Part shown: in pieces, positions 1-64,000 of the stretch
How positions within the stretch are numbered: the first letter of the stretch is position 1
How the letters are laid out: each line of letters opens with the position of its first letter
Assembly: GCF_012275375.1 (NCBI RefSeq)
Contig: NZ_JAAZQJ010000010.1
Span: 62,001-126,000 of the forward strand
Source of the DNA: Dyella sp. SG609
GTDB taxonomy: Bacteria > Pseudomonadota > Gammaproteobacteria > Xanthomonadales > Rhodanobacteraceae
Direction of reading: 5' to 3'
Length of the DNA stretch: 64,000 nt
Notes under the pieces: generated by a model
Seen by the model: the letters and a program-made list of their open reading frames with translations, nothing else
Told to the model about the DNA's origin: nothing
Database searches by the model: none
Translations under genes and position numbers: made by a program

Positions 1-482
1 CCGGCGCGAAGTTCGGCGATCCGGTGATCTCGCACATGCCCGAGGATTCGGCCGCCACCTTCTTCGGCAAGGCGCCGCCGGATCTCTCGCTGGAAGTGCG
101 CGCCAAGGGCGCCGACTGGGTGTACGGCTACCTCAACTCCTTCTACCTGGACCCGACCCGTCCGGTGGGCTGGAACAACACGGTGTTCCCGAACGCCTCC
201 ATGCCCAATCCGCTGTGGGAACTGCAGGGCCTGCAGACCGCGGTGATGCACAAGGTCGACGGTGAGGAAGCGGTCGAGAAGCTGGAGCTCTCGCGCCCGG
301 GCAAGCTGAGCCCGGCCGAATACCAGCAGGCCACGCGCGACCTCACCACCTTCCTGGAATACGCCGCGGAGCCGGCGGCCCTGCAGCGCCAGCACTACGG
401 CATCTGGGTGCTGCTGTTCCTGGCCGGGTTCACCCTGCTGGCGTATGCGCTGAAGAAGGAATACTGGAAGGACGTCCACTGA
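1..482 (+). CDS. petC: Cytochrome c1 of the bc1 complex, C-terminal part (5' end outside window)
   Basis: The reading frame is already open at base 3, so only the last ~160 residues are present. Cytochrome c1 is the membrane-anchored c-type haem subunit of ubiquinol-cytochrome c reductase and passes electrons from the Rieske protein to soluble cytochrome c. The visible part has the family pattern: NASMPNPLW, whose Met fits the axial haem ligand, then LTTFLEYAAEP, then one C-terminal membrane helix (YGIWVLLFLAGFTLLAYAL) and a short basic tail (KKEYWKDVH). The CXXCH haem site must lie upstream of the window. The gene is followed by sspA/sspB, the usual order in Xanthomonadales and many other proteobacteria. 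Confidence 0.93.
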   Translation, partial: GAKFGDPVISHMPEDSAATFFGKAPPDLSLEVRAKGADWVYGYLNSFYLDPTRPVGWNNTVFPNASMPNPLWELQGLQTAVMHKVDGEEAVEKLELSRPGKLSPAEYQQATRDLTTFLEYAAEPAALQRQHYGIWVLLFLAGFTLLAYALKKEYWKDVH

Positions 483-501
483 GACGTCGCTCCTTGGCCC
501 A

Positions 502-529
502 GCATGCGGCGGCCTAGGCCGCCGCATGC
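502..529. terminator. Perfect 13-bp hairpin between petC and sspA
   Basis: A perfect inverted repeat, GCATGCGGCGGCC, a 2-nt centre, then its complement, begins 20 bases after the petC stop. There is no clear T-run after it, so it may be a weak terminator or an mRNA-stabilising hairpin at the end of the bc1 operon. Confidence 0.5.
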
Positions 530-553
530 GCTTAGTCGATGGGGAGACCGCGC

Positions 554-1177
554 ATGGTTCAAAGCGCACGTTCGCGATCCGTACTGGCCTTGTACTCGAC
601 CGCGGATGACATCCAGTGCCACCGCACCCGCCTGGTGCTCGCGGCCAAGGGCGTCAGCTACGAAAGAGTGATCGTCGATCCCGGCAAGCCGCCGGAGGAT
701 CTGCTCGACCTCAACCCCTACGCTTCCACGCCCACCCTGGTCGACCGCGACCTCACGCTCTATGGCACCTCGGTCATCTGCGAGTACCTGGACGAGCGCT
801 ATCCCCATCCGCCCTTGATGCCGATCGATCCGCTGTCGCGCGCGCGCCTGCGCCTGGCTTCGCTGCGCATCGAGCTGGACTGGCTGCCCGAAGTGGACAC
901 CATCCGCGCCGGCGGCCGCCCTGCCGACGCCGCGCGCAAGCGGCTGCGCGAACACCTGCTGGCCTCGCTGCCGCTGTTCAAGGCATCCAAGTTCTTCCTC
1001 AACCCGGAAATGAGCCTGGCCGATTGCCTGGTGGCGCCGGTGGTGTGGCGGCTGCCCTGGCTGGGCGTGGACCTGGGCCGCGAAGGCAAGCCGATCCTGG
1101 ACTACGGCGAACGCCTATTCCATAGCCAGGGCTTTGCGCGCAGTATGACCACCGACGAAAAGGCCATGCGGCCTTGA
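554..1177 (+). CDS. sspA: Stringent starvation protein A (GST-like)
   Basis: A 207-residue protein with a glutathione-S-transferase fold: an N-terminal thioredoxin-like half (LALYSTADDIQCHRTRLVL, ASTPTLVDRDLTLYGTSVICEYLDE split over about residues 10-80) and a helical C-terminal half. In this family SspA binds RNA polymerase and adjusts transcription during starvation and acid stress; it is not a catalytic GST. I chose the ATG at 554 because GGGGAG at 541-546 is correctly spaced ahead of it and overlaps the alternative ATG at 539. sspB follows 26 bases downstream, giving the classical sspAB pair. Confidence 0.92.
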   Translation: MVQSARSRSVLALYSTADDIQCHRTRLVLAAKGVSYERVIVDPGKPPEDLLDLNPYASTPTLVDRDLTLYGTSVICEYLDERYPHPPLMPIDPLSRARLRLASLRIELDWLPEVDTIRAGGRPADAARKRLREHLLASLPLFKASKFFLNPEMSLADCLVAPVVWRLPWLGVDLGREGKPILDYGERLFHSQGFARSMTTDEKAMRP

Positions 1178-1203
1178 AGATCAAAGAAGAGCAGTAAAGA
1201 TCG

Positions 1204-1656
1204 ATGAGCAGTAACGATCCGCATGTACCGATGAGTTCCAATCGCCCGTACCTGTTGCGGGCGATCTACGATTGGATCACCGACAACAACCTCACCCCCT
1301 ACATCCTCGTCGACGCCGCGCGCGAAGGCGTGCGCGTGCCGCCGCAGGTGGTCAAGAACGGGCAGGTGGTGCTGAACCTGGCGATGCGCGCCGTCGCCAA
1401 CCTGGATCTCGGCAACGAGTGGATCAGTTTCCAGGCGCGCTTCTCCGGCGTGAGCCATTCCATCCTGATCCCGGTGCACGCCGTGCTGGCGCTGTACGCG
1501 CAGGAGAACGGGCAGGGCATGATGTTTCCCGCCGACGAAGGCGGCGACCAGCCGCCGCCGGAACCGCCGTCGGACGACACGCCGCCGCCGGATAGCGGTC
1601 CGGATACTGGCGAGAAACCCCGCAAGGGTGCGCCGTTCCTGCGTGTCGTGAAATGA
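1204..1656 (+). CDS. sspB: Stringent starvation protein B, ClpXP specificity adaptor
   Basis: A 150-residue protein. SspB delivers ssrA-tagged polypeptides from stalled ribosomes to the ClpXP protease. The folded domain fills about residues 10-110 (RPYLLRAIYDWITDNN at its start). A proline- and acid-rich linker (QPPPEPPSDDTPPPDSGPD) leads to the extreme C-terminus LRVVK, which matches the short ClpX-tethering motif of the family. Presence of domain, flexible linker and tether argues for a functional adaptor. A second ATG at 1231 (MSSNRPYLL) is a plausible alternative start; neither has a strong ribosome binding site. Confidence 0.93.
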   Translation: MSSNDPHVPMSSNRPYLLRAIYDWITDNNLTPYILVDAAREGVRVPPQVVKNGQVVLNLAMRAVANLDLGNEWISFQARFSGVSHSILIPVHAVLALYAQENGQGMMFPADEGGDQPPPEPPSDDTPPPDSGPDTGEKPRKGAPFLRVVK

Positions 1657-1705
1657 GCCGCTGACGTGAGCCGTGGCGGCGACAGCCGCCGCCACGCCCG
1701 ATCGA

Positions 1706-2116
1706 TCAATGCAGCCGGGTATCGCCTGACTTCCTGCCGTCCAGGCGTGGACGCAGAGGCACGACGTTGTCCGTCTCCGGCGCGTCGCCGTCATGCTCGG
1801 GGATGCGCGTCTCGATGGTCGGCAGGCTCAGGCCGGTCAGCCGGCCCAGCGCCATCCACAGGCGGCCGGGTTCGCGGTCGTCGCCGTCGATGCTCACCTC
1901 GAACGCATAGCAGCGTTCGAACACGCGCATGCCATTGAGCTTGCGCAGGCGGACGCTGCGCAGCCCCACGGTTTCGTCCAGCAGCTGCAGCCCGTGGCGC
2001 TCGCACTGGCGGCGCGCTTCGGCCGTGGCGATCTCGCGCAGGCGGCTGAGTTTCAGCCATGCCACGATGATGCTTGCCAGGAGCAGCAGCAGGAACATGT
2101 CGTCGAATCGGCCCAT
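1706..2116 (-). CDS. DUF3301-type small membrane protein
   Basis: A 136-residue protein starting MGRFDDMFLLLLLASIIVAWL, with one N-terminal membrane helix followed by a soluble domain of about 75 residues (QCERHGLQLLDETVGLRSVRL) and an acidic/proline tail. This layout is that of the DUF3301 family, of unknown function. I preferred the ATG at 2116 over a TTG at 2152 because it places the helix at the N-terminus. It lies downstream of nadC on the same strand and may be cotranscribed with it. No function can be inferred. Confidence 0.72.
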   Translation of the reverse strand: MGRFDDMFLLLLLASIIVAWLKLSRLREIATAEARRQCERHGLQLLDETVGLRSVRLRKLNGMRVFERCYAFEVSIDGDDREPGRLWMALGRLTGLSLPTIETRIPEHDGDAPETDNVVPLRPRLDGRKSGDTRLH

Positions 2117-2171
2117 GCACGCCAGTGTGTGGTCGGCTGGGGCCGCCCGCAAGGTCCACTTGGGTGGGAAA

Positions 2172-2194
2172 GCGTGGCGCCTGGCGCGCCACGC
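2172..2194 (-). terminator. GC-rich hairpin after nadC
   Basis: GCGTGGCG pairs with CGCCACGC in the gap between nadC and the DUF3301 gene; on the minus strand the stem is followed by a short TTT. It is a weak candidate for a terminator or attenuator inside this minus-strand cluster. Confidence 0.4.
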
Positions 2195-2202
2195 CTGCAG
2201 GC

Positions 2203-3060
2203 TTAGTCCAGCTGCAGGCGCAGCGACAGGTCGACGGCGCGCACGTGCTTGGTCAGCGCACCCACCGAAATGAAATCCACGCCGGTTTCCGCATAGGTGC
2301 GGATGGTGGCGAGGTCCACGTTGCCGGAGATCTCCAGCGGCACACGGCCGGCGGCGATGGCCACGGCTTCGCGCATCAGCGGCGGGGTGAAGTTGTCGAT
2401 CATGATGCGGTCGACGCCGGCGTCGATCGCCTGCTGCAGTTCGTCCAGGTTCTCCACTTCCACTTCGAGCAGCAGCTTAGGATGCAGCCGCCGCGCCGCT
2501 TCCACCGCCTGGGCGATGCCGCCCGCGGCGATGATGTGGTTTTCCTTGACCAGGATCGCGTCGTACAGCCCCACGCGATGGTTATGGCCGCCGCCGCAGC
2601 GCACCGCATATTTCTGCGCGATGCGCAGGCCGGGCACGGTCTTGCGCGTATCCAGCACGCGCACCCGGGTGCCGGCGACCGCTTGCACGTAGGTGGCGGT
2701 GGCCGTGGCCGTGCCGGAAAGCAGCTGCAGGAAGTTGAGCGCCGAGCGCTCCGCGCTCACCAGCGCGCGCGCCTTGCCTTCGAGCCGGCAGATCACCGAG
2801 CCCGGCGCCACGCGCGTGCCGTCGCTGGCTTGCCAGTCGATGCGCACGGACGGGTCGAGGTGCCTGAAGCAGGCGTCGAACCATGCGGTGCCGGCGATCA
2901 CCGCGTCTTCGCGGCAGGTGAGCGTGGCCTTCGCGTTCGCGTCGGCGGGCAGCAGTTGCGCGGTGGCGTCGCCGCTGCCGATGTCTTCGGCAAAGGCGCG
3001 TTCGACATCGGCCAGCACGAGTTCGGCCGGCGGCGGGACTAGCGAAGGGGATGAGGGCAT
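2203..3060 (-). CDS. nadC: Nicotinate-nucleotide pyrophosphorylase (quinolinate phosphoribosyltransferase)
   Basis: A 285-residue cytosolic enzyme converting quinolinate and PRPP to nicotinate mononucleotide, CO2 and pyrophosphate in de novo NAD synthesis. Family motifs are clear: ALNFLQLLSGTAT, the basic active-site segment VLDTRKTVPGLR and KYAVRCGGGHNHRVGLYDA, LEVEVENLDE, MIDNF and LEISGNV near the barrel end, and DFISVGALTKH at the C-terminus. Length is normal. It starts 38 bases after the DUF1631 stop on the same strand, so the two may share a transcript. Confidence 0.96.
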   Translation of the reverse strand: MPSSPSLVPPPAELVLADVERAFAEDIGSGDATAQLLPADANAKATLTCREDAVIAGTAWFDACFRHLDPSVRIDWQASDGTRVAPGSVICRLEGKARALVSAERSALNFLQLLSGTATATATYVQAVAGTRVRVLDTRKTVPGLRIAQKYAVRCGGGHNHRVGLYDAILVKENHIIAAGGIAQAVEAARRLHPKLLLEVEVENLDELQQAIDAGVDRIMIDNFTPPLMREAVAIAAGRVPLEISGNVDLATIRTYAETGVDFISVGALTKHVRAVDLSLRLQLD

Positions 3061-3098
3061 GCCGATATCATCAGGCTGATGTGATCAGCCCGATGTTA

Positions 3099-5372
3099 TC
3101 AGGGCGCCGCGGTGGCCGGTTGGCTGAGGCGGCCCACGATGGCGTCGAGCGCGCGATCGAACAGCGCGGTGGATTCGAGCACGCGCGCACGGCCGGCGAT
3201 GATCTCGCGGGCCAGTTCGTACGGTGCGTAGTCGGCCACTTTCAGGCCGCGCCGGTTGACGAACAGATAGCGGCCGCTCATCGGGCTGACCCAGGACAGC
3301 TTGGCGCGCTCGATGGTGTCGCCTTCGGTGGCGAACTCCAGCCAGATGCCCGGCTTCAGCTCGTGCACCATGCGCAGTTCCGGCGTGTCTTCTTCCGCTT
3401 CGGGCACGGTTTCCTCGGCCTGCAGCGCGGCTTCGGTCTCGGTGATCGGCTGGATGTTGTCCGGGATCGGCAGCGCCGCGGATTCTTCCGCCGCCTGCAC
3501 CTCGGCCGCCGGGATCGACTCGCCGAGCTGGTGGCGGTAGTAGGTGTGCAACTGGGCCAGCAGGCGCTCGATGTCGCTTTCCTGGAAGGCCACGTTGGCC
3601 AGGCCGCGGCGCAGCGAACGCTCGATGCCGGGCAGCATCTGGCGCAGGATGCGGCGGTCGTCCAGCGAACGCGCGGGGCGCGTGCTGGCGATGAAGTCGT
3701 TGACGAAACGCAGCGAGTCGCGGAACTCCGAGGATTCCTCGCCCTGGCGCAGGATCGTCAGCACCATGTAGTTGGCCCAGGCGCGCGACAGGATGCCGTG
3801 GATCAGCGGCGGCAGCGAATGGTCGCCGATGCGCGTGAGGATTTCCTTGGCGGCGCGGCGGCGCGCCTGCTCCAGCTTCTCGCGGCCGCGGGTGGACTCG
3901 GCCACGCGCTGCTCGGCCAGTTCGGAGCGGCGGCGGCTCTGGTCCTGGAAATCCTGCAGGTCGAGGTTGAGCCGGTCGAAGATGGTCAGGTCGTCGTCGA
4001 ACTCCTGCAGCAGGGCATCGACGATGGTCTTGACCTTGTCGTGCAGGCGGTGGTCGCGATCGGACTCGGGCGACCAGCCCTTGGCGACGTCGGCCAGGCT
4101 GTCCAGCAGGCGGCGGGCCGGATGCTGGCGATGGGCGAACAGCCGGCGGTCGAGGATCGCGGCCTTCAGGTACGGGATCTGCAGGCGCGCCAGCAGCACC
4201 TGCATCTCGGCGGGCAGGTTGCGGTCCTCGAGGATGAACTCGAACAGCATGCCGACGAGGTCGATGGTGTCCTCGTCCATGGTGGCGACCTGGCCGGGAC
4301 GCTCGCCGCGCAAGGAGCCGATCTGCGTGAGCAGCTGTTCCTTGAGGTGGGCGACTTCCTGCATCACCGCCGTGGTGGACGTACCGCCGCGCAGCGGCAG
4401 CGGGCTGCCCACGGTGGCGGCCTGGCTCTGCAGCACGCTGAGCGCGCCGATCAGTTCATTGACCGTGGGCACCTGCAGCGGGCCGCCGACCGGGAGGTTT
4501 TCCGGCATGCCGCCGCGGCGGGCGCTGAACAGCGTGCGCAGGGTCTGCAGCAACTCGGTGGAGGTGGCGTCGTCGGCCAGCGGCACGTCGCCGATCTGCG
4601 CGGCGCCCTGGGCAGCCGCGGCCGCGGCGACGCCGGACGGAGCCGCCGCACCGCCGCTGCGCTGCACTTCGTGGCGCAGCTGCGGCAGCACGCCGGCGCG
4701 CACCAGCTCGGTGTTGATTTCCTGGTAAAGCTCGTCGAGCGCGGCCAGCACGTAGCGGTCGAACAGCTTGAAGATGATCAGCTTGACGCGCATTTCCGCC
4801 GACAGCTCGCGCATCGCCAGGCGGAAGGCCTGGGTGAGCGAGGCCGGGGCGACCGGGTTGTTCGCATCCTCGACGCGGATGCCGCCGTAGATGACCGACA
4901 GGCGCTGGTTCACCGCGTACAGGTCGCGGGTCAGGCGCGTCTCGTTCTTGCCGATCATGCTGGTAATGGCGAGCGATTCTTCCAGTTCGTTGTCGGCGAC
5001 CAGGGTCAGCTCGACCGAGCCGATCGGCAGCGGCACGCCGGCGGCGGGGTTGGCGTTGGCGCGCTGCTGGGTGGCGAAATCGGCGATGGCGCGGGTGACC
5101 GCGGCCAGGAAGGCGCGCTCCACCGCGGGACGGCGCTTGCGCACTTCGCGCATGCCGTCGAAGTAGTGCATCTGGGCGGCGTTGTTCTCGGCTTTCTCGG
5201 CCAGGTCGAACAGGGCGTCGTCGACATGCTCGAACATGCCGTTGACCAGCAGCTGCAGGCGGCGCGAGGCGATGTCGCGGACCGTATTCAACAGGGCACC
5301 GCCGCGCTCGCTGGAAGGATCCAGGCGCTGACTGAGACTGACGATGTTCGATGGCTCACTGGCGTTGTTCAT
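3099..5372 (-). CDS. DUF1631 family large cytoplasmic protein
   Basis: A 757-residue, highly charged, helix-rich protein without signal peptide or membrane segments. Overall composition and C-terminal segment (GIWLEFATEGDTIERAKLSWVSP split around position 610-640, then SGRYLFVNRRG) match DUF1631 proteins, which are sometimes mislabelled thymidine phosphorylase. The C-terminal region reads like a small beta-barrel, reminiscent of PilZ-like domains, but I see no definite c-di-GMP-binding RxxxR motif, so that is only a suggestion. The ATG at 5372 has AGGGG seven bases upstream; the GTG at 5378 would not. Function unknown. Confidence 0.75.
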   Translation of the reverse strand: MNNASEPSNIVSLSQRLDPSSERGGALLNTVRDIASRRLQLLVNGMFEHVDDALFDLAEKAENNAAQMHYFDGMREVRKRRPAVERAFLAAVTRAIADFATQQRANANPAAGVPLPIGSVELTLVADNELEESLAITSMIGKNETRLTRDLYAVNQRLSVIYGGIRVEDANNPVAPASLTQAFRLAMRELSAEMRVKLIIFKLFDRYVLAALDELYQEINTELVRAGVLPQLRHEVQRSGGAAAPSGVAAAAAAQGAAQIGDVPLADDATSTELLQTLRTLFSARRGGMPENLPVGGPLQVPTVNELIGALSVLQSQAATVGSPLPLRGGTSTTAVMQEVAHLKEQLLTQIGSLRGERPGQVATMDEDTIDLVGMLFEFILEDRNLPAEMQVLLARLQIPYLKAAILDRRLFAHRQHPARRLLDSLADVAKGWSPESDRDHRLHDKVKTIVDALLQEFDDDLTIFDRLNLDLQDFQDQSRRRSELAEQRVAESTRGREKLEQARRRAAKEILTRIGDHSLPPLIHGILSRAWANYMVLTILRQGEESSEFRDSLRFVNDFIASTRPARSLDDRRILRQMLPGIERSLRRGLANVAFQESDIERLLAQLHTYYRHQLGESIPAAEVQAAEESAALPIPDNIQPITETEAALQAEETVPEAEEDTPELRMVHELKPGIWLEFATEGDTIERAKLSWVSPMSGRYLFVNRRGLKVADYAPYELAREIIAGRARVLESTALFDRALDAIVGRLSQPATAAP

Positions 5373-5525
5373 CGCCACACCCCTGTGTGATGTGCTGCCG
5401 TCGTTCCGAGGCGGCTACGCCGACCGCATGACCGGAAACGATACGCGAAAGATCACTGTCATGTCATGCTCAGGTTCGCATCTGGGGACATTGCCGCCGT
5501 CCCGCAACCCACCATCCGGCCTGGC

Positions 5526-5798
5526 TCAGGCCGCCGCGGGGAAATCCCGCAGCTGGGTGGTGCCGATGCCCTCTTCGGGCAGCATCACGGGGATGCCTTC
5601 GTCGATGCGGTAGATGACCTTGCGGTCGACCGTGATCAGGCCTTCCTGCAGGGAGGCCTCCACCCGGGCGCCGGCCACGTTGTCGACCTGGCCCTGGGCG
5701 ATGGCGGCGTTGAGGGCGTCCAGCTCGCTTTTGCCGAGCGGCCGCACCGGGGTCTTGCTGACCGGACAGCAGAGGATGTCGAGCAGGCGCTTGTCCAT
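5526..5798 (-). CDS. Trm112-like small protein (YcaR type)
   Basis: A 90-residue protein beginning MDKRLLDILCCPVSKTPVR and ending near YRIDEGIPVMLPEEG, the signature of the bacterial Trm112/YcaR family. In eukaryotes Trm112 is the activating subunit of several methyltransferases; the bacterial role is mostly unknown. The N-terminal CC-x2-S pattern keeps only part of the four-Cys zinc site seen in some members. It is divergent from purE, with a spacer of about 60 bases. A helper role for a methyltransferase is inference. Confidence 0.8.
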   Translation of the reverse strand: MDKRLLDILCCPVSKTPVRPLGKSELDALNAAIAQGQVDNVAGARVEASLQEGLITVDRKVIYRIDEGIPVMLPEEGIGTTQLRDFPAAA

Positions 5799-5831
5799 GT
5801 AGGGAGTCGTGTGGTGACGCGGAAAGGTCCG

Positions 5832-5837
5832 TACAAT
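5832..5837 (+). promoter_or_regulatory. Candidate -10 box of purEK
   Basis: TACAAT lies 23 bases upstream of the purE ATG in the short divergent spacer with the Trm112-like gene. No convincing -35 box is visible at the right distance, so this is a weak prediction. Confidence 0.35.
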
Positions 5838-5860
5838 AGCCCCTTTTGGATGGCCGGACC

Positions 5861-6364
5861 ATGACTTCGACAGGCAAGGCGCCGCTGGTGGGCGTAGTGA
5901 TGGGCTCCCGTTCCGACTGGGAAACCATGGAGCATGCGGCCAGCGTGCTGACCGAGCTGGGCGTGCCGCACGAAGTGCGCGTGGTCTCCGCGCACCGCAC
6001 GCCGGACCTGCTGTTCCAGTACGCCGAAGAGGCCCCGGGCCGCGGCATCCAGGTGATCATCGCCGGCGCCGGCGGCGCCGCCCATCTGCCGGGCATGCTC
6101 GCGGCCAAGACGCGGCTGCCGGTGCTGGGCGTGCCGGTGCAGTCCAAGGCCTTGAACGGCATGGACTCCCTGCTTTCCATCGCGCAGATGCCGGCCGGCA
6201 TCCCGGTCGGCACCCTGGCCATCGGCCGCGCCGGCGCCACCAATGCCGGGCTGCTCGCCGCATCCGTGCTGGCGCTGCACGACGCGGAACTCGCCGCCGC
6301 GCTGGACGCCTTCCGCGCCCGCCAGACGCAGACCGTGCTGGACAACCCGGACCCCCGCCAATGA
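5861..6364 (+). CDS. purE: N5-carboxyaminoimidazole ribonucleotide mutase
   Basis: A 167-residue class I PurE. It moves the carboxylate of N5-CAIR to C4 to form CAIR in purine synthesis. Motifs: [13 protein letters not shown] near the N-terminus (phosphate-binding loop and catalytic Ser), VVSAHRTPD with the conserved active-site His, and [14 protein letters not shown]. The ATG at 5861 is chosen over an in-frame TTG at 5846. Its TGA overlaps the purK ATG (ATGA), so translation of the two is coupled, as expected for enzymes passing an unstable intermediate. Confidence 0.97.
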
Positions 6365-7515
6365 GCGCGCGCCGCCAACCCGTGCTGGGCATCCTCGGCG
6401 GCGGCCAGCTGGCGCGCATGCTGGCCCTGGCGGCGGCGCCGCTGGGCGTGAAGACCCTGGTGGTGGACAGCGCGCCCGACGCCTGCGCCGCCCAGGTCGC
6501 GCCGCTGCTGGCGGCGGACTGGACCGACTACGCCGCGCTGGAAGGCTTCGCGCGCCAGGTCGACGTGGTCACCTTCGATTTCGAGAACGTGCCGGCCGAA
6601 ACCGCGCACTGGCTGGCCGAGCGCGTGGCGGTGTTTCCCGCTCCGCGCGCGCTGGCGGTGGCGCAGGACCGGCTGGCCGAGAAGACCCTGTTCCGCGAGT
6701 GCGGCCTGGACACGCCGGCCTTCATGGCGGTCGACACCCGCGCCGATCTCGATCGCGCCCTGGCCACGGTCGGCGCGCCGGCCATCCTCAAGACGCGCCG
6801 CCTCGGCTACGACGGCAAGGGCCAGTTCCGCCTGCGCAGCACGGCCGACGCCGACGCGGCCTGGGCCGCGCTGGGCGCGCAGGCCGCCGCGCATGGCCTG
6901 ATCCTGGAAGCCTTCGTGCCGTTCGAGCGCGAGCTCTCGGTGGTGGCGGTGCGTGGCCGCGACGGCGATTTCCGCACCTGGCCGCTGACCCAGAACTGGC
7001 ACACCGACGGCGTGCTCTCGCTCAGCCTGGCCCCGGCGCCCGCCGTCGGCGGCCTGCAGCAGCGTGCCACCGCGCTGGCCCGCACGCTGGCCGAGCGGCT
7101 GGAATACGTGGGCGTGTTCGCGCTGGAACTGTTCGTCAAGGACGGCCAGCTGCTCGGCAACGAGATGGCGCCGCGCGTGCACAACTCCGGCCACTGGACC
7201 ATCGAGGGCGCCATCACCAGCCAGTTCGAGAACCACGTGCGGGCCGTGCTCGGCCTGCCGCTGGGCGACACCGGCGCGCGCGGCCTGTCGGCGATGTTCA
7301 ACTGGATCGGCGAGCTGCCCGACGCCGCGCCGGTGCTGCGCGCGGTCGATGGCCACTGGCACGACTACGGCAAGCAGCCGCGCCCGGGCCGCAAGGTGGG
7401 GCATGCAACGGTGTGCGCGACGGATGCGCAGTCGATGGCGCAGCGGCTGGCCGACCTGGCCGGCGCGCTGGAGCGCGACGCGCAGGCGGAGCCCGCGGTG
7501 CGCGTGCTGGGCTGA
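6361..7515 (+). CDS. purK: N5-carboxyaminoimidazole ribonucleotide synthase
   Basis: A 384-residue ATP-grasp enzyme that carboxylates AIR with bicarbonate and ATP to give N5-CAIR, the substrate of PurE. It starts with [16 protein letters not shown], the PurK N-terminal signature, followed by ATP-grasp elements [14 protein letters not shown] and [12 protein letters not shown], and the metal/phosphate motif [17 protein letters not shown]. It overlaps purE by four bases and a strong terminator follows within 25 bases, so purEK is a two-gene operon. Confidence 0.97.
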
Positions 7516-7537
7516 CCGGCCGCGCGGCAGGCACCAC

Positions 7538-7570
7538 AAAAAACGGAGCCGTCGCCGGCTCCGTTTTTTT
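7538..7570. terminator. Bidirectional Rho-independent terminator between purK and sodB
   Basis: An A6 run, CGGAGCC, a 6-nt loop, GGCTCCG and a T7 run. The symmetric A and T tracts allow it to end transcription of both convergent genes. Confidence 0.9.
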
Positions 7571-7588
7571 ATGCGAACCCTGGAAGGA

Positions 7589-8167
7589 TCAGGCCAGGTT
7601 CTTGGCCGCGAAGTCCCAGTTCACCAGGTTCCAGAACGCTTCCACGTACTTCGGGCGGGCGTTGCGGTAGTCCACGTAGTAGGCGTGTTCCCACACGTCG
7701 CAGGTCAGCAGCGGCTTGTCGCTGCCGGTGATCGGCGTGGCGGCATTGGAGGTGTTGACGATGCCGAGCGAGCCGTCCGGACGCTGCACCAGCCAGGTCC
7801 AGCCGGAACCGAAGTTGCCGACCGCCGACTTGGAGAACTCCTCCTTGAACTTCTCGAACGAGCCGAAGGCCTTGTTGATGGCGTCGGCCAGCTTGCCGCT
7901 GGGCTCGTTGCCGCCCTTGGGGCTGAGGCTGTTCCAGTAGAAGGTGTGGTTCCACACCTGGGCGGCATTGTTGAATACGCCGCCGGACGACTTCTTGATG
8001 ATGTCTTCCAGCGAGGCGTTCTCGAACTCCGTGCCCTTGATCAGGTTGTTGAGGTTGGTCACGTAGGCCTGGTGGTGCTTGCCGTAGTGGTACTCCAGCG
8101 TCTCGGCGGAGATGTGCGGCTCGAGCGCATTCTTTTCGTAGGGCAGGGGGGGGAGTTCGAACGCCAT
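7589..8167 (-). CDS. sodB: Superoxide dismutase [Fe]
   Basis: A 192-residue cytosolic enzyme dismutating superoxide to oxygen and hydrogen peroxide. All four metal ligands are visible: His27 ([11 protein letters not shown]), His74 (QVWNHTFYW), Asp157 and His161 ([14 protein letters not shown]). Gln70, just before the His74 motif, is the Gln that typifies iron rather than manganese enzymes. Length equals the E. coli protein. No Fur-site or RyhB-like target was identified by eye. Confidence 0.97.
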
Positions 8168-8284
8168 GGGAGGCTCCTGGGCGGTTGGCTAAGGAAAGTC
8201 GCGGCGGGCGCCGCGGGACGGCGGGCCGGTGCGCGACTGATACACTACCGATCTTGCCGCATTGTAATGATGAATCCCCGAGCT

Positions 8285-8611
8285 ATGGACGTTAACGAGC
8301 GAATCAAGGCCGTGCTCGCCGAGCACCCCATCGTGCTCTTCATGAAGGGCACGCCGCAGTTCCCGATGTGCGGCTTCTCCAGCCGCGCCGCGCAGGCGTT
8401 GAAGGAGGCGGGTGCCGAGGTGCATGCCGTCAACGTGCTGGCCGATCCGGAAGTGCGCGCCGCGCTGCCGCACTACGCCAACTGGCCCACGTTCCCGCAG
8501 CTGTTCATCCAGGGCGAGCTGATCGGCGGCTGCGACATCGTCGAAGACCTCAAGGCCTCCGGCGAGCTGGCGCGCATGGTGCTCGACGTCAGCGGGGCGT
8601 CGCAGGCATGA
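8285..8611 (+). CDS. grxD: Monothiol glutaredoxin, CGFS type
   Basis: A 108-residue Grx4-type protein with the single active-site Cys29 in PMCGFS, plus WPTFPQLFIQGELIGGCD, the glutathione-binding region. Such proteins carry a glutathione-ligated [2Fe-2S] cluster between two subunits and deliver clusters in Fe-S maturation. The next gene starts in its stop codon (ATGA), so the pair is translationally coupled. Confidence 0.95.
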   Translation: MDVNERIKAVLAEHPIVLFMKGTPQFPMCGFSSRAAQALKEAGAEVHAVNVLADPEVRAALPHYANWPTFPQLFIQGELIGGCDIVEDLKASGELARMVLDVSGASQA

Positions 8612-9375
8612 CGCTGGCCAGTGTTCGCCTTCCCGCCGGCTGGTCGGTGCAGCCGGGTTCGCTGGCGCATCGCGTGATCCTGGTCACCGGCGCCTACGGC
8701 GGCCTGGGCAGCGCGGTGGCGCATGCCGCGGCGCGCGCGGGTGCCACCGTGGTGCTCACCGGCCGGCGCAAGCGCCAGCTCGAACAGCTCTACGACGCGA
8801 TGGTGGCCGTGCAGTTGCCCGAGCCGGTGATCCATCCACTGGACCTCGAAGCCGCCACGCCGAACGACTACCAGGCCGTCGCCGACGGCCTCGAACGCGA
8901 CTTCGGCCGCCTCGACGGCATCGTGCATGCCGCCGCCAGTTTCGACGGCCTCACGCCCATCGGCATGCACAAGCCGGACGAATGGCTGCGCGCGCTGCAC
9001 GTGAATGTGTCCGCGCCGTTCGCGCTGACCCAGGCCTGCATGCCGCTGCTCACCGCCGCGTCCGACAGCGCCGTGGTGTTCGTGCTGGACAACCCCGAGC
9101 TGGTGCGCAAGGCGCACTGGGGCGCGTACGGCGTGTCGAAAGCCGCGACCGAGCGCTTCGTCGAGATCCTGCACCAGGAAACCGAGCACACGCCGCTGCG
9201 CGCGCACGCGCTGCTGCCGGCGCCGATGCGCACCGCGCTGCGCCGCCAGGCCTACTTCGGCGAAGACACCAGCAAGCTGCCGCTGCCGGATGCCACCGCG
9301 GAAGCGGCGGTTTATCTGCTCAGCCCGCAGGGCGCGGCGGCGCGCGGCGGCATGCTCGACCTGCGCCATGATTGA
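8608..9375 (+). CDS. Short-chain dehydrogenase/reductase, YciK-like
   Basis: A 255-residue Rossmann-fold protein: cofactor loop TGAYGGLGSA, an NNAG-equivalent at VHAAASFDG, and the catalytic pair in GAYGVSKAA. It resembles E. coli YciK, an uncharacterised oxidoreductase. At the usual place of the catalytic Ser, about 13 residues before the Tyr, the sequence reads VFVLDNPELV instead of the common FTSSS, so the Ser-Tyr-Lys triad appears incomplete. It overlaps grxD by four bases. Substrate unknown. Confidence 0.85.
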   Translation: MTLASVRLPAGWSVQPGSLAHRVILVTGAYGGLGSAVAHAAARAGATVVLTGRRKRQLEQLYDAMVAVQLPEPVIHPLDLEAATPNDYQAVADGLERDFGRLDGIVHAAASFDGLTPIGMHKPDEWLRALHVNVSAPFALTQACMPLLTAASDSAVVFVLDNPELVRKAHWGAYGVSKAATERFVEILHQETEHTPLRAHALLPAPMRTALRRQAYFGEDTSKLPLPDATAEAAVYLLSPQGAAARGGMLDLRHD

Positions 9376-9404
9376 ACGCATGTGCGCAGTACAGGGGAGC
9401 TGAA

Positions 9405-10016
9405 ATGGAAACGCAGATGACCACGCTGTCGGCGGCGATCCTGCTGTTCCTGATCATGGATCCGCTGGGCAACATCCCGATCTTCCTCAGCCTGCTCAAG
9501 GATGTGGCGCCCAAGCGCCGGCGCCGCGTGATGGTGCGCGAGCTGCTGATCGCGCTGGGCGTGCTGCTGGGTTTCCTGATCGGCGGCCAGCATCTGCTCA
9601 AGCTGCTGCAGCTGCGGCAGGAATCGATCAGCATCGCCGGCGGCATCGTGCTGTTCCTGATCGGCATCCGCATGGTGTTTCCGCCGGCGGACGGCGGCGG
9701 CATCTTCGGCAAATCCGGCGAAGGCGAACCCTTCATCGTGCCGATGGCGATCCCTGGCGTGGCCGGCCCGTCGGCGATGGCCGCGCTGCTGCTGCTCACC
9801 AATACGCAGCCCGGCCGCACCGCCGACTGGGCGATCGCGCTGCTCGGCGCCTGGCTGGCGACCGCGGTCATCCTGCTGTGCTCCACTTATCTGTTCCGCT
9901 GGCTCGGCGAGAGCGTGCTCACCGCGCTGGAGCGGGTGATGGGCATGCTGCTGATCGCGCTGTCGGTGCAGATGTTCCTGGGCGGGCTGGCGGCGTATCT
10001 GCATCTCGCCGTTTGA
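9405..10016 (+). CDS. MarC family inner-membrane protein
   Basis: A 203-residue protein with about six hydrophobic helices and the MarC/YhgN signatures FLIMDPLGNIPIFLSLL at the N-terminus and MAIPGVAGPSAMA in the middle. The family is widespread and its transport function is not established; the old link to antibiotic resistance was withdrawn. ATG 9405 has CAGGGGAG upstream; an earlier in-frame start at 9372 would overlap the previous gene. Confidence 0.9.
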   Translation: METQMTTLSAAILLFLIMDPLGNIPIFLSLLKDVAPKRRRRVMVRELLIALGVLLGFLIGGQHLLKLLQLRQESISIAGGIVLFLIGIRMVFPPADGGGIFGKSGEGEPFIVPMAIPGVAGPSAMAALLLLTNTQPGRTADWAIALLGAWLATAVILLCSTYLFRWLGESVLTALERVMGMLLIALSVQMFLGGLAAYLHLAV

Positions 10017-10147
10017 AACGATCCGGGCAGATTTGCTCGGTACGATTCCCTCGATACAAACACCCGTGCCGAACGGCTTGCCCTCCCGGGATCACCTTGC
10101 TGTCATAATCCGCGGCGAGCATGGGCGAAGTCGTTAAGGAGACGATC

Positions 10148-11860
10148 ATGCTAAGCGTCGAACAGACCCTCACTGAACGTCTGCCATGGCTGGCTCAGCA
10201 TCCCGGTCTGCTGCGTTCGGCGGCGGGCCTGCTGGGCCGCCTCGCCGATGAAGGCGGTTTCAATCGTGTCCTCACGGCCATCGGCGAAGCCGAGGGTTTC
10301 GACTTCGTGGAGAAGTCGCTGGAAGTGCTGGGGGCGAACTACTACGTCAATCCGCGCGAGCGCGAGAACATCCCGGTCGAGGGTGGCGTGCTGGTGGTGG
10401 CCAATCATCCGCTGGGCATGGTCGATGCGCTGACCCTGCTGCACCTGGTCGGCTCGGTGCGCAGCGACGTCAAGATCCTCGGCAACGACTGGCTGGCTTC
10501 GATCCCGCAGCTCAATCGCCTGATGCTGCACGTCGACGTGTTCGGCAAGGGCGCGGCGTCGCGCATGCGCGAAATTTTCCGCGCGATGGACCGCGGCGAA
10601 GCGCTGATCGTGTTCCCGGCCGGCGAAGTCTCGCGGATGCGCCCGGACGGCGTGCGCGACGGGCGCTGGTCCGACGGTTTCGCGCGCCTGGCCTTCCGCA
10701 GCAAGACGCCGGTGCTGCCGATCCACGTGGCCGCGCGCAATTCCACCATGTTCTATGGCCTGTCCATGCTGGCCAAGCCGCTGAGCACCGCGATGCTGCC
10801 GCGCGAAGCGGTGGCGCCGATCAAGCGCCGCATCGGCTTCAGCGTCGGCGCCCTGGTGAGCGCGGACGAACTCGAACAGCGCAGCGAGGGCTCGACCCAG
10901 CGCGCCGCCAAGCTGATGCGCCGCCACGTGTACCGCGTGGGCCGCCATCGCGGGCTGATCTTCGGCGGGCAGGCGCCGATCGCGCATCCGGAACCGACCG
11001 AGCGCGTGGTGGCGGATCTCGCCGCGCGCGCCGAAAAACTCGCCGACCTCAACGACGGCAAGCAGGTGCTGCTGCTGCAGGGCGCCACCGACAGCGCGGC
11101 GCTGCGCGAGATCGGCCGCCTGCGCGAGCTCACCTTCCGCCGGGTCGGCGAAGGCACCGGCGCGCGGCGCGACCTGGACGTCTACGACCCGCATTACGAG
11201 CATCTGGTGCTGTGGGATCCGAAGGCGCTGCGCATCGTCGGCTCGTACCGCTTCGGCCACGGCGGCAAGATCATCGCCGAGCGCGGCATGAAGGGTCTCT
11301 ACACCTCCAGCCTGTTCAATTATTCGCCGGCGCTGGAATCGCGCCTGGCACAGGGCCTGGAGCTGGGCCGCAGCTTCATCGCGCCGGCTTACTGGCGTTC
11401 GCGCGCGCTGGACCAGCTGTGGCAGGGCATCGGCCTGTACCTGCAGCGCCACGCGGACCTGCGCTACCTGTTCGGCCCGGTCAGCATGTCGGTGAGCCTG
11501 CCGCGCGAAGCGCGCGAGTGGATCGCCGCGGCGCACCAGCATTATTTCGGCGTGACCGGCCTGGCCGCCGCGCGCCAGCCGTTCGTGATTTCGCCGGCGG
11601 TGATCGACCTGGTGCGCGCTGCGCTGGAAGGCCTGGATCCGGCCGCCGGCCTGGGCAAGCTCAAGCACCATCTGGATGCGCTGGGTGTCAGCCTGCCGGT
11701 GCTGTACCGCCAGTACGTGGACCTGGTGGAGCCGGAAGGCGTGCAGTTCCTCGATTTCGGCGAAGACCCGAGCTTCTCGGGCTGCGTCGATGGCCTGGTC
11801 ATGCTGGACCTGGCCACCTTGAAGCCCGCCAAGCGGGCGCGTTACCTGGGTAAATCCTAG
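10148..11860 (+). CDS. Bifunctional acyltransferase, OlsF-like (PlsC-type + GNAT/OlsB-type)
   Basis: A 570-residue fusion. The N-terminal ~270 residues are a PlsC-type acyltransferase with ANHPLGMVDAL (catalytic His with Asp) and VFPAGEVSR as the second motif. The C-terminal half (about residues 300-570) is a GNAT-type, OlsB-like domain (LRELTFRRVGEGTG, then GSYRFG and GLYTSSLFN). This order matches OlsF, which makes ornithine lipids: the C-terminal part adds a 3-hydroxyacyl group to ornithine and the N-terminal part adds the second acyl chain. ATG 10148 follows AAGGAGA. Substrate is inferred from domain order only. Confidence 0.8.
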   Translation: MLSVEQTLTERLPWLAQHPGLLRSAAGLLGRLADEGGFNRVLTAIGEAEGFDFVEKSLEVLGANYYVNPRERENIPVEGGVLVVANHPLGMVDALTLLHLVGSVRSDVKILGNDWLASIPQLNRLMLHVDVFGKGAASRMREIFRAMDRGEALIVFPAGEVSRMRPDGVRDGRWSDGFARLAFRSKTPVLPIHVAARNSTMFYGLSMLAKPLSTAMLPREAVAPIKRRIGFSVGALVSADELEQRSEGSTQRAAKLMRRHVYRVGRHRGLIFGGQAPIAHPEPTERVVADLAARAEKLADLNDGKQVLLLQGATDSAALREIGRLRELTFRRVGEGTGARRDLDVYDPHYEHLVLWDPKALRIVGSYRFGHGGKIIAERGMKGLYTSSLFNYSPALESRLAQGLELGRSFIAPAYWRSRALDQLWQGIGLYLQRHADLRYLFGPVSMSVSLPREAREWIAAAHQHYFGVTGLAAARQPFVISPAVIDLVRAALEGLDPAAGLGKLKHHLDALGVSLPVLYRQYVDLVEPEGVQFLDFGEDPSFSGCVDGLVMLDLATLKPAKRARYLGKS

Positions 11861-12295
11861 GGAAAGTTCTTATGCCGTAGCCCAAGTCAGGCTGCTAGCC
11901 TGACTTAAGCTTTCGTTGGTCCGTCATGTGCCGCGGCCGTGCCGGACCCCAGGGGACGAAGGCTGGTGGTTTAAGTACCTCCGTGGTCAAGTAACTGTTT
12001 TATCGTCACTTGTGTCGCACTCCACTGCAGTGGTATGGGGCGGCGCAGAGATAAAAAGAACGTGAAACCGTTACATAAGTGTCATAGAATGCCGTTAAAG
12101 TCCGTTTAACACTTTGTTGGCAGGCGGGGCGGTCTCGCCACAAGAAAGCAGCACCAAGCAAAGCTTCGGACAGCTACAAAACATTCCGGGGAAACCAATC
12201 TGCGTGGAATCACTGCCTGGCTGGAGCCGGGCATCGGCATTTTTGGTTTCCGCTCGTCAGTTTTTTTAAGTTGCGCGCCCAAGGGGTCAATCACA
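11861..12295 (+). promoter_or_regulatory. Intergenic region with upstream hairpin and candidate promoter of the TonB receptor gene
   Basis: This 435-bp gap holds no convincing gene. At 11884-11906 there is a perfect 10-bp hairpin (AAGTCAGGCT, 3-nt loop, AGCCTGACTT) without a T-run, probably the 3' end of the acyltransferase mRNA. At 12062-12090 GTGAAA, a 17-bp spacer and TAGAAT form a modest sigma-70-like promoter, leaving an untranslated leader of about 200 bases. The segment is visibly AT-richer than its neighbours, as expected of a regulated promoter. Confidence 0.45.
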
Positions 12296-15200
12296 GTGAA
12301 TAGCCGAATTCGTGCCAAGGTCCTGCCGTTTGCGATCGCGTCGATGCTCGCCATGTCGGTGCCGGCGATCGCCCAGGACACGTCCTCCTCCATCAGCGGC
12401 CGCGTGCTCGATGGCAATGGCCAGCCGGTTGCCGGCGCCACCGTGCAGATCGTGCACGAGCCGTCGGGCACCACCAAGACCGTCACCACCGACGCCAATG
12501 GCCGCTACGCCTCCTCGGGCCTGCGCGTGGGCGGTCCGTTCGACGTCAAGGTGACCAAGGACGGCCAGACCACCGAGCAGGACAACGTCTTCCTGCAGCT
12601 GTCGCAGGACACCGCGGTGAACCTGACCGTCGGCGCCGCCGTCGCCGCCAAGAACCTGGAGGGCGTGACCGTTTCCGCCACGGCCGGTTCGCAGCTCTTC
12701 ACCTCCGAGAACAAGGGCCTGTCGACCAACGTGTCGCAGCGCCAGCTCAAGATGACCCCGGCGCCGAGCGGCAACATCGCCGACATCGCCCGCCTCGATC
12801 CGCGCGTGAACGTGGACCACGTCACCGGCGCCATCTCGGCCAACGGCCAGAACGCCCGCCTCAACAGCATCAAGGTCGACGGCCTCGGCGTGGGCGACCC
12901 CTTCGGCCTGAACGGCAGCGGCCTGCCGACCGTCGGTTCGCCGATCGCGATGGACACCATCGAGGAATACTCGATCTCCACCGCCAACTATGACGTGACC
13001 TCCGACTCCGTCGGCGCCGAAATCAATGCCGTCACCAAGAGCGGCACCAACGATTTCCACGGCTCGGTGTACTACACCTACAAGAACACCGACGACATGG
13101 TCGGCAAGGCCGGCTGGCTGCAGAAGAACCGCGACTACACCGAGTTCGACACCAACTGGAAGGCGGGTGTGACCTTCGGCGGTCCGATCATCAAGGACAA
13201 GCTGTTCTTCTTCGCCAGCTACGAAAAGGAAAAGGTCACCGGCCTGAGCTCGGGCGCCGCCAACGGCCTCGACAGCACGCTGACCGGCGGCTCCACCAGC
13301 AACAAGATCTCGCCCAGCGACCTGGCGCGCATCACCAATGCCGCGACCCGCCTCGGCCTGACTCCGGGCAGCCTCGGCGCCAATGCCGGCACCCTGGACG
13401 ACAAGCGCTACCTGGCCAAGCTGGACTGGAACATCACGGACCACCACCGTGCCAGCTTCGCCTACCAGCGCACCAAGGAATTCAAGCCGAACCCGCAGGG
13501 CAACAGCACCAACTCGATCGGCCTGAGCAGCTACTGGTACAACGTCGCCACCGACAACAAGAACTACACGCTGCAGTTCTTCGACGACTGGAGCGACATC
13601 TTCTCGTCCGAGACCAAGCTCTCGTACAGCGACTTCTACCTGCACCGCACGGTGTCGACCCAGCAGCCGCAGATCACCGTGCGCGCGAGCAACGTCACCA
13701 GCACCTCCGCCCCGACGGTGAACCTGGGCGAAGACCAGTTCAGCCACTACAACGCGGCCAAGGTGAAGAACCTGGGCGGCTTCTGGGCCGGCACGCTGTA
13801 CCTGGGCGACCACACGGTGAAGGGCGGCATCGACTACAGCCGCAACCGCATCTACAACCTGTTCGGCCGCACCGAGTTCGGCGCGTACACCTTCAACAGC
13901 ATCCCGGCCATCGAGCAGGGCCTGTACTCCAGCTACAGCCTGTACCAGCCGGCGCCGGGCTACGACATCAACGGCATCGCGGCGAAGTGGGAACTGCGCG
14001 AGCGCGACGTGTTCCTGCAGGACACCTGGCAGGTCAACAACAACCTGTCGGTGCAGTACGGCTTCCGCGTCAATCACTACATGACCGACGACAAGCCGCT
14101 GTACAACGCCACGTTCCAGCAGCGCTTCGGCTTCAGCAATGCCGGCACCATCAATGGCAGCACCCTGGTGCAGCCGCGCTTCTCGTTCAACTACACCTTC
14201 GACACCGAGCTGAAGACCCAGCTGCGTGGCGGCGTGGGCCTGTTCCAGTCCAGCCCGCCGACCGTGTGGATGACGAACCCGTACCAGAACAACGGCATCA
14301 ACATCGTCACCTACCAGTACGACCGCCAGACCTCGGGCCTGTGCCGCTTCGGCAACAACAACAACGTGCCGTGCCCGCCGTTCAGCTCCAACCCGCTGCA
14401 GCAGAACACCTCGGGCGCCGGCGTCACCCCGCAGATGGCGGTGGACTCGATCGATCCGAACTTCCAGCTGCCGAGCGTGTGGAAGGCTTCGCTGGCGATC
14501 GACCGCGAGCTGCCGTGGTGGGGCGTGATCGCCACCGCGGAATACCAGCGCCTGGAGACGCGTAACGGCATCCTGTACCAGAACCTCAACATCGGCGCCC
14601 CGTCGGGCGTGCTGCCGGATGGCCGCTTCACGTACTACGGCTGCATCGGCGGTGCGCAGTCGGTCGGCGGCGGTACCGGCGCCAACTGCGGCACCAACCC
14701 GAACGGCACGGTGACCGGCGGCGCGATCGTCAACAACTCGCGCATCCGTTCCGACGCCCGCTTCGCCCAGGGCGTGACCTACCTGACCAACACCAGCAAG
14801 GGCAAGGCCGAGTCGCTGACCCTGTCGCTGAGCAAGCCGTTCTCCGACAGCTGGGCCGCCAGCCTGAGCGTCACCGGCTCGCACGCCACCGAAGTGAACC
14901 CGGGCACCTCCAGCCAGGCCACCTCAAACTTCAGCAACAGCGCCTGGACCAACCCGAACGAAGACGTCGCCTCGACCTCGAACACCAACGTGCCGCTGCG
15001 CGTGAATGCTTCGGTGGCCTGGTCGCACAACTTCTTCGGCAACTACGCCACCACCGTCAGCCTGTTCTACGACGGCCACAAGGGCGTGCCCTACAGCTGG
15101 GTGTTCGGCAACGACGCCAATGGCGACTCCTACTCGCGCAGCGACCTGGTCTTCATCCCGAACCCGGGCCAGGTGATCATCTCGGCGCCGACCCCGGCCC

Positions 15201-15646
15201 AGGCCGCGAAGCTGGAGCAGCAGTTCTACGCGTTCATCAAGAGCGACGACTACCTGCGCGACCACCAGGGCAAGATCGCCGGCCGCAACGCCGCCAAGTC
15301 GGCCTGGGTCAACCAGCTCGACCTGAGCTTCAGCCAGGAAGTGCCGGGCATCTTCAAGGGAAACAAGGGCGAGATCCGCCTGGACATCTACAACGTCCTG
15401 AACCTGGTGAACGACAAGTGGGGCCAGCAGAACTACGTCGGCTTCCCCTACACCCGCACGCTGGCGAACTTCGCGGGCGTCGACAAGGCCACCGGCAAGT
15501 ACATCTACACCCTGCCGACCGACCCGAACGGCAACTACCAGCCGGGCCAGAAGACGATCTACGACAGCTCCACCGACAACAGCGCGACCAAGGTCAACCC
15601 GGCCTCGCGCTGGTCCGCCATGCTCAGCCTGCGCTACACGTTCTAA
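12296..15646 (+). CDS. Oar-like TonB-dependent outer-membrane receptor
   Basis: A 1116-residue protein with GTG start (AAGGGG ten bases upstream). A signal peptide ends near VPAIAQD. Residues ~32-115 form a carboxypeptidase-regulatory-like beta-sandwich (SGRVLDGNGQPVAGATVQIV). The plug follows (LNSIKVDGLGVGDPFG, then EINAVTKSGTNDFHGSVYY), then a long beta-barrel ending RWSAMLSLRYTF with the C-terminal Phe used for barrel assembly. Such Oar-type proteins are abundant in Xanthomonadales; substrates (peptides, protease substrates or carbohydrates) are mostly unknown. No inner-membrane transporter is adjacent, so the ligand cannot be deduced from context. Confidence 0.93.
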   Translation: MNSRIRAKVLPFAIASMLAMSVPAIAQDTSSSISGRVLDGNGQPVAGATVQIVHEPSGTTKTVTTDANGRYASSGLRVGGPFDVKVTKDGQTTEQDNVFLQLSQDTAVNLTVGAAVAAKNLEGVTVSATAGSQLFTSENKGLSTNVSQRQLKMTPAPSGNIADIARLDPRVNVDHVTGAISANGQNARLNSIKVDGLGVGDPFGLNGSGLPTVGSPIAMDTIEEYSISTANYDVTSDSVGAEINAVTKSGTNDFHGSVYYTYKNTDDMVGKAGWLQKNRDYTEFDTNWKAGVTFGGPIIKDKLFFFASYEKEKVTGLSSGAANGLDSTLTGGSTSNKISPSDLARITNAATRLGLTPGSLGANAGTLDDKRYLAKLDWNITDHHRASFAYQRTKEFKPNPQGNSTNSIGLSSYWYNVATDNKNYTLQFFDDWSDIFSSETKLSYSDFYLHRTVSTQQPQITVRASNVTSTSAPTVNLGEDQFSHYNAAKVKNLGGFWAGTLYLGDHTVKGGIDYSRNRIYNLFGRTEFGAYTFNSIPAIEQGLYSSYSLYQPAPGYDINGIAAKWELRERDVFLQDTWQVNNNLSVQYGFRVNHYMTDDKPLYNATFQQRFGFSNAGTINGSTLVQPRFSFNYTFDTELKTQLRGGVGLFQSSPPTVWMTNPYQNNGINIVTYQYDRQTSGLCRFGNNNNVPCPPFSSNPLQQNTSGAGVTPQMAVDSIDPNFQLPSVWKASLAIDRELPWWGVIATAEYQRLETRNGILYQNLNIGAPSGVLPDGRFTYYGCIGGAQSVGGGTGANCGTNPNGTVTGGAIVNNSRIRSDARFAQGVTYLTNTSKGKAESLTLSLSKPFSDSWAASLSVTGSHATEVNPGTSSQATSNFSNSAWTNPNEDVASTSNTNVPLRVNASVAWSHNFFGNYATTVSLFYDGHKGVPYSWVFGNDANGDSYSRSDLVFIPNPGQVIISAPTPAQAAKLEQQFYAFIKSDDYLRDHQGKIAGRNAAKSAWVNQLDLSFSQEVPGIFKGNKGEIRLDIYNVLNLVNDKWGQQNYVGFPYTRTLANFAGVDKATGKYIYTLPTDPNGNYQPGQKTIYDSSTDNSATKVNPASRWSAMLSLRYTF

Positions 15647-15683
15647 GCCGGACGTTTCAAGCCAAGCTGCTCGTTGCAGACAG

Positions 15684-15716
15684 AAAACCGGCGTCCCTCG
15701 GGGCGCCGGTTTTTTT
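15684..15716 (+). terminator. Rho-independent terminator after the TonB receptor gene
   Basis: AAAACCGGCG and CGCCGGTT pair around a short loop, followed by T7. It lies 38 bases after the stop codon. Confidence 0.9.
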
Positions 15717-15816
15717 ATGGGGGGAGGTTGACCGGCCCGGTTCGCCGGGGCCAAGCTAGCCGGCCGCCCCAGCTTGGGCGGTGTGTAGCCGCGGTTCCGC
15801 GGCCGAAGGAGATTCG

Positions 15817-17217
15817 ATGAACGACGTTCACGCCGGCAAGTCCGGCAAGCAGGCCACCGTCAGCGCGCGCATTTCGCCCGCCGGCGGCCTGGACATCCTG
15901 TCCCGCAACGAGGTGGCGCGCCTGCGCGACGCCAGCGGTTCGGGCATGCACGCACTGCTGCGCCGCTGCGCGCTGGCGGTGCTGACCTCGGGCAACATCA
16001 GCGACGACCCGCGCTCGATGTTCGAGCAGTTCCCCGATTTCGACATCCAGGTGCTGCAGCAGGACCGCGGCATCAAGATCGAGCTGCAGCACGCGCCGGC
16101 CCAGGCCTTCGTGGACGGGCAGATCATCCGCGGCATCAACGAGCTGCTGGTGGCCGTGGTGCGCGACATCGTCTACGTGTCCACCCAGCTGGAGCAGGGC
16201 GGCTTCGACCTGGACGACACCGTCGGCATCACCCACGCGGTGTTCGAGATCCTGCGCAACGCGCGCATCCTCAAGCCGCAGATCGACCCGAACCTGGTGG
16301 TGTGCTGGGGCGGCCATTCGATCTCGCGCGACGAGTACGAATACACCAAGCAGGTGGGCTACCAGCTCGGCCTGCGCGGCCTGGACATCTGCACCGGCTG
16401 CGGCCCGGGTGCCATGAAGGGCCCGATGAAGGGCGCCGCCATCGCGCATGCCAAGCAGCGCCGCCGCGGCAACCGCTATATCGGCGTGACCGAGCCGGGC
16501 ATCATCGCGGCCGAATCGCCGAACCCGATCGTCAACAACCTGGTGATCATGCCGGACATCGAGAAGCGCCTGGAGGCCTTCGTCCGCATCGGCCACGGCA
16601 TCATCGTGTTCCCGGGCGGCGTGGGCACGGCGGAGGAAATCCTCTACCTGCTGGGCATCCTGCTGCATCCGGACAACGCCGGCATTCCGTTCCCGCTGGT
16701 GTTCACCGGCCCGCGCCAGTCGGCTGCGTATTTCGAGCAGATCGACAAGTTCCTCCGCCTCACCCTGGGCGACAGCGTGGCGCAGCACTACCAGATCATC
16801 GTCGACAACCCGGCCGCCGTGGCGCACGCCATGGTGCGCGGCATCGACAAGGTGCGTAACCACCGCCTGGACAACAAGGACGCGTTCTTCTTCAACTGGG
16901 CGCTGAGCATCCCGTACTCGTTCCAGATCCCGTTCCGCCCCACCCACGAGGCGATGCGCGGCCTGGCCATCCACCGCGACCGCCCGCGCCACGAACTGGC
17001 CGCCGACCTGCGCCGCGCCTTCTCCGGCATCGTCGCCGGCAACGTGAAGGAGGAGGGCGTGCGCGCGATCGAACAGCACGGCCCCTTCGACATCGACGGC
17101 GAGGCCGACATCATGCGCGCCCTGGACGAACTGCTGCAGGCCTTCGTCGTGCAGCACCGCATGAAGCTGCCCGGCGGCGCGGCCTACGTGCCGTGCTATC
17201 GCGTGCTTTCCCACTGA
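15817..17217 (+). CDS. ppnN: Nucleotide 5'-monophosphate nucleosidase PpnN (LOG family)
   Basis: A 466-residue protein matching E. coli PpnN/YgdH over its full length: N-terminal regulatory region (about residues 1-140), central LOG-type Rossmann domain with ICTGCGPGAMKGPMKGAA and the phosphoribohydrolase motif PGGVGTAEEI, and a C-terminal extension. PpnN cleaves nucleoside monophosphates to base and ribose 5-phosphate, and in E. coli it is allosterically activated by (p)ppGpp. The ATG at 15817 follows GAAGGAG. It stands alone between the receptor gene and tRNA-Asn. Confidence 0.94.
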   Translation: MNDVHAGKSGKQATVSARISPAGGLDILSRNEVARLRDASGSGMHALLRRCALAVLTSGNISDDPRSMFEQFPDFDIQVLQQDRGIKIELQHAPAQAFVDGQIIRGINELLVAVVRDIVYVSTQLEQGGFDLDDTVGITHAVFEILRNARILKPQIDPNLVVCWGGHSISRDEYEYTKQVGYQLGLRGLDICTGCGPGAMKGPMKGAAIAHAKQRRRGNRYIGVTEPGIIAAESPNPIVNNLVIMPDIEKRLEAFVRIGHGIIVFPGGVGTAEEILYLLGILLHPDNAGIPFPLVFTGPRQSAAYFEQIDKFLRLTLGDSVAQHYQIIVDNPAAVAHAMVRGIDKVRNHRLDNKDAFFFNWALSIPYSFQIPFRPTHEAMRGLAIHRDRPRHELAADLRRAFSGIVAGNVKEEGVRAIEQHGPFDIDGEADIMRALDELLQAFVVQHRMKLPGGAAYVPCYRVLSH

Positions 17218-17291
17218 GCAGGAAGTTTCCAGCCCCGGGCTGTCAGGCTTGACAGCCCGGACAGCTGACTTCAAACTACGCGACTCACCCC

Positions 17292-17368
17292 GCCCGATTA
17301 GCTCAGCCGGTTAGAGCACTTGACTGTTAATCAGGGGGTCGTTGGTTCGAGTCCAACATCGGGCGCCA
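17292..17368 (+). tRNA. tRNA-Asn (anticodon GTT)
   Basis: A complete 77-nt cloverleaf: acceptor GCCCGAT pairs with ATCGGGC; the anticodon loop is CTGTTAA with anticodon GTT; the T-arm contains GGTTCGAGTCC. The CCA end is encoded at 17366-17368. A strong terminator follows. Confidence 0.97.
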
Positions 17369-17375
17369 TATACCG

Positions 17376-17411
17376 CAAAGGGCCGCGAGCAATCGCGGCC
17401 CTTTGTTTTTG
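17376..17411 (+). terminator. Rho-independent terminator after tRNA-Asn
   Basis: CAAAGGGCCGCGA pairs perfectly with TCGCGGCCCTTTG across a 4-nt loop, followed by TTTTTG. Confidence 0.93.
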
Positions 17412-17541
17412 TCTGCGATCGATAGATCCAAACAAGCTCTGGCTTGGCTCGCGCTGATGCCCCGGTGCGCCGCGCCTGCCTTGCGCCGCACGGTATATTC
17501 CCGCTGAGCTGGCATATCAGCCATTACAGGGGAAGTAGACG

Positions 17542-18630
17542 ATGACGAAGTGGAGTGTGCTGGCCATAGGGCTGGCGGTGTTGGCGTGGGTGCCGCAGGC
17601 GGGTTGTACCGAGGTGGCGGGCAAGGGCTCGCAGCAGAAGGTGAGCCTTTCGCCTTCGTGCCAGGGCAAGCCGGCCAAGGTCGACGACGAAGGCTTCGTC
17701 GTCATCGGCGGCATCGAGCAGTGGGTGACGGCGAAGGGCGATAGCTGCGCCAGTCCCGTGCTGCTCTTCATCAGTGGTGGACCTGGCAATCCGCTCAGCG
17801 GCATTTCCGACAGCGTCTACGGTGCCGGGCAGCGCGACTTCATCGTCGTGCAGTGGGACCAGCGCGGTTCCGGCATGACCTTTGGGCGCAGTCCTCCGGC
17901 GCCGGATGAAAAGCTCAGCATCGAGCGCATGGCCCAGGACGGCAACGAGCTGGCCGCTTATCTCGCCAAGCGCTACGGCAAGCGGAAGGTCATTCTATGG
18001 GGCAGTTCGTGGGGTTCGATCCTCGCCGTGCATATGGCCAAGGCGCATCCGGAATTGTTCTACGCCTATGTGGGCACGTCCCAGGTCGTCAATTCCGTGG
18101 AAACCCAGGGCGAGAGCTACAAGAAGCTCCTTGCATTGGCGACCAGCGCGAACGACAAGGAATCACTGGCCGTACTCGAACAGGTCGGAACGCCTCCGTG
18201 GACCGATCCGCGCAGCTTCGGAAAGGTGCGGCGGATCATCCGCAAGTACGAGGCGAAGGTCACGCTGCCGCCACCGGACAGCTGGCATCGCGCGCCTGCC
18301 TACACCACGCCCAAGGCGGAAGCGGATTACGAAGCCGACGAGGACTATTCCTTCCTCAACTTTGTCGGCATGCACGGCGACGGCATGCTGTCGCAGGTCG
18401 ACCTGCCCAAGCTGGGCACGGACTTCGCCATCCCGGTTTACTTCATCGAAGGCGCGCACGATCTGCTGGCGCCGCCGGAGATGGCGCGTCGGTATTACGA
18501 GTCGATCACCGCGCCGCACAAGGGCTGAGTCTTGCTGGAGCATTCCGGGCACGATCCGAACCAGGAAGTGGTGGACGCCGAGTACAAGGTGCTGCGCGAG
18601 AGTGTGCTGCCGTTGACCCGCGGCAAGTAG
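17542..18630 (+). pseudogene. Secreted alpha/beta hydrolase interrupted by an in-frame TGA before the catalytic His
   Basis: The intact first part (17542-18528, 328 aa) has an N-terminal signal (VLAIGLAVLAWVPQAGC), the oxyanion motif ISGGPGNPLSG, nucleophile elbow WGSSWGS and the acid segment FIEGAHDLLAPP, as in proline-iminopeptidase-like hydrolases. Reading stops at TGA 18526-18528, but the same frame continues for 33 more codons to TAG at 18628-18630 and encodes LEHSGHDPNQEVVDAEYK, which carries the expected catalytic His. The context HKG-stop-VLLEHSGH suggests TGG to TGA. The truncated product would lack its triad His and is probably inactive. A sequencing error is the main alternative. 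Confidence 0.8.
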
Positions 18631-18684
18631 CGCGGGCTGCTTCGGGCGGGCACTGTGGCCGTACGCTGCCATCGGTCGCCGGAC

Positions 18685-18714
18685 AAAAGGACTTGCCTCG
18701 TGGCAAGTCCTTTT
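18685..18714. terminator. Bidirectional terminator
   Basis: AAAAGGACTTGCC, a 4-nt loop and the perfect complement ending in TTTT. It sits between the hydrolase pseudogene and the convergent lipoprotein gene and can serve both. Confidence 0.85.
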
Positions 18715-18761
18715 GCATCCGGATCGCCGCAAGCCCGCCGGCGAAGATCGCCCGGCTGGTC

Positions 18762-19163
18762 CTAAGGCTGGACTTGCTTGTTCACCGTCAACGACGTGTT
18801 GCGCATCCAGAGCTCGCTCGGCTGAGAAGGATCGGAAGGCTCATCGAGCCCCTTCACCAGCACCAGCTGCTCGCTCGTGCCCTGCTCGATGCGGGCGATC
18901 TTCACCGCCTCGGGCTTGTCGAAAGCGGCGCAGCGTCCATTGATGTAGTTGAAGAACCCGGCCTTGTCGCCTTGCTTGGCAAAGCCCGCCGCTGTCTCCA
19001 GGTCCTCCTTCGCTTTGCATCCAATGGTTGCGTGCCTGGCGTAGGCCGTCAGCCCTTCCTTGAGCGTGCCGCCATCGGCGGACGGTGCCGTGGGGCCGTG
19101 ATGGCAGCCAGCCAGACTTGCGGTCAGGGCTGCGGCCAACCAGGTGCGATGCGAGAGGTTCAT
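18762..19163 (-). CDS. Small lipoprotein of unknown function
   Basis: A 133-residue protein starting MNLSHRTWLAAALTASLAGC; the lipobox LAGC predicts lipidation at Cys20 and anchoring in the envelope. The remainder is soluble with two further Cys (ATIGCKAKEDL and NGRCAAFD) that could form a disulfide. The start is supported by AAGGAC just upstream. I recognise no family. It is convergent with the hydrolase pseudogene and cotranscription with the upstream pilin-like gene is unlikely to be strong because of intervening sequence of ~40 bases, though possible. Confidence 0.75.
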   Translation of the reverse strand: MNLSHRTWLAAALTASLAGCHHGPTAPSADGGTLKEGLTAYARHATIGCKAKEDLETAAGFAKQGDKAGFFNYINGRCAAFDKPEAVKIARIEQGTSEQLVLVKGLDEPSDPSQPSELWMRNTSLTVNKQVQP

Positions 19164-19206
19164 GTCCTTCCTTCGTCCAAGTAAAGCCGCATCATAGCCG
19201 CTGGCT

Positions 19207-19758
19207 TTATGCGCCCGCGCACTGGTGCAATTCCGCCGGCGTGGCCTTGCCACCACGCACGCGCCCCGCATTCGACACCTTCACGCTCAACGCCCGGCCG
19301 TCGATGCCGCGATGGCAGATCAGCAAGCTGATATTGCTGCCGCCCGCCGAACCATCGGCCTGGAACTGCACGCTGCGGCGGCCTTGCGGGCTGCGGATGC
19401 TCAGCTGGCCGGAAGGGCTGGCGCGGCGGACTTTCGGCGGCCCTTCGAGCTGGCCCGGCCGGTCTCCGCGCAGGCCGATCAGCCAGCCTCCATCCCAGCC
19501 CGCTTCGTCGCTGCAGCGGTCGCCGTCGCGGGTGGGGCAGGCGAGCGCGACCCGGCCGGTCTGCACGGCCAGCGCCCGGGTGTGGTTAAGCAGGGCGATC
19601 AGCCCGGTCTGCGCACTGCGCAGTTCGGTGTTGGCCTGCAGGCGCCGCAGCGAAGGCAGGCCGATGCAGGCCAGGACCGCGGCGACCGCAAGCACGAACA
19701 ACTGCTCGATCAGCGTCACTCCCCGCGGCGGCAGATGGCGTGGCGGCAGCCCTGGCAT
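19207..19758 (-). CDS. Minor type IV pilin/pseudopilin, GspH/FimT family
   Basis: A 183-residue protein with the prepilin signature: a short basic leader, then G/VTLIEQLFVLAVAAVL, with cleavage after the Gly and the conserved Glu at mature position 5. The globular part contains paired Cys (ACPTRDGDRCSDEAGW, then LICHRG). The GspH/FimT family supplies minor pilins that prime type IV pili or secretion pseudopili. ATG 19758 has GGGAG upstream. It is alone here; other minor pilin genes are not in the window. Confidence 0.85.
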   Translation of the reverse strand: MPGLPPRHLPPRGVTLIEQLFVLAVAAVLACIGLPSLRRLQANTELRSAQTGLIALLNHTRALAVQTGRVALACPTRDGDRCSDEAGWDGGWLIGLRGDRPGQLEGPPKVRRASPSGQLSIRSPQGRRSVQFQADGSAGGSNISLLICHRGIDGRALSVKVSNAGRVRGGKATPAELHQCAGA

Positions 19759-19909
19759 GCTCGGAACTCCCTGGAAACCAAGGCCCATGCTAGGCCGACG
19801 CCCGGCACCTGCCTGCCGGCCCTTCACGCCGCATCCTGTCAGAACCTGCTGACAAACCCTGTCAGCAGGAGCAATTTAAAATGTCCGGAAACGACCGCAT
19901 GTGACTTCC

Positions 19910-21931
19910 ATGACCGACCGTTTCGAACTCGTCTCCCCCTATCAGCCCGCCGGCGACCAGCCCCAGGCCATCCAGCGCCTGGTGGAAGGCTTCGACGCGG
20001 GTCTCGCCGCGCAGACCCTGCTGGGCGTGACCGGCTCCGGCAAGACCTTCACCATCGCCAATGTGATCCAGCAGGTGCAGCGCCCGACCATCGTCATGGC
20101 GCACAACAAGACGCTCGCCGCGCAGCTGTATGGCGAGTTCAAGGAGTTCTTCCCGCACAACGCGGTGGAGTACTTTGTCAGCTACTACGATTACTACCAG
20201 CCGGAAGCCTATGTGGTCGCGTCCGACACCTTCATCGAGAAGGACGCCTCGATCAACGACCATATCGAGCAGATGCGCCTGGCCGCGACCAAGGCGCTGC
20301 TGTCGCGCAAGGACTCGCTGATCGTCGCCACCGTGTCGGCGATCTACGGCCTGGGCGATCCGGAGGATTACCTCTCGCTGCGGCTGATCCTGGCGCGCGG
20401 CGAGCGCATCGAGCAGCGCGCGCTGATCCGCCAGCTGACCGAGCTGCAGTACACCCGCAACGAGCTGGAGCTGCGCCGCGGCACCTACCGCGTGCGCGGC
20501 GAGATCATCGACGTGTTCCCGGCCGAATCGGAAACCGAGGCGCTGCGCATCGAGCTGTTCGACGGCGAGGTGGAAAACCTCTCGCTGTTCGATCCGCTCA
20601 CCGGCGAGACCATCCGCAAGGTGCCGCGCTACACGGTCTATCCGCGTACGCATTACGCCAGCACGCGCGAGAGCGTGCTCAACGCGATCGAGACCATCAA
20701 GGTCGAGCTGAAGGACCGCCTGGAATACCTGTACAAGGAAAACAAGCTGGTCGAGGCGCAGCGCCTGGACCAGCGCACGCGCTTCGACCTGGAGATGATG
20801 GCCGAGGTCGGCTACTGCCAGGGTATCGAGAACTACTCGCGCCATCTCACCCGCCGCGGCCCCGGCGAGCCGCCGCCGACTTTGTTCGATTACCTCCCGG
20901 CGGATGCGCTGCTGGTGGTCGACGAATCGCACGTGACCATCCCGCAGCTCGGCGCCATGTACAAAGGCGACCGCTCGCGCAAGGAAACCCTGGTGGAATT
21001 CGGTTTCCGCCTGCCCTCGGCGATGGACAACCGTCCCTTGCGCTTCGAGGAATGGGAGCGCCGCGCGCCGCGCACCATTTATGTGTCGGCCACGCCCGGT
21101 AAGTACGAGCTGGAGAAGTCCGACGACTCGGTGGTGGAGCTGGTGGTGCGTCCGACCGGCCTGATCGACCCGGAAGTGGAAGTGCGTCCAGTGCGCACCC
21201 AGGTGGACGACCTGCTGAGCCAGATCCACGAGCGCGTGGCGATGGGCGACCGCGTGCTGGTCACCACGCTGACCAAGCGCATGGCCGAGAACCTCACCGA
21301 ATACCTGAGCGAGCACAAGATCAAGGTGCGCTACCTGCATTCGGACATCGAAACGGTGGAGCGCGTGGAAATCATCCGCGACCTGCGCCTGGGCGAGTTC
21401 GATGTGCTGGTCGGCATCAATCTGCTGCGCGAAGGCCTGGACATGCCGGAGGTGTCGCTGGTGGCGATCCTGGATGCCGACAAGGAAGGCTTCCTGCGTT
21501 CCAGCGGCTCGCTGATCCAGACCATCGGCCGCGCCGCGCGCAACGTGCGCGGCAAGGCCATCCTCTACGCCGACAACATCACCCGCTCCATGCAGGTGGC
21601 GATGGACGAGACGGCGCGCCGCCGCGAAAAGCAGGTGGCCTACAACGAGGAACACGGCATCGTGCCGCAGTCGGTGGTGCGCCGCATCGCCGACATCATG
21701 GAAGGCGCGCGCAGCGCCGTGCCCACCCGCGGCCGCGGCGCCAAGGGCGCGAAGGCCGCCGCGGTGGCGGAGCAGGGCGCGGACTACAAGGCGCTCAGCG
21801 CCGACCAGGCCAGCGCCATGATCAAGAAGCTGGAGGCGCAGATGTACAAGCACGCCGAGAACCTGGAGTTCGAGGACGCCGCCCGCCTGCGCGACCAGAT
21901 CCACCAGCTGCGCGAGAAGGCTTTGCGCTGA
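19910..21931 (+). CDS. uvrB: Excinuclease ABC subunit B
   Basis: A 673-residue DNA-damage verification helicase of nucleotide excision repair. Visible elements: Walker A GVTGSGKT (residues 39-46), the beta-hairpin region [20 protein letters not shown] box ([11 protein letters not shown]), helicase motifs [22 protein letters not shown] and the C-terminal UVR domain that binds UvrC. The ATG at 19910 ([15 protein letters not shown]) fits the family start; a GTG at 19901 is possible. No clear LexA box was seen upstream. Confidence 0.97.
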
Positions 21932-22016
21932 GTCCCCGGTGGAGGGTGGCGGCAGTTGTGGCTGTCCGGCGGCTCGTGTATGCTACGCGGCTCGCGCCGT
22001 CCTGCGGTGCGGCTGT

Positions 22017-22091
22017 GGGCGGTTAGCTCAGCGGTAGAGCACTTCCTTGACATGGAAGGGGTCACAAGTTCGATCCTTGTACCGCCCACCA
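22017..22091 (+). tRNA. tRNA-Val (anticodon GAC)
   Basis: A complete 75-nt cloverleaf with acceptor GGGCGGT paired to ACCGCCC, D-arm GCTCAGCGGTAGAGC, anticodon loop TTGACAT and T-arm AGTTCGATCCT. CCA is encoded at 22089-22091. Confidence 0.97.
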
Positions 22092-22096
22092 TCTTC

Positions 22097-22145
22097 AAAA
22101 GCCGGAATTCTCAAGAGCTTGGCTCTCCTGGGGTTCCGGCTTTTT
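22097..22145 (+). terminator. Terminator after tRNA-Val
   Basis: AAAAGCCGGAA pairs with TTCCGGCTTTT around a longer imperfect apical hairpin (AAGAGCTTGGCTCTC region); a T5 run follows. Confidence 0.85.
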
Positions 22146-22300
22146 CTTTGCCCGCGTGCCGGGCCCGGCAGACCTCGCCATCACGGTTCATCCGCAAGAC
22201 TGTCCGGCGAATCCCGCCGGTTTCGGTGTGGCTGCGCCATGGCAGGCCGTCCGCGAGGCGGGCCTCCGCCGCCCATAAAACATAGGACAGGGGTATCGCC

Positions 22301-23896
22301 ATGAGTATCGGCAAGTCGCTTCAGGACGATCTGGCGGCAGCGGGCGGATCGGCGCTCGTGGGCCACCAAACGGCGCTGCCCGACGCGAAGGCACGCACGG
22401 TCCAGGACAAACTGGGCGACGTCGTCACCATCAAGGACTTCGGCGCGGTCTGCGACGGCAAACACGACGACACCGAAGCGATCAACCGCGCCCTGGCCTC
22501 CGGCACTTCACGCTTGCGTTTCGTGGGGACTTGCCTGGTTTCGAAAACGCTGTTCTATCCCGGCGACATCGTGATCGAGTTCGATCACGGCGCTTCCATC
22601 GTTCCCGTGCCGCTGGACTGGTTCCAGCGCTTGCGGCTTCACGGCCGGAATTGGGGCTATGCCATTTTCATGAACGTCAATTGGCAGGCCGACGCCATCA
22701 CCGACAGGCACGCCACCTTCATCAACCCGCGATGCACGCCTCCTTTCGCGTGGGATGGCCATTTCATCGGTGCGCGCATGTTCGGCAACCTGCAGGTCAT
22801 CGGTTCGTACTGCACGAATATGGCGGACGTGGTCTCGAACATGGGTTGCTGCGACGTGATCGTGCGGGATGGCTGGTGCCAGGCGATCAGCAACTGCGCC
22901 TACGATTTCTGGGAGGGCTCGAAGCGTATTTCGGTGCTCAACTGCACGGGCTACGACGTCAATGCGGGCGTCAATTTCAACGCCACGGACACCCACGTGA
23001 CGCTTGGGCTGGTGGCGGACAGCCTGCTGATCGACGGCTGCCGATTCTTCAACTGCCCCGCGGGCGGAATCTATGTGGCGCCGCTCAACGAAAGCTCCAG
23101 CTGCACGCATATCAAGATCACCAACAATCTGATCGACCAGGCCGAAGGCGTTTTTGGCGTTCCGCGGGGCGCCACCTGGGGCGGCATCGTCGTGCTGCGT
23201 TCAACGGTGGTGGAGATTCGCGGCAACACCTTGTCGCGCATGCCGGCGGCCACGGCGCCCATCCTCGTTGGCCTCGATGATTTCGGCTACGGCGATACCG
23301 CGGATGTCACGGACAATACGATCCTGGCCAGCGCGATCGGTTCAACCGCCTATATCCAGGTCTATGGAGCCCGTTCGAAGGTGCAGGACAACCGCGCCAT
23401 CGGCAGTACGGCCGAGGGTGGTTTCGGCATCGCGGTCAATTCGCCGTCGACCGTGGTCGGGCCCAACGATATGGCCGGTGCAGGCATGTATCTGATCAAC
23501 CAGAACCAGGGCGGTGGCGCCACCGCGCCCGCGTTGCAGCTGGACCAGGACACGGCCAATGGATTGTGGCGGTACCGCCAGCCGATCCAGGCGCCGTCGG
23601 TTCGCCAGGAGGCGGGCTATGCGCTGGTTGCCGCGGGCACCGATCAGGCGACGGCGCTGGCTCTCGCCACGCCCTACAGTTTCATCGCGGCGGGCGAAGC
23701 CAATGCAGGCGTGGCGCTTCCGGCCAATGCCGGCCGGGTTGGAGAGGAATGGGTCATCTGGAATCATGCCGGCACGGCGATCGTCGTCTATGCCGCGCCA
23801 GGCGACAGCATTTCCGGTTCCACTTCGGTAGCCCTGGCGGACGGCGAGAAAATCCGCCTGGTGGCGATCACGCCCACGCTATGGCTGATCGCCTGA
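22301..23896 (+). CDS. Orphan tailspike-like right-handed beta-helix protein
   Basis: A 531-residue protein without signal peptide. Residues ~25-65 (ARTVQDKLGDVVTIKDFGA, then VCDGKHDDTEAINRAL) are the start of a pectate-lyase-3 / phage tailspike beta-helix, where the D-G-x2-D-D-T motif is typical. The middle has repeating short strands with Asn turns (VRDGWCQAISNCAYDF, ITNNLIDQAEGVF, IRGNTLSRMP), as in parallel beta-helices. The last ~110 residues look like a separate beta-rich domain (FIAAGEANAGVALPA). Such proteins usually bind or cut surface polysaccharide. It follows tRNA-Val by 210 bases and is less GC-rich than its neighbours, suggesting transfer. No other phage gene is present. Confidence 0.75.
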   Translation: MSIGKSLQDDLAAAGGSALVGHQTALPDAKARTVQDKLGDVVTIKDFGAVCDGKHDDTEAINRALASGTSRLRFVGTCLVSKTLFYPGDIVIEFDHGASIVPVPLDWFQRLRLHGRNWGYAIFMNVNWQADAITDRHATFINPRCTPPFAWDGHFIGARMFGNLQVIGSYCTNMADVVSNMGCCDVIVRDGWCQAISNCAYDFWEGSKRISVLNCTGYDVNAGVNFNATDTHVTLGLVADSLLIDGCRFFNCPAGGIYVAPLNESSSCTHIKITNNLIDQAEGVFGVPRGATWGGIVVLRSTVVEIRGNTLSRMPAATAPILVGLDDFGYGDTADVTDNTILASAIGSTAYIQVYGARSKVQDNRAIGSTAEGGFGIAVNSPSTVVGPNDMAGAGMYLINQNQGGGATAPALQLDQDTANGLWRYRQPIQAPSVRQEAGYALVAAGTDQATALALATPYSFIAAGEANAGVALPANAGRVGEEWVIWNHAGTAIVVYAAPGDSISGSTSVALADGEKIRLVAITPTLWLIA

Positions 23897-24148
23897 GCGG
23901 CCCGGCGTCCTGCCCGGAAATCGTTGATACGGCGATGGAGAAGGGCGACGGGTTTGTGCGCGTGCGCAGCGGCGCCAGCGGACGGCTGATTATGGTCCGG
24001 GTAATTGCCCCGGGCGCAGTGGAGCCGGTGCTCGACGCCGCGCCCGCGGGCGATCGACCTGCGAACGATGTGACTTGCAGCCGCACGCACTGACGGCCGG
24101 CATGGATCGACGTACCATCGCGCGGTTGCCCCCGCCGAGCGAATCGCC

Positions 24149-24595
24149 ATGACCTATCTGTGGATCAAGAGCCTGCATCTGCTGTTCGTGATGGCCTGGG
24201 TGGCCTCGATCTTCTATCTGCCGCGGATCCTCGTGAACATCGCCGAGGCCGGCAGCGAGCCGGCGATAAAAGCCCGGCTGGAACTGATGGGGCTGCGGCT
24301 GTACCGCTTCGGGCACAGCATGTTCGGCATGGCGCTGCTGTTCGGCGCCACGCTGTGGCAGGGCTGGCGGCTGTTTCCAGGCACGCTGCCGAACTTCGGC
24401 GCGGCTCACTGGCTGGAGGCCAAGCTGACGCTGGTGCTGCTGCTGCTGGGCTATTACGTATGGAGCGGCCGGCTGGTGAAGCGCAGCGCCAAGGGCGGCG
24501 CGCTGCCCGGCGCGCGCACCCTGCGCATCATGAACGAGCTGCCGGTGCTGGTGCTGCTGCTGATCATCTTCCTGGTGATCGCCAAGCCGTTCTGA
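24149..24595 (+). CDS. HemJ/CopD-family membrane protein (possible protoporphyrinogen IX oxidase)
   Basis: A 148-residue protein with four hydrophobic helices. The N-terminus WIKSLHLLFVMAWVASIFYLPR closely matches HemJ, with His10 in helix 1, and the conserved Lys is in HWLEAKLTLVLLLLGY. HemJ oxidises protoporphyrinogen IX in haem synthesis and its essential residues are a His and a Lys at these places. CopD-type copper proteins share the fold, so the automatic name may differ. No haem gene is adjacent. Confidence 0.75.
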   Translation: MTYLWIKSLHLLFVMAWVASIFYLPRILVNIAEAGSEPAIKARLELMGLRLYRFGHSMFGMALLFGATLWQGWRLFPGTLPNFGAAHWLEAKLTLVLLLLGYYVWSGRLVKRSAKGGALPGARTLRIMNELPVLVLLLIIFLVIAKPF

Positions 24596-24616
24596 TATCG
24601 CGCCGATGCCGCGGGC

Positions 24617-25627
24617 TCAGGCGAGCCCGTGGTATTGGCGGTACCACGCGACGAAGCGGCGCACGCCTTCCTCGATCGTGGTGCTCGGCGCATAGCCCAC
24701 GTCGCGGCGCAGCGCGGAGACATCCGCCCAGGTGTCCGGCACGTCGCCCGGTTGCATCGGCAGCAGGCGTTTTTCCACGCTGCGGCCGAGGTGCTGTTCC
24801 ATCAGCTCGATAAAGCGCAGCAGCTGCACGGGCTGGTCGTTGCCGATGTTGTAGACGCGATACGGCGCTGAGGAACTGCCGGGATTCGGCTGCTCCGCGT
24901 CATAGGCCGGGTCGGGCCGGGCGACGTGGTCCAGCGTGCGGATCACGCCTTCGACGATGTCGTCGATATAGGTGAAGTCGCGGCTGTGGTTGCCGAAGTT
25001 GAACACGTCGATCGGCTCGCCGCGGCTGATGCGGTCGGCGAACAGCATCGGCGACATGTCCGGCCGGCCCCAGGGGCCATACACGGTGAAGAAGCGCAGG
25101 CCGGTGGTGGGCAGGCCGAACAGGTGGCTGTAGGTGTGCGCCATCAGCTCGTTGGCTTTCTTGCTGGCCGCATACAGGCTGACCGGATGGTCGACCGGGT
25201 CTTCCACCGAGAATGGCAGCTTGCGGTTGGCGCCGTAGACCGAGCTGGACGAGGCGTAGACCAGGTGTTCCACGCCGTGATGCCGGCAGGCCTCCAGGAT
25301 GTGGGTGAAGCCGACCAGGTTGCTGCGCACGTACGACTGCGGGTTCTTCAGCGAATAGCGCACGCCGGCCTGCGCGGCCAGATTCACCACGCGCTGCGGC
25401 TGGAAGCTGGCGAAGGCCTGCTCGATGGCCTCGCCGTCGGCCAGGTCGGCGCGCAGGTGCGTGTAGCCCGGATGCGCGGCGAAGCGGGCCAGGCGGGCTT
25501 CCTTCAGGGCCGGGTCGTAGTAGTCGTTGTGGTTGTCGATGCCGTACACCTCGTCGCCGCGGGCGAGCAGGCGCTCGGCGAGGGCGGAGCCGACGAAGCC
25601 GGCGGTGCCGGTGACCAGGATGCGCAT
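24617..25627 (-). CDS. NAD-dependent sugar epimerase, UDP-glucuronate 4-epimerase type
   Basis: A 336-residue extended SDR. It has the NAD loop TGTAGFVGSA (residues 6-15), a Ser-rich catalytic strand ASSSSVYG and the Tyr152/Lys156 pair in LYAASKKANE. FFTVYGPWGRPDM and DFTYIDDIVEGV are typical of UDP-glucuronate/UDP-galacturonate 4-epimerases, which supply UDP-galacturonate for polysaccharide or LPS core. No glycosyltransferase lies beside it, so the pathway is inferred from family only. It is divergent from the thrS operon. Confidence 0.88.
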   Translation of the reverse strand: MRILVTGTAGFVGSALAERLLARGDEVYGIDNHNDYYDPALKEARLARFAAHPGYTHLRADLADGEAIEQAFASFQPQRVVNLAAQAGVRYSLKNPQSYVRSNLVGFTHILEACRHHGVEHLVYASSSSVYGANRKLPFSVEDPVDHPVSLYAASKKANELMAHTYSHLFGLPTTGLRFFTVYGPWGRPDMSPMLFADRISRGEPIDVFNFGNHSRDFTYIDDIVEGVIRTLDHVARPDPAYDAEQPNPGSSSAPYRVYNIGNDQPVQLLRFIELMEQHLGRSVEKRLLPMQPGDVPDTWADVSALRRDVGYAPSTTIEEGVRRFVAWYRQYHGLA

Positions 25628-25674
25628 GGGGCTTTACTCTGAAAAAGATGCCCACAAATTCTATCGGCGCTGAA

Positions 25675-25680
25675 TTGACA
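25675..25680 (+). promoter_or_regulatory. Perfect -35 box upstream of the thrS leader
   Basis: TTGACA occurs 58 bases before the candidate leader peptide. The -10 region is not perfect: TAGCGT at 25698-25703 has the right spacing and TAAACT at 25693 is too close. It is the best promoter candidate for the thrS operon. Confidence 0.5.
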
Positions 25681-25732
25681 CAGGAACGGCGCTAAACTAG
25701 CGTTTCGTCCTTCCTATCGAACGGAAACCAAG

Positions 25733-25795
25733 GTGGCCCGCGCCAAAAGTGCCGGCCGAGCGTGCGACATGGCAACTACCCAGCGCCAACTCTGA
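25733..25795 (+). CDS. Candidate thrS leader peptide with two adjacent Thr codons
   Basis: A 20-codon reading frame opens with GTG at 25733 (GGAAACCAAG just upstream) or with ATG at 25769 as an 8-residue version, MATTQRQL. The two Thr codons ACT ACC are near the end and the stop lies at 25793-25795, immediately before the mutually exclusive hairpins at 25800-25850. This arrangement is that of an attenuator peptide in front of threonyl-tRNA synthetase. It is too short for coding statistics; only two Thr codons is a modest number for classical attenuation. Confidence 0.45.
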   Translation: MARAKSAGRACDMATTQRQL

Positions 25796-25799
25796 ATCC

Positions 25800-25850
25800 C
25801 GCCACGCCTTGTGAATCCACAAAGGGCGCCGTGGCGCTCTTTATTTTTGC
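25800..25850 (+). promoter_or_regulatory. Candidate transcription attenuator of thrS: alternative antiterminator and terminator
   Basis: Terminator form: AAAGGGCGCC (25821-25830) pairs with GGCGCTCTTT (25833-25842), followed by ATTTTT. Competing form: CGCCACG (25800-25806) pairs with CGTGGCG (25830-25836), with TTGTG/CACAA stacked inside. The two forms share bases 25821-25836 and exclude each other. A further perfect 10-bp hairpin, TTTGCCCGCC/GGCGGGCAAA, is at 25846-25870 and overlaps the T-run. The Thr codons of the leader frame end 20 bases upstream. Confidence 0.55.
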
Positions 25851-25877
25851 CCGCCGTCCGGGCGGGCAAAGGCAAAA

Positions 25878-25903
25878 CCGGCCATCCATGGCCGGACTCT
25901 TCA
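25878..25903 (+). repeat. CGGCCATCCATGGCCG element in the thrS leader
   Basis: CCGGCCAT and ATGGCCGG form an 8-bp hairpin around CC, followed by ACTCTTC. The same core and the same ACTCTTC flank recur after rplT at 29256-29279, so it looks like a short dispersed element or a shared regulatory structure. Confidence 0.6.
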
Positions 25904-25946
25904 AATAAAGCACGCCCGTTGATCGGGCACTGCACAGGTGTTTCCC

Positions 25947-27848
25947 ATGATCGAAATCACGCTACCCGACGGCAGCAAGCGCCCCTTCGACCACCCCGTC
26001 ACGGTGCAGGACGTGGCTGCCTCCATCGGCGCCGGCCTGGCCAAGGCCACCCTGGCCGGCAAGGTGGACGGCAAGCTGGTCGACGCCAGCTTCCCGATCG
26101 AGCATGACGCCCGCCTCGAGATCGTCACCGAGAAAAGCCCCGAGGCGCTGGACATCCTGCGCCACTCCACCGCCCACCTGCTGGCCCAGGCCGTGCAGCG
26201 CCTGTATCCCGGCGCGCAGGTCACCATCGGCCCCGTGATCGACAACGGCTTCTATTACGACTTCGCCTACGAGCGGCCCTTCACGCCGGACGACCTGGCC
26301 AAGATCGAAGAGGAAATGCACAAGATCGTGCAGGAAGCGCTGCCGGTGACGCGCAGCGTGAAATCGCGCGACGACGCGGTGTCGTTCTTCCGCGGCATCG
26401 GCGAGGAATACAAGGCCGAGATCATCGAGAGCATTCCCGCCAATGAGGAACTCTCGCTGTACACGCAGGGCGAATTCACCGACCTGTGCCGCGGCCCGCA
26501 CGTGCCCAACACCGGCAAGCTGCGCGCGTTCAAGCTGATGAAGGTGGCCGGCGCCTATTGGCGCGGCGATTCCAACAACGCGATGCTGACCCGCGTGTAC
26601 GGCACGTCCTGGCTCAACGACAAGGACCTGAAGGCCTACCTGCACCAGCTGGAAGAAGCCGAGAAGCGCGACCACCGCAAGATCGGCAAGGCGCTGGACC
26701 TCTTCCACCAGCAGGAAGAAGCGCCCGGCATGGTGTTCTGGCATCCCAACGGCTGGGCCATCTGGCAGGCGGTGGAGCAGTACGTGCGCGGCGTGTACCG
26801 CTCCAGCGGCTACCAGGAAGTGCGCGGCCCGCAGATCATGGACGTGAGCCTGTGGAAGAAGTCCGGCCACTGGGACAACTACCAGGAAAACATGTTCTTC
26901 ACCGAGTCGGAGAAGCGCACCTATGCGCTGAAGCCGATGAACTGCCCGGGCCACGTGCAGATCTTCAACACCAGCCTGCACAGCTACCGCGACCTGCCGG
27001 TGCGCTACGGCGAATTCGGCGGCTGCCACCGCAACGAGCCCTCCGGCGCGCTGCACGGGATCATGCGCGTGCGCGCCTTCACCCAGGACGACGGCCACAT
27101 CTTCTGCACGGAAGATCAGATCGAATCCGAGGTCACGGCCTTCCACCAGCAGGCGATGAAGGTGTACGGGGACTTCGGCTTCGAGGACATCGCGCTCAAG
27201 ATCGCCCTGCGCCCGGACAAGCGCATCGGCACCGACGCCGTATGGGACCGCGCCGAGGACGCCCTGCGCGCGGCCCTGCGCGCGGCCGGCGTGGAGTGGC
27301 AGGAGCTGCCGGGCGAGGGCGCCTTCTATGGCCCCAAGATCGAGTACCACATGAAGGACTCGATCGGCCGCGGCTGGCAGGTCGGCACCATGCAGGTCGA
27401 TTTCATGATGCCGGAGCGCCTGGGAGCCGAGTACGTGGACGAGCACAGCCAGCGCCGGCACCCGGTGATGCTGCACCGGGCCATCGTGGGCTCGATGGAG
27501 CGCTTCATCGGCATCCTGATCGAGCACCACGCCGGCCACCTGCCGCCCTGGCTGGCCCCGGTCCAGGCCCAGGTGTTCAGCATCACCGACGCCCAGGCCG
27601 ACTACGTGCGCGAAATCACGCAAGCCCTTGTCGAGAAAGGTTTCAGAGTCAAGGCGGATTTGCGCAACGAAAAGGTCGGTTATAAAATCCGCGAACATAC
27701 GTTGCAAAAGGTCCCGTACCTGCTCGTGGTCGGTGACCGTGAGAAGGAATCGGGGGCTGTTTCCGTGCGTACCCGTGCCGGTGAAGACCTGGGCAGCATG
27801 CCGCTGGCCGCCTTCATCGAGCGCCTGGAGGCCGAGACGCGGCGCTGA
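25947..27848 (+). CDS. thrS: Threonyl-tRNA synthetase
   Basis: A 633-residue class II synthetase with the standard order: N-terminal TGS domain ([19 protein letters not shown]), editing domain with the HSTAH motif ([12 protein letters not shown]) and a later Cys/His segment (DLCRGPHVP), catalytic core with motif 2 ([12 protein letters not shown]) and the zinc-binding Cys in [10 protein letters not shown], and a C-terminal anticodon-binding domain. ATG 25947 gives the family N-terminus; GTG 25938 would add three residues. First gene of the thrS-infC-rpmI-rplT-pheS-pheT-ihfA-merR cluster. Confidence 0.97.
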
Positions 27849-27890
27849 CCGCCGCCCGGCCAATCGACAATTCTTCTGGAGGATAGTGGT

Positions 27891-28415
27891 ATCGCTACCA
27901 CCGACAATAAGGGCAATCGCCGCAACCATGAGATCCGCGTCCCGCGCGTACGCGTGATCGGTGCGGATTCGGAGCAGCTGGGCATCCTCACGCGTGACGA
28001 GGCCTTGCGCTTGGCTGAAGAGGCCGGGATGGACCTGGTCGAGATCCAGCCCAACGGCGACCCGCCGGTCTGCCGCATCATGGATTACGGCAAGTTCAAG
28101 TTCGAAGCCCAGAAGAAGGCCCAGGCGGCCAAGAAGAAGCAGAAGCAGGTCGAGATCAAGGAAGTGAAGTTCCGTCCGGTCACGGACGTGGGCGACTACC
28201 AGATCAAGCTGCGCAACATGCTTCGGTTCCTGGAGGAGGGCGACAAGGTCAAGGTCACCATCCGCTTCCGCGGCCGCGAGATGTCGCACCAGGACCTGGG
28301 CCAGAACCTGGCCAAGAAGATCCAGGAAGACGTCGGCGAGAACGGCGTGGTGGAGTCCTTCCCCCGCCTGGAAGGCCGCCAGATGGTCATGATGATCGGC
28401 CCGAAGAAGAAGTAA
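27891..28415 (+). CDS. infC: Translation initiation factor IF-3, apparent ATC start
   Basis: A 174-residue protein. The IF-3 N-domain ([20 protein letters not shown]), the Lys-rich linker and the C-domain ([24 protein letters not shown]) are intact. No ATG or GTG is in frame before residue 22, which would delete the start of the N-domain. The homologous N-terminus begins instead at ATC 27891, eight bases after a perfect TGGAGGA. IF-3 is known to use rare AUU-type starts so that it can repress its own translation; ATC would serve the same purpose here. Confidence 0.9.
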
Positions 28416-28435
28416 GCCCCGGTCCGATCTCCCGC

Positions 28436-28463
28436 AACGGCGGCCCTGGGCCGCCGTTTGCGT
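28436..28463 (+). terminator. Hairpin/partial terminator between infC and rpmI
   Basis: AACGGCGGCC and GGCCGCCGTT form a 10-bp stem followed by TGCGTTT. The tail is poor, so partial read-through into rpmI-rplT is likely. Confidence 0.6.
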
Positions 28464-28507
28464 TTCCCGGCCCGGCCGGGGGCCGGGAACCCGCTGCACC
28501 GCACCAC

Positions 28508-28536
28508 TGGCAAACCGCCCCCGATCCCCGTACAAT
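28508..28536 (+). promoter_or_regulatory. Candidate internal promoter for rpmI-rplT
   Basis: TGGCAA, 17 bases, then TACAAT, about 110 bases upstream of rpmI. The -10 matches five of six consensus bases, the -35 is weak. The long untranslated leader that would result leaves room for L20 autoregulation, which is known in other bacteria but not demonstrated here. Confidence 0.45.
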
Positions 28537-28644
28537 CGCCGGTTCGACCCACCGGGACGGGTCGTGAACCGATCGTGGCAGGACGGAAAGCGCAGCCCCC
28601 GGGTTGCCGCCAGATCAGTCAGAAACCGAGATACGGAGCATTCC

Positions 28645-28842
28645 ATGCCCAAGATCAAGACCAACCGGGCGGCGGCGAAGCGTTTTCGCAAGACCGCTTC
28701 CGGCAAGTTCAAGGCCGGTCACGCCTTCAAGTCGCACATCCTGACCAAGAAGTCGACCAAGCGTAAGCGCAACCTGCGCGCCACCAATCACGTCAAAGCT
28801 TGCGACACGAAGGCCGTCGCTCGCATGTTGCCGTACGTCTAA
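28645..28842 (+). CDS. rpmI: 50S ribosomal protein L35
   Basis: A 65-residue strongly basic protein, [14 protein letters not shown] at the N-terminus, followed by [11 protein letters not shown] and ending MLPYV, typical of bL35. ATG 28645 is preceded by ACGGAG. An upstream in-frame ATG at 28564 would add 27 unrelated residues. rplT follows 16 bases after the stop. Confidence 0.97.
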
Positions 28843-28858
28843 GGCGGAGGACTGAACC

Positions 28859-29218
28859 ATGGCTCGTGTAAAGCGTGGCGTTACCGCCCGTCGTCGTCAC
28901 AAGAAGATCATCGGCCGCGCGAAGGGCTACTACAACGCCCGCCGCAAGGTCTTCCGCGTAGCTAACCAGGCCGTCATCAAGGCCGGTCAGTACGCCTATA
29001 TCGGCCGCAAGCAGAAGAAGCGCCAGTTCCGCGCCCTGTGGATCGTGCGTATCAATGCTGCCGCCCGTCAGTTCGGCCTGTCCTACAGCCGCCTGATCAA
29101 TGGCCTGAGCAAGGCCGGCATCACCGTCGACCGCAAGGTCCTGGCGGACATCGCCGTGCACGACATCAAGGCTTTTGGTGCCATCGCGGAAAAAGCGAAG
29201 GCCAGTCTGGCGGCATAA
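28859..29218 (+). CDS. rplT: 50S ribosomal protein L20
   Basis: A 119-residue basic protein ([17 protein letters not shown], then [15 protein letters not shown]), full-length bL20, an early assembly protein of the large subunit. GGCGGAGG stands ahead of the ATG. In other bacteria L20 represses its own operon by binding the leader. Confidence 0.97.
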
Positions 29219-29230
29219 TTTGTGCGCTCA

Positions 29231-30360
<1,130 letters not shown>

Positions 30361-30381
30361 TCGCCGCGGGAATCGATACGC

Positions 30382-32772
30382 ATGAAATTTTCGGAAAACT
30401 GGTTGCGCCACCATGTGCCGACGAACGCATCGCGCGACGAGCTCGCGGCGACGCTGACGGCGATCGGCCTGGAAGTCGAGGACGTCGCCGCGCTGGGTGA
30501 ATCGCTGGACGGCGTGATCGTCGCGCGCATCGTCAGCGCGCAGAAACATCCCGAGGCCGACCGCCTGCAGGTGTGCGAGGTCGACACGGGCAACGGCGTC
30601 GTCCAGATCGTCTGTGGCGCGCCGAATGCGCGCGCCGGTCTGGTCGCCCCGCTGGCGATGGTCGGCGCACAGCTGCCCGGCGGCATCGCGATCAAGGCAG
30701 CGAAGCTGCGCGGGGTGGAGTCGTTCGGCATGCTGTGCTCGGCCAAGGAGCTGGGCATCGATCCGGACGCGTCGGGCCTGCTCGAGCTTCCCGCCGATGC
30801 GCCGGTGGGCACGCCGCTGGCTGCCTATCTGGGCCTGCCGGACGCCACCATCGAGATCAAGCTCACGCCCAACCGCGCCGACTGCTTCAGCGTGCGCGGC
30901 ATCGCCTTCGATGTGGCGGCTGCGCTGAACGGAGGGGTGATCGAACTCGATGCCAGGCCCGTGCCGGCCCAGAGCGATGCCGCGATGAAGGTCGCGCTGG
31001 AGGCGGGTGAGCGCGTTCCGCGTTTCGCAGGGCGCGTCATCGATAACGTCGATGCGTCGGTCCCGACCCCGGTGTGGATGGCCGAGCGGCTGCGCCGCAG
31101 CGGCCTGCGTCCGATCAGCTTCCTGGTGGATGTCACGCAGTACGTCATGCTGGAACTTGGCCAGCCGATGCATGCGTTCGACAAGGCCAAGCTGGAAGGC
31201 GAGATCGTGGTGCGCCCGGCGCGCGCGGGCGAGCCGCTGGCCCTGCTGGATGGCCGCACGGTCGAGCTGGACGACGATTTCCTGGTGGTGTCCGACAGCC
31301 GCGGCGGCAGGGCCGCGCGGGCGGTGGCGCTCGGCGGCATCATGGGCGGCCAGGACACGCGCGTCACGGAGGCGACCCGCAGCGTGTTCCTCGAGGCGGC
31401 GCACTGGATTCCCTCGGCGATCATCGGCCGCAGCCGCAAGCTGGGCATGCATACGGATGCCGGGCATCGTTTCGAGCGCGGCGTCGATCCGCAGTTGCCG
31501 GGCGTCGCGGTCGAGTACGCGACCCGGTTGATTCTCGACATCGCCGGCGGCGTGGCCGGGCCACTGGTCGACGTTACCTTGCCGCAACATCTGCGCGCGC
31601 CGGAGCCGATCCTGCTGCGCCGCGCCCGGCTGGGGCGGGTGCTCGGGCTGGCCGTGGCCGACGACGAAGTCGCCCGCATCTTCACCGCGCTCGGCATGCA
31701 GGTGGAGCCGCAGGCCGACGGCTGGCGCGTCACCGCGCCCAGCCGCCGTTTCGACATCGAGCGCGAAGAGGACCTGATCGAAGAGGTCGCGCGCATCCAC
31801 GGCTACGAAAACATCCCGACCCATACGCCCGCCGGCGCGCTGACCCTGGCGGTGGAGCCGGAAGCGCGCCTGGGCGAGCTGGCCCTGCGCGAGCAGCTGG
31901 CGGCGCGCGATTACTACGAGGCGGTCAACCTCTCCTTCATCGGCAGCGACGTGCTGCAGCGCTGGGGCATGACGGAGCGGCTGGTGCCGCTGGCCAATCC
32001 GCTCTCGGCGGACCTTGCGGTGATGCGCCCCTCGCTGCTGCCGGGCCTGGTCGAAGCGCTGCGCCACAACCGCGCGCGCCAGCAGGAGCGGGTGCGCCTG
32101 TTCGAGGTGGCGCGCGTGTTCGCCGCCGGCGATCCGCCGGTGGAGACGCCCAGCCTGGCCATCGCCGCCTGCGGCTCCGCCCGCGCGGAGCAGTGGGGCG
32201 AGGCGAGCCGGCCGCTGGATTTCCACGATCTCAAGGGCGAACTCGACGCCATCGTGGCCTGGGGCGGCGAGCCGCAGCGCTGGTCGGTGCATGCCGACGG
32301 CCTGCCGGGCTGGCTGCATCCGGGGCGCGGCGCCCGCGTGGCGCGCGACGGCCAGACCGTCGGCTACCTCGGCGCGCTGCATCCGCAGCTGGCCAAGGCG
32401 CTGGACCTGGGGCCGGACGTGCACGTGCTGGAACTGGCCCTGGAACCGCTGCTCGCCCGCCGCCTGCCCAAGGCCGCCGCCGTGCCGCGTTTCCCTTCGG
32501 TGCGCCGCGATATCGCCGTGGACCTGCCCGAGGAAGTGAGCTGGGCGCAGGTCGAGCAGAGCGTCCGCGCGGCCGTCGGCGGGGCGCTGGCGGAGCTGCG
32601 CCTGTTCGACCGCTACGCCGGCAAAGGCGTCGAGACTGGCCGAAAGAGTCTCGCTATGGGCTTGATTTTGCAGGACGCTTCACGCACGCTTACTGACGAC
32701 GACGCAGACCGCTTCGTGCGCGAGGCGTTTGCTGCGTTGGAGACTTCATGCAAGGCAAGATGGCGAGGATGA
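30382..32772 (+). CDS. pheT: Phenylalanyl-tRNA synthetase beta subunit
   Basis: A 796-residue subunit with full domain order: EMAP/tRNA-binding domain (about residues 40-155, [15 protein letters not shown]), B3/B4 editing region, B5 ([15 protein letters not shown]), a degenerate catalytic-like core, and the C-terminal anticodon-binding FDX domain ([15 protein letters not shown]). Its stop is separated from the ihfA ATG by one base, implying coupling. Confidence 0.97.
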
Positions 32773-32773
32773 C

Positions 32774-33073
32774 ATGGCGCTGACCAAGGCGGAGATGGCC
32801 GAGCGCCTCTTTCTCGAGGTGGGCCTCAACAAGCGTGAGGCGAAAGAATTCGTGGACGCCTATTTCGAGGTGGTCCGCGAAGCGCTGGAAAAGGGCGAGC
32901 AGGTGAAGCTGTCGGGGTTCGGCAATTTCGACCTGCGGCAGAAGAACCAGCGCCCGGGACGCAACCCCAAGACCGGCGAGGAGATCCCGATCTCCGCCCG
33001 CCGCGTGGTGACGTTCCGGCCGGGGCAGAAACTCAAGGTGAGAGTGGAGAGCTATGCTGGACCAAGGGAATAA
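32774..33073 (+). CDS. ihfA: Integration host factor alpha subunit
   Basis: A 99-residue DNA-bending protein of the HU/IHF family: [13 protein letters not shown] at the N-terminus and the beta-arm with [20 protein letters not shown], where Arg-Asn-Pro-Lys marks the intercalating Pro region. With IHF-beta it makes sharp bends used in transcription, replication and recombination. The position after pheT is widely conserved. Its 3' end overlaps the merR-type gene by 20 bases. Confidence 0.96.
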
Positions 33074-33410
33074 CACCGAGCTCCCGGCCATCCCGGCCAA
33101 GCGCTACTTCACCATCGGTGAGGTCAGCGAGCTGTGCGGGGTGAAGCCGCATGTGCTGCGGTACTGGGAACAGGAGTTCCCCGCGCTCAACCCGGTCAAG
33201 CGCCGCGGCAACCGCCGCTACTACCAGCGCCACGACGTGCTGATGATCCGGCAGATCCGCGCCCTGCTGTACGACGAAGGCTTCACCATCACCGGCGCCC
33301 GCGCCCGTCTGGAAGGCCCGCAGGCGCGCATGGAGTCGAGCATTTCGCATCAGATCGTGCGCCAGGTGCGCATGGAGCTGGAAGAAGTGCTGAGCCTGCT
33401 GCGCCGCTGA
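33054..33410 (+). CDS. MerR-family transcriptional regulator
   Basis: A 118-residue protein with an N-terminal MerR winged helix-turn-helix ([21 protein letters not shown], which is the standard start, broken here after 20 residues for length: [20 protein letters not shown]) and a short coiled-coil tail ([19 protein letters not shown]). There is no effector-binding domain or metal-binding Cys cluster, so the ligand is unknown. It is the usual last gene of the pheST-ihfA group. The 20-base overlap with ihfA suggests translational coupling. Confidence 0.9.
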
Positions 33411-33476
33411 GCGCGCAGGCTGCAAGCTTTCGCAAGTCCTGCCCTAGCTGCTAGACTTACCCACTTGCCGTAGCGT

Positions 33477-33553
33477 CGGGGCGTAGCGCAGCCTGGTAGC
33501 GCATTTGCCTGGGGGGCAAAGGGTCGTCGGTTCGAATCCGGCCGCCCCGACCA
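33477..33553 (+). tRNA. tRNA-Pro (anticodon GGG)
   Basis: A complete 77-nt cloverleaf: acceptor CGGGGCG with CGCCCCG, D-arm GCGCAGCCTGGTAGCGC, anticodon stem TTTGC/GCAAA with GGG at the apex of the loop, T-arm CGGTTCGAATCCG. CCA is encoded at 33551-33553. Confidence 0.96.
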
Positions 33554-33571
33554 ATTACGGTGATGGATGCG

Positions 33572-33599
33572 AAAGGCGCCCTTGGGCGCCTTTCTTTTT
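33572..33599 (+). terminator. First terminator after tRNA-Pro
   Basis: AAAGGCGCC, CTTG loop, GGCGCCTTT, then CTTTTTG. Confidence 0.9.
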
Positions 33600-33608
33600 G
33601 GGTATGTC

Positions 33609-33635
33609 GGCGCCCTTGGGCGCCTTTTCTTTTTT
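33609..33635 (+). terminator. Second, near-identical terminator after tRNA-Pro
   Basis: GGCGCC, CTTG loop, GGCGCC and TTTTCTTTTTT repeat the preceding hairpin 37 bases later. Its T-run touches the stop codon of the convergent zinc finger gene, so it looks like a local duplication of the terminator. Confidence 0.85.
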
Positions 33636-33948
33636 ATTCGTCGACGAAACGCGGTATCGGCCCCGGATGCGGCGTCTTCCGGTCCGAGAGATCGAACATC
33701 ACGTCATCCACGTAGCACCAGCCCCAGCCCTCCGGCGGATCGTAGCCCTCGATGATGGGATGCCCCGTCGCGCGGTAATGCTTGGTGGCGTGCCGGTTGG
33801 GCGAGTCGTCGCAGCAGCCCACGTGGCCGCAGCTGCGGCAGATGCGCAGATGGACCCACGGGCTGCCGGTCTTCAGGCATTCCTCGCAACCGGCGGCACT
33901 GGGGGTGACGTCGCGGATGCCGTCGAGATGGCTGCAGCTGGCTTTCAT
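33634..33948 (-). CDS. UBP-type zinc finger protein
   Basis: A 104-residue protein with the ZnF-UBP pattern of paired ligands: CSHLDGI, GCEECLKTG, LRICRSCGHVGCCDDSPNRH and HYRATGHPI. In eukaryotes this domain binds the C-terminal diglycine of ubiquitin; bacterial stand-alone copies are common in Proteobacteria and Actinobacteria and their role is unknown. ATG 33948 follows AAGGAGAG. The motif WGWCYVDDV near the end is typical of bacterial members. Confidence 0.88.
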   Translation of the reverse strand: MKASCSHLDGIRDVTPSAAGCEECLKTGSPWVHLRICRSCGHVGCCDDSPNRHATKHYRATGHPIIEGYDPPEGWGWCYVDDVMFDLSDRKTPHPGPIPRFVDE

Positions 33949-34092
33949 CGCGCTCTCCTTGGGGTGGGCAGGCGCTTGCGATCGGCCGCGCCATGCGCTT
34001 TCAGAGTTCTTCAAGGCTTTTTCAGGCGTGTTTCAGGACTCGAACGCGCCGCCTGGCGAGGGTGCGGGAATCCCCGCCCATCGAGAGGCTAC

Positions 34093-34848
34093 ATGAAGAC
34101 GCTCGCACCCATCCCCGCGCATGCACCCGTCGGTTTCGGCGACAGCCAGCTCTACCGGCTGCGCCGCGCGCTGGAACGCTGGTTCTACTTCGGCATGGCC
34201 TGGCTGGTGCTGCTGGTGGTGGGCTACGGCTTCGGCCGCGGCCTGAGCGAGCGGCTGCTGCACCCGGCGCAGCCGCTGCCGTGGATCCTGCACGTCCACG
34301 TGCTGGTGTTCGCGGGCTGGGTGCTGCTGTTTCTGGTGCAGGCCGGGCTGGTGAGCGGGCACGCGATACGCCTGCACCGGCGGCTGGGCCTGTTCGGCGC
34401 GGGCCTGGGCACGCTGCTGCCGGTGCTGGGCCTAGCCACCGCACTGGCGATGCGCCAGTGGCATGCGCGCCAGGGAGCGGTGCACGACGCCTTTCTGGCC
34501 ATCTCCTTCAACGACATGCTGACCTTCGCGCTGGCCTTCGGCCTGGCGGTGCGCTGGCGGCGGCAACCGGAGTTCCACCGCCGGCTGATGCTGATCGCCA
34601 CCTGCGCGCTGACCGTGGCCGCATTCGCGCGTTTCCCGCGCGCCCTGGTGCCGGCCAATACCTGGTACGCCTGGGTGGACCTGCTGATCGGGCTGGGCCT
34701 GCTGCGCGACCTTATCGTCGAAGGCCGCATCCATCGGGCTTATGCGATCGGCCTGCCGTGCGTGATGGCGGGGCAGGGGCTGGCGCTGTACCTGGCGTTC
34801 GCGGCCCCCGCGGGCTGGCTGGCGCTGCTGCACGCCATGCTGGACTAG
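34093..34848 (+). CDS. Seven-helix membrane protein of unknown function
   Basis: A 251-residue protein with about seven hydrophobic helices. Conserved-looking His residues sit at helix ends (LHVHVLVFAGWVLLFL and IRLHRRLGLFG), similar to small bacterial membrane proteins that may bind haem or copper, but I cannot assign a family with certainty. Its last four bases overlap the stop codon of the convergent oxidoreductase gene. Confidence 0.7.
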   Translation: MKTLAPIPAHAPVGFGDSQLYRLRRALERWFYFGMAWLVLLVVGYGFGRGLSERLLHPAQPLPWILHVHVLVFAGWVLLFLVQAGLVSGHAIRLHRRLGLFGAGLGTLLPVLGLATALAMRQWHARQGAVHDAFLAISFNDMLTFALAFGLAVRWRRQPEFHRRLMLIATCALTVAAFARFPRALVPANTWYAWVDLLIGLGLLRDLIVEGRIHRAYAIGLPCVMAGQGLALYLAFAAPAGWLALLHAMLD

Positions 34849-35852
34849 GCCACCTTCAGCACGATCTTGCCGACGTGCTCGCCGCTTTCCATCAGCCGGT
34901 GCGCATCCTCCGCGCGCACCAGCGGAAACACCTCGTGCACCATCGGCAGGCAGCGGCCGGCGGCCAGCACCGGCCACACATGCGCGCGCAGGTCGTTGGC
35001 GATCTCCGCTTTCTCCGCGCCATTGCGCGCACGCATGGTGGAGCCGGTGACGGTGGCACGCTTGAGCACCAGCGCCTGCAGGTCGACCTGTTCCGCGTGG
35101 ATGCCGCCGAGGAAGCCGATCACCACCAGCCGCCCGTCGCGTGCCAGCGCGGCCACGTTCCGCTCGAAATACGAGCCGCCCATGATGTCCAGGATCACAT
35201 CCGCGCCATGCCCGTCGGTCTTGCTCAGCACGGCCAGCGCGAAGTTCTCTTCGCGATAGTTGATCGCCTCGGCGCCCAGATGCCGCACCACCGCGCATTT
35301 GTGCTCGCTGCCGGCGGTGGCGAAGGCGACGATGCCGAACTCGCGGCACAGCATCAGCGCGGTGGTGCCGATGCCGCTGGTGCCGCCATGGATCAGCACC
35401 CGCTCGCCCGGCACCGCGCGGCCGATGCGGAACAGGTTGGCCCACACGGTGAAGAAGGTTTCCGGAATGGCCGCGGCGTGGATCGAGTCGATGCCGTCGG
35501 GAATCGGCAGGGCTTGTCCCGCCGGCAGCACGCAGTACTCGGCGTAGCCGCCGCCGTTGGTCAGCCCGCACACGCGGTCGCCGAGGGCGAAGCCCTGCAC
35601 GTCGGCGCCCAGCGCCACGATCTCGCCGGCAATCTCCAACCCCGGCGTGGGATGCGCGCCCGGCGGCATCGGATAGCGGCCCTGGCGCTGGATCACGTCG
35701 GGACGGTTCACGCCCGCCGCCTGCACCCGCACCAGCACTTCGTCGCGCGTCGGTTCGGGCAGGGGCACGGTGCGCGGTTGCAGCACGTCCGGCGGACCGG
35801 GCGTGTCGATGCCGATCTCGATCATCCGGTCCGGCAGGAAGACCTTGCTCAT
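34845..35852 (-). CDS. NAD(P)H-quinone oxidoreductase, zinc-independent MDR family (PIG3-like)
   Basis: A 335-residue medium-chain reductase: N-terminal GroES-like domain (VLVRVQAAGVNRPDVIQRQG, RYPMPPG) and a Rossmann domain with LIHGGTSGIGTTA. The catalytic zinc ligands of alcohol dehydrogenases are absent. AAGVNRPD and the length fit the PIG3/TP53I3 group, which reduce quinones with NADPH. Start ATG at 35852 has only a weak ribosome binding site; Met10 is an alternative. Confidence 0.88.
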   Translation of the reverse strand: MSKVFLPDRMIEIGIDTPGPPDVLQPRTVPLPEPTRDEVLVRVQAAGVNRPDVIQRQGRYPMPPGAHPTPGLEIAGEIVALGADVQGFALGDRVCGLTNGGGYAEYCVLPAGQALPIPDGIDSIHAAAIPETFFTVWANLFRIGRAVPGERVLIHGGTSGIGTTALMLCREFGIVAFATAGSEHKCAVVRHLGAEAINYREENFALAVLSKTDGHGADVILDIMGGSYFERNVAALARDGRLVVIGFLGGIHAEQVDLQALVLKRATVTGSTMRARNGAEKAEIANDLRAHVWPVLAAGRCLPMVHEVFPLVRAEDAHRLMESGEHVGKIVLKVA

Positions 35853-35952
35853 GGCGCGCGCATCCTTCCACGGGGTCCGCTTCGTTTACCCGGCGGGCGG
35901 TGAAAGACGCGTAAGGCGGCGCGTCTTCCGTTCAGCGGGACATGCCCGCGCG

Positions 35953-37185
35953 TCAGTACAGCACGCGGCTGCGCAAGGTGCCCGGAATCTCCGCCAGCCG
36001 GTCCTTGAGCGCACCGGCCTGCGCTTCGTCGGCCGACACGTCGATCACCACGTAGCCCACCTGCGGATCGGTCTGCAGGAACTGCGCGTCGATATTGATG
36101 TTGCCGGCGGAGAACAATTCGTTGATGCGCGACAGCACGCCCGGCACATTGCGGTGGATATGCAGCAGGCGGCGGCTGTTCGGGTGCTCCGGCAAGGTCA
36201 CTTCGGGGAAGTTCACCGCCGACAGGGTCGATCCGTTGTCGCTGTAGCGCACCAGCTTGCTGGCCACTTCGATGCCGATATTGTCCTGCGCCTCCAGCGT
36301 GCTGCCGCCGATATGCGGGGTGAGGATCACGTTGTCCATGCCCACCAGCGGCGACACGAACGGATCGTCGTTGCCCTTGGGTTCCACCGGGAATACGTCC
36401 ACCGCGGCGCCGGCGATATGGCCGCTGCGCAGCGCGGCGGCGAGCGCGTCGATGTCTACCACGGTGCCGCGCGAGGCATTGATCAGCACCGAACCCTTGC
36501 GCATCTTGGCAAGCTCCGTGGCGCCGATCATCAGCTTGGTCGACGGCGTTTCCGGCACGTGCAGGGTCACCACGTCGGCGCGTTCCAGCAGGTCGTCCAG
36601 GCTGCCGGCGGCGCGCGCGTTGCCCAGCGACAGCTTGGTCTCGATGTCGTGGAAGATCACGCGCATGCCCAGCGATTCGGCCAGCACGCCGATCTGCGTG
36701 CCGATATGGCCGTAGCCGACGATGCCCAGCACCTTGTCGCGCGCCTCGAAGCTGCCGGCCGCGGACTTGGTCCAGCCGCCGCGGTGGCACAGCGCATTCT
36801 TCTGCGGGATCCCGCGCAACAGCATGATCGCCTCGGCGATCACCAGCTCGGCCACGCTGCGCGTATTGGAGTAGGGTGCGTTGAACACCGGCACGCCCTG
36901 CACCCGCGCGGTTTCCAGGTCCACCTGGTTGGTGCCGATGCAGAAGCAGCCCACCGCGATCAGCCGGCGCGCCTGTTCCAGCACGTCGGCGGTGAGGTGG
37001 CTGCGCGAACGGATGCCGACGATATGCGCCTCGGCGATGCGCGCTTTCAGTTCCGCTTCCGGCAGCGACTTCTCGTGGAATTCGATCTGGCTGTAGCCGG
37101 CGCGGCGGAACACGTCCACGGCGCTCTGGCTGACGCCTTCGAGCAGGAGGACCTTGATGTCTGCTTTCGGATACGAGGTTTTCAT
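35953..37185 (-). CDS. serA: D-3-phosphoglycerate dehydrogenase
   Basis: A 410-residue enzyme, the same length as E. coli SerA, catalysing the first step of serine synthesis from 3-phosphoglycerate. It has GIVGYGHIGTQIG (NAD-binding), NASRGTVVDIDAL with the substrate Arg, ILTPHIGGSTLEAQ with the catalytic His, and a C-terminal ACT domain (RNVPGVLSRINELF) for serine feedback. ATG 37185 is chosen because upstream codons lie in a repeat array. SerA of this type can also reduce 2-oxoglutarate to D-2-hydroxyglutarate, which suits the divergent neighbour. Confidence 0.96.
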   Translation of the reverse strand: MKTSYPKADIKVLLLEGVSQSAVDVFRRAGYSQIEFHEKSLPEAELKARIAEAHIVGIRSRSHLTADVLEQARRLIAVGCFCIGTNQVDLETARVQGVPVFNAPYSNTRSVAELVIAEAIMLLRGIPQKNALCHRGGWTKSAAGSFEARDKVLGIVGYGHIGTQIGVLAESLGMRVIFHDIETKLSLGNARAAGSLDDLLERADVVTLHVPETPSTKLMIGATELAKMRKGSVLINASRGTVVDIDALAAALRSGHIAGAAVDVFPVEPKGNDDPFVSPLVGMDNVILTPHIGGSTLEAQDNIGIEVASKLVRYSDNGSTLSAVNFPEVTLPEHPNSRRLLHIHRNVPGVLSRINELFSAGNINIDAQFLQTDPQVGYVVIDVSADEAQAGALKDRLAEIPGTLRSRVLY

Positions 37186-37211
37186 GGGCCGCCGGGCATG
37201 TATGGGGGGTA

Positions 37212-37311
37212 CGGGAATAGGGAATAGGGAATAGGGAATGGTAAAAGCGCGGCGCGACAAGCTCGTAGGGCGCTGCTTTTACTATTCCCGATTCCCTATT
37301 CCCGATTCCCG
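37212..37311. repeat. GGGAATAGGGAAT array in inverted orientation between serA and the flavoenzyme gene
   Basis: Left arm: four direct copies of GGGAAT(A/G)-type heptamers followed by GGTAAAAGCGC. Right arm: GCGCTGCTTTTACT followed by ATTCCCGATTCCCTATTCCC. The arms can form a long imperfect hairpin. Similar GGGAATAGGGAATC runs are common in Xanthomonadaceae intergenic DNA (general knowledge). It occupies the shared promoter region of two divergent genes. Confidence 0.85.
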
Positions 37312-37394
37312 CCAAAGCCACACTATGCGGCAGCGCAGCACTGGACCGCAACGGCTGCGGCTGGCAGGCTGGGTGACTCGTTTACGGAGTCGCC

Positions 37395-38777
37395 ATGACC
37401 GCATCCGCTCTCGCCGACCTGGCCGCCCGCCTGCCCGAATTGCGCCTGCTCACGGAGCCGGCCGATCTGGAGCACTACGGCCGCGACTGGACCCGCCGCT
37501 GGACGCCGGCCCCGCTGGCCATCGCCCTGCCGGCCACGGTGGAAGAGGCCCAGGCCGTGGTGCGCTGGGCCAACGAGCATGGCGTGGCGCTGGTGCCCTC
37601 GGGCGGGCGCACTGGCCTTTCCGGTGGCGCGGTGGCCGCGAAGGGCGAGCTGGTGCTGAGCCTGGAGCGCATGAACCGCGTGCTCGGCTTCGACCCGATC
37701 GACCGCACTCTCACCGTGCAGGCCGGCATCGCGCTGCAGGCCGTGCACGACGCCGCACGCACGCACGGGCTGATCTATCCGGTCGACTTCGCCGCGCGCG
37801 GCTCCTGCTCCATCGGCGGCAATATCGCCACCAATGCCGGCGGTATCCGGGTGATCCGCTACGGCAATACGCGCGAATGGATCGCGGGCCTGAAGGTGAT
37901 CGCCGGCAACGGCGAGCTGCTCGAACTCAATCGCGGCCTGATCAAGAATTCCAGCGGCTACGATCTGCGCCATCTCACCATCGGCTCCGAGGGCACGCTG
38001 GGCATCGTGGTGGAAGCCACCCTGCGCCTGGCCGAGCCGCCTCCGCCTTCGCAGGTGATGCTGCTGGCGCTGCCGGACATGGCCGCGCTGATGCAGGTGT
38101 TCGCGTTGTTCCGCGCGCGGCTGAAGCTGCAGGCTTTCGAATTCTTCACCGACGTCGCGCTGCGCCACGTGCTGGCGCACGGCGCGCAGCCCGCGCTCGA
38201 CGGCGAGCATCCGTTCTACGTGGTCACCGAATTCGACGCCGCCGACGAAGCCGCGCAGGACGCCGCCCTGGCCGCGTTCGAGCACGGCGTCAACGAGGGC
38301 TGGATCGCCGACGGCGCGATCGCGCAGAGCGAGGCCCAGGCCGCCGCGCTGTGGCGCCTGCGCGAAGGCATCACCGAAAGCCTGGCGCCGCACAAGCCCT
38401 ACAAGAACGACATCTCCCTGCGCATCGGCGCGCTGCCGGCTTTCCTGGACGAGATCCAGGCCCTGCTGGGGCAGGCCTATCCGCACTTCGAGGTGGTGTG
38501 GTTCGGCCATATCGGCGACGGCAACCTGCATATCAATGTGCTCAAGCCCGAAGGCCTGGCCGATGCCGAGTTCATCGCCCAGTGCGAGCAGGTGACCAAG
38601 CTGCTGGCCGAAGCGCTCAAGCGCCATGGCGGCAGCATCTCGGCCGAACACGGCATCGGCCTGGTGAAGAAGGCGTATCTGGAGAGCACGCGCAGCGCGG
38701 CGGAAATCGCGCTGATGCGGGGCGTGAAGCAGGTGTTCGATCCGAGCGGCATCCTCAACCCCGGCAAGCTGTTTTAG
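37395..38777 (+). CDS. FAD-linked oxidase, D-2-hydroxyglutarate dehydrogenase / GlcD type
   Basis: A 460-residue flavoenzyme: PCMH FAD-binding domain (LVPSGGRTGLSGGAVA; SCSIGGNIATNAGG; HLTIGSEGTLGIVVEA) and C-terminal FAD-oxidase domain with HIGDGNLHINVL and the metal-binding SAEHGIGLVKK. These are the motifs of D-lactate, glycolate and D-2-hydroxyglutarate dehydrogenases. Because it is divergent from serA, D-2-hydroxyglutarate is the most likely substrate: this enzyme would remove the by-product that helps pull the SerA reaction forward, as shown in Pseudomonas. Electron acceptor unknown. Confidence 0.87.
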   Translation: MTASALADLAARLPELRLLTEPADLEHYGRDWTRRWTPAPLAIALPATVEEAQAVVRWANEHGVALVPSGGRTGLSGGAVAAKGELVLSLERMNRVLGFDPIDRTLTVQAGIALQAVHDAARTHGLIYPVDFAARGSCSIGGNIATNAGGIRVIRYGNTREWIAGLKVIAGNGELLELNRGLIKNSSGYDLRHLTIGSEGTLGIVVEATLRLAEPPPPSQVMLLALPDMAALMQVFALFRARLKLQAFEFFTDVALRHVLAHGAQPALDGEHPFYVVTEFDAADEAAQDAALAAFEHGVNEGWIADGAIAQSEAQAAALWRLREGITESLAPHKPYKNDISLRIGALPAFLDEIQALLGQAYPHFEVVWFGHIGDGNLHINVLKPEGLADAEFIAQCEQVTKLLAEALKRHGGSISAEHGIGLVKKAYLESTRSAAEIALMRGVKQVFDPSGILNPGKLF

Positions 38778-38804
38778 GGGCTTGCGGTATCCTCGGCGCT
38801 TTGA

Positions 38805-39779
<975 letters not shown>

Positions 39780-39783
39780 TGCT

Positions 39784-39914
39784 CGTCATTCCGGCGCAGG
39801 CCGGAATCCAGTAACGATACCGTTTGATTGTCGCGAAACTTTAAAGGCGCTTTTTGGGCGCTCACGCTTGCCCGAGCGCGTCGCTACTGGATTCCGGCCT
39901 GCGCCGGAATGACG
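39784..39914. repeat. CATTCCGGCGCAGGCCGGAATCCAG inverted repeat, full element
   Basis: The ~30-base arm starting CGTCATTCCGGCGCAGGCC at 39784 recurs inverted at 39885-39914, flanking ~70 bases. Related copies are at 43053-43082 and 55057-55187. It is a dispersed REP-like element. Confidence 0.85.
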
Positions 39915-39972
39915 GCGGTAGGTAGGGCGGAAGCCACGTGTGCGGTTGGCCATTCTGTCGGCCACAAAAGAA

Positions 39973-40004
39973 AAAGGCCACGCCCTTCGCCGGGCGTGGC
40001 CTTT
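39973..40004. terminator. Bidirectional terminator downstream of pip and the nuclease gene
   Basis: AAAGGCCACGCC and GGCGTGGCCTTT pair perfectly across an 8-nt loop, with A-runs and T-runs on both sides. It is flanked by two repeat elements; the whole 337-bp gap 39780-40116 contains only repeats and this hairpin. Confidence 0.85.
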
Positions 40005-40022
40005 CCGTTATTGCCGGCGGCA

Positions 40023-40111
40023 TAGGTTGGGGTGAGCGCAGCGAACCCCAACATCGACCACCGTCACGCGTATCGCATCGCTGGGGTTCGCCTGTGGCTC
40101 ACCCCAACCTG
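40023..40111. repeat. GTAGGTTGGGGTGAGC-type inverted repeat, copy 1
   Basis: AGGTTGGGGTGAGC at 40024-40037 is inverted at 40097-40110, with an inner pair GCGAACCCCA / TGGGGTTCGC. The same two-level inverted repeat occurs four more times in this window (54845, 54969, 60053, 61330). Confidence 0.88.
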
Positions 40112-40116
40112 CATTT

Positions 40117-42933
40117 TCAGTGCTGCTTGCCGTGGCCGTCGTGGCCGTCGTGGCCATCGTGGCCATCGTGGCCATGATCGTGATCGCCATGCGGATCGAA
40201 CATCGCCGGCGCGAACAGGTCGAGCACGAAGCCGTCGTGGTCCGAGGCGCCGATCGCCTTGGTCCAGTCCGGGGCGTTCGCGGCGTCGGCTTCGGTCTGC
40301 GCGGGTGCGTCGAGGTCGGCGCGGCCGTACTGCATGTGCAGGAAGCGGAACTGCGCGGCGCGGTTCAGCAGGGCATGGTCGAGCACCTGCACGGTCGGCA
40401 CTTCGCGGCCGGAGTTGCCGCTGCCGGCCTGCGTATAGCCCTGGATCTCGCCGAAGTTCTCGGTGAACAGGAACGAGTAGCGATCGTTCTCCGGCACCGA
40501 TTCCACCGCGTTCCACAGCGCCGGGCGCACGATGTTCTGGCCCAGCTTCAGCTGGTTCTCGCTGTCCTTGTACTTGCCCGAGATCAGGCCGACCACGTCC
40601 ACCCAGCCATCGCTGAACTGGTAGGCGTTGAAGTCGCCCACCACCAGCAGCGGCTGCGAGGGATAGCGGGTCTGCAGTTCCTGCACCTGCTTGGCCAGCG
40701 ATACCGCCTGCGTGTAGCGCTTCAGGCGATCGCGCACGGCGGTGGCGTTGTCCTTGTCCACATTGGTGCGGGCCTTCGGGTGCGCCGAGATCACGTGGAA
40801 GCGCATGCCGCGCACTTCGGCCGTCAGCAGCAGCGGCGGATGGTCGTGGACGAACGCGGTGCTGCCGTTGTCGTTCCAGGTTTCGTCCGCGCCGAGCTGG
40901 CGCACCGACTGCACGCGAATGCCGCGGTCGGCGCGCACCAGGAAGCCGACGTTGATGCCGCTGGGGTCATGGCCCGGCAGCAGGTAGGCGTCGTACTTCA
41001 CCGGATAGTCGTCGCCCAGCTGCTTGGCCAGGCCCTGCAGCACCGCCAGGCTCTTCACCTCTTCGGTGGACAGCACGTCCGGCAGCTTCAGCACGCTGCC
41101 GACATAGGCCGACAGGCGGCGGGTCTTCAGCGCCACCTGGTCCGGCGTCGGCTCCTTGCTGTCGCCGCTGCAGGTGAAGGTGGTGTTGAACTCGCTGTCG
41201 CAGAAGCGCTCCATGTTGAACGCGCCGATGCGCAGCGCGAACGGCGGCTTCGGCAGCACGGGGCGCGGCATCGGCGCGGCGCGCTTCACTTCGATCCTGA
41301 TCGGGATGAAGGTGTAGGCGCCGAAGTCGTACGAGATGATGCCCTCGGCACGGAAGGTGGTGCCGGCGACGAACGGGGTGTTGACCGGCACGGCGCCGAA
41401 GTCGTCGGTGTTCATCTTGAACACTTCCGGATTGCCGCTCCAGTTGGGCAGGCTGACGCCGGCCGGCACCGGCACGCCGAAGCGCACGCCCGGCTGGCGC
41501 AGCGAACGCTTGCCGTTGGCGGTGATGCTCACCTCGGCGAACGGCTCAGTGCTGAAGCGCTTGTTGCCCGTGTTGATCATGCCGTCCTCGATCACCACGC
41601 GCATGCCCACGAAGCACTGGAAGTTGGTGGCGCCGCAGGACAGCTGGTTCGGATCGGACGACGGCGTGCGCGCACCGAAGATCACCGCCTTCGGCAGCCG
41701 CGCGCCATGTGCGGTCACGGTGACGGTGGCGTTCTTCAGTTCCGTCAGGTGGTAGTAGTTGTCGACCTTGGCGGCCACGTCCACCACGTCGCCCACGGCG
41801 ACCGCCGGCTTGGACGAGGTGAACACGTACACGCCGTTGGAGGTGAGCGGATCGGCATCCACGCGGTTGTCCGGCGTCTGCATGGTGAAGCCGGCCGGGC
41901 CCACCGCGGTGACGATGTTGCCGCTGGTGATCACCGACTTGCCCAGCAGCGGCGAGCTCTGCTCGCGGCCCTGGATCTGCCAGATTTCCGCGGCGACCGG
42001 GATGTCGTACAGGATCGCGCCGATCGCGCTGTCGCGCGCCAGCGTGGCGCCGCCGGTGACCTGGTCGAGCTTGACCAGGAAGGCCTTGTCCGGCGAGCCG
42101 GTGTTGCGGCCGTGCACCACCACGTTGAAGCTGGCCTGGGTCTGGCCCGCGGCGATGTTCAGCGTGGTGTCGACGGCTTCGTAATCGCCGGCGGCGACGG
42201 TGGCGCTGTCGTCCTGGGTCGCCGCATGCACGCTCACGCCGCCGGCCGGGGCCGGCTGGTTGAGCGTGACGGTGAACGGCATGGTGACGTTGGCGGCGCC
42301 GTGCACGGTGGCGCTGGAGTCGGCGATCGACAGCGACAGGTTCATCACCGCGCAGGCGCTGGCGGCGTTGTGCGGCGCGGTGGGCGTGACCACCACGAAG
42401 TCGGACTGGTTGTCGCCGGTGTTTTGCGGCAGGCCGGCGCCATTGGTCTTGCGGCCGTAGCCCTTGTCCGCATTGGTGCTGCCCAGCGAGGTCAGCGGCG
42501 TGCCGGCCTTGTAGGCGGAGCCGGCGGAGAGGCCGACCTGGTCGACCAGCTGGCCGCTGGCGTCGAGCAGGGCCAGGCCGCCGTCGTCGGTGACGCCGGT
42601 GCTGTATTTCAGGTCGCCCGCGACGCTGCCGGAGTAGCCGCCGCTCGCGCTGTTGGTCAGCAGCAGGTGGCAGCCCGGCGCGATCGACGTGCCGCTGGGG
42701 AAGGTCAGGCGCGTGCCGGTGGTGCCGCTCGCGTTCGATGCATTGAATTTGTAGCCGGAGACGTCCAGCGCGGTGGCGCCAGCGTTGAACAGTTCGACGA
42801 ATTCGTCATTGCCGCCAGCGGGGCCGCGGACGCGGAACTGGCTGATGCTGAGGTCGGCCGCCTGGGCGGTGGCGATCGACGCGATTGCTAGCAACGCGGC
42901 CCATAGGGCGCGCCGGGCGTGCTTTGCTTCCAT
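40117..42933 (-). CDS. Secreted ExeM/EndA-like nuclease with lamin-tail domain and His/Asp/Gly-rich tail
   Basis: A 938-residue exported protein (signal peptide to ATAQA). Order: lamin-tail domain (~25-150; LSISQFRVRGPAGGNDEFVE), a Calx-beta-like stretch (~200-310), an OB-like region, then an endonuclease/exonuclease/phosphatase domain (~560-900) with NMERFCDSEFN, STEEVKSLAVLQGL, ISAHPKART, LVVGDFNAYQFSDG and ASDHDGFVLDL, the last giving the catalytic Asp-His pair. This matches ExeM-type extracellular DNases of biofilm bacteria. The C-terminus is a run of four HDG units plus more His and Asp, a likely metal-binding tail. AGGGAG precedes ATG 42933. Confidence 0.87.
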   Translation of the reverse strand: MEAKHARRALWAALLAIASIATAQAADLSISQFRVRGPAGGNDEFVELFNAGATALDVSGYKFNASNASGTTGTRLTFPSGTSIAPGCHLLLTNSASGGYSGSVAGDLKYSTGVTDDGGLALLDASGQLVDQVGLSAGSAYKAGTPLTSLGSTNADKGYGRKTNGAGLPQNTGDNQSDFVVVTPTAPHNAASACAVMNLSLSIADSSATVHGAANVTMPFTVTLNQPAPAGGVSVHAATQDDSATVAAGDYEAVDTTLNIAAGQTQASFNVVVHGRNTGSPDKAFLVKLDQVTGGATLARDSAIGAILYDIPVAAEIWQIQGREQSSPLLGKSVITSGNIVTAVGPAGFTMQTPDNRVDADPLTSNGVYVFTSSKPAVAVGDVVDVAAKVDNYYHLTELKNATVTVTAHGARLPKAVIFGARTPSSDPNQLSCGATNFQCFVGMRVVIEDGMINTGNKRFSTEPFAEVSITANGKRSLRQPGVRFGVPVPAGVSLPNWSGNPEVFKMNTDDFGAVPVNTPFVAGTTFRAEGIISYDFGAYTFIPIRIEVKRAAPMPRPVLPKPPFALRIGAFNMERFCDSEFNTTFTCSGDSKEPTPDQVALKTRRLSAYVGSVLKLPDVLSTEEVKSLAVLQGLAKQLGDDYPVKYDAYLLPGHDPSGINVGFLVRADRGIRVQSVRQLGADETWNDNGSTAFVHDHPPLLLTAEVRGMRFHVISAHPKARTNVDKDNATAVRDRLKRYTQAVSLAKQVQELQTRYPSQPLLVVGDFNAYQFSDGWVDVVGLISGKYKDSENQLKLGQNIVRPALWNAVESVPENDRYSFLFTENFGEIQGYTQAGSGNSGREVPTVQVLDHALLNRAAQFRFLHMQYGRADLDAPAQTEADAANAPDWTKAIGASDHDGFVLDLFAPAMFDPHGDHDHGHDGHDGHDGHDGHGKQH

Positions 42934-43474
42934 TGACCCACTCCCTTGTTGAAGGATCCGGATGGATCCTTCCGGGGAAAATAGCAATTTATTGCGACAG
43001 AATTGCTAATGGGGGTCTCAGTAGGGAGGGTGGGGCTGGCGCCCCGGGGGCTCGTCATCCCGGCGTAGGCCGGGATCCAGTAGCGACTAGGTGTGGTTGT
43101 CGCGACTTGGCCGCTTATGCAGCGGGCATTTCGGACGCCTGCCGGCGCCCGAGTCACTTTCTCTTTGCTGGCCCAAAGAGAAAGTAACCAAAGAGAAATG
43201 GCCTCAAGTCAAAGGCTCGCGACGCGACTAGAAGGAGCGGTGGGCGGCTGCGGTAACTTGATTAACCTGGGTCTACACGAAACCACAGTGCGTTTACGTA
43301 ACGCGTACTTCAACGTGCCGTGGCCGAGAGGACGTTCAAGGAACGAGGCCAGCTTTGGCTCTTCGTTCCTGCCTACCTCACCACTACACCCCTCTCCCCT
43401 CCGGGGAGAGGGCAGGGTGAGGGGCCGGGGCTCGCCCAGATTTTTATTGAGCAAAAGCGTTCGCGGTTTTCCTT
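42934..43474. other. Repeat-filled 541-bp gap between the nuclease gene and upp
   Basis: No convincing gene. It contains a single arm of the CATTCCGG-type repeat (43053-43082), a perfect 12-bp hairpin ACTTTCTCTTTG/CAAAGAGAAAGT at 43156-43185, and a CCCTCTCCCC/GGGGAGAGGG hairpin at 43390-43412. The presence of three unrelated palindromic families suggests a landing zone for REP-like elements. The weak open frames here use these repeats and look spurious. Confidence 0.75.
43156..43185. repeat. Perfect 12-bp palindrome ACTTTCTCTTTG
   Basis: Arms 43156-43167 and 43174-43185 with a 6-nt loop. AAAGAGAAAGTAACC palindromes of this type recur in many Xanthomonadales genomes (general knowledge); only one copy is in this window. 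Confidence 0.75.
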
Positions 43475-44116
43475 TCAACCCGCTGGCAGCTGCTTGGTGC
43501 CGAAAATCTTGTCGCCCGCATCGCCCAGGCCCGGCAGGATGTAGCCGTGTTCGTTGAGGTGGTCGTCGATGGCGGCGGTGTAGATCTCGATGTCGGGGTG
43601 GGCGGCCTCGATGCGCTTCAGGCCTTCCGGTGCCGCGACCAGGAACAGGCCTTTGATGCGTTTGCAGCCGGCGGCCTTGAGCATGTCTACCGTGGCGACC
43701 AGCGTGCCGGCGGTGGCGAGCATGGGGTCGACGATCAGGGCGATGCGTTCGTCCATGCGGCCGGTCAGTTTTTCGTAGTAGGCGATGGGCTTGAGGGTTT
43801 CCTCGTCGCGCTGCAGGCCGACCACGCTCACCTTCGCCGCGGGGATCAGGTCGAGCACGCCGGGCAGCATGCCAAGGCCCGCGCGCAGGATCGGCACGAT
43901 GGTGATCTTCTTGCCCTTGATCTGATGCACAGTCAGCGGACCCGCCCAACCGTCGATGTGCTTGTCCACCGTCTCCAGGTCCTTGGTCGCCTCGTAGGTG
44001 AGCAGGGCGGCGACTTCGGAGGCGAGTTCGCGGAATTCCTTGGTGCTGATGCCGGCGCGGCGCATCAGGCCGAGCTTGTGCTGGATGAGCGGGTGGCGGA
44101 CTTCGACGAGCTTCAT
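43475..44116 (-). CDS. upp: Uracil phosphoribosyltransferase
   Basis: A 213-residue salvage enzyme making UMP from uracil and PRPP. Family motifs: [14 protein letters not shown] at the N-terminus, ILRAGLGML, the PRPP loop [15 protein letters not shown] and the uracil site [17 protein letters not shown] near the C-terminus. ATG 44116 gives the family start; longer frames upstream are unrelated. A single gene followed by repeats. Confidence 0.97.
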
Positions 44117-44177
44117 GGGGCGTCCTGCTTGGCGGAATGCGGGGATTATGGCGCAGCGGGAATGATTCGTTTCCCCC

Positions 44178-44213
44178 AAAAAGCAAAGGCGCCGCTTCCT
44201 CGAAGCGGCGCCT
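44178..44213 (-). terminator. Rho-independent terminator of the PsiF-like gene
   Basis: On the minus strand AAGGCGCCGCTT, CGAGG loop, AAGCGGCGCCTT, then TGCTTTTT. It ends the PsiF gene before upp. Confidence 0.88.
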
Positions 44214-44239
44214 TGCGGCGATACACCGGTGCAGGAGTT

Positions 44240-44575
44240 TTACGGGCTCGCCGCGGCGCCGCCGCTCAGACACGAGCTCATGAACTTTTTGCGGTCGTCG
44301 CCCTTCAGGGTCTTGGCTTTCGTATCCGCATTGCAGGCCTTCATCTTTTCCTGCTGGGTCATCTTCGCCGGTGCAGCGGCTTCGCCCTTCAGGCAGCTGC
44401 TCATGAAGGCCTTGCGCTCGTCGCCCTTCTTGCCGGTCGCCTGCTTGTTGCAGTCGGCCATGCGCTGCTGCTGCGGGGTCAGTTCCTTCTTGGCCTGCGG
44501 GGCGGCGAAAGCGGTGGCGGAAACGGCGAGGGCCAGGGCGAGGCTGGCGGCGGTCAGGCTGAAACGCAAGAACAT
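44240..44575 (-). CDS. PsiF-repeat periplasmic protein
   Basis: A 111-residue protein with signal peptide (cleavage near ATAFAA) and two PsiF repeats of ~33 residues: LTPQQQRMADCNKQATGKKG...FMSSCLKG and MTQQEKMKACNADTKAKTLKG...FMSSCLSG. Each has two Cys and likely one disulfide. PsiF is phosphate-starvation induced in E. coli; no Pho box was recognised here, and the function is unknown. ATG 44575 has GGAGGG upstream. Confidence 0.9.
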   Translation of the reverse strand: MFLRFSLTAASLALALAVSATAFAAPQAKKELTPQQQRMADCNKQATGKKGDERKAFMSSCLKGEAAAPAKMTQQEKMKACNADTKAKTLKGDDRKKFMSSCLSGGAAASP

Positions 44576-44691
44576 GCGGGTACCCTCCTGGAATGGACCG
44601 GCGAGTGCCGGTGGGCGCAAGTCTATGCCGCTTGCCGCGCTTGGGTAGAGGGGGAACGCCGGGCTCCGCGCCCGGCGTTCATGCGGCAAGC

Positions 44692-46188
44692 TCAGGCCGC
44701 TTCGGCCTTCAGCTTGCGTGGGCCCTGCTGCAGCGCCTGGCGCACGTGGGCGACCACCAGGTCCACCTCGGCGCTGGTCACCTTGAAGTGCGGGGTGAAG
44801 CGCAGCGAGTTGACGCCGCCGTGGATCACGCCGACGCCGCGCTCGCGCATGTATTCCTCGATCGAACCCGCGCCGTAGCACTTGAACTCCGCCGACAGCT
44901 CGCAGGAGAACAGCAGGCCGGTGCCCTGCACCTTGGTGATCAGGCCGCCGAGTTCGCCCTTCAGCGCGTTGAGCTTGTCGACGAATTCCTTGCCGCGCTC
45001 GCGGATGTTGGCGCGCACCTCGTCGTTGAGCTCGTGCAGCGTGGCCAGCGCCACGTCCAGCGCGCGCGGGTTGGCAGTCATGGTGTTGCCGTAGATGCCC
45101 TTGCGGTACAGGCCGGCGGCGCGCTCGTTCACCGCCAGCACCGACAGCGGATACTGGCCGGCGTTGAGCGCCTTGGAGAAGGTTTCCATGTCCGGCGCCG
45201 GCAGCTTCTCGAAGCCGGGATAGTCGGTGAGCGACAGCACGCCATGCGCGCGCAGGCCGGCCTGGATCGAATCGATCAGCAGCATCGAGCCGTGCGCTTC
45301 GGTGAGTTCGCGCGCGGCCTTGTAGAACTCCGGCGTCACGGCGCGGCCGGGATCGCCTTCGCCCATCACCGGTTCCAGGAACATCGCCTCGATGAACCAG
45401 CCGTGGCGGTCGGCATCGGCGAACGCGGCTTCCAGCTGCGCCACGTCGTACGGCGCCACCGTGATCAGCGTGTCCTCGTGGCGATAGCTGGCCAGGTGCT
45501 GCTGGTAGGTCTTGCGGGTGGAATCCGAATACAGCGCGGGTTTCTCAGTACGGCCGTGGAAGGCGCCCTTCACCGCGAGGCGCTTGATGGTGCGCCCGGC
45601 GTAGCGTGCGCCCGGCTCGGTCATCGCCTTGGCGTTGACGTCGGCGATGCGGCAGGCCAGCGAAACGGACTCGGAACCGGAGTTCAGGCACAGGTAGCGC
45701 GCATACGGATTGCCGCCGCGGTGGCGGCCGAGCTCGCGGTCCAGCGCCTTGGCAAAGCGCATCTGCGAGACGTTCGGCGTCATCACGTTGGCCATCACCT
45801 GCGGACGGCTCATCGCCGTGCGGATCGCCTCGTTGTTGTGGCCGAAACCGAGCATGCCGTAGCCGCCGTTGTCGTGGATCACCGCGCCCTTCAGCGTGAC
45901 CACCCACGGGCCGCGCGCGGCGGCGGGCAGATAGCGGTTGATGCCGTCGTCGGGATAGAAATTGACGAAGCCCGCCTGCGCCACCTGCAGCTGCTCGGCT
46001 TCGTCGAGCTTGAGGAAGTCGGCCAGCTCCGCGCGCAGCGCGCGATGCTGTTCGAGCGCTTCGCCGATGGCCTGCGCCAGTTCGGGGTGGCTGGCGGCGA
46101 AGCGTTCGACGGTGGCGTCGTCCAGGCCGGTGGTCTGCGGCGCGCCGCCGAAATCGCGCAATTCGCGCAGCTGATCGATCACACCCAT
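44692..46188 (-). CDS. PLP-dependent class III aminotransferase
   Basis: A 498-residue protein, a little longer than typical class III enzymes because of a ~75-residue helical N-terminal extension. Motifs: CLNSGSESVSLACRIAD (PLP phosphate), AFHGRTEKPALYSDSTRK, MLLIDSIQAGLRAHG with the PLP-pyridine Asp, the probable Schiff-base Lys in METFSKALNAGQYPLSVLAV, and GNTMTANPRA. Substrate is not evident; relatives act on ornithine, 4-aminobutyrate, lysine or diamines. AGGAGG-type ribosome site precedes the ATG. No pathway neighbours. Confidence 0.85.
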   Translation of the reverse strand: MGVIDQLRELRDFGGAPQTTGLDDATVERFAASHPELAQAIGEALEQHRALRAELADFLKLDEAEQLQVAQAGFVNFYPDDGINRYLPAAARGPWVVTLKGAVIHDNGGYGMLGFGHNNEAIRTAMSRPQVMANVMTPNVSQMRFAKALDRELGRHRGGNPYARYLCLNSGSESVSLACRIADVNAKAMTEPGARYAGRTIKRLAVKGAFHGRTEKPALYSDSTRKTYQQHLASYRHEDTLITVAPYDVAQLEAAFADADRHGWFIEAMFLEPVMGEGDPGRAVTPEFYKAARELTEAHGSMLLIDSIQAGLRAHGVLSLTDYPGFEKLPAPDMETFSKALNAGQYPLSVLAVNERAAGLYRKGIYGNTMTANPRALDVALATLHELNDEVRANIRERGKEFVDKLNALKGELGGLITKVQGTGLLFSCELSAEFKCYGAGSIEEYMRERGVGVIHGGVNSLRFTPHFKVTSAEVDLVVAHVRQALQQGPRKLKAEAA

Positions 46189-46486
46189 GATGACTCCTCC
46201 TCAAGGTACGCAAGCGCCGTTGGGGATGGCGCTTCCTGCCAACATCGCGATGAATGCTTTGGCGGGAGCCGATGACGATCATCTTGCGGCGATCGGAAAC
46301 TCCCGCTCAGTCGAGCGCGCCGCGCATGTTTCTGCGCCAGCGATTCACCGAGGATAACCCGCCTTCGTCAGCGCCGTAACCCCGGGGGGAGGGGCCGGAT
46401 GACGGCTGTCACGTGCGCGGGCTGACGTTGGCGAATGCCCGCCAGCCCTTGCGATGCCTAGCATTCCGGGCAAAGGAGGGAAACCC

Positions 46487-47412
<926 letters not shown>

Positions 47413-47413
<1 letters not shown>

Positions 47414-48207
47414 TGAACGCCGTCTCTTCCGCCATGCCTGCCGCATCCGCCTCGCGCGAGATGGGTTTCAGCCGGGTGCTCGGCGCCTACCTGCAGGAAG
47501 CGCGCGCCGAATGCCTGCGCTATCTGCGCAACCCGGGCTTCATGATCCCGACCCTGATCCTGCCCACCGCGTTCTATCTGATGTTCGGCATTCTGATCGG
47601 CCGCGCCAACGGTCCCGATGCACCGCGCTATCTGCTCGCCGCATATGGCACCTTCGGCGTGATGTCGCCTGGCCTGTTCGGCTTCGGCGTGGCCTTGTCG
47701 ATGGAGCGCGACAACGGTCTGCTGACCTTGAAGCGCGCCTTGCCGATGCCGCCGGGCGCGTATCTGCTGGGCAAGGTGGTGATGTCGATTTTCGCGGCGG
47801 CGGTGGTGTCCTGCATCCTGGTGCTGCTGGCCACGCTGGTGGCCCATGTGCAGCTGTCGGCGGCGCAGACGGCCGGGCTGTTCGCCACCAACCTGTTCGG
47901 CGCGCTGCCGTTCTGCGCGATGGGCCTGATGCTGGGCATGTTCATCAAGGGCACCGGCGGGCCTGGCATCGTCAACCTGATCTACCTGCCGATGGCTTTC
48001 ATGTCGGGCCTGTGGTTTCCGCTGTCGCTGATGCCCAAGGCGGTGCAGCAGATCGCGCTGGTGCTGCCGCCGTATCACCTCAACCAGGTGGCGCTGAACG
48101 TGGTAGGGCTGGGGCAGGAACCGGTGTGGCCGCACGTGGCGGCGCTGGCGGCCTTCACGGCGGTGTTCCTGGCCATCGCCGTGCGCCGCCTGCGGCGCCA
48201 CGGTTGA
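47413..48207 (+). CDS. ABC-2 type exporter permease
   Basis: A 264-residue membrane protein with six predicted helices (for example MIPTLILPTAFYLMFGILIG and VVMSIFAAAVVSCILVLLAT) and the ABC-2 hallmark near the end, IVNLIYLPMAFMSGLWFPLS. Start overlaps the ATPase stop (TGATG). Likely exports a lipid, drug or peptide; substrate unknown. Confidence 0.93.
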
Positions 48208-48300
48208 AGTAGCATGCGAAGGGCTGCGCAACCGCCGGTTGCGCAGCCGGATGCCATGAAGACGTTCGTTGTCACGCGACCTGCGGGGAGGGTCACCGCC

Positions 48301-49488
48301 ATGCTCCAACTGCTCCGCTCCTGGCTGACGCCGGCGCCGGATTCGCGCGTCGCCGCGATCCAGCGCCAGGGCAAGTCGGTGTGGGCCGAGGGCGTGCACC
48401 TGCTGTGGTCGGTGTGGGTGTTCATCACGCCGGCCATGGGCAGCCACTACGACCTCCGGTGGGTGCTGCTGACCCTGCTGTCGTATCCGCTGTTCCTGCT
48501 GATGTTCGCCAAGTCGATGCTCGCCTCGCGCCGGGTCGCCCCGCGCTACGCGCTCGGGCTGGTGGCGATGAGCATCGCGCTGGCGCCGTGGTACCCCAGC
48601 GGCATGGCGTATTTCATCTACGGCTGCGTGTCGTACAGCATGGCCAGCGCCAAGCGGGTGGGGCCGCTGCTGCTGCGCCTGATGCTGGTCAACGTGGTCT
48701 ATGTCGCGGTGGCCAGCACCGTGGGTTATCCGTGGCAGGCGCTGGTGTCGGTGCCGTGCATGACCATCATCATCGCCATCATCACCCACGTCGAACGCAT
48801 CGCGCACGAGAAGGACGCAGCGCTCAAGCTGTCGCAGGAAGAAGTGCGCCGGCTGGCCGCCACCGCCGAACGCGAGCGCATCGGCCGCGACCTGCACGAC
48901 CTGCTCGGGCATACGCTTTCGCTGATCACGCTGAAGCTGGAGCTGTCGCGCAAGCTGTTCGACCGCGATGCGGACGCGGCCAAGCGCGAAGTAGCGGAAG
49001 CCGAGCGCGTCGCGCGCCATGCCCTGGCCGAAGTGCGCTCAGCGGTCACCGGCATCCGCGCCACCGACCTGGCCGCGGAACTGGCCTCGGCGCGCCTGCT
49101 GCTGGAGTCCTCCCGCGTGCACCTGGATTACGTGGCGCCGCCGGCCGATCTGCCGACGGAGATCGAGCGCGGCCTGTCGCTGGTCCTGCGCGAGGCGGCC
49201 ACCAATATCGCCCGGCATGCGCATGCGAGCAAGGCGCGGATCGAGTTCGAACGCGACGCCTACACCTTGCGCCTGCGCGTGAGCGACGACGGCCGCGGCG
49301 GCGTGGGCGAGGACGGCAACGGCCTGTGCGGCATGCGCGAGCGCGTGCGCGCGCTGGCCGGGCATCTGACCATCGAATCGCCGCGCGGCCGCGGTACCGT
49401 GCTGCTGGTCACCGTGCCCCTGCCGCAGCCGAAGCTGCTGCCCACCGCCGCGCCGGAAACGGCGCCGCGCCAGCCGACGCGCGTGTGA
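48301..49488 (+). CDS. DesK-type sensor histidine kinase, first of a pair
   Basis: A 395-residue kinase: five or six N-terminal membrane helices (residues ~25-165), a coiled segment, HisKA_3 dimerisation domain ERERIGRDLHDLLGHTLSLI with phospho-acceptor His199, and a HATPase_c domain (LREAATNIARHAHAS; VSDDGRGG; GLCGMRERV). The ATG at 48301 is preferred because GGGGAGGG is eight bases upstream; earlier ATGs at 48214 and 48256 exist. Membrane-embedded DesK-type sensors often read membrane or envelope state. It overlaps the next kinase gene by TGATG. Confidence 0.92.
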   Translation: MLQLLRSWLTPAPDSRVAAIQRQGKSVWAEGVHLLWSVWVFITPAMGSHYDLRWVLLTLLSYPLFLLMFAKSMLASRRVAPRYALGLVAMSIALAPWYPSGMAYFIYGCVSYSMASAKRVGPLLLRLMLVNVVYVAVASTVGYPWQALVSVPCMTIIIAIITHVERIAHEKDAALKLSQEEVRRLAATAERERIGRDLHDLLGHTLSLITLKLELSRKLFDRDADAAKREVAEAERVARHALAEVRSAVTGIRATDLAAELASARLLLESSRVHLDYVAPPADLPTEIERGLSLVLREAATNIARHAHASKARIEFERDAYTLRLRVSDDGRGGVGEDGNGLCGMRERVRALAGHLTIESPRGRGTVLLVTVPLPQPKLLPTAAPETAPRQPTRV

Positions 49489-50644
49489 TGCGCCTGCCGT
49501 TCCAGCCCGCGCCGGATTCGCTGTACGTGCAGCTGCGCTCGCCGGTATTCATCGCGCGCTCGGCGCTGGGCCAGGCGGCGTGGATCGTGATGCTGCCGCT
49601 GATCCCGCTGGGCCTGCTGGGCTTCGCCTGGTCGTGGTTCGCGCCCACGCTGCTGAGCGTGCTGGTCTTTCTCTATCTGCACCTGCACGTGTATTTCGGG
49701 CCGCCGCAGCGCCTGTCCTGGTACGTGGCGGGCATGGCGGCGATGGGGCTGGGCCTGTGGATGGTCAATCCCATGGGCTTCGGCTATGTGATCACCGCCT
49801 GCACGGCCTTGTCGGCCACGCCGAACTTCCGCCTGTGGCTGCGCGGCGTCGCGCTGTTGACCGTGCTGTCCATGACGATGGCGTGGCTATGGGTGGATGC
49901 ACCGCTGTGGATCATGCTGGTGGTGGTCGTGGCCGGCGTGCTCGGCGGCCTCAGCAACTTTCACTACATCAACAACCTGCGCAAGGACGCCGACCTGCGC
50001 CTGTCGCAGATCGAAGTACGCCGCCTGGCCACCCTGGCCGAGCGCGAACGCATCGGCCGCGACCTGCACGACCTGCTCGGCCATACCTTGTCGCTGGTGG
50101 CGATCAAGTCCGAGCTGGCGCGCCGCCTGGCGCTGGAAGATCCGCCGCGCGCCCAGCAGGAAATGAGCGAAGTGGAGCGCGTCGCGCGCCACGCGCTGGC
50201 CGAAGTGCGCGCGGCCGTCACCGGCATGCGCCGCAGCGACCTGGCCTCGGAAATCATTTCCGCGCGGCTGATGCTGGAAGCCTCCGGCGTCAGCTTCGAA
50301 GGCGAGTGGCCGGAAGGCATCGCGCTGCCTGCCGCCGTCGAGGCGCCGCTGTCCCTGGTGCTGCGCGAGGCGGTCACCAATATCCATCGCCACGCCCGCG
50401 CCACCGCGGCGAGCGTGCGTTTCGTCCATGACAAGGCAAGGTTCCAGATGCAGATCAGCGACAACGGTTGCGGCGGACTCGCCGCGCACGGCAACGGCGT
50501 CAGCGGCATGCGCGAGCGCGTGCGGTCACTGGGCGGCAGCCTGGAGATCGACTCGCCGCGGCGGCACGGCACCACCTTGCGCATCGACGTGCCGCTGGCG
50601 AAAGCCGCCGTGGCCGCCCCGCGGGGCCTGCCGGAGGGCGCCGC

Positions 50645-50648
<4 letters not shown>
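49488..50648 (+). CDS. DesK-type sensor histidine kinase, second of a pair
   Basis: A 386-residue paralogue of the preceding gene with the same order: N-terminal helices (~25-160), HisKA_3 with His194 (ERERIGRDLHDLLGHTLSLV), HATPase_c (LREAVTNIHRHARA; ISDNGCGG; GVSGMRERV). The kinase cores are clearly related while the membrane parts differ, suggesting tandem duplication followed by change of input. Both starts and stops overlap neighbours (TGATG before, ATGA after). Confidence 0.93.
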
Positions 50649-51247
<599 letters not shown>

Positions 51248-51359
51248 GAATTATTCGTACGCATTAAAAAAGTGCTTGCACGAATAATCTTGCTCGCGTA
51301 ATGTTCGCGCCTCGCCAATACCGGCGACAAGCATTAACTGAAAAGGCCAGGATCAAACC

Positions 51360-51461
51360 ATGTCGTTCCACGTCATTCACCGCCAGCTGCCCTCGCGCGA
51401 TCGCCGCGGCGCGCTGCCGTGCGTGCGGACGAAGGAAGGCCGTTTCATCCACACCGACTGA
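51360..51461 (+). CDS. Possible 33-residue basic peptide gene
   Basis: ATG with AGGA eight bases upstream, 33 codons, product rich in Arg and His with a single Cys (starting MSFHVIHRQLPSRDRR and ending GRFIHTD). It lies 112 bases after the regulator gene and is followed 50 bases later by a strong terminator, so it would be the last unit of a transcript starting at a weak candidate promoter, TTGCAC at 51276 with TAATGT at 51299. It could equally be non-coding. No family is recognised. Confidence 0.4.
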   Translation: MSFHVIHRQLPSRDRRGALPCVRTKEGRFIHTD

Positions 51462-51510
51462 TCCCACGCTTGCGCGGAGATCGGTCACCCCGATCTCCCG
51501 AGGCAAGGCG

Positions 51511-51547
51511 AACGCCCTCGGGTCCATACCCGGGGGCGTTTTGTTTT
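51511..51547 (+). terminator. Rho-independent terminator before the tRNA-like region
   Basis: AACGCCCTCGGG pairs with CCCGGGGGCGTT around a TCCATA-type loop, then TTGTTTT. It separates the exporter/regulator unit from the RNA-repair locus. Confidence 0.85.
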
Positions 51548-51894
51548 CGGCGTTCGCAAGGAAGCGTTCATGCACCGAAAGGTGATGACGGCACTGATCA
51601 TCGGAAGACCACTTCCGCCCTGAAGCATCCGGCCGCGCCCCGGCCGAGGCAGGGGCGGCCGCGAGCGGCGCTCAGGATGCGCTGTGCCTTGATGCTTCGG
51701 CACGGGCGGACGGGTGATCGGCAAGGTCTCAACAGCATTCGGGTGCGTGGCACCCACACGCATGACCGGTTGGCGACAGCCGGCCATACGAAGCATCGCC
51801 ACGACAGGCTCCAGCGGTACGGGTTCCAAGCCCCGTCCGGTGCGCGCGGCTATGCCGGCAGCGTATGCCGGGCCTGCACGTTCGGTGTTTCGCA
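51548..51894. other. Gap of about 350 bp upstream of the tRNA-like elements
   Basis: No gene is supported. The DNA is GC-rich with several short hairpins and one T-arm-like stretch (GGGTTCCAAGCCC at about 51828-51840) that hints at a further decayed tRNA-like unit. I looked for a sigma-54 (-24/-12) promoter as in RtcR-controlled operons; the best match has correct GG-N10-GC spacing near 51668 but poor flanks, so I do not call it. Confidence 0.5.
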
Positions 51895-51968
51895 AAGACG
51901 TTAGCTCAGTCGGGTAGAGCAGTGGCTTCGGTTGCCATGTGACACCGGTTCGAATCCGGTACGTCGCT
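51895..51968 (+). ncRNA. tRNA-like element 1 (anticodon-position CGG, degenerate acceptor stem)
   Basis: It folds as a cloverleaf: D-arm GCTCAGTCGGGTAGAGC with GG in the loop, anticodon stem GTGGC/GCCAT with loop TTCGGTT (U33 kept, CGG in the anticodon place), 5-nt variable loop, T-arm ACCGG-TTCGAAT-CCGGT. The acceptor stem AAGACGT/ACGTCGC pairs only at five of seven positions, with the two outermost pairs broken, and no CCA follows. It is unlike a normal tRNA-Pro. Tandem with a second element and upstream of slipin-rtcB, it may be a decoy, sensor or substrate RNA for the ligase, or a decayed tRNA. Confidence 0.65.
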
Positions 51969-51969
51969 G

Positions 51970-52046
51970 ATTTGGATAGCTCAGTCGGGATAGAGCACTG
52001 ACAACAGATGTCGGTAGTCGCGGGTTCGAATCCCGCTCCAAAACCA
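51970..52046 (+). ncRNA. tRNA-like element 2 (anticodon-position CAG, U33 lost)
   Basis: Directly after element 1. D-arm GCTCAGTCGGGATAGAGC, anticodon stem CTGAC/GTCGG, loop AACAGAT, T-arm GCGGG-TTCGAAT-CCCGC, acceptor TTTGGA/TCCAAA (six pairs) followed by A and CCA at 52044-52046. The otherwise universal U33 is A, and CAG would be a Leu anticodon but there is no long variable arm, so this cannot be a normal tRNA-Leu. The intact stems with abnormal anticodon loop suggest a maintained structure whose loop is not used for decoding. Confidence 0.65.
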
Positions 52047-52436
52047 CGGGAGCGCAAGCTCCCTCACCAGGAAGCGCCCCGCGCGGCGCGGATGGTTTCA
52101 TCAAGGACGATGAGCCATCGGCGCCGCAGCGCCAGCCACGCCGGACCGTCGTCCCGATAACGGGCCGATGGCCGCCGGCAAGCGGCCGGTTCGCCGTGCC
52201 GCGGACGGTGTCCGTCGCCCCGAAGGAGGCGCGACGGTCCCGCGTCGCCAGCGCCAGGGGTGCTTCCACCCTATTAATGACATCGGCCATGAAAAGGTTT
52301 ATGGCCGATTATCCCGCGAGGGAGGGCTTTCTACGCCCCGCGGATTATCAAACAGGATTTTCGCGCGCCCCGGTCCGTCCGTGCGAAAGGCATTAATCGA
52401 AGGCGGCCCGCATTAAGGGATAAAGGAGTCATTCCC
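52047..52436 (+). promoter_or_regulatory. Structured leader of the slipin-rtcB operon
   Basis: About 390 bp without a gene. Hairpins: GATGG...CCATC (52091-52119); a 9-bp helix GGACCGTCG/CGACGGTCC closing 52143-52240 with internal hairpins CCCG-ATAA-CGGG and GGCCGC/GCGGCC; and a perfect 9-bp hairpin ATCGGCCAT/ATGGCCGAT with 10-nt loop at 52282-52309. High GC makes some pairing expected by chance; the last hairpin is the cleanest. No certain promoter was identified. A strong AAAGGAG precedes the slipin ATG. Confidence 0.5.
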
Positions 52437-53561
52437 ATGTTCTGGATCAAGCAAATCGTGGTCGGCGACGGCGAGCGCGGTTTGCTGTACCGCAACCGTC
52501 GACTGCAGCGCGTGCTCGCCCCGGGCCTGTACCGCTGTTTCGATCCGCTCAACCGTGTAGCCGTGGTGCTGCACAACGTGGCGCGGGCCGAATACGCCGG
52601 CAGCGACGCCGAGGTGCTGATGGCGGGGATGGATACGCGGCTGGCGCCGCGCTTCCTGATCGCCGACGTCGGCGTGGACCAGGTCGGCCTGGTGCTGAAG
52701 AACGGCAAGCTGGAAGACGTACTCGCGCCGGGTACCCGCAAGCTGTACTGGAAAGAGCTGGTGCCGGTGGAACTGCGCCTGGTGCCGCTGGCGGGGACGC
52801 TGGAAGTGCCAGCCGACGTGGCCAACCGTCTGCGCCAGCTCGGCGTGCTGTCGAAAATCGCCCTGGTGGTGGAGGTGCCGGCGGAATCGGCGGGCCTGTT
52901 GTTCCTGGACGGCAAGCTGGTGCGCACGCTGGCGCCGGGCAGCTACGCGTTCTGGCAGTTCAGGAAGAACGTGGCCGCCGAGGTGATCGAGCTGCGCGTG
53001 CAATCGTTGGAAGTGTCGGGCCAGGAACTGCTGACCCGCGACAAGGTGAGCCTGCGCGTGAACCTGGCCGCCAGCCTGCGCGTGACCGACCCGGTCGCCG
53101 CGCGTACCAAGGTGGCCAAGTACGGCGACTACATCTATCGCGAGCTGCAGTACGGGCTGCGCAAGGCGGTGTCGTCCAAGACGCTGGACGAGCTGCTCGG
53201 CGACAAGGCCTCGCTCGACGCCGATATCTTCGCCTACGTGTACAGCCGCGTGGCCGAGCTGGGCGTGGAAGTGCTGGGCGTCGGCATCAAGGACGTGATC
53301 CTGCCGGGCGAGATGAAGGACATCCTCAACAGCGTGGTGCAGGCGGAGAAGGCGGCCCAGGCCAATGTGATCCGCCGCCGCGAGGAGGCGAACGCCACGC
53401 GTTCCCTGCTCAATACCGCCAGGCTGATCGAGGAAAGCCCGGTGTTGATGCGCCTGAAAGAACTGGAGGCGCTGGAGAAGGTCACCGAGAAGATCGACAA
53501 GCTGACCGTGTTCGGCGGCCTGGATGGCGTGCTGAAACAGCTGGTGACCCTCAAGGAGTAA
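52437..53561 (+). CDS. Slipin-like SPFH protein with three N-terminal GxLxxLAPG modules
   Basis: A 374-residue protein. The C-terminal ~195 residues are an SPFH/band-7 domain (VSGQELLTRDKVSLRVNLAA; GDYIYRELQYGLRKAV; LGVGIKDVILPGEM) followed by a charged helix (RREEANATRSLLNTARL). The N-terminal part has no membrane helix; instead a motif of the form GLLxxxGKLxxxLAPGxY occurs three times with LAPG at residues 27, 96 and 165, an exact 69-residue period. Slipins next to RtcB are a known association in bacterial RNA-repair operons. rtcB follows 54 bases later. A scaffolding role is inference. Confidence 0.88.
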   Translation: MFWIKQIVVGDGERGLLYRNRRLQRVLAPGLYRCFDPLNRVAVVLHNVARAEYAGSDAEVLMAGMDTRLAPRFLIADVGVDQVGLVLKNGKLEDVLAPGTRKLYWKELVPVELRLVPLAGTLEVPADVANRLRQLGVLSKIALVVEVPAESAGLLFLDGKLVRTLAPGSYAFWQFRKNVAAEVIELRVQSLEVSGQELLTRDKVSLRVNLAASLRVTDPVAARTKVAKYGDYIYRELQYGLRKAVSSKTLDELLGDKASLDADIFAYVYSRVAELGVEVLGVGIKDVILPGEMKDILNSVVQAEKAAQANVIRRREEANATRSLLNTARLIEESPVLMRLKELEALEKVTEKIDKLTVFGGLDGVLKQLVTLKE

Positions 53562-53615
53562 AACAGTCGCTGCGGCGGAAGGAATCGCCGCAGCGGCCCT
53601 TAAGGAACGACAAGC

Positions 53616-54827
53616 ATGAGTAGCGGAACTTCATATCAATTACTGCACGCCGAAGGCGCCAAGCCGATCAAGGGCTGGGTCGACGGCGTGCCGCTGGAAG
53701 CGCAGGCGCATGCGCAGCTGCGCAACATCGCGGCCCTGCCGTTCGTCGGCCCGTGGGTGGCGGTGATGCCCGACGTGCACCTGGGCAAGGGCGCCACGGT
53801 GGGTTCGGTGGTGCCGACGCGCGGCGCCATCATTCCGGCCGCGGTCGGCGTGGACATCGGCTGCGGCATGGCCGCAGTGCGGACCACGCTGCGCGCAGCG
53901 GACTTGCCGGAGAGCCTGGCCCAGTTGCGTTCGAGCATCGAGCGCGGCGTGCCGGTGGGCAATGGCGAGCACCGCAGGATCCCGGACGGCATCGGCACGC
54001 GGCTGGTGCAGTCGGGGCTGGCGCAGCGGCTGGAGCTGATCAAGGCGAAGCACCGCAAGATCCGCACCGACAAGATCGAGCGGCAACTGGGTACGCTGGG
54101 CGGCGGCAATCACTTTATCGAGCTGTGCCTGGACGAAGAGGAGCGCGTGTGGGTGATGTTGCACTCCGGTTCGCGCGGCACCGGCAACCTGATCGGTACG
54201 TACTTTATCGAGCGGGCGCGCGAACAGCTGGCGCATCGCGTGCTGGGCTTCCACCTGCCGGACCGCGACCTGGCCTTCTTCATGGAAGGCGAGCCGCTGT
54301 TCGACGATTACGTGGAAGCGGTGTCCTGGGCGCAGGACTACGCCCGCCACAACCGCGAAGCGATGATGGCGCGGGTGCTGAACGAACTGCGCCACCGCCT
54401 GCCGAAGTTCCAGCTCGACAAGCAGGCGGTGAACTGCCACCACAACTATGTGCAGCGCGAGACGCACTTCGGCGAATCGCTGCTGGTCACCCGCAAGGGC
54501 GCGGTCAGCGCACGCGCGGGCGAGCTGGGCATCATCCCCGGCAGCATGGGCAGCAAGAGCTACATCGTGCGCGGCAAGGGCAACGCGGACAGCTTCCACA
54601 GCTGCAGCCACGGCGCCGGCCGCGTGATGAGCCGCGGCATGGCCAAGCAGAGCATCACCCTGGCCCAGCACCGCGAGGCCACCGCGCACGTGGAATGCCG
54701 CAAGGACTCGGGTGTGCTCGACGAATCGCCGGCGGCGTACAAGTCGATCGATGCGGTGATGGCCGCGCAGGTCGACCTGGTGGAGGTGGTGCATACGTTG
54801 CGGCAGGTGTTGTGTGTGAAGGGGTAG
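53616..54827 (+). CDS. rtcB: RtcB family RNA ligase
   Basis: A 403-residue GTP-dependent ligase joining 2',3'-cyclic phosphate or 3'-phosphate ends to 5'-OH ends of broken RNA. Metal and catalytic residues align with E. coli RtcB: VGVDIGCG with Asp80 and Cys83, GGGNHF with His166, LHSGSRG with His183, NCHHNYV with His275/276, and the guanylylated His332 in CSHGAGR. ATG 53616 follows AAGGA. RtcA and the regulator RtcR are not in the window. Its partners here are the slipin and the two tRNA-like elements upstream. Confidence 0.95.
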   Translation: MSSGTSYQLLHAEGAKPIKGWVDGVPLEAQAHAQLRNIAALPFVGPWVAVMPDVHLGKGATVGSVVPTRGAIIPAAVGVDIGCGMAAVRTTLRAADLPESLAQLRSSIERGVPVGNGEHRRIPDGIGTRLVQSGLAQRLELIKAKHRKIRTDKIERQLGTLGGGNHFIELCLDEEERVWVMLHSGSRGTGNLIGTYFIERAREQLAHRVLGFHLPDRDLAFFMEGEPLFDDYVEAVSWAQDYARHNREAMMARVLNELRHRLPKFQLDKQAVNCHHNYVQRETHFGESLLVTRKGAVSARAGELGIIPGSMGSKSYIVRGKGNADSFHSCSHGAGRVMSRGMAKQSITLAQHREATAHVECRKDSGVLDESPAAYKSIDAVMAAQVDLVEVVHTLRQVLCVKG

Positions 54828-54844
54828 GGCCGATCGCCAGCCCG

Positions 54845-54935
54845 GTAGGTTGGGGTGAGCCATCGGCGAACCCCAACAATGCGTGGCGTGTCGATGTGCC
54901 GGTGTTGGGGTTCGCCTTCGGCTCACCCAACCTAC
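54845..54935. repeat. GTAGGTTGGGGTGAGC-type inverted repeat, copy 2
   Basis: GTAGGTTGGGGTGAGCC is inverted at 54920-54935 (one C short); inner arms GGCGAACCCCAAC and GTTGGGGTTCGCC also pair. It starts 18 bases after rtcB. Confidence 0.9.
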
Positions 54936-54968
54936 GTTTGGTTTTCGTCCTGCTTGGTAACATGTGGC

Positions 54969-55057
54969 GTAGGTTGGGGTGAACCATCGGCGAACCCCAA
55001 CAATGCGTGGCGCGTCGATATGCTGGTGTTGGAGTTCGCCTTTGGCTCACCCCAACC
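54969..55057. repeat. GTAGGTTGGGGTGAGC-type inverted repeat, copy 3
   Basis: A near-duplicate of copy 2, 124 bases downstream, sharing the central AATGCGTGGCG segment as well. The right outer arm runs into the following CATTCCGG repeat. Confidence 0.88.
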
Positions 55058-55187
55058 ATTCCGGCGCAGGGCGAATCATCCAGTGACGACAACGTCCGGT
55101 TGTCGCAAAAGCGCATAAGAATATGCCTTGGGACATGGCGCTCGATGTGGCGCCCTGCTACTGGATTCCGGCCTGCGCCGGAATGAC
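55057..55187. repeat. CATTCCGGCGCAGG-type inverted repeat, third copy
   Basis: The right arm TACTGGATTCCGGCCTGCGCCGGAATG at 55159-55187 is intact; the left arm at 55057 is altered (CATTCCGGCGCAGGGCGAAT). It abuts the preceding repeat, so the gap 54828-55250 is nearly all repeat DNA. Confidence 0.8.
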
Positions 55188-55250
55188 GGAGTAGGAAGGT
55201 GTGCGCACACTTGCTGCGTGGGGTGCCTTTGGGATGGTGAGGAGCGTTCG

Positions 55251-56450
55251 ATGCATTTGAATTGGACAAGGGCAGGGCATTGGCTGATGGCAGCCTTGCT
55301 TGCTGGCGCGCTTGCTGCCTGCCAACCGTCCACGCCGCTGCAGCACGACGCCTACGTCTGGCAACGCCAATGGAATCCCGCCGTCACTTCTGCGCTGGCG
55401 CAATCGGCCGACGTCATTCGCGAATGGCGCGTGCTCGCGGCGCAGACCGATGCGCGCGGCGAGCTGCAGCCGGTGACGATCGATCGCGCCGCGCTCGCGG
55501 CAACGCAGCGGCCGGTGGTGCTGGTGGTGCGTATCGATGGGCAGCTGCCGCAGTGGGATGCGGACAAGCTGCTGGCGCAGACGCTGGCGCTGCGCGCTGC
55601 GTGGAATGGCGTGCCGCTGGCCGGCATCGAGATCGACCACGACTGCGGCACGGCGCGCCTTCCTGCATACGCGGAATTTCTCGCTCGACTGAAGCACGCG
55701 CTTGGCATCACGCCGCTGTCGATCACCGCCTTGCCTGCGTGGCTCGCCTCCGATCAGCTGGAACATGTCACGGCGCAAGTCGACGAAGTGGTGCTGCAAG
55801 TGCACGCCGTGCAATCGCCCCGCGCCGGCCTGTTCGATCCGGCGCTCGCCCGCGCCTGGATCGATCGCTACGCCGCGCGCGCTCGCAAGCCGTTCCGCGT
55901 CGCGCTGCCCACCTACGGCTCGCGCGTGGCCTGGGACGAGAGCGGCCGCGTCATCGCCATCGAAAGCGAAACGCCGCTGCTCGCCGGCGGCATGGAAGCG
56001 AGCGAGCTGGTCGCCGCGCCGGCGGAGGTGGCGAAGCTGCTGGCGGGGTTGCGCAGCGATCCGCCCAAGGGCCTGGCCGGCATCGTCTGGTTCCGCCTGC
56101 CCACCGTGCAGGACGCGCGCGCCTGGAGCCTGCCCACCTGGCGCGCGGTGATGGCCGGCGCGCCGCTGAAGGAAATGCTGGCGGTGTTCTTCCAGCCGGG
56201 TGCCGCGCCGGGCGCGGCCGACGTCGTGCTGCGCAACGACGGCGAAGTGGATGCGCGCCTGCCGGCGCGCATCGAGCTGCCGGCGGCCTGCAGCATCGCC
56301 GACGGCGTCAACGGCTACGTGCTGGATCGCCGCGATGGCCGCCCTTTCTTGCGACGCGAGCGCGACGGCTGGCTGCGCGCGCATTACCAGCGCGCGACCG
56401 GCTGGGCGCGCTGCGGCGGCGTTTCGGAACAACCCACGCTGGCGCCCTGA
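55251..56450 (+). CDS. DUF3142 lipoprotein
   Basis: A 399-residue lipoprotein (lipobox LAAC after a hydrophobic signal). The mature N-terminus HDAYVWQRQWNPAV, VVLVVRIDGQ, GIEIDHDCGTARLPAYAEFL and the Arg-rich end fit DUF3142, predicted to be a TIM-barrel-like, glycosidase-related fold of unknown function. ATG 55251 has GGAG upstream. The next gene starts 67 bases later and probably belongs to the same unit; together they may act on the cell surface, but there is no direct clue to substrate. Confidence 0.85.
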   Translation: MHLNWTRAGHWLMAALLAGALAACQPSTPLQHDAYVWQRQWNPAVTSALAQSADVIREWRVLAAQTDARGELQPVTIDRAALAATQRPVVLVVRIDGQLPQWDADKLLAQTLALRAAWNGVPLAGIEIDHDCGTARLPAYAEFLARLKHALGITPLSITALPAWLASDQLEHVTAQVDEVVLQVHAVQSPRAGLFDPALARAWIDRYAARARKPFRVALPTYGSRVAWDESGRVIAIESETPLLAGGMEASELVAAPAEVAKLLAGLRSDPPKGLAGIVWFRLPTVQDARAWSLPTWRAVMAGAPLKEMLAVFFQPGAAPGAADVVLRNDGEVDARLPARIELPAACSIADGVNGYVLDRRDGRPFLRRERDGWLRAHYQRATGWARCGGVSEQPTLAP

Positions 56451-56517
56451 TCCGGCTATTCCGCTGCGGCGTCTTTCCCCGCATCATTCACCGTCTACTT
56501 GAGGGGACGGAGTTCCG

Positions 56518-58950
56518 ATGTACAAGCGCCAATGGATTGCCGCCGGCCTGCTCGCCGGCATCGCTGCCGCCACGGTATGGGCCTGCGGCCCGGATTTCCC
56601 CAGCCAGCTGCTGGACCATCGCGAGCTCACCCTGAAGGCCACGCCGCAGAACAGCTTCGCCTTCGAGGCGGCCAGCCTGTTGCCGGCCACCGACAAGCTG
56701 CCGGGCGACGAGCCGGGCGAGGCGCCCAAGGCCGACGACGCGGCGGCCATGGCCAGGTGGCTGGGCCTGGCGCCGGCGCAGTGGCAGCAGCTGGCTGAGC
56801 TGCGCCAGCTGCAGAGCGGCGCCGAGGTTTACGACAAGGGCAAGGGCTTGCCGGAGGACTTGCGTCTGTACGCCGCGGGTGCCGCGGATTTCGAGATCGC
56901 GCAGAGCGCCTGCGAAGGCGACGGTGCGGCGAGCGAAGACGCGCCGCCGGCCGCCGCGCACTGCATGGTGTCCAGCGGCCCGGCGATGGACCAGGCCGTG
57001 GCCAGCTTCGAAAAAGTGCTGGCCCTGCCGCCGGAGCAGGCGAAGCTGCGCTCGGTGTGGGCGGCCTACATGCTCGGCCGCATCCATGCCGAGCGCGCGC
57101 TCGACCAGGCCGGCGATGCCGCCGCGTTCAAGCGCGAGCGCGAGGCCGCGGCCAAGGCCTTCCAGCAGGCGCGCGCGCGTGCGCTGGACGGCGGCAGCGA
57201 CACGCAGGGGCTGGCGCTGTCCAGCTTCGGCGAAGAAGCGCGCCTGCATCTGTTCGTCGACGGCAAGCGCTGCGGCTGGAACGAGATCGCGGGGCCGGAC
57301 AACGACTGCGGCGTGCGTCTTGCGCCGGACGATCTGAAGCACGCCATCACGCTGTATGCCGCGCAGGCCGGGCATGGCTCGGGCAGCGCGGTGCAGTCGC
57401 TGTCGATCCTGGCCAATACGGCGCTGCGCGACGACACGCTCGCCGCCGCCCTGATCGACCATCCGATCGCGCAGCGCCTGCTGGTGATCTATGCGCTGGC
57501 GCGCGTCGACGACGTGGTCAGCGAAGCGGCCGACGGCAAGAGCATGACCACCAAGCCCAATCCGAACCTGGTGGCGCTGGTGGCGGCGATCGAACAGCGC
57601 GGGCTGGAGCATGTGGAAGGCGCCGACCGCCTGGCCGCGCTGGCTTATCGCGCGGGCCGCTACGACCTCGCCGCCAAGCTGGTCGACAAGGCGCCCGGCC
57701 CGCTGTCGAGCTGGGTGCGCGCCAAGCTGGCGTTGCAGAAGGGCGACCTGGCCGCGGCGACGGCGGCCTATGCCGAAGCGGTGAAGGCTTTCCCCAAGGC
57801 GAACGACCCGAAGGCCAGCATCGACCCGGACAACACCCATCTGCTGGTCGGCGAGCAGGGCGTGCTGGCGCTGGCGCGCGGCGAATACGTCGAGGCGATG
57901 GGGCGGCTGTACGACGCGGCGATCGCGGTGGGCGGCAGCGGCAACGTGTTCTATCCCGACGACGAAACCAGCGGCATCGGTTTCGGCAACGACGTGACTT
58001 ACCTGGCCGAGCGCGTGCTCACCATCGACGAGCTGAAGAGCTTCGTCGACGCGCGCGTGCCGGCGTCGGCGCCGCCGGCCCCGGCCAAGGCAGGCTCCGC
58101 CGCGCCCAGCTACTACCCCGGCTCGGCGCCGTTCGGCGACACCCTGCGCTGGACGCTGGCGCGGCGCCTGATGCGCGCGGGCCGCTACGACGAAGCGCAG
58201 AACTATCTCCCGGCCAGCGGCGACGAGCGCTTCGGCAAGGACGACCTGCGCGCCAAGGCGCGCGAGTTCGCCCAGGACCTGCACGACGCCGAGCACGCCT
58301 GGACCGATATCGGCAAGGCCGAGGCGCGCTACCGCGCGGCGGCGATCCAGCGCGAGCTGGGCATGGAGCTGTTCGGCTATGAGCAGGGGCCGGACTACAA
58401 CGACATGGGCGGCGGCTTCCAGGGCGGCAGCGGGCACAGCGCGGACGATCTGAAGCAGTCCTTCGTCACCGACGGCGAGCGCCAGCGCTACGCCGACACC
58501 GCGCCCAAGCCGGACCGCCGTTTCCACTACCGCTATCTGGCCGCCGACCGCGCGGCTACTGCAGCCGACCTGCTGCCGCCGCGCTCGCAAGCCTTCGCCG
58601 CAGTGCTGTGCAAGGCCAGCGGCTGGATGCTGGAAGGCCCGCCGGACTACGGCGACAACGGCGACGGCACGCCGCCGGTGGTGCCGCAGCGGCTGCTCAA
58701 GGCCAAGGCGCTGTACGACCGCTACGTGAAGCAGGGGCCGTACGTGCCCTGGGCCGAGAACTTCGGCGAAAGCTGCCCGGAGCCGGATTTCGCCAGCGCG
58801 CGGGTGATGCAGCGGCATCTTTATGTGATGAAGGCCAGGCGCGCGCTGCGGCATAACGTGCCGTTGCTTGCCGGCGGCCTGGTGCTGCTGATCGGCATCG
58901 CCAGTTTTGCCATCGTGCGCCGCCGTAAAAAGGCGGCCCGAACCGCGTGA
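56518..58950 (+). CDS. Large envelope protein with helical repeats, unknown function
   Basis: An 810-residue protein with an N-terminal signal (WIAAGLLAGIAAATVWACG) leading to CGPDFP, a long Ala-rich helical region with TPR-like pairs (LAALAYRAGRYDLAAKLVDK; VRAKLALQKGDLAAATAAY; LARRLMRAGRYDEAQNYL) and one C-terminal membrane helix followed by VRRRKKAARTA, which would keep the tail in the cytoplasm. Most of it is therefore periplasmic. It follows the DUF3142 lipoprotein gene and ATG 56518 has GGGGACGGAG upstream. No family name can be assigned. Confidence 0.8.
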   Translation: MYKRQWIAAGLLAGIAAATVWACGPDFPSQLLDHRELTLKATPQNSFAFEAASLLPATDKLPGDEPGEAPKADDAAAMARWLGLAPAQWQQLAELRQLQSGAEVYDKGKGLPEDLRLYAAGAADFEIAQSACEGDGAASEDAPPAAAHCMVSSGPAMDQAVASFEKVLALPPEQAKLRSVWAAYMLGRIHAERALDQAGDAAAFKREREAAAKAFQQARARALDGGSDTQGLALSSFGEEARLHLFVDGKRCGWNEIAGPDNDCGVRLAPDDLKHAITLYAAQAGHGSGSAVQSLSILANTALRDDTLAAALIDHPIAQRLLVIYALARVDDVVSEAADGKSMTTKPNPNLVALVAAIEQRGLEHVEGADRLAALAYRAGRYDLAAKLVDKAPGPLSSWVRAKLALQKGDLAAATAAYAEAVKAFPKANDPKASIDPDNTHLLVGEQGVLALARGEYVEAMGRLYDAAIAVGGSGNVFYPDDETSGIGFGNDVTYLAERVLTIDELKSFVDARVPASAPPAPAKAGSAAPSYYPGSAPFGDTLRWTLARRLMRAGRYDEAQNYLPASGDERFGKDDLRAKAREFAQDLHDAEHAWTDIGKAEARYRAAAIQRELGMELFGYEQGPDYNDMGGGFQGGSGHSADDLKQSFVTDGERQRYADTAPKPDRRFHYRYLAADRAATAADLLPPRSQAFAAVLCKASGWMLEGPPDYGDNGDGTPPVVPQRLLKAKALYDRYVKQGPYVPWAENFGESCPEPDFASARVMQRHLYVMKARRALRHNVPLLAGGLVLLIGIASFAIVRRRKKAARTA

Positions 58951-59023
58951 AGCGTGCCGGCGCGGCCGGGCTGCGGGATAATGCGGCGTTTCCCGCCGCC
59001 CGCGGCCCCTGCCGAGCCCACCG

Positions 59024-60052
59024 TTGAAGAAGTCAGATTTCGATTTCGAGCTGCCGCCCGAACTGATCGCCCAGGCCCCGCTGCCGGAGCGCACGGCCAG
59101 CCGCCTGCTGCTGCTGGACACCCAGGCGCAGTCGCTGCAGGACCGCATGTTCCGCGACCTGCCCGGGCTGCTGCGCGCGGGCGACCTGCTGATCCTCAAC
59201 GACACCCGCGTGCTGCCGGCGCGGCTGTACGGGCGCAAGGAAAGCGGCGGCGCAGTGGAGATTTTGCTGGAGCGCGTCACCGGCGCGCACGAGGCGATCG
59301 CCCAGCTGGGCGTGAGCAAGAAGCCGAAAGAGGGCGGCCGCATCGAGCTGGCCGACGGCAGCCACGCGGTGGTGCTGGGCCGCGACGGCCAGTTCTTCCG
59401 CCTGCGCTTCGAATCGCCCGAGCCGCTGGAACGCCTGCTGCGCCGCCTGGGCGAGATGCCGCTGCCGCCGTATATCGAGCGCCATGCCGATGCCAGCGAC
59501 CTGGAGCGCTACCAGACGGTGTTCGCGCGCGAGCCCGGCGCGGTGGCCGCGCCCACCGCCGGCCTGCATTTCGACGAGGCCATGCTGGCGCAGCTGCGCG
59601 AGCTGGGCGTGGAGTTCGGCTATGTGACCCTGCATGTCGGCGCCGGCACCTTCCAGCCGGTGCGCGCGGACGACATCAAGGACCACCAGATGCACCGCGA
59701 ATGGCTCAACGTCGGCGCGGGGCTGGTGGAGCAGGTGCGCCGCACCAGGGCGCGCGGCGGGCGGGTGATCGCGGTGGGCACCACCGTGGTGCGCGCGCTG
59801 GAGAGCGCCTGCCGCGACGGCGAGCTGCGCCCGTTCGCGGGCGAGACGCAGATCTTCATCTTCCCCGGCTACAGGTTCAGCAGCATCGACGGCCTGATCA
59901 CCAACTTCCACCTGCCGCAGTCGACCCTGCTGATGCTGGTGTCCGCGCTGGCGGGGCGGGAGTTCGTGCTGCAGGCGTACCGGCATGCGGTGGCGCAGCG
60001 GTATCGGTTCTTCTCGTATGGGGACGCCATGATGATCCTGCCCCGCAGCTGA
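59024..60052 (+). CDS. queA: S-adenosylmethionine:tRNA ribosyltransferase-isomerase
   Basis: A 342-residue enzyme that transfers the ribosyl part of SAM to preQ1-modified tRNA to make epoxyqueuosine. It starts at TTG ([20 protein letters not shown] matches the family N-terminus; no in-frame ATG is available). Motifs: [44 protein letters not shown] and [20 protein letters not shown]. First gene of queA-tgt-yajC-secD-secF, although two repeat elements now separate the members. Confidence 0.95.
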
Positions 60053-61323
<1,271 letters not shown>

Positions 61324-61329
61324 TGGCGG

Positions 61330-61368
61330 CGTAGGTTGGGGTGAGCCGCAGGCGAACCCCAACCTACG
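61330..61368. repeat. Short single-hairpin form of the GTAGGTTGGGG repeat, copy 5
   Basis: CGTAGGTTGGGG and CCCCAACCTACG pair around TGAGCCGCAGGCGAA. The inner half of the longer copies is missing. It lies right after tgt and could act as a transcription or RNase block before yajC. Confidence 0.9.
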
Positions 61369-61588
61369 CGGCACCGTGGCGCGAATCTCATTTGGAACAA
61401 GAGGGCGGGGTAAAACGCGCCGGCCCGCTTGCAAGCGGCCCCTGGGGAACCCCATAAACCCTGCTCCTGTCCGAGCCAGGGCCATCCGGCCCGTGTGCGT
61501 GAGCACCGGGGCGCATGGCATAATCCACGATCTTTTTCAGGCCTCTGGCAGAAATTTCAGCCGGGACCGCTACTTACGAGACAAGAAG

Positions 61589-61927
61589 ATGAACTTTCCC
61601 AGCACTTTCCTGATCGCCCAGGCAGCACCGGCCGCCGGTGCCCAGGCGCCGAACCCGCTGATGACCTTCGGTCCGCTGATCCTGCTGTTCGTGGTGTTCT
61701 ACTTCCTGATGATCCGCCCGCAGATGAAGCGGCAGAAGGAGCACCGCGCCATGGTCACGGCCCTGGCCAAGGGCGACGAAGTGGTGACCAACGGTGGCCT
61801 GGCCGGCCGCGTGGACGAGGTGGGCGAGTCCTTCATCACCCTCGAGATCGCGCCGAACGTGAAGATCAAGGTGCAGAAGGGCGCCGTGTCCCAGGTGCTG
61901 CCGAAGGGCTCGCTGAAGTCGTCCTGA
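61589..61927 (+). CDS. yajC: Preprotein translocase subunit YajC
   Basis: A 112-residue protein with one membrane helix (LILLFVVFYFLMIRPQMKRQKEH) followed by a small SH3-like domain (GDEVVTNGGLAGRVDEVGE). YajC is part of the SecDF-YajC holo-translocon and also associates with AcrB-type pumps in E. coli. ATG 61589 follows ACAAGAAG. The 118-base gap to secD is GC-rich with no gene. Confidence 0.96.
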   Translation: MNFPSTFLIAQAAPAAGAQAPNPLMTFGPLILLFVVFYFLMIRPQMKRQKEHRAMVTALAKGDEVVTNGGLAGRVDEVGESFITLEIAPNVKIKVQKGAVSQVLPKGSLKSS

Positions 61928-62044
61928 GGTCATCCGGCGGGATGCCCCGCCACAGGCCGTCCCGCGGGGGCGGACGGCCTCGCCGCAACGCGAACGATGC
62001 TACCGCCGCGGCCCCCGTGCCGCGGCTTTTGACGGATGCAAGGC

Positions 62045-63916
62045 ATGAGTGATTTTCCTCGCTGGAAATTTTTCCTGGTCGCCATCGTTTTGGTGCTGGG
62101 CATCGTCTACGCGTTGCCTAACGCGTTCCTGCCGCAGCCGGCGGTGCAGGTCACGGCCAACCGCAACGGCGTGGTCAACCAGGCGCTGCAGGAAAAGGCG
62201 CTGTACGCGCTGAAGCAGCAGAACATCGCCTACCAGAGCGTGGAGCTGCAGAACGACCACCTGCTGGTGAGCTTCGGCAACCCCGACGTGCAGAAGAGCG
62301 CCGGCGACGCCATCAAGGCGGCGCTGGGCGACGACTACACCGTGGCCTTCAACCTCAAGTCCACCGTGCCGGGCTGGCTGTCCATGATCCATGCGCGCTC
62401 CATGCCGCTGGGCCTGGACCTGCAGGGCGGCGTGCACTTCCTGATGGAAGTGGACCAGAACGACGTGGTCGACAAGCAGGAAACGCGCTACGCCGACGAC
62501 ATCCGCAGCATGCTGCGCGAGAAGAACATCCGCTACGACTCGGTCAGCCGCAATGCCGTGCGCGGCCAGGGCGTGGCCGTGGTGCTGCGCTCCGCCGCCG
62601 ACCGCACTGCGGCGGCCAATGCGATCGCCACCGAATACCCGGACCTCAGCACCCAGGACGGCCAGGTCACCGGCGACCGCTTCGTGCTCAACGCCGTGCT
62701 GCGCCCGGACAAGCTGCGCGAACTCTCGCTCAACGCCGTGCGCCAGAACCTGGGCACCCTGCGCAACCGCATCAATGCGCTGGGCGTGTCCGAGCCGATC
62801 ATCCAGCAGCAGGGCGACAGCCGCATCATCGTCGAGCTGGCCGGCGTGCAGGACACCGCCGAGGCCAAGAAGCTGATCGGCGCCACCGCCACCCTGGAAT
62901 ACCGCGCCGGCTACGGCACCCCGCAGCAGGCGGTGGATGCCAAGAACACCGGCAGCGTGCCGCCGGACGCGCGCCTGTACAAGGACACCCGCGGCAACCC
63001 GGTGCTGCTGAGCAAGAAGATCATCGTCACCGGCGACCAGCTGGTCGATGCGTCCTCGGGCAGTGACCAGACCAGCGGCTCGCCGATGGTGTCGGTCACG
63101 CTCAATGCCGCCGGCGCCAAGAAGATGCTCGACTTCACCACCAGCAACGTCGGCAAGCCGATGGGCGTGGTGTACGTCGAGCGCGTGGTCGAGACCAAGG
63201 TGGTGGACGGCAAGGAAGTGCGCACGCCGAAGATCACCGAGGAAGTGATCAACTACGCCACCGTCAACGGCGTGTTCGGCAAGAACTTCCAGACCACCGG
63301 CCTGCGCAGCGCCAAGGAAGCTTCCGAGCTGGCCCTGCTGCTGAAGGGCGGTTCGCTGGCCGCGCCGATCGACATCGTCGAGGAGCGCGTGATCGGCCCG
63401 AGCCTGGGCCAGGACAACATCGCCAAGGGCATGAAGGCCGTGCTGATCGGCCTGGGCCTGGTGCTGCTGGCCGCGGCCATCTACTACAAGCTGTTCGGCC
63501 TGGTGGCCGACATCGCGCTGTTCTTCAACCTGGTGATCCTGGTGGCGGTGATGTCGCTGGTCGGGGTGACCCTGACCATGCCGGGCATCGCCGGCATCGT
63601 GCTGACGCTGGGCATGGCGATCGACGCCAACGTGCTGATCTGCGAACGCGTGCGCGAAGAGCTGCGCAACGGTTCCTCGCCGCACGCCGCGATCCGCGCC
63701 GGCTACGAGAAGGCCTGGGCGACCATCCTGGACGCCAACGTCACCCACCTGATCGCCGCGCTGGCGCTGACCACGATGGGCTCCGGCCCGATCCGCGGCT
63801 TCGGCGTGACGCTGCTGATCGGCATCCTGACCTCGATGTTCACCTCGGTGACCCTGACCCATGCGATCACGTTGCTGATCCACGGCCACCGCAAACTCAA
63901 GACGCTGTCGGTCTGA
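62045..63916 (+). CDS. secD: Protein translocase subunit SecD
   Basis: A 623-residue RND-related membrane protein that uses proton motive force to assist late steps of Sec export. It has an N-terminal helix (WKFFLVAIVLVLGIVYALPN), the family motif PLGLDLQGGVHFLMEV, large periplasmic P1 domains, and five C-terminal helices with GMAIDANVLICERVREEL, whose Asp carries protons. Two ATGs compete (62036 and 62045); 62045 gives the family-like MSDFPRWK start. secF follows 16 bases downstream. Confidence 0.96.
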   Translation: MSDFPRWKFFLVAIVLVLGIVYALPNAFLPQPAVQVTANRNGVVNQALQEKALYALKQQNIAYQSVELQNDHLLVSFGNPDVQKSAGDAIKAALGDDYTVAFNLKSTVPGWLSMIHARSMPLGLDLQGGVHFLMEVDQNDVVDKQETRYADDIRSMLREKNIRYDSVSRNAVRGQGVAVVLRSAADRTAAANAIATEYPDLSTQDGQVTGDRFVLNAVLRPDKLRELSLNAVRQNLGTLRNRINALGVSEPIIQQQGDSRIIVELAGVQDTAEAKKLIGATATLEYRAGYGTPQQAVDAKNTGSVPPDARLYKDTRGNPVLLSKKIIVTGDQLVDASSGSDQTSGSPMVSVTLNAAGAKKMLDFTTSNVGKPMGVVYVERVVETKVVDGKEVRTPKITEEVINYATVNGVFGKNFQTTGLRSAKEASELALLLKGGSLAAPIDIVEERVIGPSLGQDNIAKGMKAVLIGLGLVLLAAAIYYKLFGLVADIALFFNLVILVAVMSLVGVTLTMPGIAGIVLTLGMAIDANVLICERVREELRNGSSPHAAIRAGYEKAWATILDANVTHLIAALALTTMGSGPIRGFGVTLLIGILTSMFTSVTLTHAITLLIHGHRKLKTLSV

Positions 63917-63932
63917 AGAGGAACTGGCAATC

Positions 63933-64000
63933 ATGGAAATCTTCAACCACAACGCGAACGTCAACTTCCTGGGCATGCGCAAGGTCAGCATCGGCATCGC
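63933..64000 (+). CDS. secF: Protein translocase subunit SecF, N-terminal 22 residues (cut by window end)
   Basis: ATG after GAGGAACTGG; the visible start MEIFNHNANVNFLGMRKVSI matches the SecF N-terminus. The rest lies beyond the window. Confidence 0.92.
   Translation, partial: MEIFNHNANVNFLGMRKVSIGI

What the first reader, a model, noticed from the sequence alone, without database searches (positions are those of the whole stretch)
51895..54827. RNA-repair locus: two degenerate tRNA-like elements followed by a slipin and RtcB
Seen: two tandem cloverleaf-folding elements, each with good D and T arms but with defects that exclude ordinary tRNA function (broken outer acceptor pairs and no CCA in the first; A at position 33 and a Leu-type anticodon without long variable arm in the second), then a structured leader, an SPFH protein and an RNA ligase in one direction. 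Known: RtcB seals tRNA-type breaks, and its operons are often induced by RNA damage and can include slipin genes. Inference: the tRNA-like RNAs may be decoy substrates for anticodon nucleases, sensors whose broken form induces the operon, or RNAs that the ligase processes.
Basis: partly seen in the sequence, partly recalled or inferred. Interest (0 to 1): 0.8.

Follow-up and report, generated by a model that had tools for sequence, protein, structure and literature searches.

The report
Conserved tRNA-mimic RNA in repair locus
The two "broken tRNAs" are domains of one conserved, folded RNA of roughly 500-650 bases, standing in front of an SPFH-family gene and an RNA-repair ligase gene, and its second domain looks like a tRNA whose anticodon keeps changing between species.

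Summary
Confirmed and extended. TL1 (51896-51967) and TL2 (51970-52044) are real tRNA-like folds, but they are parts of a larger conserved RNA (about 51760-52267, perhaps from 51614). The other parts are a 5' core domain, a GNRA hairpin and a 200-nt 3' domain. Three shuffle-tested structures covary (0 of 500 shuffles reach the score); some helices barely vary. Only tRNA models pass Rfam thresholds.

In the family sample the core occurs in 26 of 197 genomes, once each, just upstream of the slipin; the slipin occurs in the same 26. In 21 pairs of relatives TL2's arms differ at 5% of sites, its anticodon triplet at 54%, with stem pairing mostly kept. The units mostly lack CCA; all 47 ordinary tRNAs of the genome have it.

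RtcB follows directly in 21 of the 26 family genomes. Neighbours elsewhere include RtcR/RtcA, the repair polymerase RlaP, or tRNA-gene arrays. The slipin model resembles stomatin and, more weakly, major vault protein.

Most likely a tRNA mimic (bait or competitor for anticodon-directed factors) in a tRNA-damage response. That function is inferred, not shown.

The parts
51614..51706 (+). 5' long hairpin, conserved in the family; may lie in the same transcript or be a control element (least certain part)
   Evidence: RNAalifold on 28 family sequences; not tested with shuffle controls
51762..51787 (+). hairpin just before the core domain
   Evidence: 96.1% of cells paired, 7 of 10 pairs with double changes (helix 1)
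51789..51892 (+). 5' core domain, multibranched; near-invariant GGUGCGC...GCGUAUGCC stretch
   Evidence: alignment A2 and covariation controls; covariance model R1, window hit 125.3 bits (the window sequence is in the model)
51896..51967 (+). TL1, first tRNA-like domain; no CCA; in relatives its 'anticodon' hairpin often lacks a 7-nt loop
51970..52044 (+). TL2, second tRNA-like domain; short acceptor, no CCA; variable anticodon triplet in relatives
52048..52063 (+). GNRA-capped hairpin after TL2
   Evidence: helix 9 (GC/AU swaps at three of five pairs)
52070..52267 (+). 3' domain closed by an 11-bp covarying helix (52070-52080 with 52257-52267)
   Evidence: 98.7% of cells paired, 7 of 11 pairs with double changes; 0 of 500 shuffles reach the score; the inner helices of this domain rest alone
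52437..53561 (+). slipin-type SPFH protein, 374 aa: beta repeats, SPFH core, long coiled coil; no evident N-terminal membrane helix (by eye)
   Evidence: Pfam Band_7; AlphaFold2 model pLDDT 83.5, pTM 0.59; Foldseek: stomatin and major vault protein
53616..54827 (+). rtcB, 403 aa RNA ligase
   Evidence: PF01139 1.3e-123; Cys and His motif stretches align with solved RtcB chains (their catalytic role is recalled)
51510..51541 (+). terminator-like hairpin upstream, a possible left border of the transcription unit
   Evidence: pattern scan only (5 such sites in 51100-55200, 2.9 expected by chance)

Best explanation
The window carries a large structured non-coding RNA, probably transcribed as (or cut from) the leader of the slipin-rtcB transcript, that displays tRNA-like domains (one to three in relatives). 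Shown by comparison: the RNA, its fold, its close linkage to this slipin family, and its RNA-repair neighbourhood. Inferred: it works as a tRNA mimic. TL2 presents a tRNA elbow and an anticodon stem-loop with a changeable triplet, so it is bound or cut by factors aimed at anticodon loops (anticodon nucleases, or sensors and repair factors of cut tRNA). It thereby protects real tRNAs or feeds the repair pathway, together with the SPFH protein and, where present, RtcB/RtcA or RlaP. Whether it binds the slipin is unknown.
For: Structure: 24 of 43 pairs (TL region) and 24 of 43 pairs (core) show double compensatory changes, 0 of 500 shuffles as good, slid controls far lower; 3' helix 7 of 11. Linkage: R1 in 26 of 197 family genomes, slipin in the same 26. 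Breadth: tRNA-like unit in 98 of 101 loci. Class sample: slipin in 15 of 274 genomes; of those 15, 12 show a full tRNA-like unit, 2 a T-arm hairpin only, 1 neither close by. Mimicry: in 21 pairs chosen by core-domain similarity (mean difference 18%), TL2's D/T arms and inner acceptor differ at 5% of sites, anticodon stem 28-31%, triplet 54%; the triplet differs in 17 of 21; in the 13 pairs with two or more triplet changes 23 of 26 stems are fully paired. Loop make-up over 88 TL2s: C32 57, U33 65, A37 71, A38 65; 31 different triplets. Context: RtcR | rtcB-rtcA-RNA-slipin in L070 and L099; RtcR, sigma54-like site, RNA, slipin, then RlaP 1.3 kb on in Burkholderia L171; tRNA-gene arrays on the same strand in L061, L082, L093, L038, L167. 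Hughes et al. 2020 (PMC7790460, passages) name competitive inhibition of an anticodon nuclease as a possibility for YrlA's tRNA-like domain.
Against: No expression, cleavage or binding data. Variability at 34-36 may only be relaxed constraint on a structural arm: in the 13 strongly diverged pairs U33 is kept in both members of 8 and A37 of 11, and TL1's arm has a 7-nt loop in only 27 of 58. The window's own TL2 has A33. Hughes et al. report that fragments of YrlA were not detected, so it was not a substrate of their nuclease (PMC7790460, passage). Four family genomes with the RNA have no RtcB match at E<=1e-40 (G036, G075, G165, G191; the last two are 78% and 86% complete, and in G191 the slipin lies at a contig end), so RtcB does not seem essential. 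PADLOC has no model matching slipin or RtcB.
Confidence: 0.45

Rival explanations
1. Cis-acting sensor: the RNA is the 5' leader of the slipin(-rtcB) mRNA, and cleavage or binding at a tRNA-like domain changes the leader fold and switches expression of the operon.
For: Same strand and similar spacing in front of slipin (end of the TL2 T arm 247-640 nt from slipin, median 404, in 98 loci). No terminator-like site by pattern on the + strand between RNA and slipin in the window. In Burkholderia L171 and E. coli L170 a sigma54-like site (11 of 12 positions) lies ahead of the RNA or its remnant, so RNA and slipin may be one transcript there.
Against: The tRNA-like units lie hundreds of bases from the start codon with a poorly conserved stretch between. 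Alternative pairing with the slipin start was not searched for. In RtcR-linked lineages a protein sensor already exists (from PMC7790460).
Confidence: 0.25
2. Structural RNP RNA: the tRNA-like domains are docking modules (as proposed for Y RNAs bound by Ro60) that tether the slipin particle to tRNA-binding enzymes; anticodon identity is irrelevant.
For: Close pairing with the slipin rather than with RtcB; slow D/T arms, fast distal arm; TL1's distal arm often without a 7-nt loop; slipin model close to oligomer-forming SPFH proteins and major vault protein.
Against: TL2 keeps a 7-nt loop with at least 4 of 5 stem pairs in 88 of 98 loci, with C32/U33/A37/A38 bias, which a mere docking arm would not need. 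No RNA binding by slipin is shown.
Confidence: 0.2
3. Specialised functional tRNAs, cut out and charged, for use under stress.
For: A few units are near-normal tRNAs: L010 TL1 with CCA; L034 TL2 68.6 bits, L061 TL1 63 bits. Ordinary-looking tRNA arrays neighbour some loci.
Against: CCA in only 10 of 58 TL1 and 8 of 98 TL2; full 7-bp acceptor in 17 of 58 and 7 of 98; 6- and 8-nt anticodon loops occur.
Confidence: 0.05
4. Decayed tRNA genes or an island attachment site with no present function.
For: Low tRNA scores, missing CCA.
Against: Covariation and conservation over mainly beta- and gammaproteobacterial records, inside a larger conserved non-tRNA fold, in front of the same gene.
Confidence: 0.02

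Closest known systems
Bacterial Y RNAs (YrlA) with Ro60/Rsr in rsr-yrlBA-rtcBA operons (Hughes et al. 2020, PMC7790460, passages; Chen et al. 2014 seen only as a citation)
   Same: Non-coding RNA with a tRNA-like domain beside rtcB; a competitor role for the tRNA-like domain has been suggested.
   Different: Here one to three tRNA-like domains with changing anticodons in an RNA of about 500-650 nt; partner is an SPFH slipin, not Ro60. The host has a separate locus with a TROVE/Ro60-type gene, rtcB and rtcA (L146).
RtcR-controlled rtcBA RNA repair operon
   Same: RtcB here; in L070 and L099 the RNA and slipin lie behind RtcR | rtcB-rtcA.
   Different: At the window locus the seven scanned neighbouring ORFs hold no RtcA or RtcR and no sigma54 match was found in 1.5 kb upstream.
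Anabaena trn operon / TrcR regulon (Commun Biol 2023, PMC10272220, passages)
   Same: Translational-stress link between a tRNA gene array, rtcB and a slipin gene, all raised in the trcR deletion or named as TrcR targets.
   Different: There the genes lie apart, and no tRNA-mimic RNA is described in the passages seen.
P. aeruginosa PaFlo8 SPFH gene in the rtc locus (PMC13086221, one passage)
   Same: An SPFH gene inside an rtcA/rtcB/rtcR locus.
   Different: 'tRNA' does not occur in the main text. I did not examine that locus.
Major vault protein and vault RNA
   Same: The slipin model matches MVP chains over 416-476 alignment columns, gaps included (best E 2.2e-11), after stomatin (1.9e-15).
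   Different: TM-score by query only about 0.38-0.44; assembly and RNA binding untested; a link to vault RNA is analogy only.

Membership tests
Functional tRNA | 7-bp acceptor and encoded CCA (CCA as in all 47 tRNAs of this genome) | tested here: not met
   window TL1, TL2: no CCA, broken outer pairs; over loci 10 of 58 and 8 of 98 with CCA
Functional tRNA | anticodon conserved among orthologues | tested here: not met
   17 of 21 pairs differ; 31 of 35 in the pairs
Bacterial Y RNA (YrlA) | tRNA-like module | tested here: met
Bacterial Y RNA (YrlA) | encoded beside a Ro60/Rsr (TROVE) gene | tested here: not met
   adjacent genes are slipin and rtcB; seven other nearby ORFs show no TROVE; the genome's TROVE gene lies on another contig
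Bacterial Y RNA (YrlA) | match to a described RNA family model | tested here: inconclusive
   only tRNA passes gathering among 4227 Rfam families; whether Rfam holds a bacterial Y RNA model was not checked
Bacterial Y RNA (YrlA) | Ro60-binding stem; RNP with Ro60 | not testable with these tools
   needs biochemistry
RtcR-controlled RNA repair operon | rtcB present | tested here: met
RtcR-controlled RNA repair operon | rtcA and divergent rtcR with sigma54 promoter at this locus | tested here: not met
   none among seven neighbouring ORFs and no sigma54 match; present in L070, L099, RtcR with sigma54-like site in L171
SPFH / slipin | SPFH (Band_7) domain | tested here: met
   PF01145 9.5e-30
Major vault protein | N-terminal beta repeats + SPFH shoulder + cap helix in one chain | tested here: inconclusive
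   model order beta repeats-SPFH-coiled coil; Foldseek MVP matches, TMq about 0.38-0.44

The most novel reading that the evidence does not exclude
A new class of large non-coding RNA, widespread in beta- and gammaproteobacteria, that is a modular bait array: one to three tRNA-like domains with fast-changing anticodons, made with a vault-like SPFH particle, that absorbs anticodon nucleases (of phages, rivals or the cell's own toxins) while RtcB/RtcA or RlaP mend the damage and neighbouring tRNA arrays refill the pool.
Probability: 0.3. Interest if true: 0.95.

Novelty: new variant of a known kind. Interest (0 to 1): 0.85.

Why it matters
It offers bacterial RNA repair a candidate nucleic-acid partner and a hint of the substrate, and makes the role of SPFH proteins in rtc loci testable. 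A remnant-like leader stands before a slipin gene in an E. coli locus found in 1624 of 5426 complete E. coli genomes, so a laboratory model may be at hand. A tRNA mimic with a changing anticodon would be a new type of self-protection or counter-defence RNA.

Tried and rejected
Decayed tRNAs or an attachment site: contradicted by covariation and linkage. Described RNA family: Rfam at gathering and at E<=5 gives tRNA, and otherwise only weak hits below their gathering scores; six other loci likewise give only tRNA around the RNA. Sigma54 control in the window's lineage: over 106 upstream regions 3 forward and 1 reverse sites reach 10 of 12, none 11, so no support. Viral or plasmid carriage: one IMG/VR contig and 9 'plasmid' records, all rated non-mobilizable, 0.33-4.8 Mb long. 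PADLOC: nothing for slipin, RtcB or RlaP. Origin of TL1/TL2 from one tRNA: best matches spread over Lys/Asp/Val and Ser/Gly/Ala, undecided. A single-sequence fold of the E. coli leader is no better than shuffles (z -0.35), so the E. coli version rests on a T-arm hairpin and promoter-like site only. ARAGORN at 75% threshold was too noisy and was not used for counts. R2 gave three weak hits without slipin in the class sample (E 0.004-0.044; no tRNA calls in those loci), taken as chance.

Bias noted and mended: the pairs were chosen by similarity of the very TL2 arms then compared, so their 0-5% arm difference is partly by construction; chooses pairs by the separate core domain and gives the numbers used above (at the 20% cut: 11 pairs, arms 3.4%, triplet 39%, 8 of 11 triplets differ).

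Dropped rows: seven loci treated as duplicates (L037, L088, L092, L118, L126, L134, L135) and one exact duplicate, L133; L111-L114, L122 and L128-L131 repeat earlier loci; L017 (cut by a contig end) and L018-L030 (weak SPFH hits) were not used; L036, L047 and L090 had under 300 nt upstream and are not. Loop statistics use the 88 of 98 TL2s with a 7-nt loop; one search uses the 67 of these that are also in alignment A5. R1 was built from 26 sequences, 18 of them from the 26 family genomes; six of the 26 (G036, G067, G075, G115, G165, G187) have no copy or near copy that I recognised in it.
Full report
WHAT IS THERE. The two tRNA-like elements are real. They are the two weakest of 49 tRNA hits in the genome. 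Unlike the 47 ordinary tRNAs, which include tRNA-Pro(CGG) and tRNA-Leu(CAG), they have no CCA. A slipin-type SPFH gene and rtcB follow on the same strand. Seven other nearby ORFs hold ABC-transporter, histidine-kinase, response-regulator, DUF3142 and queuosine-synthesis domains, one nothing; no RtcA, RtcR or TROVE.

THEY ARE PARTS OF A LARGER RNA. I aligned up to 900 nt before the slipin in 28 relatives. Conservation is not confined to the tRNA-like part. RNAalifold gives a 5' hairpin, a second hairpin (51762-51787), a multibranched core (51789-51892), TL1, TL2, a GNRA hairpin (52048-52063) and a 3' domain closed by 52070-52080 with 52257-52267. Tests against shuffles and slid partners: core (26 sequences) 24 of 43 pairs with double changes, 95.7% of cells paired, 0 of 500 shuffles reach the covariation score. 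TL region (28 sequences): 24 of 43 pairs, 97.6%, 0 of 500. 3' closing helix: 7 of 11 pairs, 98.7%, 0 of 500 for the score and 1 of 500 for the number of pairs with double changes. Not every helix is proven: TL2's acceptor and D arm and the core helix GUGCGC/GCGUAU have no double change, so they are conserved sequence that fits the fold. The 51614-51706 hairpin and the inner 3' helices were not shuffle-tested. Only tRNA passes Rfam thresholds here.

CLOSE LINKAGE TO THE SLIPIN. A covariance model of the core (R1) hits 26 of 197 family genomes, once each. The slipin profile hits 26 of 197, the same 26, and comparing the listed coordinates the RNA lies just upstream on the same strand in all 26. 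Caution: 18 of the 26 genomes contributed to the model; none of the 171 slipin-less genomes has a hit at E<=0.001. Over the window and 73 loci that were not in the model, R1 hits ahead of the slipin in 55 of 74 sources at E<=0.01 and 62 of 74 at E<=1 (my count of the rows). A D-arm/T-arm unit precedes the slipin in 98 of 101 distinct loci; 58 have a second full unit; of the other 40 with TL2, 15 keep a T-arm pattern in TL1's place, against 1.67 in shuffled stretches. The three misses (L060, L080, L095) show T-arm hairpins by a loose pattern. One of these records is titled Verrucomicrobia (L061); the other titles with a taxon are Proteobacteria, mainly beta and gamma (which kept 80 of 561 relatives). 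In a class-wide sample the slipin is in 15 of 274 genomes. Of those, 12 show a full tRNA-like unit, two (L160, L175) a T-arm hairpin only, and L161 none within 900 nt. L174 has three in tandem. R2 hits 9 of 274 genomes, 6 with slipin and 3 without, the latter at E 0.004-0.044 and without tRNA calls; it thus missed 9 of the 15 at that setting, three of which score below E 0.001 when searched locally (L158, L166, L163).

THE ANTICODON ARM. In 88 of 98 TL2s the arm is a 7-nt loop on a stem with at least 4 of 5 pairs. The loop resembles a true anticodon loop (C32 57, U33 65, U36 55, A37 71, A38 65 of 88) with 31 different triplets. The loci are related, so these counts are not independent. In 21 pairs chosen by core-domain similarity, TL2's D arm, T arm and inner acceptor differ at 4.9% of sites, the core domain at 18%, the anticodon stem at 28-31%, the triplet at 54%. 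The triplet differs in 17 of 21. In the 13 pairs with at least two triplet changes 23 of 26 stems are fully paired; A37 is kept in both members of 11 and U33 of 8. TL1 differs: only 27 of 58 have a 7-nt loop, and among the rest are GNRA-type tetraloops. CCA is present in 10 of 58 TL1 and 8 of 98 TL2, a full acceptor in 17 and 7. A few units, such as L010 TL1 and L034 TL2, are close to normal tRNAs.

NEIGHBOURS. rtcB follows directly in 21 of the 26 family genomes. Of 80 named loci it is downstream on the same strand in 42, elsewhere in the stretch in 9, and not in the stretch held in 29, several of which are short. L070 and L099 read RtcR | rtcB-rtcA-RNA-slipin. Burkholderia L171 reads RtcR | sigma54-like site, RNA, slipin, and RlaP 1.3 kb further; E. 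coli L170/L173 has the site, a T-arm remnant, slipin and RlaP. The E. coli stretch is found in 1624 of 5426 complete genomes. Ordinary-looking tRNA genes lie on the same strand in some loci: 24 in L061, 14 in L082, 12 in L093, 8 in L038, 12 in L167 (on both sides of the slipin), TL1/TL2 not counted (27 and 5 loci scanned). The host has a second locus with a TROVE/Ro60-type gene, rtcB and rtcA.

THE SLIPIN. The sequence shows no hydrophobic N-terminal helix (by eye; no predictor was run). The model (37 sequences, pLDDT 83.5, pTM 0.59) has beta repeats, an SPFH core and a coiled coil. Foldseek finds stomatin first (1.9e-15), then other SPFH complexes and major vault protein (2.2e-11), the latter over 416-476 columns, gaps included, TM about 0.38-0.44. 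A cage or vault-like particle is an inference.

MECHANISM. Shown by comparison: a conserved folded RNA, its linkage, tRNA mimicry with a changeable triplet, and an RNA-repair context. Inferred: it is a target or competitor for anticodon-directed factors. Main rivals are a cis switch in the leader and a structural RNP RNA. Hughes et al. 2020 (PMC7790460, passages) suggest competitive inhibition for YrlA's tRNA-like domain but report it uncut.

LITERATURE. Ten searches of the held library were made. No held paper has RtcB, slipin and tRNA-like together, and none of the listings or passages seen describes this RNA. Passages were read in PMC7790460, PMC10272220, PMC11090510 and PMC13086221. Burroughs and Aravind 2016 and Chen et al. 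2014 are not held, so earlier mention there cannot be excluded.

Noticed in passing
L061, L082, L093, L038, L167, L098, L050, L091: Arrays of ordinary-looking tRNA genes on the same strand as the RNA-slipin unit, up to 24 in L061: possible backup tRNA sets.
   Followed up: partly
L170:6682-8922, L173:3349-6235: An E. coli locus between yjbD and lysC (sigma54-like site, T-arm remnant, slipin, RlaP, opposing zeta-toxin-family gene) found in 1624 of 5426 complete genomes; whether K-12 has it was not checked.
   Followed up: partly
L146:5594-9842 (contig C8 of the host genome): A second repair locus in the same genome: TROVE/Ro60-type gene, rtcB, rtcA on one strand; no Rfam hit there.
   Followed up: partly
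window 59024-60052: A queuosine biosynthesis gene (PF02547), whose product modifies tRNA anticodons (recalled), lies 4 kb beyond rtcB; probably coincidence.
   Followed up: no
TL2 of 88 loci: U36-A37, recalled as the determinant of t6A modification, occurs in 45 of 88 TL2 loops; ancestry or selection is open.
   Followed up: no
L045:4212-4498: The 5' core domain seems duplicated in tandem: two R1 hits, 37.5 and 41.8 bits.
   Followed up: no
window 54845-55065: Repeated palindromic GTTGGGGTGAGCC...GGCGAACCCCAAC units downstream of rtcB, REP-like by eye.
   Followed up: no
L093:6196-7293, L083:6197-7324: An AAA-ATPase gene (PF00004) directly behind the slipin in two records titled Betaproteobacteria.
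   Followed up: no
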